A DNA stretch of 64,000 bases, taken from positions 7,210,001-7,274,000 of the forward strand of contig NC_134029.1 of assembly GCF_964204645.1 (NCBI RefSeq), in the 5' to 3' direction. A program made the position numbers and the translations under genes. This document shows, in pieces, positions 1 through 64,000 of this stretch; the first letter of the stretch is position 1, and every line of letters starts with the position of its first letter. The stretch comes from Tubulanus polymorphus. Lineage: Eukaryota > Nemertea > Palaeonemertea > Tubulaniformes > Tubulanidae. A model generated the notes under the pieces. It was not told the DNA's origin, did no database searches, and saw only the letters and a program-made list of their open reading frames with translations.

Positions 1-557
1 GTCGAAATGAGGATCAAAATTGATATTACCAATTGCTTTTAAAGTAATTGAAAATGAGAAATGCGTGGTCAACGCCCACTCGTAATTGCTGGGTATAAGT
101 GGTTGTCTCTTCATCATCAATTTAATTTTGCGGCCTCCGAAGAATTTCAACTCAAAATCTATAGAAAAAAACCTATGACGAAATAAATCCGAAGGTGGAG
201 TAATACGATAAAGATAGAGCTTTATTATTTCAGTAGAATAATTTCATAAGCTAGATTCAAATAACGAATAGTGATGACGAATTAAACAAATTGCACGATG
301 ATAAACTTCTACCGTTTGCATTGGTGCAGCGAGAATAAAAACAATTTTGAATGAGTGATATTGAATATGTCCTATCTATTCTAACAGGATAGGTTTGATC
401 AATATGTACACGATTTTGATGTTATTGAAGTTGATTTTTAGCCACTATTATTCTCTCGTAGAGCACCTCGCAAAAATATATAAATTTTTCATCTGACGTA
501 GTAACAGTTATGGTAATAATGGATATACATAGGGTTACGCGGTCAAAGGCAAAATAA

Positions 558-722
558 GGTAAAAATGCCATAGGTAAAAATGCCAGAAGTAAATACTGGG
601 AATTAATAGGAACAATTGAAATATATTCTAATCTCATGCTTTCAACGAAATTTTTGATTCTCATGTTCGTTTAATTATCTGCATATTTTCTTCTGGCATT
701 TTTCGTACCTCTGGATTATTAC
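558..722. mobile_element. Short nonautonomous element with GGTAAAAATGCCAGAA-type inverted ends
   Basis: The left side (558-592) reads GGTAAAAATGCCATAGG followed by TAAAAATGCCAGAA. The right side (about 690-722) carries the reverse complement of a related string, containing AAAAATGCCAGAAGAAAAT. The same core occurs at 17935-17967 and as an inverted pair at about 27576-27612 and 28038-28092, so it is a dispersed family. The exact ends and any target duplication are unresolved. Confidence 0.5.
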
Positions 723-1010
723 TTAAATTCATATCCGTATAAGCCTACACATAAATGATCACGTGATGTGAGCCTACCTGTATATACGCGTATGGCTGTG
801 TAGATAACAACAATTTAACGAAAAATCGTCTGGTTACGGCATTTAAAAAAGAACGCATTTATCATTGGTTGGCTGATATCAATTTTATCGTACCGTATCC
901 ATAGAATTCTCAAACTCATAACACAAATATCACCGTATCAGCGCTGTACATCAATTCCTGCATCATCTAAGATAAACAACCCGCTTTTTTAGAATTTAAT
1001 GAAACTGCTT

Positions 1011-1143
1011 CAGGGGCCAGTTGCTCAGAAGTTGGTTAAAGATAACTGGCGGATAAATACAGCAGTTATAATGAACTTTTAATTGTCACTATGTCAACTA
1101 TCCACCGGTTAACTCTAACCAACTATTGAGCAACGCACCCCTG
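1011..1143. mobile_element. Palindromic MITE with CAGGGG ends
   Basis: The left arm starts CAGGGGCCAGTTGCTCAGAA and the right arm is its imperfect inverse, ending GAGCAACGCACCCCTG. The arms pair over about 45 bases and leave a short centre. The flanking octamers AACTGCTT and AACTACAT match at 6 of 8 positions, suggesting a decayed hAT-like 8-bp target duplication. No coding capacity. Confidence 0.65.
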
Positions 1144-2039
1144 AACTACATCGAGGATTTATCTTTTACCCGAAACAACATGGGGGAAAAAACAACAATA
1201 ACAAAAACGTAATAATGATTTTTTATCCCTCATTAATGAAAATAGAATAACAACATTCTTTGACATTTAACATTCATCACTTATAAACAGATCTTCATTT
1301 TCCCGTAACTATGGATGCGTTGTAGTTGCCAAGTAATTTGCAACGATTAAGGTCAAAAATGTATTATTTATTGTTTTAACGACATTCGCTTTTGCTGCGT
1401 AGAAGCAGGGAGCCTCCTTCCATTCTGAAGCGATACACTAAACTGAATTGTTTTCTGTATCAAAATTTTGCTCGTTGTTACATTTGGCGATTTGTCTTTT
1501 CAGTTGAATTGCCAATTTGATAATGACGCGCATCCTTGCACATCAGCTCACTAACGCGAAAACAATTGATTTCATCTTCAAAGCGATTATTAACGCGAGT
1601 ATTTTGCGAGATACAACGCTGTTTAATATATGATATTGAATCGAACTTAACATTTCGCCTTTGTCTTTCGATTGGTATCCACAAGGCCCGGGAAACGCCT
1701 GATAAGCAAGAATAACGATTTCTAATCCTCGTATTTGCTTCAAGCTTCATGATTTAACTTGACAGTTGCCAGGTTACAGGTGTTATGAGCTGCAAACAAT
1801 GCCGAATCGTGTGCGAGTTATTTGTTTTGGATTTCTCGGGGATTATTATAAATTTATGGTGCATTTTGTTGGCGCTTGGATACAAAAAAAATACGATTGG
1901 ACTTACGGCATTTTGTCGCTACTTCGTTTAAAGCAAGTTGCACAGAATTTCCAACATCAATATCCGCTTTGGCCATTTAGCTAATTAATGCCCCGAGGCG
2001 CTAAGCAAAATTTGAATGAAGCAAAAAATCGCTTGTTTA

Positions 2040-2530
2040 GAAAAAAATATTCATATTTATAGCGCTTACCAATGGATTTACTTAAGACAATGTGTAAATT
2101 ATGCTGCTGTTACATTGAATTGTCGGTGGAAACAGGAAAGTACTTAGATATATCAAGAGGTCAACGGATATTTAATAAATGCAATCTGAACGTTATCGGA
2201 GATGAGATGCACTTCATACTTGTATGCCCATATTTCCTATGTTATGGGACCTATGTTATTTCATCCCTTACTATTAATAAACTGAGTGCCCTTTTTATTT
2301 TAATAGAAAACCCTAATAAATCCGGTTTGTTTTATAAAAAGAAATGCAAGTCCACTGTACCAGCAGTGCCGAAAAGGCAAAAGGGTAAAGTAAATCGAAT
2401 TTATATTGTACTTTATAGGCATGTCTACATATGTCTATGTAATTGATATTATCGTCCATCCTACACATATTCATGTATTTACACATATATTGTAAATTTT
2501 TTCTGCGCTCTAAGCAAATGTCTTTTTGCT
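2040..2530 (+). mobile_element. Degraded 3' end of a LINE (reverse-transcriptase C-terminal tail)
   Basis: The frame at 2072-2446 encodes a segment with ETGKYLDISRGQRIF, then CNLN, then GDEMHFILVCPYF. That pattern (E-T-G-x-Y, C-N-L, D-E-x-H-F, x-C-P) is the C-terminal zinc-knuckle-like tail that follows the reverse transcriptase in many invertebrate non-LTR retrotransposons. The expected first Cys of the knuckle is missing (FNKC), the tail ends in low-complexity sequence, and AT-rich DNA with AATAAA-like strings follows, as at a LINE 3' end. No endonuclease or polymerase domain is present, so this is a 5'-truncated dead copy. Confidence 0.6.
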
Positions 2531-3547
2531 GAGCGAAATAAACTAAACTAGTTTATCTCGGGTAATGCGGCGTTTCCTAACGTGGTCATCGTGGTACTTT
2601 GTCACGACGTCCCGGAATGCCTTGAACGCATTAATTATTCAAACATCGCTCAACGAACATGCGTGAAGCTAACCACGCATAAAGCTATCCGGTGCCGTTG
2701 TCTCTGCCTACATCTGTCAGAGAAATCGTACTTGAAAACGCGGAATAATATATTTGCGTGTGTATATACATTATATGAGTTACGTCGGAGCAGAGTATCG
2801 ATCGACTAAAACTCATTTTTAGCATCTTATAAGTCTACTCACTCTTATTTTTCATCGAAGATTCGCTTCTATTGGTCTACGCCCACTCAAACAGGAAAAT
2901 GATATATGAATCACTTTTGATCTACTAGAGATATTCCGACATTTGAGATGTCTTAGTACTCAAACGTCGGAAATATTCGCGATAGAAAAAAGAAATGACT
3001 TTTTTCAACTGTGAGCTAGGAGGTATCAGCAACCGATAATGTCTCCACATAATTGCTACGAGTCAATTTCATTAATCGCTTAGAACTCGTTCGAAATGGT
3101 TACGCTATTGAACAATTCTGGAGCAGCTTTATTAGTAAAGCGGACCAACGATTTGGATCTTATTAAGGAGAAATTTGTCTCATTTGATAGTATTAATTTG
3201 TCCCAAATTTATCAATAAACGTACACAATGCAATAATCCATCCTCATTTCTTACATTGGTTCGCTCCGTTTAATGGCCATTCAAAAACACGATAACGCTC
3301 AGCCAAGTTCGACTTCTAATTGTATTTCAACATTCCACCCTCGAGCAAACATCCAGGTCTACCATTGACTTTATGGCAAGTTATATCTATTCGAAGTAGT
3401 TTTCTTTAAATAAAGCATAAGTAAAGAAGTATCGAAAGAATATTATATACTGTAAACAGAATGTAACGAGATTATAACCGAGCAATCGGGTGCAATCGGA
3501 TGTTATTAACATCTTCATGTCCTTCGGTAGGTCGCGCGAGGACAATA

Positions 3548-3672
3548 TTCCCGGGCCCGGTTTTGTAGACTGGTATAACCTTAAATCCGGAGGCTAACTC
3601 AATTGATAATGAATTGAATTAGCCCCCGGGTGAAAGGTAATACCAATCTATAAAACCGGGCCCTGGGTTTCA
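3548..3672. mobile_element. Palindromic MITE with GGGCCCGGTTTT ends
   Basis: The left arm, GGGCCCGGTTTTGTAGACTG and on, is matched by an inverted right arm ending AATCTATAAAACCGGGCCCT. The stem is roughly 33 bases. The centre itself folds (CAATTGATAATGAATTG), so almost the whole 125 bp can form one hairpin. It has no coding capacity. The GGGCC/GGTT edge resembles the element at 23724-23849. Confidence 0.6.
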
Positions 3673-4805
3673 ACGCGGGTGATATAAAAATAGTGTATCA
3701 TATCAATATTCGTGTACGTATTTAATAATTACACGATGATGGTTTTTACACACTACATATTTATTTGTCGTCGTCATTTTATAGCGTCAATTTTGTACAC
3801 AGAGATGATACATACGAGGATTATTGATTATAAACGTGGAAATGGACGGATTCATCATTCTGTAAAGAATAACATCAACGTAAAAATAAAAGGCGAGAAA
3901 ACAACGGAAAATGCAAATTGTTTTTGGACGGAATGAAAAGACTGCGCATGAAGACACGTGGTGTTAATGGATAGTCTAGTATATCGCCTGACTCATGTAT
4001 CGTGAAAAAAGCACACGAGATGAATCTCTTTTTCAAAAAATACAGGTACGTAAATACGAACATAATAAGGCGAATGCGGTATGTAAACGTAATTGGTATA
4101 CGCGAAATTTCGTATGTAAAAAAGAGTTTAAAATCAGCAGTTTTCTTAAAAAGTAATACAAAGAAAAAATAAGGACTGATTATTCGGTGGAAAATAAGTT
4201 TTGCATAGTAAGTGAGATAACAGAATCATATATCATAGCTGCATTCAGTAGCTATAACGAATCGAAAATGTCCCAGAAACAACAATGTGTTAATGTGGCA
4301 GCAACGTCGACATTTTCCCGTGTGATAAAAATGAAACCGAAAATATCTGAAGAATCCAATGTTTCAGGGCATTGAGATAAACGGTTTAGAAATGAAAATG
4401 AATATGATAGCATGTTGACGACTAGATTCAAAATGGTCATAATATAAGTACGTTTTAGAAAATCGAGATAACTTCCAATTTTCCGAATTCTCACCTATAG
4501 CAGCAGCCATAATCTGATTGCGGAATATCCTATTCTAGACCCTGACTTCGTTTAGCAACCGCCAAAATATAAAAATATAATAGACACTGTATTTCGCTAT
4601 TTTACTAGTACGTAAGTCCACTGAGGTGTGTGAGGTCCGTAATTTTTTCAAAACAGTTCGTAGAAAAATTGACCCCACATTTCTTTCCTCTATATGTCTC
4701 GGAACAGTCATGTAGAAATTGCACAGCAGAGTGGATGTATCAGGACACCACGTTGTGGATTTTGAAAAGCAGTTCTTGCGAATAAGTGACCGAAGAGCGA
4801 AGTTC

Positions 4806-5491
4806 TCACGCCGCCTCGGCGTCTGTTTCGGTCGTCTGTTTATCGACCAGGCCGATTTTCTGCCCGAGCCATTTGAATTTGGCGGCAATTTCGTCCTGAA
4901 TTAAACTAAAACACATGGATAGGATAGCCATGCCGAAAATCATGTAGATAGCGCCCATGATTAACTGTATATGGGTTTTTGTCGACTCCAGATCTTCGGT
5001 GCCGGGTACGAAGTCTCCGAACCCGATTGTACTGATTGTGATGAAGCAGAAATAGGACGAATCGAGCATGTTCCATTCTTCCCAAATGCTAAACAACACC
5101 GCCCCGAACACGATATACGCAGTTATCACTAACATCGTAACAGTCAGAGGTATTGTAATGTTATCATCATCAAACTCATCGTCCTCGTCATCTTCGTCAT
5201 CTTCGATAACGACCGGACCAGTTTTCGGCGGAGGTGTAGGTTTGCCAGAGTTTTCCGTACGCCAGGCAGGTTGAGGTGGCGGGTTTTGTTCGACCGACTC
5301 GACTTTGGTTTTTTCGGTGCGTTTTCTGAAGCAACCGCAACAACAAACCCGCGAGTAAATAAGCTTGAACAGATCGGCAAGGACGTCGCCTATCATCGCC
5401 AAAAACAGCAGCAGAAGCGGTATACCCAATACGGCGTACGCCATGCAAACCACTTTACCCCAAGTTGTCTTCGGTGCAATGTGTCCATAAC
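4806..5491 (-). CDS. K2P shared terminal exon: filter 1 end, TM2, TM3, P2, TM4
   Basis: The exon starts after a TTTAG acceptor with GT TAT GGA, completing G-Y-G-H-I-A-P. It then encodes TM2 (VVCMAYAVLGIPLLLLFLAM), a Cys-rich segment (CCCGCF), a Pro-rich stretch and an acidic run of about 15 residues (DDEDDEDDEFDDD). TM3, pore 2 (TISTIGFGDFVPG), TM4 and a short C-tail ending DAEAA and TGA follow. The short cytosolic C-terminus is unlike TREK or TASK. No second copy of this exon exists elsewhere in the window, so all four upstream first exons appear to depend on it. Confidence 0.9.
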
Positions 5492-8400
5492 CTAAAGTAA
5501 AACACAAGAGAAATGATAATCAGTTTAGATACCAGTTTGAGATGTCTATGGTTCATTGAAAAGGATCCCGCTTAAAAATCGGAATGAAACTGGAAGAGAT
5601 ACGATCTTCTTAAAATTATAATAACGGTTAATTAGCATATTTTATGCCACTTTTCAAAATCCTTAGAATTATAATCAGGTTAATTTGCATATTCTATGCC
5701 ACTTTTCAAAATCTGCTCTAAAACTTTGCAGCATATTGCCAATAGATCGTTCATACCGGTATCGGGTCTCATCAAAATTAGATTTAACTATAGGAGATGA
5801 TGCAAATGTAATTTGTAATTTTAGTAGTCGACCTTATCGACAAAAATGACATTTATTACTGTACTCGTCGGCAATATCGCTATGAATTGATTAAGATAAA
5901 ATGTGAAAACGACATCTGCCTGTGCGTACTGTGTATTTAATATTGAATGTTTTCTCTTGAATCGATGTTTATCAGTTCACAGTTTATGAGTTGGTGGCCT
6001 GGTAACAAGTGAATACGTCAGTAGCTACGAAGTCCTCAGAACACGCTCTCTCTCTCTCTCTCTCTCTCTCTCCCGTATATTACACAACGGCTAATAATGT
6101 TTTGCAATGAACCGCGTGATTGATTAGGACACGAAATCATGAAATCATCACTGTAATGATGTACGCCTTACGAAGGCATATATTTCATATAGAAGTAATT
6201 TTTCGGTTTTTGGCGCAATTCATCATCCAAAAATGTATACTGAGAATTGTCCACCAACATTTAACGAAGAAAAGAAATGAAGCTTTAAGAAAAGCTTGCC
6301 ATATTTAAGGTGACTCGATATTCACAGAAATGTGTACTTCTTCACAAGGATTTACAGTACTGAGCTGGTTCAGCCATCGAAGTGTAATTTTCCGCAAACA
6401 GACAAACATACCTTAATCTAAACTACAAATAAAATTGTATGTATATATTTAAAAAAAGTAATTTCGAGGAAATTGCATCCAAACCATATCATACGAAGAA
6501 TTAGAATTTGCCACTCGCATTGACAAACGTCGAAATATCGCCGTTGTTGTTATCGGGGCGAGAGTAAATTAAAAGCGAATTAACCTTGACCTGAATTGTC
6601 ACAACCTCGTGTTCACTTTTCCATTTTCTACGTAAGTATCCACATCTCGTCTGTAGCGCGATTAATTTGACGTCACATATGCGTCAGTAATAATTCCGCC
6701 ATTATTTCCTATATTTATTGGAATCGATATCAAAAACTCAGCGCGCTGGATGCTGATATAGAATCACTTAGCAAACCCGCCACTTTTCCATTTGCATATA
6801 ATTTCATTGTTTATTTTACCACTTCTAGAAAACCTGATGTCACGAAAAAATCAAAACTGAAGTGTGGTTTTCTAGATAAACACACATGAACGCTGACAAT
6901 GAAACGAAATTTGCGTGAAATTATTGTACGTGATACGTACGAATTCAATTTCAATTCAATCAATTCAACTCGTTCATATGAAATGCATATAAACTCTATG
7001 ATTATCGTAATCAAGATATACACCGACCCGGTGGGCTTGTAATCAGGGTCCTCAGTGTATTGGACTACGACGCGCTTACAAATAAACGATGCTTATACCA
7101 AACATGTGCGTATCGACGTTCATAAGAAATGCATAACATGCAAAATGAAAACATGCAAAATGAAAACTCAACTAACGAGTTATCGACGGATGCGGTTATT
7201 TGATAATCTATACATATGAAGGCTGCAAGTTAATCCATCATGAAGTTAATTTGATCGAATATATGTCCTACTGTCTGGTAGCATAGCTGGTGATACGGGA
7301 ATGCCATTTGCTTGTCTATTGGAAAATGATAATTCGTTTCAGTTTTTAAAAGCTTACTTGTCGATGCAGAGTGTTTCGTCATAAATGGAGGAGATTCATA
7401 GTATTGATGAAATATCTAGAATGGGCCTTTTATCTCCTCTATCTAGTTCAGTACGAAAAGGCGGTTTCTTTAGGGGAAACAAAACCAGATGATGAATTAA
7501 CGAAACATTCAATAGCCGTTTAAATGGGGAAATACCAATCCAAATCATTTTTCCACTTAAAGCCTTTATTAGAAACAATCAAACTGCTTCTAATGATTAT
7601 TATAATTGAATACTGCAACCAAATTCAGATCACAGCCTTTTACGGCCGATGTAGATATCTATTCCATTCAAATGGCATTTAGCAAGAGTTGAGATTGATA
7701 TTCTCCTCACAAAGTTCATCTACAATTCAAATAACTGTATTGACGCACGTCATGTTAACAGCAATACAAATGATTTGGTATTGTCCAATATTTCAAGAAT
7801 TTTATGGTGCGATTTTAATATGGAGCGGGAATTCCTCGTGCCAAAGCCAGAAACCAGTCAAGTTTACTATTCATATGACACGAACTATTTAGGCGAATAT
7901 AAATAAATAACAGATATGTTTCAACACGTATAACGATGAAGATTGAAAAACACAAAACCATTGATCGCTGGGGGCACTATTTTGACTCGGAGTAATCCCA
8001 CGAATGAGTAAAAACAGGTCTTTAAGACCAGCCATTGCAAACTGGCCTGGTAAAAGAAAGAAAAAACTTTCGCATCAGGTGTCCTGCAAGGTTTTCACCT
8101 TTTCTGAAAGAATGTATATTTCATTCATATGTTTTGAGATACAGGGCTATATTTGGCCGATAGGCTTCATTCATCTTTAATCCTATTCGATCAAATTGTT
8201 GTGTTTTCAAGAACGCATAGTCTGTTTCCATGGTTGCTTATGATAACCGATCTTTAATGACCACGTGTCTGTTGCGAATCCGTGCGGATTAAGAGCGGAT
8301 TATACGCGAAACACAATTCGCACGATTGACTCGCAATTGGATTATAACGGCAAAAAATGGGCAATGAATTGCCTAACGAAAGAATCAATATCAAGCTATA

Positions 8401-11400
8401 CCTATACTGCCCTCAACGGCCGGGCCGTTCTCGGTCGGTATTTGATTTGGCGCACGGCAATCTCTTGTTAACATTATATAATCGATTCCAATAAGTGCAA
8501 TGAAGATTTGTTGCCGCTAATTAATGAAACGAAACGAAATTCGCCGGGTGAGTATACGGTCTAAGCGATATAAACGACTAGCGCTGTTTTTGAATTGATA
8601 TATCTGTATTCACCTTATCACACAGGGCAAATCGATGGCGAATCCGAAATACCACACGCAATCGCCGTCAACCTTCAGCCCATATTTATTGCCGTTTTTA
8701 TGAATACATATCGCGATTCCGACGAAACGGAAATGATCTGAAAGCGCTCCGACACGAGTCGAGCACTTCAGGTTCGAGAAATGTTTGTCCGCTTTATGTG
8801 GCTTAGATTGAACGTCGGCTGTTACAGAGCGCCAGACGTCAATTCCATCCTGCTAATTACACGTTGGGATTATTTTGATTATTTTCAACGGATAAAACCT
8901 GATAATGCAGGATGAAAATTAAAAGATTGGAAAAAGGGCTTTTATTCTACCTACTTGTGGCAGTTTCATTAACGAATGACGTACTGGTATTCGAGTTAAA
9001 TTGATTGAAATGACGTAGGCTACTGGTCTTTCGAGTTAAGAATAATACTGATTCAAATGACTTTTTTGAATCTGCCTTCACAAATATAGAAGCGTATGCC
9101 CACTAAGTTCAGACGTTCTGACGCCATCCGTAGTATTGTTTATATCTCGAGTGTTTTTTTATTTTGTTTCTTTTCCAATATGATTTTGCAAAATGCCAAT
9201 ATATACACGCAGCAATACATTGTTTTCATTAGTTCGACTTCGAGATCAGTTTCAAGAAGAAAATACCACAATAGATACCGCCGAAGCAATTATGCAATAG
9301 ATCACTTGATGAATTGCCCGTCAATGTCGCCAGGACAACAAGATACATATATACAAATCGGCTAGGGGGAAATAATCAACATTTTGTTTGGGTGCACATG
9401 CGCTGAATTATTATTTCGTTTTTCATATATCAACGAACGGCTTAGTTTTATCGGGGCGGGGGGTGGCAGCGCTCGACCTCCCTGATTTTATTATCTAGTC
9501 GGTGAATTCACAATGAACGGATCGTAGAATATCTGATTATTAAAATCCGTTAGTTCTGCAAAGTATCAGCACGGGAGTATTATGGGCCAAGTAACATGCT
9601 AGCCGAATATGGGTTCGAATCTAAGGCTTGAATGCGAGGTTAATGTCATCGGAAGGACTAGCGATTCACTATTGATTCAAATATGATACGAGTAGCCATG
9701 CAATTCATAGGCTTTCAATCATTTATTAATGAAATAATCGAAATATGACTAAACGTGCGCGATTGGTTTTCAGTGAAATGATGGATATATTGACCACTTT
9801 CTGTTTACGTGATATATTAAAGTGTCGTGTCTGGGAAATGCTGGGTAGTTTGCCTATACGATCAATCAGTAACGTTTTCAGTCATATTTGCAGACTCTTG
9901 GCTGAAGTGTTTTCTTTTATGGTTTATACCATATATGCATTCTATGATTAGAAAGAATGTCCATAATTAGACAAAAATGAAAGATCTGATGACGAAAAGT
10001 GAGGATTTGACTCAAGGAGAAATGGTATTCTCTATGTTAGAAATAAGTCTGATGGCATAAGCCATCAATAAGCCTACGTTAGTAGGCCACAGGACCCCAA
10101 ACATAGTACCTAGAATGAACAACGGTTTCCCAGTAAAGTTGCCATACTTCCAAAATTAGGAAAGATGACGAAAACCGTTATCATGAAGTATGTAATCCGT
10201 GTATACTAAAAAGACAAATTGATCATGAAATAGTTCCCAGAAACTATTATGCCTTGAGTGAAAGTACCAAACATGGAGGATTCCCTACATCATTTAGCTC
10301 TAGAGTACTAAATGTACTTGTACACCTGTATTGGAATACCCATCCTTTCTCAAGGTCAAGATCAAGGTTTGATTATTTCAACAGATTGGTTAAGTATGTG
10401 AGCGCAATTGTGGTAATAGGAATATTTATGTTCATCATTGTTATCTTCATCATCTTCATGGACTGATGGTTGAAATTTCAAAAGATGAGTCAAAAGCAAA
10501 AATGTATAGTTTAAGTTTTCAATGGTGGAAAATACTATGACCGTTCTCCTCCTACTGAAAGTAAACTTTCACTTCTAACACGGCAAATGATGGTCATGGT
10601 ATACCTTTTACTGCGCTAAAAGGTCTCCATGTCAATCATAACCCATCGAAAGAGTACGAAGAGAAATGCATAAAGTACGGGAACAGGCTAAAATCGTTTT
10701 CCTTTTTCTTTTTGTCGACCGTAATCTCTATACATATCCCATTAGCAATGGACATTGAGAGTGGCGGGAAATGGAGTGGCAGGAAACAGCAGTGGCAACA
10801 GTGGAAAGTGTGTCAGAATTTAACCAGCTTTTCTATCGCACATTTATCGAATATCGTTCATCTTTTAGACGTGATTTCAGTCGGAACAAACAATATACAA
10901 CGTACCTAGGACCACCTCTCATTAAGAGATTGTTTATATGAATGGCAGAAAAATGAACAAATATTCTCCATTCTTACCAAATTCATTTTAGCTGAAGGTA
11001 TGAAATTACAGCTGAAGGTATGATACATGTCTTAACTATTCTGCTACACAGAAGAAGCAAATATGGGGAAATGATGCAAACGGGGATGGAAAACAGCCAA
11101 ATCTTTCTAGCTCAATTTCTAGCGTTTTTTTCCCTCCGTATTATATACAATATTTGATCCCATGTTCCAACGCTTTTCGAATTCGGTACCCTTACGATTG
11201 CCTGGTAACCAGGCATCGTATGCACGGATAAGTGGAAAAGTTCGGCCCTCAAGCGTGCAGGGTAAGCCTACAGGTTATCATATGTAGATTTCAAACCATT
11301 ACTTTGTGTAAGTTTGGTAACAGGTTGAGGATCTAACTACAGCCCTAGTCTACACGATCAGCATTAAAATTCTCCACCGATCTTAATCGGCAGAAGAATC

Positions 11401-14400
11401 ATTCAAGCAAATGTAAAAAAAAAACTGGTTTTCAACATTCTTGCAATGAATAATTCAAAACCAAAACGAAAATGAATCTAAGTAAGAAGTAACACGTGTT
11501 TGATGATAGACTGACTACAAACAGTTATAGATCAGGCCGAACATACCTATCGTGGACACTACCGTTACAGAAAACATAAGTGATCCGGCCCATGACCACT
11601 TATTGGAAATTCCTCCCGGCTCACCCAGAAGTGAGCAATTTACGTCCAGGTCAAGGGCCACGACATTGTGACGAAATCGTTGCAGAACTTTTACCATCGA
11701 CACTTTCGTATCGTATTCGTCGTTTCCTTGTTGAGTGATGTCGTACAGTCGGTTGGTCGTGTCATTTTCCTGTATGACATATTTATCATATTTGTTAAAA
11801 CATTCGCTTTTTTCGTTCGTCTTTTCGAGATGCTCGAATATGAAGCCTCCCATCACCGAATACAGACACACCATCAGAAACAAACCCACGTGCGAGAACA
11901 GAAACTTGAGAAACTTCTTGCAAACTCCGATGCATTTTTTGCGTTTTTGTTCTTTGCCAGTGTCAGTCACGGCCACGTCGGGCGGTGGCATCGTTGGCGG
12001 CGGTTGTTTCTCCATTCTATCCAGATTTCTATTGTGAACGCTGTTGGACATTCCGTCGTGTATCCGATGTAAGTGACCAGAAAATCTCGTCAAAACGATG
12101 AAAAATCGTAGAAAGTTACGAAGACATCAGCGGCGGCCGGGCTTCGCCATTCAGTGCACATAATCTTATCCTTCAACGCTCCGATCTCGAACACGTGCTA
12201 ACTTCTTAGCATCGTTCTGACTATTTATCTTAATCTAGAACATTTACATATAATCTTTGATTTGTCAGCTTAGTCAACGCGACTACCAACTAGCATATCA
12301 TAATCGGGATTCGTGATGAATTAGAATTATCTTGAATGATGCTTATTCTCGACTTCACCGATAGCTATTAAGTTCACGTCAAAGAGTTGATCACGACTTA
12401 AAACCGATAGCTATAAATGTTTAAATTACATCGTTCTGGAAATATCGCTCTAATATAGCCGACCGGTTTGAAGCTATCAATTTTTCTGGTTCCACGCAGA
12501 ACACGTTCGTAAGAGAGGGTTTCTATGACGACATACGATGCCACGCCGATCGAACAACGCATGCGCTTCCGTCCGATGCAGCGACGGCGGTCCACGTCCA
12601 TATGCGACAGTCAGCGTTGTAGCATAGCGACGACGTTTCAAACGAGGAAGAAGATATGAATTATTGTGGTTTCCCACAAAACATTTCAGAATCTTGCACT
12701 AAACCACCTTTGTCAATTCGCGAATGTTTTTTTTATTACCATCGCTATCAAGGGCGGCTATTTTTCTGGTGGCCAACTTATGGAGGGTAATGTTTAACGT
12801 CATAGGGGCAACCCAGCAAAGCGAGCGCAGCCAAAGTACAAAGCTCAGAAAGATGGTTCTAGGGGCGTTCTTCCTCCCGCAGGAAATTTAAATTTTGAGT
12901 CTCCTGAGGCGCCTTTCTAGGCATTCTAAAACATTTTTGAAAACAATGATTCACGAATCGTCGGATATGTATAAAGAATCAGCATAAATTCAAGCCAAAA
13001 TAATACGGCCATATTTTCTTTCAACATATTTGATAGCACCTCAGAAACATTAGGGTGGACCAGACCCCTTTGGTCGTCCCTTGGATATTCATTTATAGAA
13101 GAAATTTATTGCAAATTTTGATATCTTTCAGCAGCATCAATATAATTGCAATTGCGGCGGGGGGTAATAAAGACTTTATGTCTAAACCTGAAAGCAATTT
13201 ACTAATCATGATTTTTTTCTAGATTGCTATGATGATTGTGATTTGGTGATCGAGACTGAAGAAATTTTCGCAGACAACCATTTAGATCGCCGCGTTTTAC
13301 GCCGTGAGACTATAGCCTTATCCTAGTGCCGGTTCTCTAGGTACACACTGAAGGAAATAAAAGCTAAAACTTGTTCAAGGTTGCAACGAATAACTCTTTC
13401 TCTTTTTTCATTCGCTTGGCAAACAATTCCAAGTTCATCATTCATTTTACGCCAAAGAATCTGAATAAGAATGTAAGGATGAAAAAAAAATAAAACAAAA
13501 TGTATCGTGGAGAAATTATCAATTTGTGTTCAATTGAAGCTCACGTCATCGATTCGATGTTAGGCAACGGATCGTAAAGGAAAACGGACTGAGATGTTGC
13601 AAGAACACATCCGCCATCTATGAAAATATCTCAATCGGTGCAGTAATCGTGCCAAAACTCTCGTGTTCTTTTACAACCATTAATTAAAAATGTAAGATCA
13701 GCTTCATGCAACGAAATCACCAGCTATCAATTTCATCCGGCTCACGTTAGAATAATTATACGGACATCACTTAAAAATGTTTGGGACCGTTCTAGTCGCT
13801 GGTTAGGCGAGATACGTAATGAATAGAACTATGTACTAACCGGCTCTCCGAATCAGTACGAAACTTATTGTAAGGGAATATTACATTTACCTTTGCAGGT
13901 TTTATCAATTTATTTGTGAAAAAGATGATCAGATATAAAAGGTCTATAGAAATATAAGAAGACCCATCGTCAGTGAATTCTTACCAATTGTACTAATCAC
14001 TGTTACAGCAAACAGTATGGATCCAGTTAGCGACCATTTATAAGGTACGCCTCCAATTTCACCGATTTGCGTACAGTTTACATCCCAGTCAAGAGCGTAT
14101 ACGTTATCGCGAAACTTTTCTAGAAGTAATGACATCGATGCCTTGGTGTCTTCTTCTCCCAAACCTTGTGTAGCGATCTCGTAGAAGTGATTGGTAGTGA
14201 TATTCTCCAAATCACGGTATTTGTAATAGATAATGAAACAGGCACTTTTTTCGTTCGGTTTTTCCAGATGCTGGAATAGAAACCCGCCCGACGTCGCGTA
14301 GACTATCACAATCACAAACAACCCGAGGTGTGAAGACATCACTTTACAAGTTTTCTTAGCGCAAATTATGATCTTGCGTTTTCTATCATTTGGTCGTCCG

Positions 14401-17400
14401 TCTAAAGGTTCCTCGTCGCCACAGCGATCGACTACGACGTTTGATCTCATCCTTGTCGGTGGTACAGGGCCGGTCATCGGCGGCGGTTTATGCAATTGTT
14501 TGTCCCCTTCGTCCATTTTATCGATTAAACCACACAACTTATTATCGAATATATACGACTGTTACCTTAACGATATTTTTTCGGATTAAATATCTAATTT
14601 CCAATGAAAATAATCAACGTGATATCCAAGAAGTGGCCTCTCCATCGAGTGTCGATATTACATTTATCCATGATCCAATTCGTCACTGGTTAGTTACAGT
14701 CGCAATCGCTAAATTATTGAAAACGGTCAACAAAAACCGTGGTGCAACTACTCGAGCTAAAACCAAATACTAGAATAACCCTTGAAAAACATACGCCGCC
14801 TACTGATTGAATCATTGCATGTCAAACGCTCTAATTGAGTGTTGTTTTAAGCATATATGTATATGCATACATTCGGGATGTGTTACGATGGATACCATCA
14901 GTTATATGACACTTGGGACCAGAGGAAACTACTCAATGTTGCTTCACTCACGTTTTGCTAATTTCGAGCTCATGAAATATTTATTTCCTTCGAAATCGTA
15001 ATTGTTTTTAATGGATAGGAATGCGCAAATCATTCGTCTACTCGCTGGCGATCCGCCCAATGTTCGGTCGAGAGAGTGAAGTGAAGGCCTAGTTCGAATA
15101 AATTACTTATCATTGTCATAGACATAGAAATATTGCGATAACCATTTGGTTCTCATCATTTTTCGATTTCTATGAAAACGATAATAGATTCCAAACCAGG
15201 GCGAGTTAGACGACTATTTGCGAAAGTGAAACCGAATGTCAATTAGTCGGAACTATAGTCCGTATTTGCTCCGATCACTAGTCGACTAATAACGAAATCT
15301 GCGTAGGCATTGCATTAGGGGAACTGCATACGATGCGTGTCGTGCGCCACCCGTTCCTCTAAGGCACACGAGCTGAAAAATACGTAGGCAAAGTTTTTTC
15401 GATATTAGGATACAATTATCATGCTTTTTGGATCCTCTTTCATTAGGGAAGCGTCCCTTTCCACGGGAAAGATGTGCCCTTAGTGAGCGAACCCCCTGAA
15501 ATTTTCAAAATGCCCTTCATAGAGTCCGCCAAAAAAATTCTGGTCAAGATTTTTCGAAATTTGGATACATTTTTGGATCTAACCTTTTTCAATAAGAAAC
15601 TGACTCTTTTCACGGTGAAAATGCGTCCTCTTTCTTGGAATAGAACTGCCCCTCAAAAGACCCATTATCGCTTTTGTTATCTGTTATCTGAAAGCCCTAG
15701 AAAACCTGGTAGAAATCTGTTTAGGTGTTGAAAGTAGTTTAGGAGCCTTAGGCTTTCTGTGAAAGAAAAAAGAAAACCTTAATTACCATGCAATAATGTT
15801 GACTAACTTGGCAAAAACTAGTCCCCCTAAATCCGCCCCTAGTTGATTGATACTCAAAAGCTGATGATATTGGCTATATTTTCTTTTATAAGCATATCAA
15901 ACACAACAATCGTTGATTCATAACACGAATCTAACTTTCTATATGATATGCAAAATTCACTTGTGTGCGAGGCTTGCATTGATTAAAAAGAACTTTAAGG
16001 TGATTTTTTGGCATTACGTCAATTTATTTAAATTCCTATCGAGTTAAACGGAAGACTACGTTGAAATGATGAAAGAAGCAGAAAAGAAATGATAATTTGT
16101 TTTTATCCGAGTTGGTCGCGTTCATCTTCGGCAAAGTTTTACTTCTTACTTAGAATATTTACTGCAATTTCTATAAACGATTTACTTGGTATGTAGAGTA
16201 TATATGTGTACATGCAAAAATTCTTGAACGATTGAAATTATTTCATCTCTAAGTGAAGTAATATCCCAATTCAGAAACTTTTTTACTGACAGAGAAAGGT
16301 ATCGAGTTTTTTTAAAGAAAATAACCTACCAACAGTTGACGTGACGGTAACTGCAAAAAGCAAAGAGCCAGGAATCGACCATAAGTATGGATCTCCACCA
16401 GGCAGCCCAAGCAGATCGCAATCTAAGCCCCAATAATCCAAAGCATATACATCGCTCCTAAATCGATCGGCAATCCGATGCAATGACACGAAAATATCCT
16501 TTTCATCCAGTCCTGAGGTAGTTATTTCCCAAATAGCTTTTATGGTACGATTTTCTAGAGCGAAATACTTGGCTGTGACGTCATAACATTCCCATTTCTC
16601 GTTCGGCTGTTCTAATCTGGCGAAGATGTAGGCCCCAGCGATTGTATAAGCTATAACGAGTGCGATTACGATGACATATTTCATAAAAACTTTGAACGCT
16701 TCTTTCAGCGTCTTTTTAGCTTCTTCTTTTTTGTCCGATGTCGGCGTACTTTCATTCGTATCTGCGGGTGTTATGTCTGGTGTTGAAACTCTTCTTGTGG
16801 GTGGTTTCGGCGGTCGCGTAGGTATAATCGACAACTGATCCTGTGACGACGAGTATTCTGAGCAATAAACCCAATTTTCGTCCCTCTGATGCATTTTGTA
16901 TCCCTACGTAAGTTCCTTTTTGGATATTATCATTCGCAGTCAGAGAAAATTGTTTCAGAAAGGACAACTTCCCAAATATTCCAGATTTTGTAACTTTATG
17001 CATGCAAATGACAAAAATAACTATCCCTATCGCCCCTCTTAGCACTCTTAACGCACGGCACTATGACCTCTCTTGGCTCTGTCCAGTGCTATCCTGAGGA
17101 AACGTTTCATGTCTGTAATGGTGTTGCAACTAATGGCCACAAACGCGCAATTGAAGCACACATAAAACAATTTTTCCTGATAATTGAATATGAAGAAACA
17201 TCTATATTCATGCGAAAAAGGTACTTCAAATTTGTTTGCCGTCGATTCGCCATGGCAAACCCCCCTGAACAGTCATCTAATATTCAGACGAATTGCGCCG
17301 GTACACATTCTGTTTTAAAAAATTAATTATTTCAACCTATAATGAATGACTATGATGAGCCGTTAGTTATTGGAAAAGTAGCACTTTCGATATCGCCTAT

Positions 17401-18962
17401 TCAATAAATACCCAGTTCCGCCGAACATAGTGACGACAATTTGGCGTTTGCTGTTAATTTCTACCATACGTACACCCTCTCAAAACAGTTCGCGCAACAA
17501 GCAGATTGATATTTGAGACTAACAGCAATGGACGTCCATCCAATATATGAACATGTGTACGTACGTCAAATCAGTTACCGTTTAATTCATACATTCACCG
17601 GATTTCTGCTCTCTTCAAAAATGATAATTTATCTAAATTTATTTATAAGTAAAAGGAACTAAATATGTTTTGAAATCATTTCGGGGTCATTGAGTTTTTG
17701 AATGGGAATTTTGATGATGAAAACTTATTATCAATCCTTTTGCAACACCACTATTTGTTGCATTTTAAATTTTCGTGATGTGGGTTTCTGAAATAAAGAC
17801 GATTTTTCCTCTAGTAGCTTTATATACTAACAAAGAAGGTTAGAATTTAGACGCTTAAGGACACATTTACACCGAAAGAACCTATACATGGAGTCTCAGA
17901 AAATGTGTTACCCGAGCTTTATGAAATGGTACACGGTAATAATGCCAGAGGTAAAAATGCCATAGGTTATATATTTCTTGTTTTAGGTTCGATTCCATTC
18001 TCATATCCATTCAGAAACACGGTAGTGTTCAGATGCATGGTTAATCATTGTATTTCAATGATACGTCCTCGTGCAAACATCCAGGTATACCAACTTAACC
18101 CCCCCCCCCAAAAAAAAAAATAATTAATCTCAATAGTTATGGTAGTTAATAAATAATCAGTCTTAAAGCTTCGGTTACACATTTCTGAGATGCTTTGTAT
18201 ATAAATATCTATTAAATTGAATATTACTATCGGATATAGTATACAAAACGATATCAATGACATAAGTTTATAGGGAAACATAATACATGGTAAAAGTAAA
18301 AGAATACCAATAAATTCATTCATTATTCATATCTAAAGGACACGGTTAACCAATCGATTTTCTCGCTAGAAAAGTAACACGTTTGAATTACTTTTATACA
18401 TCATCTGAATTTCTCTATTCGCTGGGTATTTACGTACTTCGAACTCACCTATTGTTGTAGTAACAGTGATAGAGAACATAAGCGCTCCCGACATTGACCA
18501 ACCAAGCGGCTTCGAACCCGGCTCGCCGAGGGTCGAACAGTTGCCGTCCCAATCAAGAGCGACCGTGTTCGATTTGAATCGATCGAGAATTTTCATGATA
18601 GATCTTTTGATTTCCTCTTCGTCGTTTCCGAATGTGGTCACATCGTACAGGCGATTGGCCGTATCGTTTTCTTGGTATACATATTTCAAATATTTGTCGT
18701 GACATTCGCTTAACTCGTTGTGCAACTCGAGGTGGCTAAACACGAATGCGCCCATCACCGCATACAGGCAGACGACAAAAAGCATACCGACATGTTTGAA
18801 ACAGACTTTACAGAATTCTTTCGCTCGAACTTTGAGTCGGATCACCGAAAAAACGTTGTCGGAATTATCTTCCTCGATTATATCGCCGTTGCCGCCGGCG
18901 GTTCGAGGTTGGGTCATCCGCCGATCCATGTTCACGTCAACGCTTGACATCATAATAGACAT
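4806..18962 (-). CDS. Two-pore-domain K+ channel locus with four alternative first exons
   Basis: This is a K2P (KCNK/TWK-type) potassium channel locus on the minus strand. The shared 3' coding exon is 4806-5491. The candidate first coding exons are A 11547-12051, B 13985-14516, C 16330-16894 and D 18449-18962. Each ends with a GT donor after one base of the glycine codon of the first filter. The shared exon opens after TTTAG with the other two bases, restoring T-I/V-G-Y-G-H. The predicted proteins are 396 (A), 405 (B), 416 (C) and 399 aa (D). Each has four membrane segments, two pore loops, an extracellular cap between TM1 and P1, and an acidic cytosolic TM2-TM3 loop. The second filter is T-I-G-F-G-D. 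K2P channels carry background K+ current as dimers at the plasma membrane. I cannot assign a vertebrate orthologue; the second-filter region looks closest to invertebrate TWK/TRESK-like members. Confidence 0.85.
5610..5715. repeat. Two-unit 53-bp tandem repeat with an octamer motif
   Basis: The unit at 5610-5662 is repeated at 5663-5715 with a few substitutions and one small indel. The second unit contains ATTTGCAT (5683-5690), the classical POU octamer. The first has ATTAGCAT at the equivalent place. It lies in the intron beside the K2P shared exon. Confidence 0.7.
6045..6072. repeat. CT dinucleotide microsatellite
   Basis: An uninterrupted run of CT repeats lies in the K2P intron, about 550 bases from the shared exon. 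On the sense strand of the channel gene it is a purine (AG) run. Confidence 0.9.
11547..12051 (-). CDS. K2P alternative first coding exon A
   Basis: It encodes residues 1-168 plus one base: a Pro-rich and Lys-rich cytosolic N-terminus, TM1 (about 54-72, VGLFLMVCLYSVMGGFIF), the cap, and pore helix 1 ending VSTIG. The cap has Cys at about 84 (KSEC) and 139 (VNC) and N-glycosylation sequons at NDT (about 96) and NCS (about 138). I chose ATG 12051 because the longer open frame begins only at a TTG codon. The donor is G|GTATGT. It is most similar to exon D; both share QENDT-NRLYD and a GEPG motif before the pore. Confidence 0.85.
12052..13984. other. Interval between K2P first exons A and B
   Basis: This interval must contain the promoter or leader for exon A if each first exon has its own start site. 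No TATA or initiator could be assigned. Around 12770-12910 there is repeat-like sequence (AGCAAAGCGAGCGCAGCC followed by a conserved-looking block) typical of dispersed invertebrate repeats, but I could not set its borders. Confidence 0.4.
13985..14516 (-). CDS. K2P alternative first coding exon B
   Basis: It encodes a 177-residue N-terminal part with a Pro-rich start (PPPMTGPVPPTRMRS), a basic stretch, TM1 (LGLFVIVIVYATSGGFLF), the cap and pore helix 1 ending ISTIG. The cap cysteines (KSAC and VNC) and sequons (NIT, NCT) sit at the same positions as in exon A. ATG 14516 is the first in-frame Met; the open frame upstream offers only TTG and then a stop. The donor G|GTAAGA is close to consensus. 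Diverged from A but collinear, so it is a paralogous exon rather than an unrelated one. Confidence 0.85.
14517..16329. other. Interval between K2P first exons B and C
   Basis: No coding exon recognised. Around 15390-15640 there are two loosely similar blocks (a TTTTTCGA...GGATACA segment followed by CTCTTTC or CTCTTTTC-type sequence), possibly a decayed tandem or repeat relic. Nothing else is supported. Confidence 0.35.
16330..16894 (-). CDS. K2P alternative first coding exon C (most divergent)
   Basis: It encodes a longer N-terminus (about 70 residues before TM1) with a Pro-Thr-rich segment and a Lys-Glu-rich helix, then TM1 (YVIVIALVIAYTIAGAYIF), cap and pore helix 1. The sequon NRT in the cap is kept, but the second sequon before the pore is lost (the Cys is in GLDCDL). 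The filter half is T-V-G instead of T-I-G. The donor is G|GTAGGT, in the same phase as the others. ATG 16894 starts the frame. This exon is the outlier of the array. Confidence 0.85.
16895..18448. other. Interval between K2P first exons C and D
   Basis: No coding exon recognised. It contains one arm of the AATGCCAGAGGTAAAAATGCC repeat (17935-17967) and a C-run/A-run junction (about 18100-18120). Confidence 0.4.
17935..17967 (+). repeat. Solo copy of the AATGCCAG repeat arm
   Basis: It reads GGTAATAATGCCAGAGG followed by TAAAAATGCCATAGG. It matches the inverted ends at 558-722 and 27576-28092. No partner arm was seen nearby. Confidence 0.6.
18449..18962 (-). CDS. K2P alternative first coding exon D
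   Basis: It encodes residues 1-171 plus one base: a Met/Ser-rich start, an acidic stretch (IIEEDNSDN), TM1 (VGMLFVVCLYAVMGAFVF), cap and pore helix 1 ending TTTIG. Cap cysteines (LSEC, GNC) and sequons (NDT, NCS) are retained. The donor is G|GTGAGT, a strong consensus. It is the most distal exon from the shared exon (about 13 kb) and closest in sequence to A. The start is about 1.9 kb from the ATG of the divergently transcribed FERM gene. Confidence 0.85.
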
Positions 18963-20890
18963 GATGATTCTCTTTCGCCTTGACGATATAGAAGTAAGTT
19001 CCTGGTGTACCCGATTTCAGCGGCTACTTTTCAAAACATAAGCCTACACAATATGTATTCCTTAACCAGGATGAAAAACAAATATTATCGGAGTATATCG
19101 TCACTGCATGACGCCTTCAGTATGATTTTTGTTAATGCGTTTATTTCCGCTATCAAATGAAATTGAACACCAATAAACGCCGAGAAAACTAGAAGTCGCT
19201 CTTCAGAAAATGAAAACCCCGCTAAAGTACTATTAGATTTGCATAACGGAGTAAATCGTATATATTCTCTATATTCCTCGTATATACAGACTATGCAACC
19301 CTAGTTGGTTAAAACGATCAGCAAACTTTCGATGAAACCGTAGTTGTCAATCTGGCCTTACGAAATGGTATTCGAATGTTAAACGCTCTTTGAGAATATA
19401 GCCGTTGAACAAGTTACATTGCGGGTAATGAAACATTTTTAGCGACCGAACAATATGTTTCAAGTGTCATTGATTTCCTTTGATACATTATTGGCCACCG
19501 ATAATTAATAATTCGTTATCCGCGATGTCATAAATTCTTCGCGTTCGTTGAAATTTCTCTAGCAATTTGAAACGTACTCTATAGGCCTTGACCCATCTCG
19601 CTAACCACTCCAACCACCGATTACGGCAAAGAAATTAATAATCTAGAGGGAATTGTAATCTCTATCTAACTAAGATAATTGTAGAGAGAAATCATTTTGA
19701 AATCGTATCGGCATATTTTCAATTTGCTTCGAGCGCATGGTACTTGACAGATTTATTGCGACAGCGCGATCACATATGTGCTCTATTCGCTCTCAACGTA
19801 GTGCAATCTATCTCTTGGTTCAATGAGCTGGTTTTAGTACTCGTGCTTCTTCAAATGGGGATGGCGAAGGATGATACTTGGTTTCGTTATTCCCTCAATA
19901 CTCGCCCACCAAAATGCTAGTAATGTTAGGCTCTTGAAAGTTCGCCGGAGAAGGGTGATGATGACACTCTAGGGTATGATCGCTTGCCAGGGTTTGATTG
20001 CCTCCTTCCATAGCTCACGCCAATACTTGCTGTAACTAACCAAGCGGACTCAATCATGCGAGAAGCGTAGGAACAAAACTATGGCAGGCCTGTTGGAGCT
20101 GTTCCGACTCTGGCATGCGAATCGTTGGCTGGAAGGAATGGATTGGGGACTCTAGGTAACACTGGTATTACGGAGCAATCCTTATGGCGCTCCACCGAGC
20201 ACTATTTCCGTAACTAACCAGGGTAGCCTTCGAATCTGTCAAATACTGGTACATCATTTAGGATTTTATTAGCGAAAATTGTCTTATTTGCTAGCATTGA
20301 ATGGTAAAAAAGCTTTTAGTTCATCTTCGATTTGTCTATTTGGTTCCAACCGGGTCGTTTATATTGTGCTTTTCATTTCCATCAAGAAGTTACGACTCAA
20401 AAACATTGCCCTGTCAGATTAAAACTAAAGTACAATTCAATCAAATTTCATCAGGGCTAAAAGTAGACTTCTATCGAACTTTTTACATTTGAGTTCCAGT
20501 TTCACAAAAATATTAAGCTTACGGTGGTTCAATCACAATTTGTTAAATGATTTTATTTAGGACCATCTAATGAGTGAGTTCTTGTCATAATAGGCCTACT
20601 TACTACTCGTTAATGTTGCCCGGCATAATTTTACAAGAATTAATTTCATTCGGATTATTTTTTTTGCAGAGAGTGACGGCATTAAAGGATTATATCTATC
20701 TATTCCATAAAGTAAGAATTACACCACAGTTTTGTGGATAGTGGATGTTTTAGTAGTAGGCTGCAGTATCTGTGATATTTATTCTGCTGAAATCGAGGCG
20801 AAATAAACCCAGCCACACGGATCATATTTGTTTTACCGGTGATTGAAAGCAATGATGTGTTTTTCATGATGTACTGGATAATACAACAGC
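18963..20890. promoter_or_regulatory. Divergent intergenic region between the K2P and EPB41L4A genes
   Basis: The two genes read away from each other across about 1.9 kb between their start codons. The 5' leaders and at least one promoter for each, if exon D is used, should lie here. I saw no certain core promoter element. Non-coding first exons may extend the genes beyond what I mark, so the real promoter spacing is unknown. Confidence 0.4.
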
Positions 20891-20974
20891 ATGCATTGTT
20901 TGGCGGATAATCCTGAAGATACGTACTGCAAAGTTTTATTATTGGACGACACTGAACTAGTCACAGAGATCAAG
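20891..20974 (+). CDS. EPB41L4A: EPB41L4A exon 1 (start of FERM F1 lobe)
   Basis: It encodes 28 residues starting [20 protein letters not shown], matching the F1 opening Y-C-x-V-L-L-L-D of NBL4 proteins. In-frame TAA upstream (GGA TAA TAC AAC AGC ATG) fixes the start. The donor AAG|GTAATT is phase 0. Confidence 0.85.
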
Positions 20975-23900
20975 GTAATTATGTGGCGATCACACTACAA
21001 AATGGGATACTGGCAATGCTACAGTCAGTGGCAAGCAAGGATTCAGCGCCAGGATCGCTAGTAACACTAGGTTACCACGCTTCAACTTCCTTCTATATTT
21101 CAATTTAATTTGAATGAACTTTTCTCATTAGTAAATCAATTTTCAGTGAAATCTACACTATAGATTAAGTGAGGAAGTGAATCTTATATCTATCCGATGA
21201 CTGGTTTAATAATTTTTGGATATGGCAGCCTAAAAATTCAAATCTTATGAAAAGAAAATGAACTGATTTTTACTCTGAATAACCCAGTGTTTTGTTGCTC
21301 CATCTGGCGAGTGCCGGTATCCCATTGGTAGCACTTCTTCCTAACGAGGCTATTTGCTCACTACATCTTTATATACCTACCCTGACCTTAAGCCCAGATT
21401 AATTAAACCCTTAGAGAGCAGTTGGTACATAGCCATGGATGTTCCAAAGCTTTGTGGGAAGGAAGGTTATCTTGAGCACTTATTGCCTATCGTTATTTAG
21501 GCCTAGTCGTTTTGTGAGACTGGCCTCAAACGATGAAAGAATTGGTTCCTTCTAAATTGTAAAGATTTACATACACTCTATAACTTTTCCTTAGCTTATG
21601 AAATGTAAGAATCATTGGTACTGTTATATTAGGATTTCCATAGGCTCTTTCGCATATGTTTAGCTGGTGGATGTGGGTTTGAATGTATCTTTTGGTTGTG
21701 GCGACACTGGCGTCCTTGTAGTAGATAGGCCTACAAGAGCCTACCATTGGAACACCATGAGGTGAATTGACTGCGCAGTCTGTTTAAATACTTTGTTTTG
21801 AAACATGCTAAGTACCTTCTAAAATCATGGACTCTAAAACTAGTTTGTTTTAGAATCCTTGCTAAAATCAGACAAAATTTTCCCTCTGATTTTGAAGTGT
21901 ATAACCAGTGGTAAAAGGTCTTTTGTAGTTTTTTGCACACATTTCTGAATTACTCAGGAATTGATGGTTTTACAATGGAATCAAAGCTGATGAATTATCA
22001 ATGTTTTTTTGATTCATCATTTTGACTGTCCATCGTATGCTCTACCATCAGTGTATTGTTTGCATTTTGTTTTGTTCGCTATTATCCCGAATGTGCAGAA
22101 GTTGTCAAACACGTTGATCGATCCGCGTAAATACAGTCGATTGTTTCCGATTATTTCGAGATTTTCCTTCCGAAATCATGACTGAGATTTCCTTTCAGTT
22201 CCGTGTTCATTTCTGATGATTTACGAAAACGACAAAGAGTCTTTGAATAGTTCGAATTCTTTTGTCGAAGTATAAAAAAAAATTTCTTGAGTATTCATCA
22301 CAAATTTGTATCCATCAACTAGTCATTGTTGCACTTTTTGGATAGGCGCAGATGCGGTCGTTTCGACTGCACTGTCTTGAATCTCAAGATCAAGACTGAT
22401 CTTAATTTGTTATATTGACTTGAGTAATGCGATTGGCTTTGATCAGTCTTATATGTAAGCGTCTACTGACTGTGCAACTGGCCTCAGCAGGGGACTGGGC
22501 ATGGTAACAATACCTTTAAAAAGCTTTAGTTTTCTTCATGTATCAAGTAAAAGAAAAACTGTAGGCTTTATATGCAGGCTTCATACATGCCTGCTTCGGG
22601 CAGGAATGTCATTATTTGATGTATAGGCCTATGTGTTTTCCTGCTATGTTTTGCCGATGATAAGTTCTTGCTTACTCATCGTTGTACCAGACTTTGATGT
22701 GTCTGGTTTTGCAACATCTGTATGTATATACCAACATTGTTCCCCAAGTACCAACCAACCTACGCTCAAAACATGGTGGGCACATTCCACCTCTTCTTTT
22801 TTAAACTTGATTTTTAATCCACTTTGCCAGTGTGCTTCAGTCATTCTGTTTTAAATAGTTTTTCATACAAATCTTTCTGAGCTGTTCCTAGAATCTCATT
22901 GAAGTAAATTTAAAGGTTTTTATTGCTTTGGGCAAAGATTTAGATTTTTAGTCCCCCATACTGAAGAACATGGATATTTTTTAAGGCGAATATGCAATAA
23001 AAATTTGAGATGATGAGATCTTTTATATATTTGTCCAGCCTATAATTAGATTCTAACACTGATAATTTACTTGGCAAATCTATGATATATAAGCCTTACT
23101 AGTCGGCCCATTTTAATACATTCCTGTCCAATTTTTTAACCTTCAAATCCCACTTTTTTCAGAGTTCTGCGAAAGGTGAATTTTTACTCAACTGGGTGTT
23201 CGATAGACTGAACCTACAGGAAAATGATTACTTCGGTTTAAGATATCTCGACCAAACCAACCAAACAGTAAGCTCTACCTTAAATATTAGACCCTTGAAT
23301 ATAATACATTCAATGAAAATTAGTGGGAAGGGCTTTTGAAAATTCCATTTCATAATAATAAAATCTAACCCGTGTTTTCTTAAATGTGCGTGTTCCAGCA
23401 ATGGGTCGACCCAACGAAGACAATCAAAACACAATTAAAAGGTCAGTAATGATTGGACATGATGAATTTGCTTTTGAACGCGGATTGAATAGGGTTTGAC
23501 ATTGTTATGATTATTAACGCAATTCAGGCAATTCAAGTGTAGCTTTGGCCTGGTTTCTATTTCAATAGTTATTCTGAGTATATTTTTCCGTGAACATATT
23601 TTTGAATACTTGAACTTGATAATCATATTTATATAAACTCCCACCTTTTTTAAAATAGTGTGAATGCAATAATTGCAAGTGAATGGAATAATTGCAGTGT
23701 GTATGTTTTGCGTGTGAACACCTGGGGCCGGTTCCTTAGTCAAGACTTAAGACCAAAACTGGTCTTAAAACTTAAGAGTGGTCTTAAGTTGTTAGATTGG
23801 CTATAGAACTAAGTTTGTCTTATACTGGTCGGTCTATGGAACCGGCCCCTGGTTCTGCACCTCACACTTGCGTACTAGTCTAGAATTCAGCTTTAATTTC

Positions 23901-26900
23901 GAGACATACCTCATTTCTCATAATCGGTCGGGTCACTAAGGTAAACTGCAAATTCGTAATCAGTTAATTTCTATAACTACCGGGTCTATTATGGTTAACT
24001 CGATCATGATTTTAAAAGGGTAGGTGGCCGGCTGTAGGTAGGTGGTCAACTTTTAAGCTCGGCAGAAAAGAGAAATGAGGTATGATTTTTTTAGCCTAAT
24101 GAAGAAGTTGCAGTTTTGATACAACGGGAAAAGATACAGCTATTCAATGATGCACTCCTCGCTGTAGCTGGAATTTTATCCGGCGATTCCAGGTGTTAAA
24201 CATTACAGGCTATAACATTATTTTTCCTGATGACTCTATCTGTCTGCTTCCTCGCGGCAGTTCTCAGTCTTGGTATTCAATATTCTTGAGGCTTCGGTAC
24301 TGTTTTTCTCAATAGAAACTCATTCCCCGTTCAAATTCTTCTCGTCCATTTAGCACGGCTAGTTCGGGTTTCACAACAAAACAAAATTATAAACAACGAA
24401 TTCAAATGGAGTGTGACTGGTCTTAAGATTAAAGATTGTTGTATTGATAATACTTATCTCATTTACTAAAAAATCCTTTTCATAATACATGTTGTTTATA
24501 TAGAAAAAAGGGGAAATGATGAAATGGACGAGCAAAAAGGCTTGCACTTGAGTGGAAACCCATTGACTTACCCCATCCCCACCAAAAAAATTCATTACAA
24601 AATCATTCGAAAGATGTTTGAAAAAATTCAAAAACAATGCAGGCCCAAGCTGAGCTTTTTTTAGGGGCAGTTATATTTCAGTGCCCAGGTACCTGAATGA
24701 ATCATTTGAGAATAGATAATTTTCAATCTCCATTAAAAATGTATGAAAATTGTATCTAAATTTCGAGGGGGTTAGGGTTTGTTCGCTACCCCCTACCCCA
24801 TCATTGACCCCCCACGGCACGGGCCTGCAATGGAGAAAATTATTGGGATGATATAGAAAAATAACGATTAAGATAATCATAATTGATAATCAATTATTAA
24901 TGGTTATTTCATAACTGTAGGCTCCTACATGAAACAATCCTCATGACAATCTGTTCTCATATAACCTGAATACAGTTTGAGTTCGAAATTCCTGCTTAGC
25001 TTTGCGGATTGGCTTTGCGTGCACAGCTAGTTATAAATGCCTAATAATGTATCGCACTATCCTGCAAAATCGTTATGGCCACTTACTACGTGAATTATTT
25101 ACTACGCTACAGTGAAAATTATGTGAATTAAATTCCGGCGCGGTGCGTGGGCGATTTTACCTGTAGAACCTGTTACCATTTCAGTAATACAACTTTCCTT
25201 AATGAAAGTTTGTTTATATTATGAATATACCTGAGGGGAGACCTGTTATGGAGTGTTATCAAAGAACAAAACTTGTCCTAAGATAGTATTTAATTTACGA
25301 GAGATCATTTTCCGATAGTTAATAGGCATGAAAGTCTAAATAAATATTGGCGCTATTTGACTTGTTATAAATTTCAAAAGAAACCCATTTTCATTGATCA
25401 TTGAAATTTTGTTCTAAATGTGCCTATTGTACCTGACCTTGAACTCGTAACTACTTCTTAAGCTACGATCTTTTTTTGACGCTGTAGAAACTGACAATAA
25501 TGTTGATATAGATACTTAGTATGCGTTAGTTAACTATGTCCTCAATATTGGCGTTTAGACATAACAATTACAATTGTGAATTTTGGCATATATTTTGTAA
25601 TTGAATATATTTCATAACTCTTATTCTTTTTTTGATAAATTATAATGATTATTTTTGAGAGGATGTGCACTATGTCATCAATATACTGAGGCTAGACTGG
25701 TTGCCGGGCAATTCAATTATCGAAATATTTGTCCTTTTCCAATGCGTCAATGTCCCTAAATGTTAGTAATACTTCTTCTTTCCAGTTGGTGCTCCGTACA
25801 CTGTATATTTTGGTGTGAAATTCTACGCAGCTGACCCCTGTTTACTGAAGGAAGAACTGACGAGGTAAACCCCATTAACTAACAAATGACTGGCTTAGAT
25901 TTTTTGCCGAAAAAAGAATTCAGAAAAAGAACATCATTTTGCATGTTCTTTCTAAATTGTTTACTATCGCCTGATTTACCATTTCACTATCAGAGTTACC
26001 AGTTTTATACATATCGTCATTCATTTTTTCAGGTATCAGTTTTTCCTGCAAGTGAAACGTGATATATTACAAGGTCGTCTACCAGTTACATTTGACCAGG
26101 CTGCTGAGTTATGTGCATATGCTGTTCAATGTAAGTCATATGCCGTGAACCCCCTGTACAGGACATTGTCCCTGTAATGCTCTTATCCCAATAGATTCCC
26201 TCTTCGGAGCAAATTAAATGGGTAACTAGCCTTTTTCTGTAGACTCGGCTCACCGATCGCCCCTGCGTGGAATATTTAAAGTTTTCTCATTCAGATTCAT
26301 GTAATTACAACCTATCATTGCTCTGACTGCCCTGGAATTTGCATCAAATTGAGTGCTGTAGTAGTTAAGATGTTACATCTCCCCAGGCGGAGATGGCTGG
26401 TGTAATGGTATTGAAATAGTAAGATAGCCACCAAAAGAAAACCAAATGTTATTCATCAAAAATCGAAATCCAAAGACAAGACATTTCGAACTCTTACTAG
26501 AGATCCTTGTCAGGTGTGAGGGATTAACTAGATTAGGGGTATATATACTTGGAAAAACAAGTTTTGCTTTTAATCTTTTAGATTTTGTATATCGGTAGTG
26601 GGTTTTTAACTTGATCGGTGTCATTGATCACATTGACAATTGATGTTGCCACCTAAAATATGATCAATATCGCTAAAATGTATTACAGTTTCAACAAATA
26701 CGTATTTGTATCCATGAATCCTTGCGTTTATTATTTACAGCTGAATTGGGAGATTATGATCCTAGACGACATTCCTTCGGTTACGTTTCCGAGTTCCGAC
26801 TTGTGCCAAATCAAACGACAGAACTGGAGGATCGAATTCACCAGATACACAGGACCCTGGCGTAAGTATCAAAAGAATATCCACTATTACTGAACAGTGG

Positions 26901-26929
26901 TTTGTCGGGTCAGTGGCGATGGAAAATGC

Positions 26930-26960
<31 letters not shown>

Positions 26961-29900
26961 TCGTGTTGCGAGTCCTCGGATAACCAGTATCAACGGTGCT
27001 GAAAATCCTCACAAGAATTTACACCTCTTCGTAGGTTTGTTTTCGAAAAAAAACTCCCTTTCCATCGGGCCGTGAAATTGAAGATACATTTTTTTGTAGA
27101 TAACTCTCTAAGATCACCTGCTAATTTCATTCATCCGTCGTTTAAAATATTTCGAATATTCAAGTATTCAGTCATGGAATGATAGTAGTTAGTCTATAAA
27201 GAATAATACACACTCTAATAATAATACATATTGCAAATTCTCCTTTATATTTGGAATCTCTGAGAATATCATATGCATCTACTAGCAATAATGTCTAGAG
27301 TTATTGACCATCTGGCATTATTGATCTTGAAAATTGAAACATTGATACGCTTTAGCTTTATCATCAAGTGACTGTTGTGCAATAGAGGTTCAATTGGCTG
27401 GAACAAATAATTCGCTATTACACAGTAGACTCCTCTTTCGAGTCGACTTATCAGCAGTACGTAACCCAAACACAAATCGTAGAACCATATTGCAATAGAA
27501 TCTCTATTAAGTTAACAACTTAACTCAGAACAAATATCCCTGGTCCCATTTATATGAGGTAGGAGCGATGAATGTACCATAGGTATGAAAAAAATATGCC
27601 AGAAGGAAAATGAAAGCACTTCCACAACGCTCTTTGCTTATCCTTTATGATGGATACTGTGTCTGATACTGGTTAAAAAGTCATACATCGGCAAGTTTTC
27701 TTTGGTAGGCCTATACGATGTGCATAGATTTCTGAAACGCTGTTTCGTTGGGTGAAATTATTCACAGAAATTTGAGATTTTGACAATGGAGTTTGTTGTA
27801 ATTTATGATATCAAATCTGCAATCCAATGAATAGTTTATGGCAAGATTTTGACACTCTTGTTTGCTGTAATTAATCAAATCAAAATCTTCATTGAAAGCA
27901 TTAATTTAATTAGAATCCATTTTTATTGCTATGAAAAATATTAGATTACTTAATTTTACGCAGACCACCAGCTTGCTATCATTAATAGATCGAAGCAAAG
28001 CTTTTTTTGTGCTACTTTACCCAATCCCAGCATTTCCTTCTGGCATTTTTACCTACCGGTATGGTATATTGCGAACTCTGGCATTATTACCTTGCACGAA
28101 GTCTAATAAACTTGTGGCATTATGACTAAAAAAGAATCAAAGGCCTACACTTTTTTCCAAAATAATGAATGAATGTTTACTGATTGAGGATTGATCTCTC
28201 GGCATATTACAACAGTGGTTGACAATTAGGCGTATGTACCTCAGTTCACCTCCTGGAAGATTTTGAAAAGATATACATATATTTTGGTCAATTCTCATAC
28301 ATTAACTCTTATTAGTCCAATTAAATACATTTCTCATTGAAGAGAATTCTAAACACACTCTGGATTCACACCTGCTGACAAAAAGCTATCTTTCTGACTT
28401 AAATGTTGTAAATGTACATTATATGTTGTCTTCTATAAAGTGGCCAAGTTCCATCATCGGCTGAACGCTATTATCTAGATATGGTTAAATGGATGGAAGC
28501 TTATGGCGTCGATTTCCATCGAGTTTTGGTAAGCTCTTTCGGTCGGAGAAACGGTTATACTCTTTCTCCGCGGCGGCCGCATTTGAATTTTTCGTTGGAC
28601 GGGCGAAAAATTCAAGTGCATTTTCAGGGTTATTTCTATAAAGGCATTTTCGTAGCATCTTCATAGAGTTTCCTTGAAAAGATCACATACCAGTACTCAT
28701 TGAGTGCCTAACTACATAAAGTTTAGTTAACTGTTCGGATGTTTCAAAATAAGGATTATTTATTTGCCTGAAAATGTCTTTAAGATGAATCCTGAAATTT
28801 TGGAAATTACAGGGGCATAGCAACTGGATTTGCCAAACAAAAGCTTCTTTTTTTCGAGCTAATTTTATAAAATTCGTTTTCTCTTTTGTCAACGTCGTGT
28901 CAACTACAATCTCATTGCTACCCCCTGTAAAGTATATGTTTATCTATCTATGTGTTGAGTAAAATTAGTGACTGTGTTTCGTGAATGTTATGAATTTTCA
29001 GTGGTATGGTGCCAGCGTTGGCTGAGCACAGCTATCTAGACACCGTTAAATGGTTCGACATGTACGGCGTAGACCTACATCAGGTGTTGGTAAGCCATGC
29101 CGCTAGTGTAAGCACGTTTTTCCCCCTGCGTGTTTCTGTGGCTTACGTAACTTATTTTGAACTGACTAACGATTCATTTAACTCTCGTCTAGTTGCTCGA
29201 ATCTGTTGATATTAACGAGTTTCTGAAGAAATACAGTTAACATTCTTTCAAATCTTTTTTCAAAACGTAGAGAAACGCGTAAGGCTGAATTGCACAATTT
29301 TCAGAAATATTCAATAGAAGGAATACAGTTCATGTAAAATCTGATTTTCAAGTTCGAAAAAGGCAAGCAAAAAATATTTGTTAAGCCTGATACATTGATT
29401 TTGATACTTTTGCTAAGGTAATTCATTGAACTATCCCTTTATTATGAAAGATTTTGGTATTTCTTTCGTTTAAAGTTTGACCATAACTTGTGCGAAAATA
29501 GTGCAAAAATATCTTCTCTGACAAATTTAACGAGTACTCTGTAATGATGCTATAATGGTTACACAATGATGTTGTAATGCTATATGAAATGCTAGCTCAA
29601 CGCTTGGTTCTAGTTTTAACTTAAGAAAATAAAAAAAAAACAGTCTGCAGCTGGGCAGACGTAGGTAGTTATTGAACGCAGGTTGCGTAATTGAGAGTTT
29701 ATAAACATTACGGTACACATGAGAAGTACTGAATTAACCATTGTTTATAAACATGGCAATCCGCCTTGAGAAAATGTACTTAACGTCTTTGAAAAGAAAA
29801 GAAACTTTACAGCCATTTTTCATTTGCCTATTTCTACTAAATAACGTTGATACGTATTGATAGATTACTATTAACAATATTGTGTGCTGTCTAGATTAAT

Positions 29901-32900
29901 CATTTTCCTCGTTATATCTTTTTATAAATGCGTGTTTATGTTTCAGCGATGAATTGAATTAATTGATAATCGTTTTGCTCATAACGGTAAATTATGGATA
30001 CTGAATGATGGAATAGACACATTATTCATAAATCAAAAAAAAAACCAATGAAGAAGTCTGTTTGTTATAACTGATGATTATGTTCAGCGCTAAATCAATT
30101 AGACGTGCGATGCTTTGGATTATGTAGGAACACACATCCCTAGTAATACAGATATCCATATTTTACTGTACTATCGTCCTCGTTCGTTTACTGTACAAGT
30201 ATTCCAGGGGCGGCTCCAAGGGGAAGGTACCAGGGTGCGTACCCCCCAAAATAAATGATATTAACTTGATAAGTTTTAATTCATAAGCTTGTTCTCTGTA
30301 TTTCCAAAAATGAGTTTATTATTTTTTTCCGATTGGTTTTTTTTTTTCGGGATGCCCTTTTGATTATATGATCTGCCCTATTTTTGGGGTGCACCCTGAA
30401 CCACACCCTAGATCCACCCCTGTATTTGTATGGATGACGTTTTTGTGTTAAATTTTTATGTATTTCAACTATATGTTTGACAGGGTGAGGGAGCTGTGGA
30501 ATATTTCCTTGGTCTTACGCCGACCGGGGTTGTTGTATATAAGAATAAATCGAAAGTCGGGAACTATTTCTGGTAAGTTTCAGAATTTGTGAGTTTGGTG
30601 TATGTATGCAGGGTGCCTGCGACTCCATGATTCCTTAAAAACTCTTGCCTCAACAAAGAATGCTTTTAAAGATGCTTGAAACTCCTTTAATTATGAGAAG
30701 TTGGCAACTAGAAATGTTTGTAGTTGTACAGAAAACTATGCCTGAATCGGTACAGTTGGGACTAGGACTTATTTTACCCAATTAGACAGTTACCAAATGA
30801 GGAACTGAGTTTAGTTAGTGTAAAGGATAAAATTTGCTTGCAAAAGAGTACCATATTAATGGTTTACCGAGATAAACGGTACTGATTTAGGAAGAGTCTA
30901 TAGTAATTGAGATATGAGACACTTCCTCGAAATTTGAAGAAATTTTTCTCCTTTAAACTCCTTATATTCAGGACTGATCGATCAGAAAGGACCTTGGTAT
31001 AGTAAAACCGGAGACGTCTGTAACGTAGTTAATGAAATTTATCCGGTTTATGTTAGATTTGAATGGTATTTTTTAGGCCGCGGATTGTCAAAGTCACATT
31101 CAAGAACAAGAATTTCATGATCAGAGTCAAAGATAAAAATGTAAGCTGTTCGTCTTGCCATATATATATATATATTCTCTGTACAGCTTACATACTCTAC
31201 ATGCGCCCTCTAAGATATTTCCGTTTCAATTTGTAGAATTATGAGAACACGTATACGTTTGAATGTCCAACGAAGCAGGGATGTAAGCATTTATGGAAGT
31301 GTTGTGTGGAACATCACGCATTCTTCCGGTAAGTAGATACATATCATGCATGTAAACCATACGCATTTTAAACATTCCTTTTGCCTTATATATATACGTA
31401 AGCATGGAATTTAGAGCATGGACAATTCTTTCTCAGTCGATAGTCTGAATGAATTGTTAATGTACCGTCCTGTAAATAGGACGAATTTAGTAATAGCATG
31501 TTCCGAGTCTGTCGATGATGTTGAATTTCTTCAGCCATTGTTTGATCAGATAAATGCATTAAACGATGATAGGTTTTCAGTTTGCATGATGTTATTCATA
31601 TTTCCTTTTCGTATGGCGTATTTTTCTGTAGGCTTAGCCACGTAGCGCAACCTTCAGGGAACTTCTTTCAGTTAGGATCGAAATATAGATACAGGTAAGA
31701 AAATAGGTGATATGGCATTTCTTCGCATGAGCAAGCTTGGATCCAGAGAACATTCTTATTGACCTTTATTCCTTGAAGTAAATTAAGCCTTAGAATGCTC
31801 ACAAACAGTGTGAAATTTTCAACATTTGCTGAAAATGTTGCCCTGATACTCATACTGGTTTCATAAATCTGCTACTCGCCTGGCCAGGTTCATCACTTAA
31901 GCAAGAAGTAACAATGTCCTATTTCAATTGCACCTCCCTAATTTTCCTCCTTAATCCACTAGTGCATGTATGGTTATTTTCACAATTGAAGAAAAAAATT
32001 GCTGAAGACACTTATGCATCTGCATTGTGTGCACAAGTTTTATCATCCTTAGATATTAATTGTTTCGATATTGATATAAATTTGTGGCGCTTTTCAGTGG
32101 TCGTACTGAGAAGCAAGCATTGAGCGATGCAGCAGCTATCCGTCCAGAGCCTCAGGTGTTACGAACACCTAGCCGTCGACATCAACGAAGATCTGCTGGT
32201 TCAGATTCTGGACTTGAACAAACCTTAGGTAAGCTGGAAAATCCTCAGAAATAAACATCGCTTTTTATGCGACTTTGTTATTCCAACGTCAATGGAAAAT
32301 CTTATCGGTTTCTGTAGACAATTCACTGTTTGATATTAATGAAGTAAAAAACCCACAATATTTTGAAAAACTAGATGAGAAATTGAAGATCCAATTCTAT
32401 GGGCCATTTGCAAAACCTTTTGTTGAAATCATTTGAATCAGGGCTACTGGTATAGATGGCTGTTAGATTCTACCTGGTAACCAGCTTATCAAGGTCCCAG
32501 TTTTCATAAAAGTTAGTCTCCGAGTAGAGAATTCCCTCTTTGGATTAAATCACCTTCTTTGTACTAGAATTCTCTTTGAAAATTAGGTTATTGCATTGAC
32601 ATCACTCATTCTGTAACCAGTTCTCTATCCTGGCTCTTTATGACTTAAACCTAACTCGATTGAATTTTGTTTCAGGAACACAGTATTCCGGATCATCTCG
32701 TAGTATGGGTACGTCAATAGACCCGAATATGCCGGTCAGTAAATTCATCCAGCCTGAACCGGTGATCGCAATAGCGAAAGCTCGGTCATCGGGTCATGAA
32801 TCTCCACACAGTAATCGGTCAGCTCCGTGGGAAAATGAGTCTCAATCTACCGGGTAAGAGAAATCTCACCCTGAAAATGATTTTAACTGTCATTGAAATT

Positions 32901-35900
32901 GGAAAACATCATCCTGAAATCGAACCTGATGGCGTAGAGACAGCCACGGAATGAAACCCTATCTGATTAACTTGAGTGCATTGCTTAGATGATGTCATTA
33001 TAAGCCAATCAGAAATCCAGTTCTATTTAGCCCGGATTTTCAACTTAATTTTCAATGGTCTAAATCGGTCTTAATGTATCTACAGTAGATTTTGTGTTGA
33101 ATTTGAGTCTGGATTTTGCGTGTTTTTCAGAGGGCTGTACACGAGAGGACATGATTCGCCGTATTCGAATCACAGCGAAAAAATGATGTTTCCGCGTCGA
33201 GTGCCGTCAACCGGTAGTGAAAGTGAAAAGACAGACAGAAGGTACCAATCTACATACCACGAGGAATTGAAGACAAAGTTTCAATGACTGTTATAACAAA
33301 GTTATCCCCGGGGCCAGTTTTGTAAAATCAATAATTCTTCCAAAAATTAAATCCACTCATATGAACTTTTATGAAACTTGGAAACCAATCTTTGAATTTT
33401 AAGTAGCGATTAAACCATTGCGAATAATTTTGTCACCTTCAAACAATAGTGAGTTGTTCTGTGAAACAGAGCATGTTTGAACATGTATTTGAAACTGTGT
33501 ACTGGGGTATGAAAAGTTTTATTCGAAATACTTGAATGGTTGTATGTATTGTTTTACGTTGTTACAGACATAGAAGTCGGCGAGATACAGATGAAAACGA
33601 AGCCCCCAGAAGACGAAGGAGAAGGTGAGAATTATTGTGCCGTCAAATTTGATCGTGTGAATGTTTCCCAGGATTGAGATAGTCACGTTGTTAAGTTAGC
33701 TCATTTGTGAGTTCAGTTGCTTTCACTTTCAAAATTTCATAGATCTAAAGAGTCGAATAAAAGCAATAACAGTGATTTGTCGGAACAATCTAAGTCATCG
33801 CGCGGTTCGTCGAAAGCCAGTAAGGGCAGTAAAGGCAGTAAGGGCTCGTCGTCGTCGCGTAAATATCATCGAAATCGAAAACGCTCGTCGAAAAACGAGG
33901 AGATGGTCGACTCAGAAACGCAATGGAAAGAAGTTCAACGACGGCAAAGCGAGAGGGAAAATATCGGGTAAGCGGATGAGATATTTTGGATAGCAGAGAA
34001 ATATGTTATTCTTGGTGAAGTGGTTGGGCTCTAGTGGTATTGATAGCTGATATTTTTTGTCATCTCAGTAAAGTGTATCAGGACAGTAGACATTGCGTAA
34101 TATGATTACTAATAACCAATGTAAAAGATTTTGAATTTTTATGCTTCTAACAGCTGCTTACATGTTGTGGGGTATAACTCCATGCAAATTTCAGACGTTC
34201 CTGCAATTCATATGATAGGCAACTGTATGTATGCATATTTCTCTGTTTAGGCCTCAAGATGCTGTAGTTAAAGATCTTCGCCTTCAAAATGGGTGAGTAT
34301 ACATATGGGGTAATAACGATATCGCTATATATACAAATATACTAACAGAAAGCATGATTTTAAATTATGTGGATGATCAAAGAACTATTAACAAGCATGT
34401 GTTCATATTCCATAACAGCTCAGTACGGTCGCTGCAATCAAATGACTCCAAGGAAAGCCATGAACAACGTCGACTTAGAAGGTACTATGACTATGCATAG
34501 TGTTTCCCCTTGACTTTTTGACTATTGGATTACTGTAAGCCGGAGATTTTGTTGGGGGATTGTTAGAATATTGTTGTAAAATTCAGGTTGCAGATTATAA
34601 TATTCTACTACAGTATATCAGGTGTAGACTAGTTTTGATATTGATTTTGATGTTTGATTGTTGTTAATGAGTACTAATTGTCTTCATTAGGAGAAGTCGA
34701 TCGCCTGGCAAACGACCACCGGAAGAGCTCAAACAACATTTCCAATACGAGTTGGTCGATCCAGAACCTTTAACTGAGGAACAGAAGAGGGATATTCCCT
34801 ATATGGCTGTTGAGTAAGTTGAAAATTAGTACCGACACATCAATTTCCATCGCAGAATTATTCTTTTGAAATAGCGGGGTATTCCCTCATAGTAACTGAT
34901 AATTGAATGCCCAAATCTAATTCACGTCCATGCAGATCGTATAATTGATAACTAGATATTGTAGTTGTCGATTTGTTTTTCTAGGACAAAAGCCGAACCA
35001 TTCCGGATCAAGTATTCTCCTCATACGAGGCATAAAAGACGCACATCTCCTTACAGGAAAAGTGGCGGCCCTGGGTGAGTAAATTCCTGTTAATGTTCGG
35101 TGTGAATTTCAAGAATTAATGAAAGCTGCACTCTCTGTCCGCTGTAAGGTATACATAATCTAATTTCTGTTCTAATGAAACGTGTAGATTCTGGTGGGAC
35201 TGGTAAGTATCGGTGTAACTGTACATAAATGCGGGTATCATTCTGCGGCCTGGACCTGAGACATTCAGACCGTCTATTCTTTCAGTTTTTGATCATCCGC
35301 GCTTTACATCATGATTTCAGAATATACTTTAAACTAACTGTAGATATGTATTAGATACTTTTTCACCATCCTTTACGTCTGGACTTCACTCGTAATGGGC
35401 GAATGTCTGAGATACGGTTCTAGGCTACAGATTGATAATTGCCTGCATAATCTATGATAGATAGACTCAACAGGCTTTCACCTATAATTCCCGATAATGA
35501 ATCATTTTACACACTATGTAGCCCTCAATTTACGGTTATTTAAACACTATATAATGTACATCATACTAGTATTGATATGGTAACTTTGAGCTGACACTTT
35601 CTGTAACACTTCTATAAGTTGTGGGAGCTTTTCTTTTGATATACCGGTAGATATGAAATGTATAGAATGTAATCTTAATTATTCCTCATATATGGTAAAT
35701 GTATCCCCACCCAAGTCCAAGTTGGATAGAAATGAATTGAAATCGATGTTTCAAATTAATGAGCATTTTATATGGGTGAGGATATGGAAAAGGAAGGTAC
35801 GCTATTACACTGTTCGGACTTAATTCCACCTTGGTCCTATTCCCTTACGCTAGATTAAACAACCTCCTTTAGATGGCAGAGTTTAATTATTTGGGCAAAG

Positions 35901-38900
35901 AAACTTATAGGGCACAGGGCTTTCGTACTGGCACGTAATAGTTTTGAATTTAACATTTTCTTTTAATACCGTATTGACAGTTGGTGTGTAAAAGCACTTA
36001 CTGAAGTCTACTGAAGTCTAGGGTATTGAAACATATCCATAGCTTGAGGAGCAGGCATCCTAAGGGAAGTCCCTAGATCAAAGTCTCCTAGATAGTAGAT
36101 ACATTGATAAATTGTGTCTCGCCAGTAAAAAACTTGTTGTGTTAGAAATTATGAAATAACCGAATCAACTGGCTCTCTGCTGATTTTAGGGAAGGAATGG
36201 AGTATGTGAAGCCTAACGGAACTGGCACGACGCCGACCTCGCCCGATGCTCCTCCGCCGTATTCTTCAATGATGGAAAATCGTCGCAGTTACAATTCAGA
36301 TCTGTACAACGGTGGAGGGTAAGTTTACTGAATGTCCAAGCTGCATGAGTGACTGTTCACTTAGTCCCTTAGTCACACGCTCTCATCACTTGCCCACACT
36401 ACTCCATGTATGATGAATTATATTGGTTCTCAGGCTTCCGCTCATATTGTCTGTCTGTCTGTCTGTCTGTCTGTATGTGTCCATCTGTGTGTCTGTCTTT
36501 CAGCTACTTAGCTTTTGTTTATAGTAGGTTGATCTTGATGAAACTTTGGTACAATGTTGGTATGGGGGTCTAGTTGTGCAGTGCAATGAATGGGCCCAGT
36601 GCACCACTTAGCAGCAGAACTAGGCACCAAAAACTATTTTCAGTGACATGACCTTCAAGATGACCTCATAAATGAGGAACAGTGCCAATATTCAAAAATT
36701 TAGCTATTAGCCTTAGGTATAACATATCTAAAATGCAATGGTAATTTCGGAGTTCAAGCCTGAGCCCGAGGATTATTGTCGCCAATGGCTTGTTAATCAA
36801 GGAATTCTCTTTTTAGGAGGAAAGATGAAGTGGAGACTATGGTGCATCCTTCAGCGCCAACAGTTTATAAACAGGAGCTTCACTCCGCTCCTATTGTAAA
36901 AACTAAAGTATGTATGCAATACCGATTCCTATCGGTTGGTCAATGATGAAGGACAGGTATGCTCTGGTACATTATATCTGATTTTGCTGTGTTATTTTTT
37001 TTGTTGAAGAAAAATGTCTATGCATCTGTTGGGCATAACACCCGGGAAAGTCCAGCGAGTAATCCAGATTATTTGAGGTAATTATTCAGAGCCCGAAGAA
37101 GATTTCCACTTACCGATAGCCGTATTATGTATTTATTTCTATTTAAGTTATCACCTAGATTAATCATTTATTCTGAATTGAGAAAAATGTGATGCCCGGT
37201 GATGAATAGAAATGCATCATGTTTGGTGGCATTATTAAATTATTATTTGATGGAAATCCCTAATTTTTCAGGAGCCATGTTAGTCATATACGTCAATTTG
37301 GAGATGCAAGCAACCGTCCAAAAGATCTTCCTGTTCGCTCAAATCGTCCTTATAATTCAAATGATAATAGGTAAGCTAACATAAAAACATAAAAAAACAT
37401 TTGAAAAAATTAACAAGTGAGTATGAGTACTCTTTTTGTATAGAGTCCTGAAAGAGCTGGCTAAATGACTCGATCCATCGAGTTAATTGATACATTTATA
37501 CTCGTGTGGTTTGAATTTCTTACTGTAAGCTAAACTCGGGTTTGTTTAAGATCTGAGTATCTGATCTCAAATCAATACGAAGAATCAAACATAAAAGTAT
37601 CTGTGGCCTGTTCCATAGTTCGAGACGTGCAACTGAAAAGAATTTTTTTAAATTTCATTCAGATTCTAGTTGACCCAGTTCTAGTAAGCTTACTAATGGA
37701 AGAGCTAATGCCTGATACCTTCGAATTTTAGATTAGATCAGATTGGATAAGATCGGAAGACCTGAGTAAAGCTTTTAACCGTATCAACTCTATAGACCTT
37801 TAGTAGCTATGCAATAATGTGTACATAAAATCGTTTGGAGCAAATATTTGCTACGGCTTTTACATAGATTCCGTGTATATGAATTTATTATGCTCTCGGT
37901 GGTGGTCTATTTGATATGCCAATTATATATAGATTGTTCATTCAGCGTGAACTAGTGAGAAAAAAATGTGTGTGGTTTTGTTTTTTGATTCGATGATATT
38001 ATATTCATAGTGTCTCGTTCGGTTCTCTCGTACTGGGAATATGATATTAGCTTTAAAGAATTGCTCTAAAAGGCTAACAAAAAATTGATACCTTGTTTCT
38101 CATTTCTGCTAAGCTTAAAAGTTGACCCGGCTGGCCGCCTATCTACCCTGTACATTACTTTTTTTTCAATCGTGATCAAGCTAGCCATAAAAGATCCGGT
38201 TGCCATAGAAATAGACTGATTACAAAACTTATTGCATTTTACAAAAGTGGCCTGGTCGATAAGGAGAAACAAGGTATTTCATTTTAGCCAAACAACTATG
38301 CAAATCTGTACAAACACACAGTCGTTGCTTGTATTAGTAAATGATTGTGTGGACGGCGTCTGCTATGAGGCATAATCCTGTCTTCGTTCTACACTTTCTC
38401 TCTCTGTGTCTCGTTTGTATAACCATGGTAACGCATTCGTAATCCGTCTGCCAAATGATAGGTTGATGAAGAGCACGTCAGGGCTGTCTGCTCGTTTACA
38501 CCCACCAGCAGCAGTGCAATCTGACTTAATTCCATAAAACTTTCTCTGTCGGATCAAATCATCCATAGTCAGAAGAAAATGGAAAAATCATACTACCTTT
38601 CAGTTGATTTCTATTCAGGGGCCAATATTGTGCACAGTCAAGATTAAATTTAAGGCTGATCAAGGCCTTCCAGACATATTTTGATTCCAAAGCCAATCTT
38701 ACAACTGAAGACTCGTTTTAGAATCTTAAATGACTGTACAACTTGAGCCCGATTTTCAAATATTCCAAACCATGGTTATTCAATTCGCGATGATGCTTTT
38801 TAATGCTTGATAATCATGATGTATGCCGCATAATTAATCCGATATTCCCCGATCCTTGTGCACAGACTCATGTAGATTATATACTTGTTATATTATTACG

Positions 38901-39700
38901 TATAGAGCTGACATAGTCGCCACATATTATGTCGGTGATCCGGAGTTAAAGTCATCGGTAAAATCTCGATCAATGTCTCCTCCCGATCGAGCGGCTTCGA
39001 AGTCTCAGAACGCCAGCCCGGTGAAGTCATCGACGTCGAAGTCACGTTCGACGTCCCCGCCTGATAATTATAGCTTTGCCAAACCACGCCATCAGGTATG
39101 TATGTAGGTAATAGCACTGCTTTTCACGGCTTAACGGTATATTCTTTGCATTAAAGACTCGAAATATGTAGTAAATCGATAATCAAAAGAGCACTATATA
39201 TATATCCACGTGGTGATAGAGGTGTTTAGTACCGGTAGATAAACATAATAGGAACCGAGAAAACTAACTTGAAAGTTTATTGACGCCTTCAAAAACATTA
39301 TTGATGTCATAGGGCGAGGCAAAGGAGGCAGCCATCTTTTCTGGATGAGTCTATGAATATTACTGGTATTTACCTGTATTTGTACCTGTTTACATATTAA
39401 ATGAAACACAATTATTGTGTATTTTGTTTTCTGAATAATTCCATTCTAATCAATGTACTTTAGTTACAACTAACTATTTAATTTGATTAGTATATATTTC
39501 ATAATCTTTTCTTAAAGATATCATCGCCATCATCACCACCACCCGGTTACGCAGCAGCAGCAGCATCATCATCAGTCCCATCCTGTAGTTCACCTGGAAC
39601 CGCCGGCGTCTCGCCAAGCCGAGCCTTCCAACCACTCCCACAAGATCTCAACTACGGTTTAAAACTCGCTCCGATGATCGATGTTGCCACTGAACTGTGA
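20891..39700 (+). CDS. EPB41L4A: FERM-domain protein, EPB41L4A (NBL4) orthologue
   Basis: Exons: 1 20891-20974; 2 23163-23267; 3 23399-23441; 4 25786-25864; 5 26033-26130; 6 26741-26861; 7a 28441-28528 or 7b 29002-29089; 8 30484-30572; 9 31077-31140; 10 31237-31328; 11 31632-31694; 12 32098-32228; 13 32676-32853; 14 33131-33241; 15 33568-33624; 16 33743-33967; 17 34251-34292; 18 34419-34481; 19 34691-34813; 20 34985-35074; optional 21 35188-35202; 22 36190-36318; 23 36817-36907; 24 37010-37077; 25 37272-37370; 26 38906-39095; 27 39518-39700. All junctions are GT-AG and phases agree throughout, giving 901 aa. FERM covers residues 1 to about 305, then the FERM-adjacent segment (SGRTEKQ) and a Ser/Arg-rich tail. 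NBL4-specific tail marks are [10 protein letters not shown] (exon 16) and [19 protein letters not shown] (exon 19), which match vertebrate EPB41L4A rather than EPB41L5. Such proteins sit at the membrane-cytoskeleton cortex. An in-frame TAA lies three codons before the ATG, supporting the start. Confidence 0.88.
23163..25864 (+). CDS. EPB41L4A: EPB41L4A exons 2-4 (rest of F1 and start of F2)
   Basis: Exon 2 (23163-23267) encodes [15 protein letters not shown], the F1 signature D-Y-F-G-L-R-Y. Exon 3 (23399-23441) encodes [14 protein letters not shown], the W-L-D-P-x-K equivalent. Exon 4 (25786-25864) encodes [20 protein letters not shown], the V-K-F-Y-x-x-D-P-C strand that leads into F2. A 2.3-kb intron separates exons 3 and 4 and contains the MITE at 23724-23849. 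Confidence 0.85.
23724..23849. mobile_element. Palindromic MITE with GGGGCCGGTTCC ends
   Basis: The left end GGGGCCGGTTCCTTAG and the right end CTATGGAACCGGCCCC are near-perfect inverses. The centre has further self-complementary AAGACTTAAGACC and GGTCTTAA strings. It sits in the intron between EPB41L4A exons 3 and 4. Confidence 0.7.
26033..26861 (+). CDS. EPB41L4A: EPB41L4A exons 5-6 (FERM F2 lobe)
   Basis: Exon 5 (26033-26130) encodes [17 protein letters not shown] and the CAYAVQ helix. Exon 6 (26741-26861) encodes SELGDYDP, then [17 protein letters not shown] and an IHRTLA helix. These are the acyl-CoA-binding-protein-like F2 helices typical of band 4.1 FERM domains. Exon 6 ends in phase 2, which sets the requirement for the duplicated exon that follows. 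Confidence 0.88.
26933..26960. repeat. TA dinucleotide microsatellite
   Basis: A run of TA/CATA units in EPB41L4A intron 6, about 80 bases after exon 6. Confidence 0.85.
27576..28092. mobile_element. Nonautonomous element with AATGCCAGAAGGAAA inverted ends
   Basis: The left arm (27576-27612) reads ACCATAGGT, then ATGCCAGAAGGAAAATG. The right arm (28038-28092) is the inverse of CCATACCGGTAGG followed by AAAAATGCCAGAAGGAAATG. The arms run outside-in in the same order, as terminal inverted repeats would. The interior of about 420 bp is AT-rich and non-coding. Same family as the ends at 558-722. Confidence 0.45.
28441..28528 (+). CDS. EPB41L4A: EPB41L4A exon 7a, mutually exclusive candidate
   Basis: This 88-nt exon encodes [20 protein letters not shown] and YGVDFHRVL, the end of F2 and start of F3 (Y-G-V-D-x-H). 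The acceptor is TATAAAG|T and the donor TTG|GTAAGC. Same length, same phases and 18 of 29 residues identical to exon 7b. The next exon ([15 protein letters not shown]) joins either copy in phase 0. Confidence 0.85.
29002..29089 (+). CDS. EPB41L4A: EPB41L4A exon 7b, mutually exclusive candidate
   Basis: This 88-nt exon encodes [20 protein letters not shown] and YGVDLHQVL. The acceptor is TTTTCAG|T and the donor TTG|GTAAGC, both good. Splicing 7a to 7b shifts the frame and meets TGA after seven codons, so the two cannot be used together productively. Y-G-V-D-L-H is closer to the usual vertebrate string than 7a, while 7a keeps the G-Q-V-P start. Confidence 0.85.
29090..30483 (+). other. EPB41L4A: EPB41L4A intron downstream of exon 7b
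   Basis: No further exon copy resembling 7a or 7b was seen. The only structure noted is the hAT-type MITE at 30205-30422. Confidence 0.5.
30205..30422. mobile_element. hAT-like MITE with CAGGGGCGGCTCCAAGG ends
   Basis: The left end CAGGGGCGGCTCCAAGG and the right end CCTAGATCCACCCCTG are imperfect inverses, and inner strings (CAGGGTGCGTACCCC / GGGGTGCACCCTG) pair as well. The CAGGGGCGGATCCAGG-type terminus is a well-known hAT form in invertebrates. No perfect 8-bp duplication survives; only GTATT is shared at the edges. Confidence 0.7.
30484..31694 (+). CDS. EPB41L4A: EPB41L4A exons 8-11 (FERM F3 lobe)
   Basis: Exon 8 (30484-30572) encodes [20 protein letters not shown]. Exon 9 (31077-31140) encodes [20 protein letters not shown]. 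Exon 10 (31237-31328) encodes [16 protein letters not shown], the diagnostic F3 C-terminal helix of band 4.1 proteins. Exon 11 (31632-31694) encodes the short link to [10 protein letters not shown]. Together these form the PH/PTB-like F3 fold that binds membrane-protein tails. Open frames in the intron between 10 and 11 are not part of the gene. Confidence 0.88.
30609..30905 (-). mobile_element. Dispersed element family copy 1 (CAGTAGACTCC/CAGGGTCCC ends)
   Basis: In reverse orientation this shares ordered blocks with 54149-54480 and 56235-56510: AAATCAGTA(C)CGTTTATCTCGGT, ATTAAT/ATCAATT, TGTACAACTAC, and the terminal GGAGTTTCAAGC...AAGGAATCA strings. One end reads CAGGGTGCCTGCGACT and the other CTATAGACTCTTCC. 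It lies in the intron between EPB41L4A exons 8 and 9. Confidence 0.6.
32098..36907 (+). CDS. EPB41L4A: EPB41L4A exons 12-23 (FERM-adjacent region and Ser/Arg-rich tail)
   Basis: Exon 12 carries the FERM-adjacent SGRTEKQ segment and the basic [11 protein letters not shown] stretch, a likely phosphorylation-regulated region by family analogy. Exon 13 ends [13 protein letters not shown] and continues [10 protein letters not shown] in exon 14, matching the S-H-A-P-W-E-E and S-G-L-Y strings of vertebrate NBL4. Exon 16 has [13 protein letters not shown] repeats, then [19 protein letters not shown]. Exon 19 has the conserved [15 protein letters not shown] segment. Exon 20 is basic. Exons 22-23 encode a Pro/Ser-rich stretch. 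The tail is predicted disordered. Confidence 0.85.
35188..35202 (+). CDS. EPB41L4A: Candidate 15-nt cassette microexon of EPB41L4A
   Basis: Between exons 20 and 22, 15 bases are bordered by GTGTAG and GTAAGT. They are in phase with exon 20 (GG|) and exon 22 (|G), and would insert five residues, with F-W-W-D read within the microexon. Skipping also keeps the frame. The strong donor argues for it; the short length and modest polypyrimidine tract argue for caution. Confidence 0.4.
36449..36474. repeat. TCTG tetranucleotide microsatellite
   Basis: About six tandem GTCT units in the intron between EPB41L4A exons 22 and 23, followed by degenerate TGTG/TCTG sequence. Confidence 0.85.
37010..37370 (+). 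CDS. EPB41L4A: EPB41L4A exons 24-25
   Basis: Exon 24 (37010-37077) encodes [20 protein letters not shown]. Exon 25 (37272-37370) encodes [20 protein letters not shown] and a basic end. Both are polar and probably disordered. Exon 25 ends in phase 2, which allows it to join either exon 26 or, in a different frame, exon 27. Confidence 0.75.
38089..38276. mobile_element. MITE with 13-bp TACCTTGTTTCTC inverted repeats, copy 1
   Basis: TACCTTGTTTCTC at 38089-38101 is perfectly inverted at 38264-38276. The interior matches 44105-44303 in order (GGCCGCCTATCTACCCTG..CATTACTTT, ATAGAAATA.ACTGAT.ACAAA). It lies in the EPB41L4A intron between exons 25 and 26, the intron bordering the frame-switching exon. 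Confidence 0.8.
38616..38750. mobile_element. Decayed palindromic MITE with CAGGGGCC left end
   Basis: The left end reads CAGGGGCCAATATTGTGCAC and AGTCAAGATTAAA; the right end is its loose inverse (AATCTTAAATGACTGTACAACTTGAGCCC). It resembles the element at 1011-1143 in size and edge. It lies in the same intron as the element at 38089-38276. Confidence 0.45.
38906..39095 (+). CDS. EPB41L4A: EPB41L4A exon 26, frame-switching cassette candidate
   Basis: This 190-nt exon (not a multiple of three) encodes a Ser/Lys/Pro-rich segment with two similar repeats, [10 protein letters not shown] and [10 protein letters not shown]. It starts in phase 2 and ends in phase 0. Including it sets exon 27 to the frame ending at 39700. 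Skipping it sets exon 27 to the frame ending at 39662. Confidence 0.7.
39518..39700 (+). CDS. EPB41L4A: EPB41L4A last coding exon, open in two frames
   Basis: Joined to exon 26 (phase 0), it encodes about 60 residues: Ser/Pro/Ala-rich, ending in V-A-T-E-L before TGA 39698-39700. Joined directly to exon 25 (phase 2), it encodes a His/Gln-rich segment of 48 residues, the first of them spanning the exon 25-27 junction, ending I-S-T-T-V before TAA 39660-39662. Both ends fit a class I PDZ ligand (S/T-x-hydrophobic). The acceptor is CTTAAAG|A. The total length is 901 aa with exon 26 or 825 aa without. Confidence 0.7.
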   Translation: MSSPSSPPPGYAAAAASSSVPSCSSPGTAGVSPSRAFQPLPQDLNYGLKLAPMIDVATEL

Positions 39701-40030
39701 AACAAGATCGATACGTAATTATCTCCAGAAAAATGGGGAATAGTTAAGGCTCGTCCATGAAATATATAAGTATGCATTTCAAAGCTGGAACCTGAAGTAA
39801 ATCTTGAGATAGGGCTACATAATGTTCTCTTGGTATTTTCATGCATACATAATTCATGCCTCACTCCTTACTTGTTAAGGAAGCACCTTGTGTCTGACAG
39901 ATATATCCTTCTAGGAGATGTAATAAATTTGTTATTACTGCGTTAGGCGGTTGGAAGTAATGCACAAAATTTTGGTACGAAAAATTGTCTTCATTCGTCG
40001 CCATTTCGTCGATGAATTTGTTGATAACGC

Positions 40031-40036
40031 AATAAA
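40031..40036 (+). terminator. EPB41L4A: Candidate polyadenylation signal of EPB41L4A
   Basis: AATAAA lies 331 bases beyond the longer stop codon on the sense strand, followed by AT-rich and TG-containing sequence. Other AATAAA-like strings exist further on, so the choice is a guess. Confidence 0.4.
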
Positions 40037-42105
40037 ATAACTGAGTCAGTATTCTGTATATGGTAATGAGTGATGCGTCTAGTGTCAGAGTATTAATTAC
40101 TTCACTTCAGAAATGCGTGTATATTTAATGCTGTTTATTATTATTATCTACTTCAATTACGTTTAGACTCGATCTGATAATGTTTTTATGTTGGAATGGG
40201 CTGTAATAAGCAAGTAATGTACAATTAACAGTAACTCGCCCCTGCTTTCGTAACGGGTAGTCGACAGTTTTGAAAAATGCTTTGTTAATTCTTATAAACT
40301 GGTCCGCTGTAACGTATCTACACTGCGGCTTTAGGGGATTTTTAGGTAAATAGGACATTGATACCAACGGTAAAAAGTTCTGCCTTAAGGGCAGCTGACA
40401 ATCCTGATTTGTACTGCTACAGTACACTCCTAATCATGCCATTATGATGGATTAGATATACATAACGTTAGGTACCGGTAGTGAGGATTATTGCAATCTG
40501 AAAATGTGCGATTTTCTTTTTAACTTGCTTTTCATGTTGATTTAATTTCATGGTGTCAATCAAGTTTGAGATAGATTGAGTTTGATTACAGTTAAATGGT
40601 GCTAGAAACTTGTAATAGAAGATTGTATGTTTGTTTCTATGTTTTTTTTTGTGTCCGAGATAATCAAAATTAGTGTATTTGTTGGTTGTGATCTGTACTA
40701 CGATCCGTTTTGTACATTGATATATATACATTTATTTATTTTAATTTACTATTAACAATAACGATGATATGCAACTGACTACGAAGGAAATTTTATCCCT
40801 TTTTAACTAACGGTAAATGAACACGCTCGGTATGTACTGTAGATTTTATCGATAATGCTTTTTAGATAATTGTTGATATCCTTTTTATAGCCTTTCACCC
40901 CTCGAATATAGCATACTGATCAGTCAATACTTAGATCATAGGTAGTGACAGTCAATAATCGCAATTAAAAGTACAAACATATTTATTTTTTTACATGAGG
41001 TACTGGAAAATTTACGTTATTCGTGATATTCATCACCCCATGGGCAGTGCTATCTAAATGTTTAAGAAGGAATGAAAATGGAGCATCCTTCCAAATTTCT
41101 ATAGATTACGGCTTAATCTGAGGAACACTTCACTAAAGCCATTCAGAGACTGAATGTTCTCGATGAAAAGATATTTGTATAGCAATTCTCCCTACCTGTA
41201 TTTGTTTTTTTTCTACTGCATGAAATGTGAAAAAAAAACCTATGAATTTTTTTTGGGGGGCAAAATTAGAACCCGAAAATATGACTGGATGAAATAATGA
41301 AATTACTGTGATTGTTTGTTATTATTGTAGTTGCGCCGTCACACGATTATTCATACTTTTCTATACAATTTTCAGTTTTTAGCCGCTTTTATGACTTTTG
41401 TTATTCTATACATCATTATATATGCGATAATGTACTTAAGTAATCAAATTTATGCGTATTGAAAAGAATGTAAAAACGATATACTAGGGTTGTGATTCGT
41501 CATTGATGAATCGAAAAAGATTTATGTAAAAACATTCGTTAATGAAAATACAAAATATGTTATTAGTAACCTTATGAATTAGTTGTTTTCAAGTCATTGG
41601 TGTTAGGGCCAGTGCAGGTTTGGATGCAATGAACTCAAGTGTTCAGAAATATTGATTGTTAAAACCGATAGTTCATTGAATGATCTTGAAATGAATATTG
41701 ATTTGACAAATTTTGCAAAAAAGCCTGGGAAACTCAGGGAATTTGGATTGTCGATTACATGTTCTTTATCAGTACCGCGGTACATGATTCAATGGAGAAT
41801 GAATGAATTGAATTTTAAACCTAGAAATTTCTCTGGATTCACTCGGGGAATTTTGTGTAACATCAGGGAAAACTCAGGAAATTTGTAAATGGACGGAAAG
41901 TGGCCATGCTGTATTGTATGCATGTTGCAGCGCAAGGCTTCAGACAACAAAATATCTCGGTATTTCTAGATTCTGAGTAACTGTAGTCTGAGGGAAGTAG
42001 GATGTAAGAAGTACCATATTAGGGATCTACATCAATACCATCAGTGATTACCGAAGCGGAATGGAGAATCCAATGGAGTCTCTCGACATGCTCGTGATTC
42101 TTGTT

Positions 42106-42119
42106 GTTCCCATAGCAAC
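42106..42119. promoter_or_regulatory. X-box-like RFX site
   Basis: GTTCCCATAGCAAC fits the RFX X-box consensus (GTNRCC, 0-3 spacer, RGYAAC) except at one position of the first half. Located 2.4 kb beyond the FERM gene stop, with no recognised promoter nearby. Confidence 0.35.
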
Positions 42120-44104
42120 GCAGGCAGCTGTTGCCAGCAATCAGCCCTTTCTCCTCTTGATGAATGAATACAAATTGCAGCGAACAGAGAAAGCAAATAT
42201 TCACCCATGAAAAAATTCGAGCCGAGACTAGACTTATGAAGATAAGAGAATACATCCATAGTCTGTGATGATGCCATCCTTTTCAATGCCATTGCTCGCT
42301 TCACGCCAACATTCTACAGTGAACAAATTTGCCCAAACTAGCTCGAATTCAATGAAAATACCATTCGAAATAATGCCAATTTCGTTATAACGCCATGTTC
42401 TCCATTGGTCCAAACAGTGGCATATTAAAGGATTTTTACTGTATATCTTTTTTCTCAAGATCAATCAATGACTTAATCAGTTTCAATAAAAGATGGTGCA
42501 TTAAATAAATTGTCCGTCTACCCCCTATATGCCTGCCTGTAGACAGTAATAAGGATCGAAAGTCAGATTCTCTTCATTAAACTTCACAATCGATAATAAT
42601 TTTTCAAGCTATTTCAAATGCCGATACATAAATCCACGACACATCTAATTAAGTGATTATTACAGGCTAAATTATTATTTACGCATTAATCATCTGTAGG
42701 GAATATCGACATTAGATCTACTTGGTATGCTGGAGTGTATCCGGCTCCGTACCCAATTGTTCTAGTGTGAACAGAGAGAGATCAGGGAGGCCAACTCCCT
42801 GAACAGATGAATAAGGAATACTGTTTATCCAATTGCACAGCAACCCATACTGCTTCAAAAATCCCGAAATGTGATTAAATTCATCAATTGAAAAAACTTC
42901 TCTGACTTGAGCGTAAATCAAAAATCACTTTTTATTCAATGAATATAGTGAACATGTGTAATAATGTCGATGTAACTGTTTATCATTTACATACACTCGA
43001 ATCGGTGAAACCAGCACCTGCAAAGATCGAAACGACACGTTTCACCGAACATTGTGAGCATAAGAGTAAATCTACAAGTTTTTTTTCTATATAGATCTTC
43101 CATAAATCAAGCCAGACATCTCGTAATACCCCGGTATACATATACACGGATTATAATAGTACCAGTTTATATAATTATTCATTGATTAGGGAGAAGAAAG
43201 TACAAAAATATTTCATCTCTATGTAGATTACACTGCTTGCATTCTGTACAGTGAGATTAAAATGAACAAAGGTGACAAATATCTCCCTATATCAATTCAA
43301 TTTTTCAGTTACGACTAAATGCATCGAGGTGTTCAAATATATTGTAAATACACGCCATACAAATGAGTGATGACCCTTGAAGGATGGGATATTTATTTAA
43401 GTACGGTTTATTTGAAGCTCTTACAAAACTCGATCACAAACATGACATCATTTTAAGAAACGCTGAACTAGACAATTTCTCTTACTAATCTCATTGGCAT
43501 ACAAGTATAGGCTGGAACATAAATACTTCTTTCATCAGGATTCCAGTGTTCTCCATATGCTGGAATTTTTAAGGGGCTGCATTCATTGTTGAGTGTATGA
43601 AATTTAGGCTACTGAAGCAGCAAGGCTTCCGATCCTCCAAAAAATACACAAACTTAAGCTAAATTTTGGTGTAATCTTCTATACTTAGCTCGATATTTCA
43701 AGCAATGATCAGCATTGATAGAATATTCACGTCGACCCTGGTTAGTGCAGAAGACATTTCATAAGGGTTGGCTGATTTTCAGAGTGGTGGATATAAAATA
43801 GGCCCTTTAAAACCTTTTGTGGAGAACACTGGATTCCATTAACACATTACTTTACCTAATCAAAAATTGACTGGCCTTCATGACTTTCTGCATAATGACC
43901 TCAAACATAACCAGCAAACATTTTCTATGGAGCACATATGGTAAGTTGGGTGACTGGATAATAAAGACTATTTGGCATACTCACTATGTAACATTCTGTT
44001 AGATATTTCTTTCATTTCTCATTAAAAATACACTACACATCTCGAGGCATCTCGATTACCAAGCAGACATCCATACAACTAGTAGCTTATACTAAAAAAA
44101 TTGA

Positions 44105-44303
44105 TACCTTGTCTCTCCTTTCTGCCGAGCTTAAAAGTCGACACGGCCAGCCGCCTATCTAGCCTATCTACCCTGCGCATTACTTTATTTTTAAATCATG
44201 ATCAGGCTAAACCATAACAGACCTGGCAGCAATAGAAATAAACTGATGACAAATTTTATTGCAATTTACGTAAGTGACCCGGCTGATTAGGAGAAACAAG
44301 GTT
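44105..44303. mobile_element. MITE with TACCTTGTCTCTC inverted repeats, copy 2
   Basis: TACCTTGTCTCTC at the left and GAGAAACAAGGTT at the right. Collinear with the copy at 38089-38276 throughout, with scattered substitutions and a TCTAGCCTA insertion. The two copies define a local family. Confidence 0.8.
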
Positions 44304-45764
44304 TTCATTTTTTTTAACTCGAGGCCCTAGATCATTTTTTTGGTTTACACGTAGGAGATCAAAAAAGACATTTATAACGCAATAAAGCGTATTAATTCTT
44401 ATTTACATCGAAGATTAAAACGTCAATGTTTTTTTCTAATTTCATTCATATTCATCATTAATATTATTTACATGAGCGTGGAGTAGAAAAATAGTAATAA
44501 TTGACAATGTAAAAAACAAGTATTAATAGTAAAGCACCAGAAGATATAACATAGGAAAAACAGATTGAAGACAAGTTTCATAAAATCACTGCTGAAGTTG
44601 TTCTGATGTATAAGCGTTCATAGAAATCACTGACTGGTCCATTTCAGTTCATATATAAATATAGTGCAAAAAATCAAACGAATCACAAAAGGGTGGAGTG
44701 GATCTAAACCCGTTAAATGTCATTTGTGTCATGACAAAAAAATTGTACAGATCTATTTTTCTGATCTATGCGTTAGAAATAAACAAGCTTCTGGGTTCAT
44801 GATATGCCCTCTTTTTAACCAGTGACAGATTCTACATTTTTGTTTACTGAATTCATTGCTGTTATGTACTATGCATACCAGATAGAATGTCCAGATGAAC
44901 TTCAACAGTTCAGTTTCACCCTGATATCTGGTTGAATACAGCCATGGTGCGTCTAAAATTCTGCTGGCATGGAGCAACTCTAATAGAAAGCATTTTTCGA
45001 AACATTGTAAATTTTAGATAATGCTCAATTATCGTATTTCACCAATGTGAATCATGCCGATTATAGTAGATGCCGATTATAGAGTATAACAACAGGATAT
45101 GGCATCATAAGTACTGTGTATATCTCGACAATGCTTCCAATGGGTTTACTCGAATATTCAGATCAATACATAACCAACCTAGGCACAGCACAGCACAGCA
45201 CAGCTGTATAATGTAATCAGTAACTGCTATGCAAATAACTGGCAGTCAGAGTGCCAGAGATAACAGCTATAAATAGATCTAGTTAACCCTTTTAGTCATA
45301 TATATCTACAGACAGTGAAACAGTACTCCGGTCTATACCCCTCTTAAGAGCTTGTTGTGCGTATACATGCTCCACTAATGGTTACAAGATTTACACAGTA
45401 CACATAAGATTTCCAGGCGGGATTAAACTTTCATGTTGGTACAAGATGTTCAGTCAGTTGTTCCTGTATACACTCATATAGCATGATATATTATTTCAAC
45501 AATGTTGGTATGTTCAGCGAGACATACAAGAGCTGCCCATATTGCTGACAACAATTTCACTTCTTATTCAGTGACAGATCAAATTCATCAATTGAATCAC
45601 ATTTTGTTTGTTGAAAGTTCCAAATTTATCAGATATTGTCAGTAAGGGTCATTCGTAACACCTTTCCCTTTCTATGTACCACCAGTAAAACAGCCAAAAA
45701 ATCAGTATAAGAAATACAGAAAAAATCAGGAACTGATGGCAGCTCTGTGTCAACAAGATGTAAA

Positions 45765-46050
45765 CAGGGTTCTTACAGGTTTCCCAATTTCATTTTCCAT
45801 AACTTTTCCATATTCAGATTATAAATTTTCCATACCCCTAAGTTACACATTGCCAACCTAGATAGAACAGGCAATGTGTAAGCCCAATCAAAGTAAATAA
45901 GTGTCAATTATCGATACCATAGACAAAGTGTTTTCATTAAGTTTGTTATCATTTTATTTTGAGACCATTTTCTGATTTTCCATACCTCTTCAAAGTTTTT
46001 CAAGGGCTTGGAGAAAAAATTCCCACTTCCCAAAACCTATAAGAACCCTA
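45765..46050. mobile_element. hAT-type MITE with 8-bp target duplication
   Basis: The element begins CAGGGTTCTTACAGG and ends CCTATAAGAACCCTA, with 15-bp inverted ends differing at two positions. It is flanked by GATGTAAA (45757-45764) and GATGTAAG (46051-46058), a duplication with one mismatch. The interior has the TTTTCCATA and CAAGGGCTTGG strings common in this MITE type. No coding capacity. Confidence 0.85.
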
Positions 46051-46898
46051 GATGTAAGTATTCATTTACTTCAGTTTTTCAATCCATGATCCATGACAAG
46101 TGTACCGGGTCATACCAAGAGCAAATAATTCATTCTCATGTTAAAAATCAATCATCAGATTCTTTCAACTGGAAAGAATAGCGACACAGGTTTTTCTAGA
46201 TCTAGACAACAATGAATGAATCAGTACCTAGACGAAAGACTTACAATTATTGAAATGCGATGAGGGCCATTCGTAGAGTCTATACATAACTACAGGTAGG
46301 TAGCCACTCATAAAAGTTGACCACTTCTACCTACGAACATAATGCTTGAAATTACATACAGTGTAATCAGCATAATTTCAAGTATGTCCTCTACGAACAG
46401 CCCCTACTGTAATAGTGTCTGATAGCTCATCAAAAACATATCAAAACCCGCAATATTGACAATAGATTGATTCCGAATAGACAATACGTTTGTATTATAC
46501 GTACAACACACAGAAATCTGCGATCAACTAAACCTATTAATAATAGGAAAAATAATACAACAACGGAAGAAAATATCTACTGTAGATGTCTAGAAACATG
46601 CATAGAAATAATGACTACTATTCGTATCAATAAAACAATCATCACTACATCATTAATGTAGTTTGCTCCAGCTTCATAAAAAAAAACACAACGGAACAAA
46701 ATAAACATATCGCAGAGAAAATATATTTGAACACGTAAATGCGTTGAATTGTCATGCACAGTTACACTACCATTGATCACAAAAAGAAACATTGTCACTG
46801 TATGTCGTGAGCCAATCCGTACCATTTGCATCTTTTGTCCACTTCAAGTCAACTACTTTATCGAACCGGCGACATTCGCGACATCCGCACGGAAAAAA

Positions 46899-49800
46899 TT
46901 ACGTCCTTTTCGAACGCTTTTTCGCCGATGCCGATCCACGCCAATTCGGATGGGCTCGTTCGATATGTTTTTTCAAGCCGATTTCCGTGTCGAATTCTTT
47001 GCGACACCGACGACATTCGAGTTCGTGTTGCATTTCATTACTCGAGTCACTGTCGACGACAGCGGCGACAGCGCCGTTGCGCACGCGATCGACCTCGCCG
47101 CTCGGCAACACAACAATGTGATCGTCAAATTGCTTTCGCGCGCGTCGTCGACGCGAGTATTTCTCGTAGTCACGAACTTTATGCACGATCAACAAGTGAT
47201 TGCGCAACGTGCGCTCGACGACGAAACTGACTCCGCACTCGGGACAATCAATCGACTCTTCCTCGGCCCGATGTTCGGCGACGTGGTCCTCATACGCGCC
47301 TTTGTTTCGGCTCGTAAACGAACAGCTAGAACATTGATACAACTCACCATCATCATCATCATCATCATCGTCGTCATCATCATCGTCTGAACTACTCTCC
47401 TCACTTTCCTCCTCTTCGGCATCATTCTCGACGGATTTCGAACGTTTTATAGCAATTTCAGGCAGAAGATGAGAAGATAGTTTACGTTTATTGTTATTAT
47501 CATAACGTCGAGTGGACTCAACTTTTGCCACTTCTGGCACGGCAACGTCGGATTTACTTTCAGCCAATTGAGTTTTCACCACTTCCGATGCGGATTTAGG
47601 TTCAGCCGATGAAGTAGCTGAAGAAGGGACCACGACTTCGTCGGGAAATCGAGAATAGTCGATTTTAGCGCGCGGAATCTTGTGGAAATTGATGATGTGC
47701 TTTTCGAGATAGTCTCGGCGATGGAACGCCTTATAAACTTGACAATCGCGACAAATATAGCACACGTATTTGAATAATGAACTCGTATGCGATTTCTTAC
47801 TGTGGATTAGCATGAGTTCCTTCGTGTCGAACACCATCGAGCACCGCGGACAAATATGTTTCTCGGGGACAGGGGGCTCGGTGGGCGTCTTTTCACTAGT
47901 GTCGAACATATCGTTCAATTCATTTTCGACCGTTCGTCCTTCGTTACTATTTTCCACCTCTAACGCTTCGAAAACCGACGACTCATTCGACGACGTCGAT
48001 TTCGGCAAGATCGCCACGTTCTTCTTACTATGCGCATTTTTGACGTGTTTTTCGAGGTCGCTTTTCGACACGAACGTATCGTTGCACGTTTTGCAGAAAT
48101 GGATATCGAGCTCTCGCATCTGTTGGTTGGACTTGGCTTTCCAGCACGTGCGCGAATGTTCTTTTTGACTGTTCTTATCGGGGAATATGCGCGAGCACAG
48201 CAAACAGATGAAATGGCCTTGTTTTTCGTGGACTTTACGATGTTTGTACAGACTATCTCGGTAGAAATATTTATTGAAACAAATCGGACATTCATACGGC
48301 GCGTACAAGGACTTTAATGACTCTGAAGTCGTACACGGCTTCGACGAGGAATTCCCGCTTGATCTTTTGTTCCCTTTTCCCGGCGAAGAGCCGACTGTCG
48401 CTTTTTCTATGACGCTGTTACACACAATGCCGCTACAAACTTTGATATGCGCCAGGAACTCGGCATTGTTGTGACAAGTGAAATTACACTTATCGCATCG
48501 GGTATAATGACATTTATGAACTTTAGCCAGATGATTGACGAGATCGACTTTCTTTTTGGCCAATTCCGAGCACAAGAAACACTGATACCGATACTTGCGG
48601 TATTTCATTTCGTCGGCGTAATGTTTCTGAATGTGTCCATTGAGCACGTTCGCCTTGCGAAACACGGTATTGCACATCGGGCATTTCACAATCCACGTGT
48701 GACCCTCTTCCGGGTTCAGATCGCCGTGCGTCGTCGAGAAATGCCCGAAGAAACTCTCGCGCGATTTAAACGCCATCGGACATCGGTGACACTTGAAATA
48801 GCCGTCGGCGTGTTTCGAGCGCATGTGTTTATTCGCGGCCGACTGCTCCTCGAACAGGCCGTCGCAAATGTTGCACATGTAACGAACTGTACGCGATAAA
48901 TGCAAGCACTTCACTTTGATGTGATCGGCAAAGCCTTCCTTCGATATGATGTTCAGACCGCATTCGGGACACACCTGCGGCAGTATCCGCTGATGTATAC
49001 GTGTGTGAGCTTTCAAACTACACGCGCTCGGCAACGGTAACTGACAGTGAGCGCAAACGTCGTCGAGGCTCATTTTTCCGCTGCCCTGGAAATGATCGGC
49101 CAGTTCGTCGGACGTTTTAAACCTCATCGGACACTCGGGACAAAATATGTCGTCGGAAATTATATTCAAACGGTCGGTATTTTCGGCCGGTTGCGAATCG
49201 GAATTCTTCGTTTTCGACGATTCGAGAAGTTGTTTCTCTTTCGGCGCCAGCAACAAAACGTTCACCTTCAGATCGTCGTATTTCGGTGTGATACCCGTTT
49301 CGGTGTGCTCGCGCACGTGCTGAATGTGCGCGCATTTATTGTAGAAAGTTAAATTCGTGCTGCACACGTCGCAGTAGTAGCTGATTTCGACGCTCGCGCG
49401 ATCCATATGCTCTTTTAGACTCGATTCGAACAGGAATGTATCGTTGCACGACTTGCACTCGTGAACCGACGTCGGCGCGTGTATTTTATCCGCTGCAGCG
49501 ATCGTCGGAACGTATTTCGGAAGCGGATTCTCGTGGCTCAGCATCGTCACGACGGTCACTCCCCCCGAAACGAACGAGCTGTCTAATTTCTTCTTTTTCG
49601 CGTTGGTAACGCCTTTCGGAGCTTTGGTCGTCGTCGTAGGGGTGGGATTCTGCGGAGATGTAGTCGGTGGTTCCTGGTTAGATTTCGGTGGCGAATTTCC
49701 GTCCGTTTGCGGCGATACTGAGTTCAAACTAGGCGATAGTCGAACTTCACCGGCTGTTCCACAAACGGATTTCGATACTGGCATTACGTCCGGTGTAGAA

Positions 49801-50777
49801 GACGTGCTCCGGCGACTGTCCGAAGATGGTCGTCTGCCGTGTCCTCCTCGCGGTGACATATTTCGTCCGTCATCGTACATGTCCATATGCATCGAACCGG
49901 GAATCACTGGAACCATACCGTTATTCATCGGTATCAAGTCCAGATTATGCGGGCCGAACATTCCGTTATTTACGCACATCGGACTGTTATTTCTCATATG
50001 AATCATACCCGCGGCGTGCGCGTTGTTTTGATGATTGAAGAAACCGTGAAATTGCGGCGGCGCGGCAGGTGGAAACTGCAACGGAACGCGAGACGGCGGA
50101 GGCATCATCGTCAACGGCGGACCGCGCGCTCTCGACATCGGTATCTGATACGTTTGGAAACATTCATTCGGCGGAATGGGAGGCGGGTGATCCCTTAACC
50201 GCGGGATAAAATGATTCATGAATCCGCGCGCGGGAAACGGATTGCGTGGAATATTCATTTGACCCGGTAATGGAACATGTGGCTGCGGGAAATGTTGCAC
50301 GTGACAGTTTTCGGGTAACGGCAGGACTCCGAACGGAGGTGTGTGCTGACGGTGATTAGATAACGGTAACTGATTGTTAGGTTGTCGTCCGGTAAATTGA
50401 GGAACTTTAAGAATCGGCGAATTGTTCGCCATGAGATTCTGTTTGATCGCGCGCGATCGCCTACGTTTTGGTTTTTGCGGCTCCGCGCGGACCAATCGCT
50501 CAAGTTTTTCCAGACTGTTCAAGTGCACGGAGGAATCGCCGGACTGATTCTGGTCATCCGGATGACTACAGAAAGTCGGTATATTCAACGGCACGTGATC
50601 TCCGGGTGGCGGCCTGTTCAGTTTGTTCGCAACCAAATCTTCGGAACGGCGGCCCTGATGAATATCCGGTTTCAAGTTGAAGTTTTCAATGTTGTTATTG
50701 TCGGATTTTTCTTTCGTGACGGTCGGTATGTCCGAAATATCATACGCCGCCATCAGATCCTGAAAACAGTCATCCAT
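46899..50777 (-). CDS. C2H2 zinc-finger protein of the ZNF592/ZNF687/ZNF532 family
   Basis: One uninterrupted coding exon encodes 1292 aa. The start is taken at ATG 50777 (MDDCFQDLMAAYDISDIPT) because an acceptor, TTCTCTTTTCAG, sits just upstream and the earlier ATG would lie inside the intron. The opening D-x-x-L-x-A-A-x-D-I-x-D string matches the N-terminus of ZNF592/687. Residues about 100-115 are a basic PKRRRSR stretch, a likely nuclear localisation signal; about 150-400 are Pro/Asn/Met-rich. C2H2 fingers begin near 440 with the family's unusual first pair (CNDTFLFESSLKEHMDR...C..C...FYNKC...H...H) and continue to the end, including CPECPMRF, CQLPLPSACSLKAHTRIH and CPMAFKSRESFFGH. A 13-residue Asp run and a basic C-terminus (KKRSKRT) follow. 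Vertebrate members are chromatin-associated transcription regulators; that role here is inference. Confidence 0.88.
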   Translation of the reverse strand: MDDCFQDLMAAYDISDIPTVTKEKSDNNNIENFNLKPDIHQGRRSEDLVANKLNRPPPGDHVPLNIPTFCSHPDDQNQSGDSSVHLNSLEKLERLVRAEPQKPKRRRSRAIKQNLMANNSPILKVPQFTGRQPNNQLPLSNHRQHTPPFGVLPLPENCHVQHFPQPHVPLPGQMNIPRNPFPARGFMNHFIPRLRDHPPPIPPNECFQTYQIPMSRARGPPLTMMPPPSRVPLQFPPAAPPQFHGFFNHQNNAHAAGMIHMRNNSPMCVNNGMFGPHNLDLIPMNNGMVPVIPGSMHMDMYDDGRNMSPRGGHGRRPSSDSRRSTSSTPDVMPVSKSVCGTAGEVRLSPSLNSVSPQTDGNSPPKSNQEPPTTSPQNPTPTTTTKAPKGVTNAKKKKLDSSFVSGGVTVVTMLSHENPLPKYVPTIAAADKIHAPTSVHECKSCNDTFLFESSLKEHMDRASVEISYYCDVCSTNLTFYNKCAHIQHVREHTETGITPKYDDLKVNVLLLAPKEKQLLESSKTKNSDSQPAENTDRLNIISDDIFCPECPMRFKTSDELADHFQGSGKMSLDDVCAHCQLPLPSACSLKAHTRIHQRILPQVCPECGLNIISKEGFADHIKVKCLHLSRTVRYMCNICDGLFEEQSAANKHMRSKHADGYFKCHRCPMAFKSRESFFGHFSTTHGDLNPEEGHTWIVKCPMCNTVFRKANVLNGHIQKHYADEMKYRKYRYQCFLCSELAKKKVDLVNHLAKVHKCHYTRCDKCNFTCHNNAEFLAHIKVCSGIVCNSVIEKATVGSSPGKGNKRSSGNSSSKPCTTSESLKSLYAPYECPICFNKYFYRDSLYKHRKVHEKQGHFICLLCSRIFPDKNSQKEHSRTCWKAKSNQQMRELDIHFCKTCNDTFVSKSDLEKHVKNAHSKKNVAILPKSTSSNESSVFEALEVENSNEGRTVENELNDMFDTSEKTPTEPPVPEKHICPRCSMVFDTKELMLIHSKKSHTSSLFKYVCYICRDCQVYKAFHRRDYLEKHIINFHKIPRAKIDYSRFPDEVVVPSSATSSAEPKSASEVVKTQLAESKSDVAVPEVAKVESTRRYDNNNKRKLSSHLLPEIAIKRSKSVENDAEEEESEESSSDDDDDDDDDDDDDGELYQCSSCSFTSRNKGAYEDHVAEHRAEEESIDCPECGVSFVVERTLRNHLLIVHKVRDYEKYSRRRRARKQFDDHIVVLPSGEVDRVRNGAVAAVVDSDSSNEMQHELECRRCRKEFDTEIGLKKHIERAHPNWRGSASAKKRSKRT
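47344..47390 (-). repeat. Trinucleotide run encoding an aspartate tract
   Basis: A CAT/TCA-type trinucleotide run on the plus strand (ATC and GTC units) encodes about 13 consecutive Asp, preceded by a Glu/Ser-rich acidic stretch, between finger clusters of the zinc-finger protein. Likely length-polymorphic. Confidence 0.85.
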
Positions 50778-50783
50778 CGTTAT

Positions 50784-50795
50784 TCTGAAAAGAGA
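50784..50795 (-). promoter_or_regulatory. Splice acceptor before the zinc-finger coding exon
   Basis: On the minus strand TTCTCTTTTCAG ends one base before the exon, followed by AATAACG and then ATG. It implies at least one upstream non-coding exon of the zinc-finger gene, which I could not place. Confidence 0.6.
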
Positions 50796-50937
50796 ACGCA
50801 TTGATAATATACATTACTATCAGTCAGTACTTGCATAGAACTGAGTTTGCATAGAACTAAGTTAGTGTAGAACTGAGTTCTATGGTACTTGTTACTGTAG
50901 ACTCTGCCTTACTGGTGAACTAAAAAAAAAAAATCTA

Positions 50938-51196
50938 CAGTAAACCTTGCCTATCTTAAGACAAACTGGGTCCAGTTAAACCAGAGTTACGGATCAGAAA
51001 ATACATCAGAAAATCATAAAATGATTCTTTTTTGTGGTCCGAGTTATTCAGAAATCATAGTTGGCCATGTCGGAGGTTTATTTTACTCAATTCGATGACT
51101 TTTACAAAATTGATATGGAGAGACTTACAACAGGGTATGCGGTCGACTCTGTTAACTATGGTCAAAATGCAACACTGAGAAAGATGGAGTTTACTG
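50938..51196. mobile_element. Tc1/mariner- or pogo-like MITE flanked by TA
   Basis: The left end is TA|CAGTAAACCTTGCC and the right end GATGGAGTTTACTG|TA. The terminal CAGTAAAC is perfectly inverted and flanked by TA on both sides (50936-50937 and 51197-51198). CAGT ends with a TA target are typical of pogo/Tigger elements. It is non-coding and lies 150 bases upstream of the zinc-finger exon. Confidence 0.75.
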
Positions 51197-51422
51197 TAGT
51201 TTATATGGATCTTTATCGTTCGCGTTTCGAACATTCGTCAACAGCAGACTCAGCCAATCACCGAACAAAATGTCATCAGTCTGATTGCGTTACGACGCGA
51301 GACATCATCAATCAAATTATAACCTCCGCTCACCGATAGAAAAATAACGTCGATCAAACTTCGACTGAAGTTGCTCGAAACGAGATAAAACCGGATACCC
51401 CAGATGTACTGAGGAACTCGGC

Positions 51423-51462
51423 GGTAAGGTTGGATGAGTAGTGGTAAGGTTGGATGAGTAGT
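51423..51462. repeat. Perfect 20-bp tandem duplication
   Basis: GGTAAGGTTGGATGAGTAGT occurs twice without a gap (51423-51442 and 51443-51462). Perfect identity suggests a recent duplication. Confidence 0.9.
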
Positions 51463-51527
51463 GACGTGAGCCACGCATAACCGACGTATTAGTCAGTTCA
51501 GATTTAGCTCCAGGGAAATATAATCAT

Positions 51528-51541
51528 GTTTCCATGGCAAC
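51528..51541. promoter_or_regulatory. RFX X-box, full match
   Basis: GTTTCCATGGCAAC is a full 14-base X-box of the RFX type (two inverted half sites with an AT spacer). It sits about 750 bases upstream of the zinc-finger exon on the minus strand, in the stretch most likely to hold that gene's promoter. RFX factors often bind such sites; occupancy is unknown. Confidence 0.5.
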
Positions 51542-54148
51542 AGTTCTTCATCACATCGACGACGACAGTACGCGATGATCGGTGGGCACTGCTGAAATTT
51601 TGATGATTCGACATCACAAGAGTTTCACCCAGGCAACCGAAAATCATTCCCGGCCAATGCATACTCGATGAGATTCGAAATACTCTCATTTCTTCCGAAC
51701 GACAGCATTCTCGGTCGATGCCGTGTATATGACTAACACTTTTAAGTTGATTGGTAATGCTTATCAGAATTCCCAGGTTCTGAAATGGATTCACCCGAAT
51801 CAAACATTCAACGACTAGGTTACCCGTAAATGGTTACCCGTACGGAAAATAATTGAAACTTTATCGAAGATAAATACGCGCAAAAAACTTTCATAATTTC
51901 TACGCACATAACATGACAATCTTAACGGTCTACCACATCGCGAAGGTGTGACATACTGCATAGTACTTACCGGAACTTACCGGCTTACGGGTTGAAGTTT
52001 TTAGTTTCGTCGCAACAGTCCGGCGAAAATTCACCGAACTTAATGCGTAAACGTACGCGACAACAGTAGATTGGAATTAAATGTATATATAGGAAATACT
52101 GCGGTGTACTGTACAACATTCAACACACAGTAAATTCTCTCACGGTTCATAAAGTCAATGTACGCCATAAACGCATTGGTTTGTGGTTATTTGTCTGGTG
52201 GATATCCACTGTTGTTCACTATACCGAACACAATAATCACCAGGCTTATGAATCATCGCGATAGACTGACAGTCCATTATATGCTGGAAGTACAGCGCCT
52301 GTTTACAATAGTACTTCCATTATGTCGATAGGGGCGGTAGGTAGAATAATAACCTACACTACGCGATAACAATAGCAATAGCAATAACGACTGCTTAAAC
52401 TTCGACTCGAATACTTTGTATGGAAAAAAGAGGCTCACCAAGATGGAGTATCACGGGCCCTAAGTCCAGCATCCTAGATCTATAAACGACTTTTATCTTT
52501 ATCCTTAAGGTGTAGATTTCGGAAGTTCTACGTTTAATAATCACCCGTGGTTTCCGCGGGCTTTCCACTAGTTTCAAAAATAATCCTGAACTTGGCACCA
52601 GTATCTCGTGGCGTCTGCCTGGTTCATAATAGTGAATATAACTCCTAGGTTTAACTAAGGTGAGTATCGATTCAGCCCAATGTATAAATAAGTTAAACCT
52701 GACGGACGAAAGTAGCTGACCAGTTCGAAAAAGAACTTCATGCTTAAGGCCGGTGTCATCTTCATCCTCGGGGTTAACATTTTACAAAATCATCACTAGA
52801 TATGTCCAACCACAGGTTCAACTTAACGATCAGTCAACCAGACAAGTAGGCTAGGCCTGACAAAAATTCACTGAAAACCTTTTTGACACGGCATACAGTT
52901 ATCACTATTGATGGACATCGTGATAGTCCCGTTGAAAGAAAGTTTGACTGAAAATATCCGAGTTGAGCAAAAATCTGGGGCAACTGGATCCGGGTCAGAA
53001 TATTATTTCAAGGAAAGAATGGGACGACAAAATATTTTCAGATTGTCCAGCGAAGCGATTATTTGAGCTGACCAGATCCAGGGCTATGGCAGAGTCTACT
53101 GTATAACATAATTAATGAAAGTTTAGGTTTTTTAAAATTAGTTTTAGGTTAGGTGGTACTTTCCAGTATGATGTACCATGATCCAACAACTGGAATAACT
53201 GGAATACTTTGGCACAAAGCAGGCAGTAACAGATGTCCAACAGTAACTGTTTACTGAATAAATATTATACCAATTAGCTAGAAACCTATAGAATGAACAT
53301 TCAATTGGGCCAGACTCAAATATCACCCACCGTTCATCATCGGAGCACAAAAGCCATTGGACTAGAGAATATTCGAAAAACCGGAAATCTTTTCACCGAT
53401 GTTCAATCAAACGGTAGATACCGTGTCAGGCTTAACCATACAACCATACAACAGATTCATAAAATTCTTTTATATCATTATCTTCTTACATATGCCACCG
53501 CGCCTGTTCCGTACTCGAACATAATTGGATAGCCGTTTAAAAGTAGGTCACATTCTGTGCCACTGGTCCACATTTTCGGTTTTTAACGTACACAAAAAAA
53601 GCACAGAATTTTGCGCGGCGATGATAAAAAGAAAATTCAATGAAAAGTCATCGTCGAAGTCAAAGCAGTCGCGTAGTACACACATATACACACAATATGC
53701 ACAGAAAGTTTTCGATTTTTGCTATCATACATACCTGCTACCCGCTTATTGTTTCTGATCAATACAGTACTTCACTAATATGCCTTCATATTTAGACGAT
53801 ACATGTACACAACACATCGATATAAACGATAAAATCTGGTCATCCTGAAATATAGATCGTGGAGAGAATCGTTACAAATTTCGCATTCTACAAGCGATTG
53901 TCGTTCAAGTCAGATGAATAATCCGATTTACAGCTCGAAAACATTCGAAATTTCTTCTTAGCAAGCGCAGCGAAGCATTGCTCCATTGGTTGTCCCCACA
54001 GACCCCAAACTGGGGGTGGAAGCGGGTGGTCCATATATAAGGTCCCAACAGATCAGTCATTTCTGGATATAAGGAGTTTTCAAGAAGTTTAAAAGGAGGA
54101 AATTTCATATTTCAAGGAAGCATCTGCATCGCTTTTATATCATAATTA

Positions 54149-54480
54149 CAGTAGACTCCACCTAAATCAGTACTGTTTATCTCGGTGAACCATCAATTCG
54201 ATGGTTTCATAAGCAATGTTCTATCTTTGACACACCGATCTCAGTTTCTAATTCGGTAACCGCCTAATTGGGCATAAAAAAATCTTGGTTCCATCTGTAA
54301 TGATTTAGGCGCAGTCTAATGTACAACTCGTGAAGTATCTCATCGCCTATTTCTCAAAATTGAAGGAAGTTTAAAGGATTTTCTGGCATTTTGCTCAAAT
54401 TAATGGAGTTTCAAGCTCCTTCAAAAACATCTTCCATTTAGAAGAAGTTTTTAAGGAATCAAGAAGTCGTAGGGACCCTG
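54149..54480 (+). mobile_element. Dispersed element family copy 2
   Basis: It starts TA|CAGTAGACTCCACC and ends GTCGTAGGGACCCTG. It shares AAATCAGTACTGTTTATCTC, CCTATTTCTCAAAATTGAA and GGAGTTTCAAGC-type blocks, in order, with 56235-56510 and (inverted) 30609-30905. The two ends differ, so the superfamily is unclear: one side looks TA-inserted, the other hAT-like. Confidence 0.65.
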
Positions 54481-56234
54481 ATATATTCAAATTTCCTCAA
54501 ATATTTCATTGCCTCCCTCTTGTTTTTAAGAACTAATAAGATAAAACCTCAGTAAAAATGTTTTGACATACGTATCATTTATGCATTACCTTTTTTATCT
54601 AATGACATTTTTTTCAGCACATCTCCCACAATCAGTTACATAATAGCTTTTAATTATATACACTAAGGATGTCCACAAATCGTCTGTTGAGCATATGACC
54701 ACTTCTGAAATTAAAAACATTTGTTATGACAGATAATCAGTTCAAGCCAACCCAATAAATCTCATCGCCGAGACTCCATCCGTGAACCTTATTTCCAACG
54801 TTTAAACTGTCCGGTCATCCAAGAGACATTGGTAGCGAAATTTGTGACCAAAGTTACCATCATTGGAGGAAGGTAAACTGATCAGGCCCAATCCAAATCG
54901 CTTTAAGCTAATTAGAATTTTGATTTTGCTTTAACTATTATACTTCACTTACACCCATACTTGAGTGTATATAATTTGAATTCATCCTGATATCTCGTAG
55001 GCCTATATTTAACATGATTAACTTTAAACTGATTAATTCTTTTAATTTGTACATAGTGGGTTTTTATCGTATGATTAACTTCATTCGCCCCAACCTTTAA
55101 CTATGCATTGAATACAGGCTCAGAGGAAAACGATACAAATGCATTGTAGCCAAAGATGCCCCATGGACAGAGGGGCTAATCGTTTATAAAGGACATTCCT
55201 CAACATAAATCAAAATGCAACGATTATTCATGGCCATGATCACAAAACATCGTTTCTGTTAGAACACTATTTTACGCGCGCACCCAGTAGTATACTATTA
55301 CGGGCATGTAGAACATAAGGTACCCACGTGGCTGGCTTAGTGTCAAGTTACTTCAAAGCTAAGATAGTTTGACCGCACAGATACAACTACATAACCTTTT
55401 TGTGGACATAGCTATTTCAGCAAAAAAAAAATAGCTAGCCAATAAGCTTTGCGAATGTACAATGATTTATTAGGCTTCCTATAAAACATATCTACTTTAC
55501 CTTACTATGATTGCAGTTGCCAATGATACCTAAATAGACCAATGGATCAGACTCGAATATGATTTGAATTTCGAGACAGCTCTCGAGTGTAAGCCATTGC
55601 AATAATGAATCATTCATATAACTACACACCTAACTAAAACACGTCATGTAACAGGATCGAGAAAGCCTCTCTTTCTCTCTCTACCTATTTCATTCAAAAA
55701 TCACCCGACTTACCACAAATGAGCACATAATACGCAGAAAGAATTTTTCACTTCAGTTCATACACCGCACATGCAGTATAGCGTATACACACAAATCTGA
55801 CCTGCATGGAAACTCGGCTGGGTGAGTGTAAATAGCATGCTTCGTTCTATTCATACGCACATCTGCCTTGTCAGAGATATATTATTCGGGCACGTCCACT
55901 ACGCGCGCAGGGGTGAGTGGCAATTATTCAATATTCTCAATGAGGGACTATTTCCTCTCCGCAGAGGGAGTATAAGGCTAGGTTCAGGGAAGAAGATGCA
56001 GCCTGATGCGGATGCTTCTCATCATTTCACTGTGTGTCAAAATAAATGAAATGGAAAGCCTACAGCAACTGGCATTTGCTATAGTTTTCTGACCAGTTTG
56101 ACATAAATGTTACTAGCACCAGCAATGGTTTTTAAATTTTTTTGAAAAGCAGAAAAAACAAACAATGTTTTCATCGAGGTTTCAAATATCGAGGAAGTCT
56201 TTTTTTTATATTCTTTCATATTCCAAATACCGTA

Positions 56235-56510
56235 CTGTAGACAGCTCCTAAATCAGTACTGTTTATCTCGGTACCATTAATTTGGTCGTTTCGTAAGCAA
56301 TTTCTATCTTAAACATTATCTCAACTCAAGTTTCTAATTTGACAACCCCCTAGTCCTACTAAGGTGAAAACATATCCCGATTGTAATGATTACGGCATAG
56401 TTCATTGTACAACTACAAATTAGACACAAATTTCTAATAGCCTATTTCTCAAAATTGAATTTTCTTAAGATTAAAGGAGTTTGAAGCACCTTTAAAAACA
56501 AGTGGGCATA
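56235..56510 (+). mobile_element. Dispersed element family copy 3
   Basis: It starts near TA|CTGTAGACAGCTCC and is collinear with 54149-54480 up to GGAGTTTGAAGCACC and TTTAAAAAC, where it ends early relative to copy 2. It is more diverged than copy 2. Confidence 0.6.
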
Positions 56511-58135
56511 CAGTCCTGATGAAATATTGCTTACAAATCAATCAAATTGAAGTAGACATATCTTTAGGAATGATAGGAATCCCAAACTTGGGCTAAGACT
56601 TAAAATCATGCTTTTCAAATCAATTTTAGATCGACATGTATTTGAAAAGAAACTCCTCTATATAATAAATCAGTTATTGATTTGATAGTTTCTTAAACCC
56701 TAGCTTTATTCGGATAATATTGGACAATTCAAATAAATCCTGTTAAGAGAAGATAATCCGTTCGACCCAAATTTGTAATCTTTAATTTCCACTCAAATAC
56801 AAGTTCTCGCTCAACATCAGCGGCATTATAGGCCTATGGTCCAAATGCTGGGAAAATGCATATGAGCATCTAAGATTTTTCTGGGAGAGGGCCGCAGACC
56901 CGCTGTACTTCGAGCTTCCCGCTTTCGGCACTCGCTGGTGACACCTCCAAGCTTACAAAAAATTCTGCTAATCCCCTGGTTGTAGCATTCACAAATTGCT
57001 TCCGCCAACCCAGAGGTAATGATAATGATCGAGGAAATTACAGACTAGGAATAATAACAGGCTTAGGGCTTCAAATGCACGGGAAATGTTGCGAAATTAA
57101 TCCCTACTATCTTTTTTCTCATGCCTCAGTACAGTCAAATGTACCATAGTAACGATAGACGTAAAGACAATCAATTTTTAATTGATAAATTCAATTAGGA
57201 CTAAAATATCACGCACTTATAAATCAATCACTAACAATTTATAAATAGGTGGTGAAATAAGACGGTTTATCCACCCATAAACTTTGAGCATTTACTATTT
57301 AGGCCTAGTTTATGTTTCAATTTCAGCCCAGATAGTGTTTCCACAAGAAGTACATTATACAGACCTCATATGCTACTCGACACTTATTTCAATTCAGGGG
57401 GGAGGTGTATTTGAGGCCTAACAAATTTCTCAGCTCTAGAATGTTCACCTATCAAGTACTTCGATTTCCTATTTCAAATTCAAACCCCCTACCCTGTATG
57501 AGTTTCTGCCAGGTGCGGTAGGATAAAAAAACATTCGAAATAATAGAAAAGATGTTACATGACAAGCAGTTGATTTATTCAGGTATCCAGGCCTGGTAGC
57601 ATGAGTTCCCAAGTAATTCTTCATATCAACCTCCTTTAAAACTGATGGGATTTGTTGCGCAACTCATTAACTTCTGTGAACTAGCTAGCATGCTGAGAGA
57701 GCTTTCTGCTGCTTCACAGAAACTCTATTGTATTGCTTGTGTTTATCATTCTGAATTTTTCAACCTTCCGTGTCCATATTTTAGGGCTATGCAAAACCCG
57801 AGCCATCCAATAGCTTTCAGACATGAATCAACTACAAATAATGCAAAATGTTATTTTTCCACTGATTTTTATAGTCGATGTGTTCCGTTAATCCTGTACA
57901 TTACTAGGCCTACCCCTCGCCTGCCAGCCATTTTCCAATAAATCAGCCCCAGGTTGAGGGTTCCTATAGCTCCCGCCTCATGTGGAATAGAGCAAAAGTG
58001 TCTAAGAAAAAATTGTAGACAAATACGTATAGGCCTAACCTATATTAGAGACACTTTTTAGAACTGACTCAGTTTCTGATATTGACTTCATTATCAGTAG
58101 ACCCGTTGGCACAGAATTGCTGAGTACATGAAGAT

Positions 58136-58303
58136 ATAGTAGACAAAAACCCACAATAAAAAGAAAAACTATCTGGTAGCTTAACGTTTCAACTCAATTC
58201 TATGAGCCATTTTCAATAACTGTTTTTGAAAATGGCTCATAGAATTGAGTTGAAACGTTAAGCCAGATAATTTTTCTTTTTATTGTGGGTTTTCGTCTAC
58301 TAT
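58136..58303. mobile_element. Foldback element: near-perfect 80-bp inverted repeat, 9-nt loop
   Basis: The left arm (58136-58216) and right arm (58226-58303) pair almost completely, differing by a few substitutions and a small indel. The loop is about 9 bases. Each arm contains CAACTCAATTCTATGAGCC and AACCCACAATAAAAAG, or their inverse. It would form a very stable hairpin in DNA or RNA. No coding capacity. Confidence 0.85.
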
Positions 58304-60139
58304 TGATATTGGACAGCCACTTGTCTATGGAAACCAACATGAAGATATTTTCAATTTTCTCAAATAGCCCACAAACGAAACTTGAGAATTTACCTTCGGT
58401 TTTCTCGGAGTCAGTCAACAGCTACCGATCTGTACTAACTACCGCAATGAACTTTTTCAAGGTGGCATTAACGGCACATTGTTAGCGGGCATTCAAATGT
58501 CCGCATAGCAAATGTCACAGAAATGTGACTATGGCTGTTGATTAGCATGTCGCAATAATGCCACTACAGCACTTAGGCCTAAGAGATTTAAACATTGTAA
58601 ATTCGGCCGCACTAGATGGTGGCATATAAATCGTGGCATATTCTTATCATCATGGATAGAGGGCAGCACTTTGATTCGGTTTCGCTATAGCAGAGATCCG
58701 TAAAATTGGATAATTTGCATCATTGCGAAGGCTATGACACCTATTGATGTTGTGGTGGACTACTCATGGTGAACATTATTGATCATCTAATCTATTAGCT
58801 AGATAATCAATTACATTCACGATGAGTAGTCTAAACGTGCTGGCTGACGAAGACTTAGTCACTGGGGAAGTTCACCCAGTCCTGGCAGTGGCTGTCTCCA
58901 CAGTGTATCTACGTTGCTCTACGATCCTGTGTAACCACCCACCCAGACACGTTCATTCAAATTCGCGTGACTTTTGCCGACACAACTAGGCCTACTGTAG
59001 GCATTTTTGCCTGTGTTCAAACTGCGATATCTCAGCAAATAAACAACCGATTTTGATAAATAAACTATCTACACTAACCTTATGACGTTTTGTGTTTGTT
59101 CATTATATTTGTTTGAGGATAAAGCCGATTTTACTACGATTAAATTTAAGATACAAAAATGATGCGCTGTTTAGCGATGAGACACGCATCGCTCAAGTGT
59201 CTTGTTGCTAACGAACTACAGTGTTACAATGCCTAGTTTCAAAGTGAAAAAATTGTGTCATTTTTGCTATTTCTGTATTTATATCGCATCAAGCACGGAC
59301 TATGATGAAGGAACCTCCGAATGAACATAATAATAAGAAAACTGAATATGTGAGGTTTGTAAAGAGAGTTTATTTTTCACAATCGGTTTAGTGAAACTGG
59401 ATTTCTGGTGGTTTAAAGCTGCAGTGATCTAAAAGTATCGAGAAAATGTCGTTCGCATCTTAGTGTCTGTGCCGTGGTACATCAGACACTAAGGTTCTTG
59501 GTGAATGGGGAAGAGGTTTAGACAGCCAGTCCAGACAGCCTTCCTACACCGGCCATGTCGACGTTGACTTAAAACATCAACATACGTCCACCACGTAAAA
59601 AAGGCCAACAACCCAACGGCACACGCCCACACACCAGCAGAACATGCCTTTCTCATCAATCCTCTTTTAGACTTATATTACTCATATAGGCTACGATAGG
59701 ACTTACCATTTTTACTAAAGTCAACGATATCGATCGCGAAGTGATTGGCGCCATCATCACTGGAATATGGTTAATGAGGATGGATAACATCATCCCATTT
59801 ATGGAAAACACGTGCGGTTTGTTTACAAAAAATGGCTCCGCACCAGGAGGTGCTGCCCCTCGAGTAGTATGTAACACGAATTCTAGATATATTTTCGAAA
59901 GAAAACTAATTGATTTGAACTTACATCTCCATAAATTATTTGGTTAATTTGTTGTATCACTTTAATCGAATTTTCGAATGTAAACTTACAACGTGTTGAG
60001 CTCAATACAATTAGCACACCTTTTTTTCGTTAATTTCATATATTTCATGTTTCCACGTTACAATCCCTAAATCCGAGCATGCCGGGTAAAAAGTATGCCC
60101 ACGTGACCTTCCTATAGCCATTTATGTACACTCGTGATG

Positions 60140-60194
60140 ATGGCGTGTCCTAAAAATAACAGAAGTTGTCCACCGATTAGCCTTGGCCATACTG
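60140..60194 (+). other. Possible leader exon with a short upstream ORF
   Basis: ATG GCG TGT runs to a strong donor CTG|GTGAGT at 60194. If spliced to the acceptor at 61243, the frame reads GGT TGA and stops at once, giving a 19-residue upstream ORF ahead of the zinc-finger ATG. Splice signals are the only evidence; the exon's 5' end is unknown. Confidence 0.3.
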
Positions 60195-61243
60195 GTGAGT
60201 AGACTATATGGCGGATTTGGCAATGGTGTTTGTGTTTCTCGAGTATTCAATATTATGTGTGTAATATAGTTCAGAACCTGTTTTTTGTGAATCTGTATAT
60301 TTTTTTTTGGTGAGAAATAAATTTATTGTATTGTCAGAACTAGTTTAGTAGTTAGTAACCTAATCGTTGGTGGTAAGCTTTTTATAATCGGATGGGCTTA
60401 TACCAACGTTAGAGATGACAGGGCCAAAACACGGTTGAAAAAAGTAACACTTCAAAAATATACTTTCTATTCACTTCAGTCCACAATTAATGGCTTAATT
60501 CACAAACTAACACAGGTACCTTTCGAAATAATCCAATTTTATGTATGTTACGAGCGATTAATCAACATTATTTTGAGAAATTAATATCTCCACAAATTCC
60601 GCCACTGGCCGCCATTTCTCTGTATTGCATACATGTGGCATGATAGACAAGGTGACCTACAAGGATTTATATAAAACTTCCAAGACGAAACGACAATTTC
60701 TTTTTTTGATGGTTTTCCAACATATATTTCAAATCTTCGTGCTTTCCATGATAATTTTGTCGTTTCGTTAGTTTGTGCTGTTGTCCTGGCCTCAGTCCAC
60801 AGGTGCCAGCACCCTCAACAAGTTTTCGAAATGGCCACCGTTGAATTGACGGAAATTTACTCTCACTTTACGGCCGATTTGCACATGGATTAAGATCGTC
60901 AGGTGAACAGTTATAGGTATCAAACAAACTACGAATCTGTTGTGCGTTGATTACAACAAACATTAGACGGATATCTTAAGAGACAATGAAATGCCAGGCA
61001 AATTACTCGTCAGTCAAATTGGCTGACGAAGATTGCATACAAAAATGACCTTCCCATTCCTGACTGGTTTGTGAAAATATCCGATCGTGAAACTAAAGCA
61101 CAGACAGGTTACTGACTATGTCAGAACCAGAAGTATGAGTATAGCCGACGTAGTCAGCAATGAACATGTTAGGTTTAAGTATATACTATAACTGTGGTTC
61201 TACACTCGCTAAAATTGAGTAATTTTTTGTTGGTTATTTTCAG

Positions 61244-64000
61244 GTTGATTCCTTCAAACTGCTGTATTGAATCCTTGTCTTCATCGAAGTTTCTGAATTT
61301 ACAAGAAAGTGCATAGTGGATTCAGTGAAAGATATTTAAGTTGAGATTCTAAACAATGTCGCAATACAAGCAGCTGAAGCCAAAGTCTACCGTTACGGGT
61401 CTATCTAAGAATTCTCAATTTCCTTTCGATGAATGTGACAGTAGTCGTCGTATCCATCACTTGACGAAGAATACCTCTGGAACCATCATTTTGAACAAAC
61501 AACCTGAATTAGCAGCAAAACGAAACCGCTCGCTCTCTGCCGACTGCACTGTGCCCGCTACTAAAATGACTAGTAGCGGAAATAAATCTCAACCATACAG
61601 AGCCATCCTGCCGACTCCAAATGTTGTGCGCCACATGCCAGCCGTTATTAAGACAATCACACCTGAAACAACAGATTCCAATGGAAAAACTATTTGGCAG
61701 CAAGGTTTTTTAAAGAAAGCCAACTGCATTAAAAGGTATAAGCCGCCACTGGCGGTTGCATTTCAGTTACCTGATCAAACATTCTATCAATGCGAGGCAT
61801 GTAACGATTCATTCATGTTCCATTCTAGTTATGCTAGTCATGTCGAAAGAAAAAGTGTAAATATCAATTTTGTATGCTCTCACTGTCCAATGGATAAGAT
61901 GCAGCATAAATTTCCAAACAAGTGTGCATTATGGCTACACTTAATGGGCCATGTTGTCAGTCAGAAAACTGCTGCCAATGATATGATGTGGTTAGATTCT
62001 GTCAATATGAGTATGATTGCTCTAGAGTATGTTAGAGCTCCTTTTCTAGCTAAAGATGCTAAAGAAATTGATAAGTTTCTTAACATGGCAACTTCTACTA
62101 AAGACAGCCTACCCAAAGATTTCAGCAGTGCAGAAGCCATGACTAGGAGTGGGAACGTAGATTCTGCTGGGGATAACGGATCAGATGAAATTTCAATTCG
62201 GAATGAGAAAGCTTGTGACGGAAAGATTTTTCAAAAAAGTTTGGAGTCTAAATCTGATTCCATCTCGAACAATCATGTAGTACTGGGTGCAATAGATGGA
62301 GAACCATGCATAGATAATCGTAATGCATCGAATGCAAATATGATAACTTCAACTCAGCTACCTCCAAGCTCAACTACCAACAAGACTTTGTCAACATACA
62401 CTGGCAATGATCAGCTTTTGAGTTGTAAGCTTCCTCAATGCGGTATCGTCGGTATTTCTTGGGATTGCCCGGAATGTTTGATTAGTATACCAACAAAAGA
62501 AGGCCTTGCCAAACATTTCAGCACTAAGGATGCAACTTACAAAGGAAATTGTGATGTCTGTTACTTGATGATGCCGAACAAATGTTCATTCGCTGCCCAC
62601 AAACGCACTCATAAATTCACGCCTCCATATGTTTGTCCCGAATGCGGAAAGCAGTTACTTTCTTTAAGTCTTTTCAAGCGCCATTTAACAGCGAAATGTT
62701 TTCATAATTGTCGCTTGATGTGGCTATCTTGTCCAAAATGTCCCAGTTCCGGGTTTTCGAATACTTTTTTGCTGAAAACGCATTTTCAAATGCACCACCG
62801 AGACCTGTTTTATCGTTGTACACAATGCCCAGTTGCGTTTACAACCTGGGATGGCATCAGCAAACATTCAATTGATGTGCACAAGGTTTCAGCTAATCTC
62901 GGGTTCATTTCAAAACAGGTTTACCAATGTCATTTCTGTAAGATATGCTTTGGAGACAATGTTATGTTCATCGAACATTTAGAAAATCACATAGATGCCA
63001 CTTTCAAATATAGCATACCAAAGTATAAATGTCAGATATGTTGTGAACTGTTTTTGTTGCCAAGCGATCTTGTTCAGCATTTAATGGCTCATAACAACCG
63101 TCGACATCAGGTAGTCCCGTTTATGTGCGATTACTGTGGACACCCGTGCGATAATCTTGCAAGCGAAATAAACCATGAAACCCAGAACCATCAGACATAT
63201 ATTCGAAATTTCTTTCTGAACGTTCAAAAACGCGGTCTCATTAAGGTTAATGATCCGCTGGAAAATAAAAAAAATGGTGCAAATGTTACTAGCGAAGTGA
63301 ACATGTCTGCTGATGTAACTGGTGGCAATGGAAATAAGTCAGCTCTATCTACCAAAATAAGTTCTTCTGTTCCAAAGAATGATAATAATCCATTTTCAGA
63401 TCTTTTGAATCCAGATGTGGTGATAAAACAAGAAGTGCCCGATTCCCAATGTGATTGCGGTGGGCTTGACCGAACTGGACCAATTATATCTTCGGATGAT
63501 AGAAATGAAGTGCTTAAAGCACTTGAGAAACAATTGAAGCAAGAAGTCGTTGAAGTTCGCGAAAAGATACGAAATATGCAACATGTTTGTAAATTTTGCG
63601 AGATGGGATTCGAAATTGAAGATGAGTTAATTTCCCACCGTTGTCCAAATGATCACCATGAAATTTCTACAGATGCATTTGAAGATCTACCCGCACGTAA
63701 TGCTGATGTAACCACTACAGTGCCAATAGCAGATGAACTGACCAGTGGTCTAAGAGCTGCTTATATGCTATTACACTATCATGTTTGTAAAACTTGCAAA
63801 AAGTCATTCAACTGTAAACAAGACTTAGAAGAACATTTGACTGAAGCGCATGGCTTTTCTATTGGATGTCAGTTCTCTTGTCTTCTTTGTGGCCTTACAT
63901 ATGCTAGTATTGAAGATCTGAATCGGCACGATAAAAATGTCCATCAACGTCAAAAAGAGCACAGCTTTTATTGTACACTATGCAAAGAGCAGAATATTGC
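61244..64000 (+). CDS. C2H2 zinc-finger protein, ZNF592/687/532-like paralogue (partial, 3' truncated by window)
   Basis: A coding exon starts after the acceptor TTATTTTCAG (61243), and the ATG is at 61356 with TAA two codons upstream in frame. It stays open to the window end, so at least 881 residues. The N-terminus (about 1-140) is Ser/Thr/Lys-rich. The first finger pair (about 146-200) reads CEACNDSFMFHSSYASHVER, then C..C and FPNKC...H...H, the same odd arrangement as in the minus-strand gene. Later CDVCYLMMPNKCSFAAHKRT and PPYVCPECGKQLL fingers mirror CAHCQLPLPSACSLKAHTR of that gene. Further C2H2 fingers run to the edge, with linker segments rich in Ser/Asn and a helix at LKALEKQLKQEV. 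It lacks the DD..L.AA start of the family. I read it as a fast-evolving paralogue; its product is probably nuclear. Confidence 0.82.

Follow-up and report, generated by a model that had tools for sequence, protein, structure and literature searches.

A candidate tandem array of four alternative first exons in a K2P channel gene of the nemertean Tubulanus polymorphus

Described variable-first-exon genes and alternative channel exons

K2P channels are dimers that set the resting potential, and their extracellular cap shapes the access of ions and of drugs or toxins. Genes in which tandem homologous first exons feed one constant 3' part are familiar from the clustered protocadherins (Pcdh) and from UGT1A. 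The chelicerate sDscam genes are built in a similar way from tandem 5' cassettes, and promoter activity has been demonstrated upstream of their variable cassettes (PMC4835542). The Tubulanus polymorphus locus described here is like Pcdh, UGT1A and sDscam in its homologous tandem units and single constant part, with first exons that each have an ATG and a compatible donor and that face one shared 3' part. Those systems encode adhesion molecules or enzymes and usually comprise more copies, whereas here the product would be an ion channel and the join falls inside the selectivity filter.

Variation at the 5' end has also been reported for K2P genes. The Caenorhabditis elegans K2P gene twk-40 has isoform-specific upstream exons and separate upstream promoter regions that differ in neuronal activity, all of its isoforms having a 393-aa channel in common to which the extra exons add an extended N-terminus only (PMC9049526). 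In the present locus, by contrast, TM1, the cap and the P1 helix themselves would be swapped by homologous exons. In mammalian TREK-1 and TREK-2 the N-terminus is varied by alternative splicing and by translation start, and the variation in translation start alters single-channel conductance; the variation described there is confined to the N-terminus and spares the pore and cap, and no tandem homologous first exons are described (PMC8396510). The exon 15/31 alternatives of invertebrate NALCN and the exon 12 alternatives of T-type Cav3 channels do change the pore or extracellular turret of an ion channel (PMC3557258, PMC4436565), but these are internal, alternatively spliced exons, whereas the K2P array would consist of alternative first exons.

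Our search of open-access papers located no K2P first-exon array by which TM1, cap and P1 are exchanged, and an annotated but undiscussed case may exist. The earlier note on this DNA had known of no described K2P locus with four such exons, and our search is consistent with that statement, while being no proof of absence. What would be new is an array exchanging TM1, the cap and half of the first pore loop; variable-first-exon genes and alternative N-termini of K2P channels were already known.

Anatomy of the locus and its predicted channel

The window analyzed is a stretch of 64,000 nucleotides (NC_134029.1, contig 5, positions 7,210,001 to 7,274,000) of a genome of 268 Mb in 77 contigs, and the positions below are those of the window. 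On its minus strand we found the four homologous exons that the earlier note had described as each encoding an N-terminus, TM1, a cap and P1. Along the direction of transcription these are exon D (18449-18962, donor gtgagt), exon C (16330-16894, donor gtaggt), which is the most divergent, exon B (13985-14516, donor gtaaga) and exon A (11547-12051, donor gtatgt), followed by the shared 3' exon at 4806-5491. All four begin with ATG, have a length of 3n+1 and carry a GT donor after the first base of the glycine codon in T-(I/V)-G, which confirms their common phase-1 end point at the first filter glycine.

The shared 3' exon, also on the minus strand, encodes the GYG of filter 1, TM2, a loop, TM3, P2 (TIGFGD), TM4, the C-terminus and the stop, as judged from the spliced-frame translation, Pfam Ion_trans_2 and K2P structures. 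The lone acceptor ahead of 5491 (5492-5493, phase 1, ttactttag followed by G) reads ...gttttactttag followed by G and scored 2.9, where the 95th and 99th percentiles of the background are 2.2 and 3.5. When A, B, C and D were joined in silico to 4806-5491, all four products were in frame with the previously calculated lengths of 396, 405, 416 and 399 aa, respectively, the frame passing across each join from T(I/V) into GYGHIAPKT... and staying open through to the stop.

By its sequence, the locus encodes a K2P (KCNK/TWK) leak-potassium channel, for which a K+ leak current is predicted. Isoform A gave two Pfam Ion_trans_2 matches (6e-35), and among known structures KCNK9, KCNK10, KCNK3 and KCNK2 matched it best (top 4.7e-28). 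Both K2P filters are present: the join creates T(I/V)GYG, and the 3' exon encodes TIGFG(D). Within the first exons, hydropathy gives TM1, and a cap loop of 78-81 residues lies between TM1 and P1. An AlphaFold model of exon A, built from four sequences, has a cytosolic helix, TM1, two cap helices and P1 in the expected order; its confidence is low (mean pLDDT 52) and it was taken for helix order only, and Foldseek returned no meaningful match with it. Pfam gave no match for the first exons without the 3' exon, since its profile depends on the filter.

When the whole genome was searched for the 3' exon, a single copy was found, the other matches being K2P paralogues of lower identity, none of them on contig 5; the next best was 48% identical over part of the exon and lay on a different contig. 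A search with the Pfam pore domain brought contig 5 two more matches, which lie on the plus strand at a distance of 200 kb or more, and neither search found a second 3' half on the array's strand of this contig. Using the four isoforms as tblastn queries, we found no K2P exon beyond the five in the window and the 10 kb leftward of it. The claim that only one 3' exon is available to receive A-D is borne out by the genome-wide search, and extra 3' exons to the left of the window, a prospect raised in the earlier note against a shared receiver, were looked for and not found, as far as the assembly goes.

Several other features were observed along the way. Three pore-domain matches on one strand within ∼5 kb (C2:30185744-30190913) and a pair of such matches (C1:2471441-2474316) are possible tandem ion-channel clusters. 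Within the window, a hairpin with 58-nt arms, 83% complementary around a 1-nt loop, lies directly downstream of the K2P gene (3550-3666) and resembles a small foldback element. A 46-nt direct repeat, 83% identical between its copy downstream of the receiver exon (3319-3364) and that in the C-D spacer (18047-18092), is probably a dispersed repeat. On the minus strand at 46899-50813, an open frame of 1304 codons encodes many C2H2 zinc fingers, one of them ZNF592-like according to Pfam, and marks a large zinc-finger gene that is mostly one exon.

Divergence, selection and origin of the four copies

The four first exons are 37-51% identical in pairwise amino acid comparisons over the whole exon and up to 60% identical in the TM1-P1 core, a similarity far beyond chance (E values of 1e-24 to 1e-45). 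Mean identity rises along the exon from 27% in the N-terminus through 45% in TM1 and 48% in the cap to 61% in P1. In aligned codons, pS is 0.77-0.92, which is saturated, and pN is 0.33-0.47; codon position 3 is the most changed in all six exon pairs. No stops or frameshifts are present in exons A-D, and no similarity between spacers was detectable. In a simple neutral-decay simulation with indels left out, the probability of all four frames being open was ∼2e-5 after 0.1 substitutions per site and fell below 1e-8 after 0.2, and the divergence seen among A-D is far above this range. To judge from their coding divergence and unrelated spacers, the copies of the array are old. The open frames, the excess of third-position change and the same placement of the donor, all kept despite saturated synonymous sites, argue for purifying selection on four working exons, whose expression is predicted.

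With exons A, C and D and the first exons of three related K2P loci as queries, matches fell in exactly four places in the array, and every related locus had just one. Among the loci compared, a set that leaves out TASK-like and other distant K2P genes, the array gene alone has a multiplied first exon. Its closest relatives in the same genome are two contig 2 genes, 48% and 41% identical over the second half. A phase-1 intron in the first GYG glycine is typical of the K2P family, as the earlier note had stated, and the three related loci have it at the same position as the array gene; the intron position is therefore a shared family state. Exon A is the array copy most similar to the first exons of the related loci. 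The first-exon tree does not group A-D firmly into a single clade (support 52-67).

Two cap cysteines, C84 and C139 in A numbering, are invariant in A-D, and none of the three related first exons has them, which suggests a local origin of the four copies. An array-specific C84-C139 cap disulfide is plausible. The earlier expectation that the four caps differ in glycosylation holds in part: exon C has lost a second site, N138, that A, B and D have, whereas the N-x-T at N96 (A numbering) is common to all four array exons and, by alignment, occurs in one related exon also.

Promoter choice and the alternatives to it

In-frame stops lie 78, 48, 12 and 57 nt 5' of the ATG in A, B, C and D, respectively. 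With a crude acceptor matrix and an intronic background, no acceptor above the 95th percentile was found within 400 nt 5' of A, B or D; C has one acceptor-like site, at position -199 relative to its ATG, which scored 3.7 against a 99th percentile of 3.5. No promoter motif common to the regions 5' of the four ATGs was detected, shared upstream k-mers did not exceed the background, and no clear TATA or Inr was present there save one TATA-like match 39 nt before the ATG of B. The minus-strand spacers 5' of A (12052-13984) and 5' of B (14517-16329) contain no K2P exon, are unlike the other spacers and are candidate promoter sites for their exons, while the spacer 5' of C (16895-18448), which includes the acceptor-like site, is a candidate site of a promoter or of a 5'UTR intron. 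The upstream in-frame stops, together with the lack of a convincing acceptor near A, B and D, make it more likely that A-D are true first exons, each with a promoter of its own, than that they are mutually exclusive internal exons.

If A-D were instead spliced in a mutually exclusive way, a single promoter upstream of D would serve a shared non-coding 5' exon and they would be second exons, reached through acceptors in their 5'UTRs. Such a 5'UTR exon is compatible with the sequence, and both the site ahead of C and the missing common promoter motif are in keeping with it. However, A, B and D have no comparable acceptor, and the in-frame stops preclude an in-frame join to a coding exon further upstream, so that we regard this arrangement as unlikely, if the most credible of the alternatives. 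Far less credible is a gene with one true first exon, probably A, and three dead copies. The position of A closest to the 3' exon and its resemblance to the related first exons would fit this, but synonymous change is saturated in all four exons and they nevertheless retain open frames, the third-position excess and conserved donors.

Two further explanations strike us as barely tenable. Tandem gene duplication is common and assembly can collapse tandem repeats, so A-D could be what is left of four full tandem genes, their 3' halves having disappeared either from the genome or during assembly. Against this, the spacers of 1.5-1.9 kb contain neither N nor any trace of a 3' exon, saturated synonymous divergence makes an assembly collapse implausible, and there is only one receiver in the genome; and had the 3' halves been lost and the orphan first exons then come under selection, one would arrive at the shared-receiver reading all the same. 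Each first exon also runs a few codons beyond its donor before reaching a stop, and unspliced or early-polyadenylated messages of B-D could thus yield truncated one-pore subunits acting as dominant negatives. The donor position is identical to the codon in each of the four exons, though, and the read-through tails are unconserved.

We consider the best explanation, with a probability of roughly 0.8, to be one K2P gene whose four alternative first exons form a tandem array; their transcription and splicing we infer. The variable-first-exon array proposed in the earlier note is supported in its anatomy and by selection, and promoters for the individual exons, like their transcription, stand as predictions. 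Each first exon would have a promoter of its own, with transcription running in the order D, C, B, A and receiver, and the donor of the chosen exon would be spliced to the lone acceptor at 5491; any downstream first exons, which apparently lack an acceptor, would be skipped. The array most likely originated by repeated duplication of the first exon in a two-exon gene with its intron at the conserved GYG position.

The four predicted subunits would have TM2-P2-TM3-TM4 and the C-terminus in common and would differ in the cytosolic N-terminus, TM1, extracellular cap and P1 helix. It is probable that promoter choice among four ancient, selected first exons thereby swaps TM1, cap and P1 on a constant TM2-TM4 and, since K2P channels are dimeric, co-expression could give up to four homodimers and six heterodimers, ten combinations in all. 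The exchanged part makes up the extracellular cap together with half of the first pore loop, so the channels would be likely to differ in ion entry, block, assembly and trafficking.

The array is of clear interest to channel biologists, as a swap of TM1, cap and P1 on a fixed TM2-TM4 would amount to a ready-made natural domain-swap experiment. The locus would also offer a test of whether promoter choice can diversify leak conductance cell by cell, as with the protocadherins. If our reading is true, protocadherin-like logic operates in an ion-channel pore, and a single locus would supply dimeric leak channels with different outer mouths.
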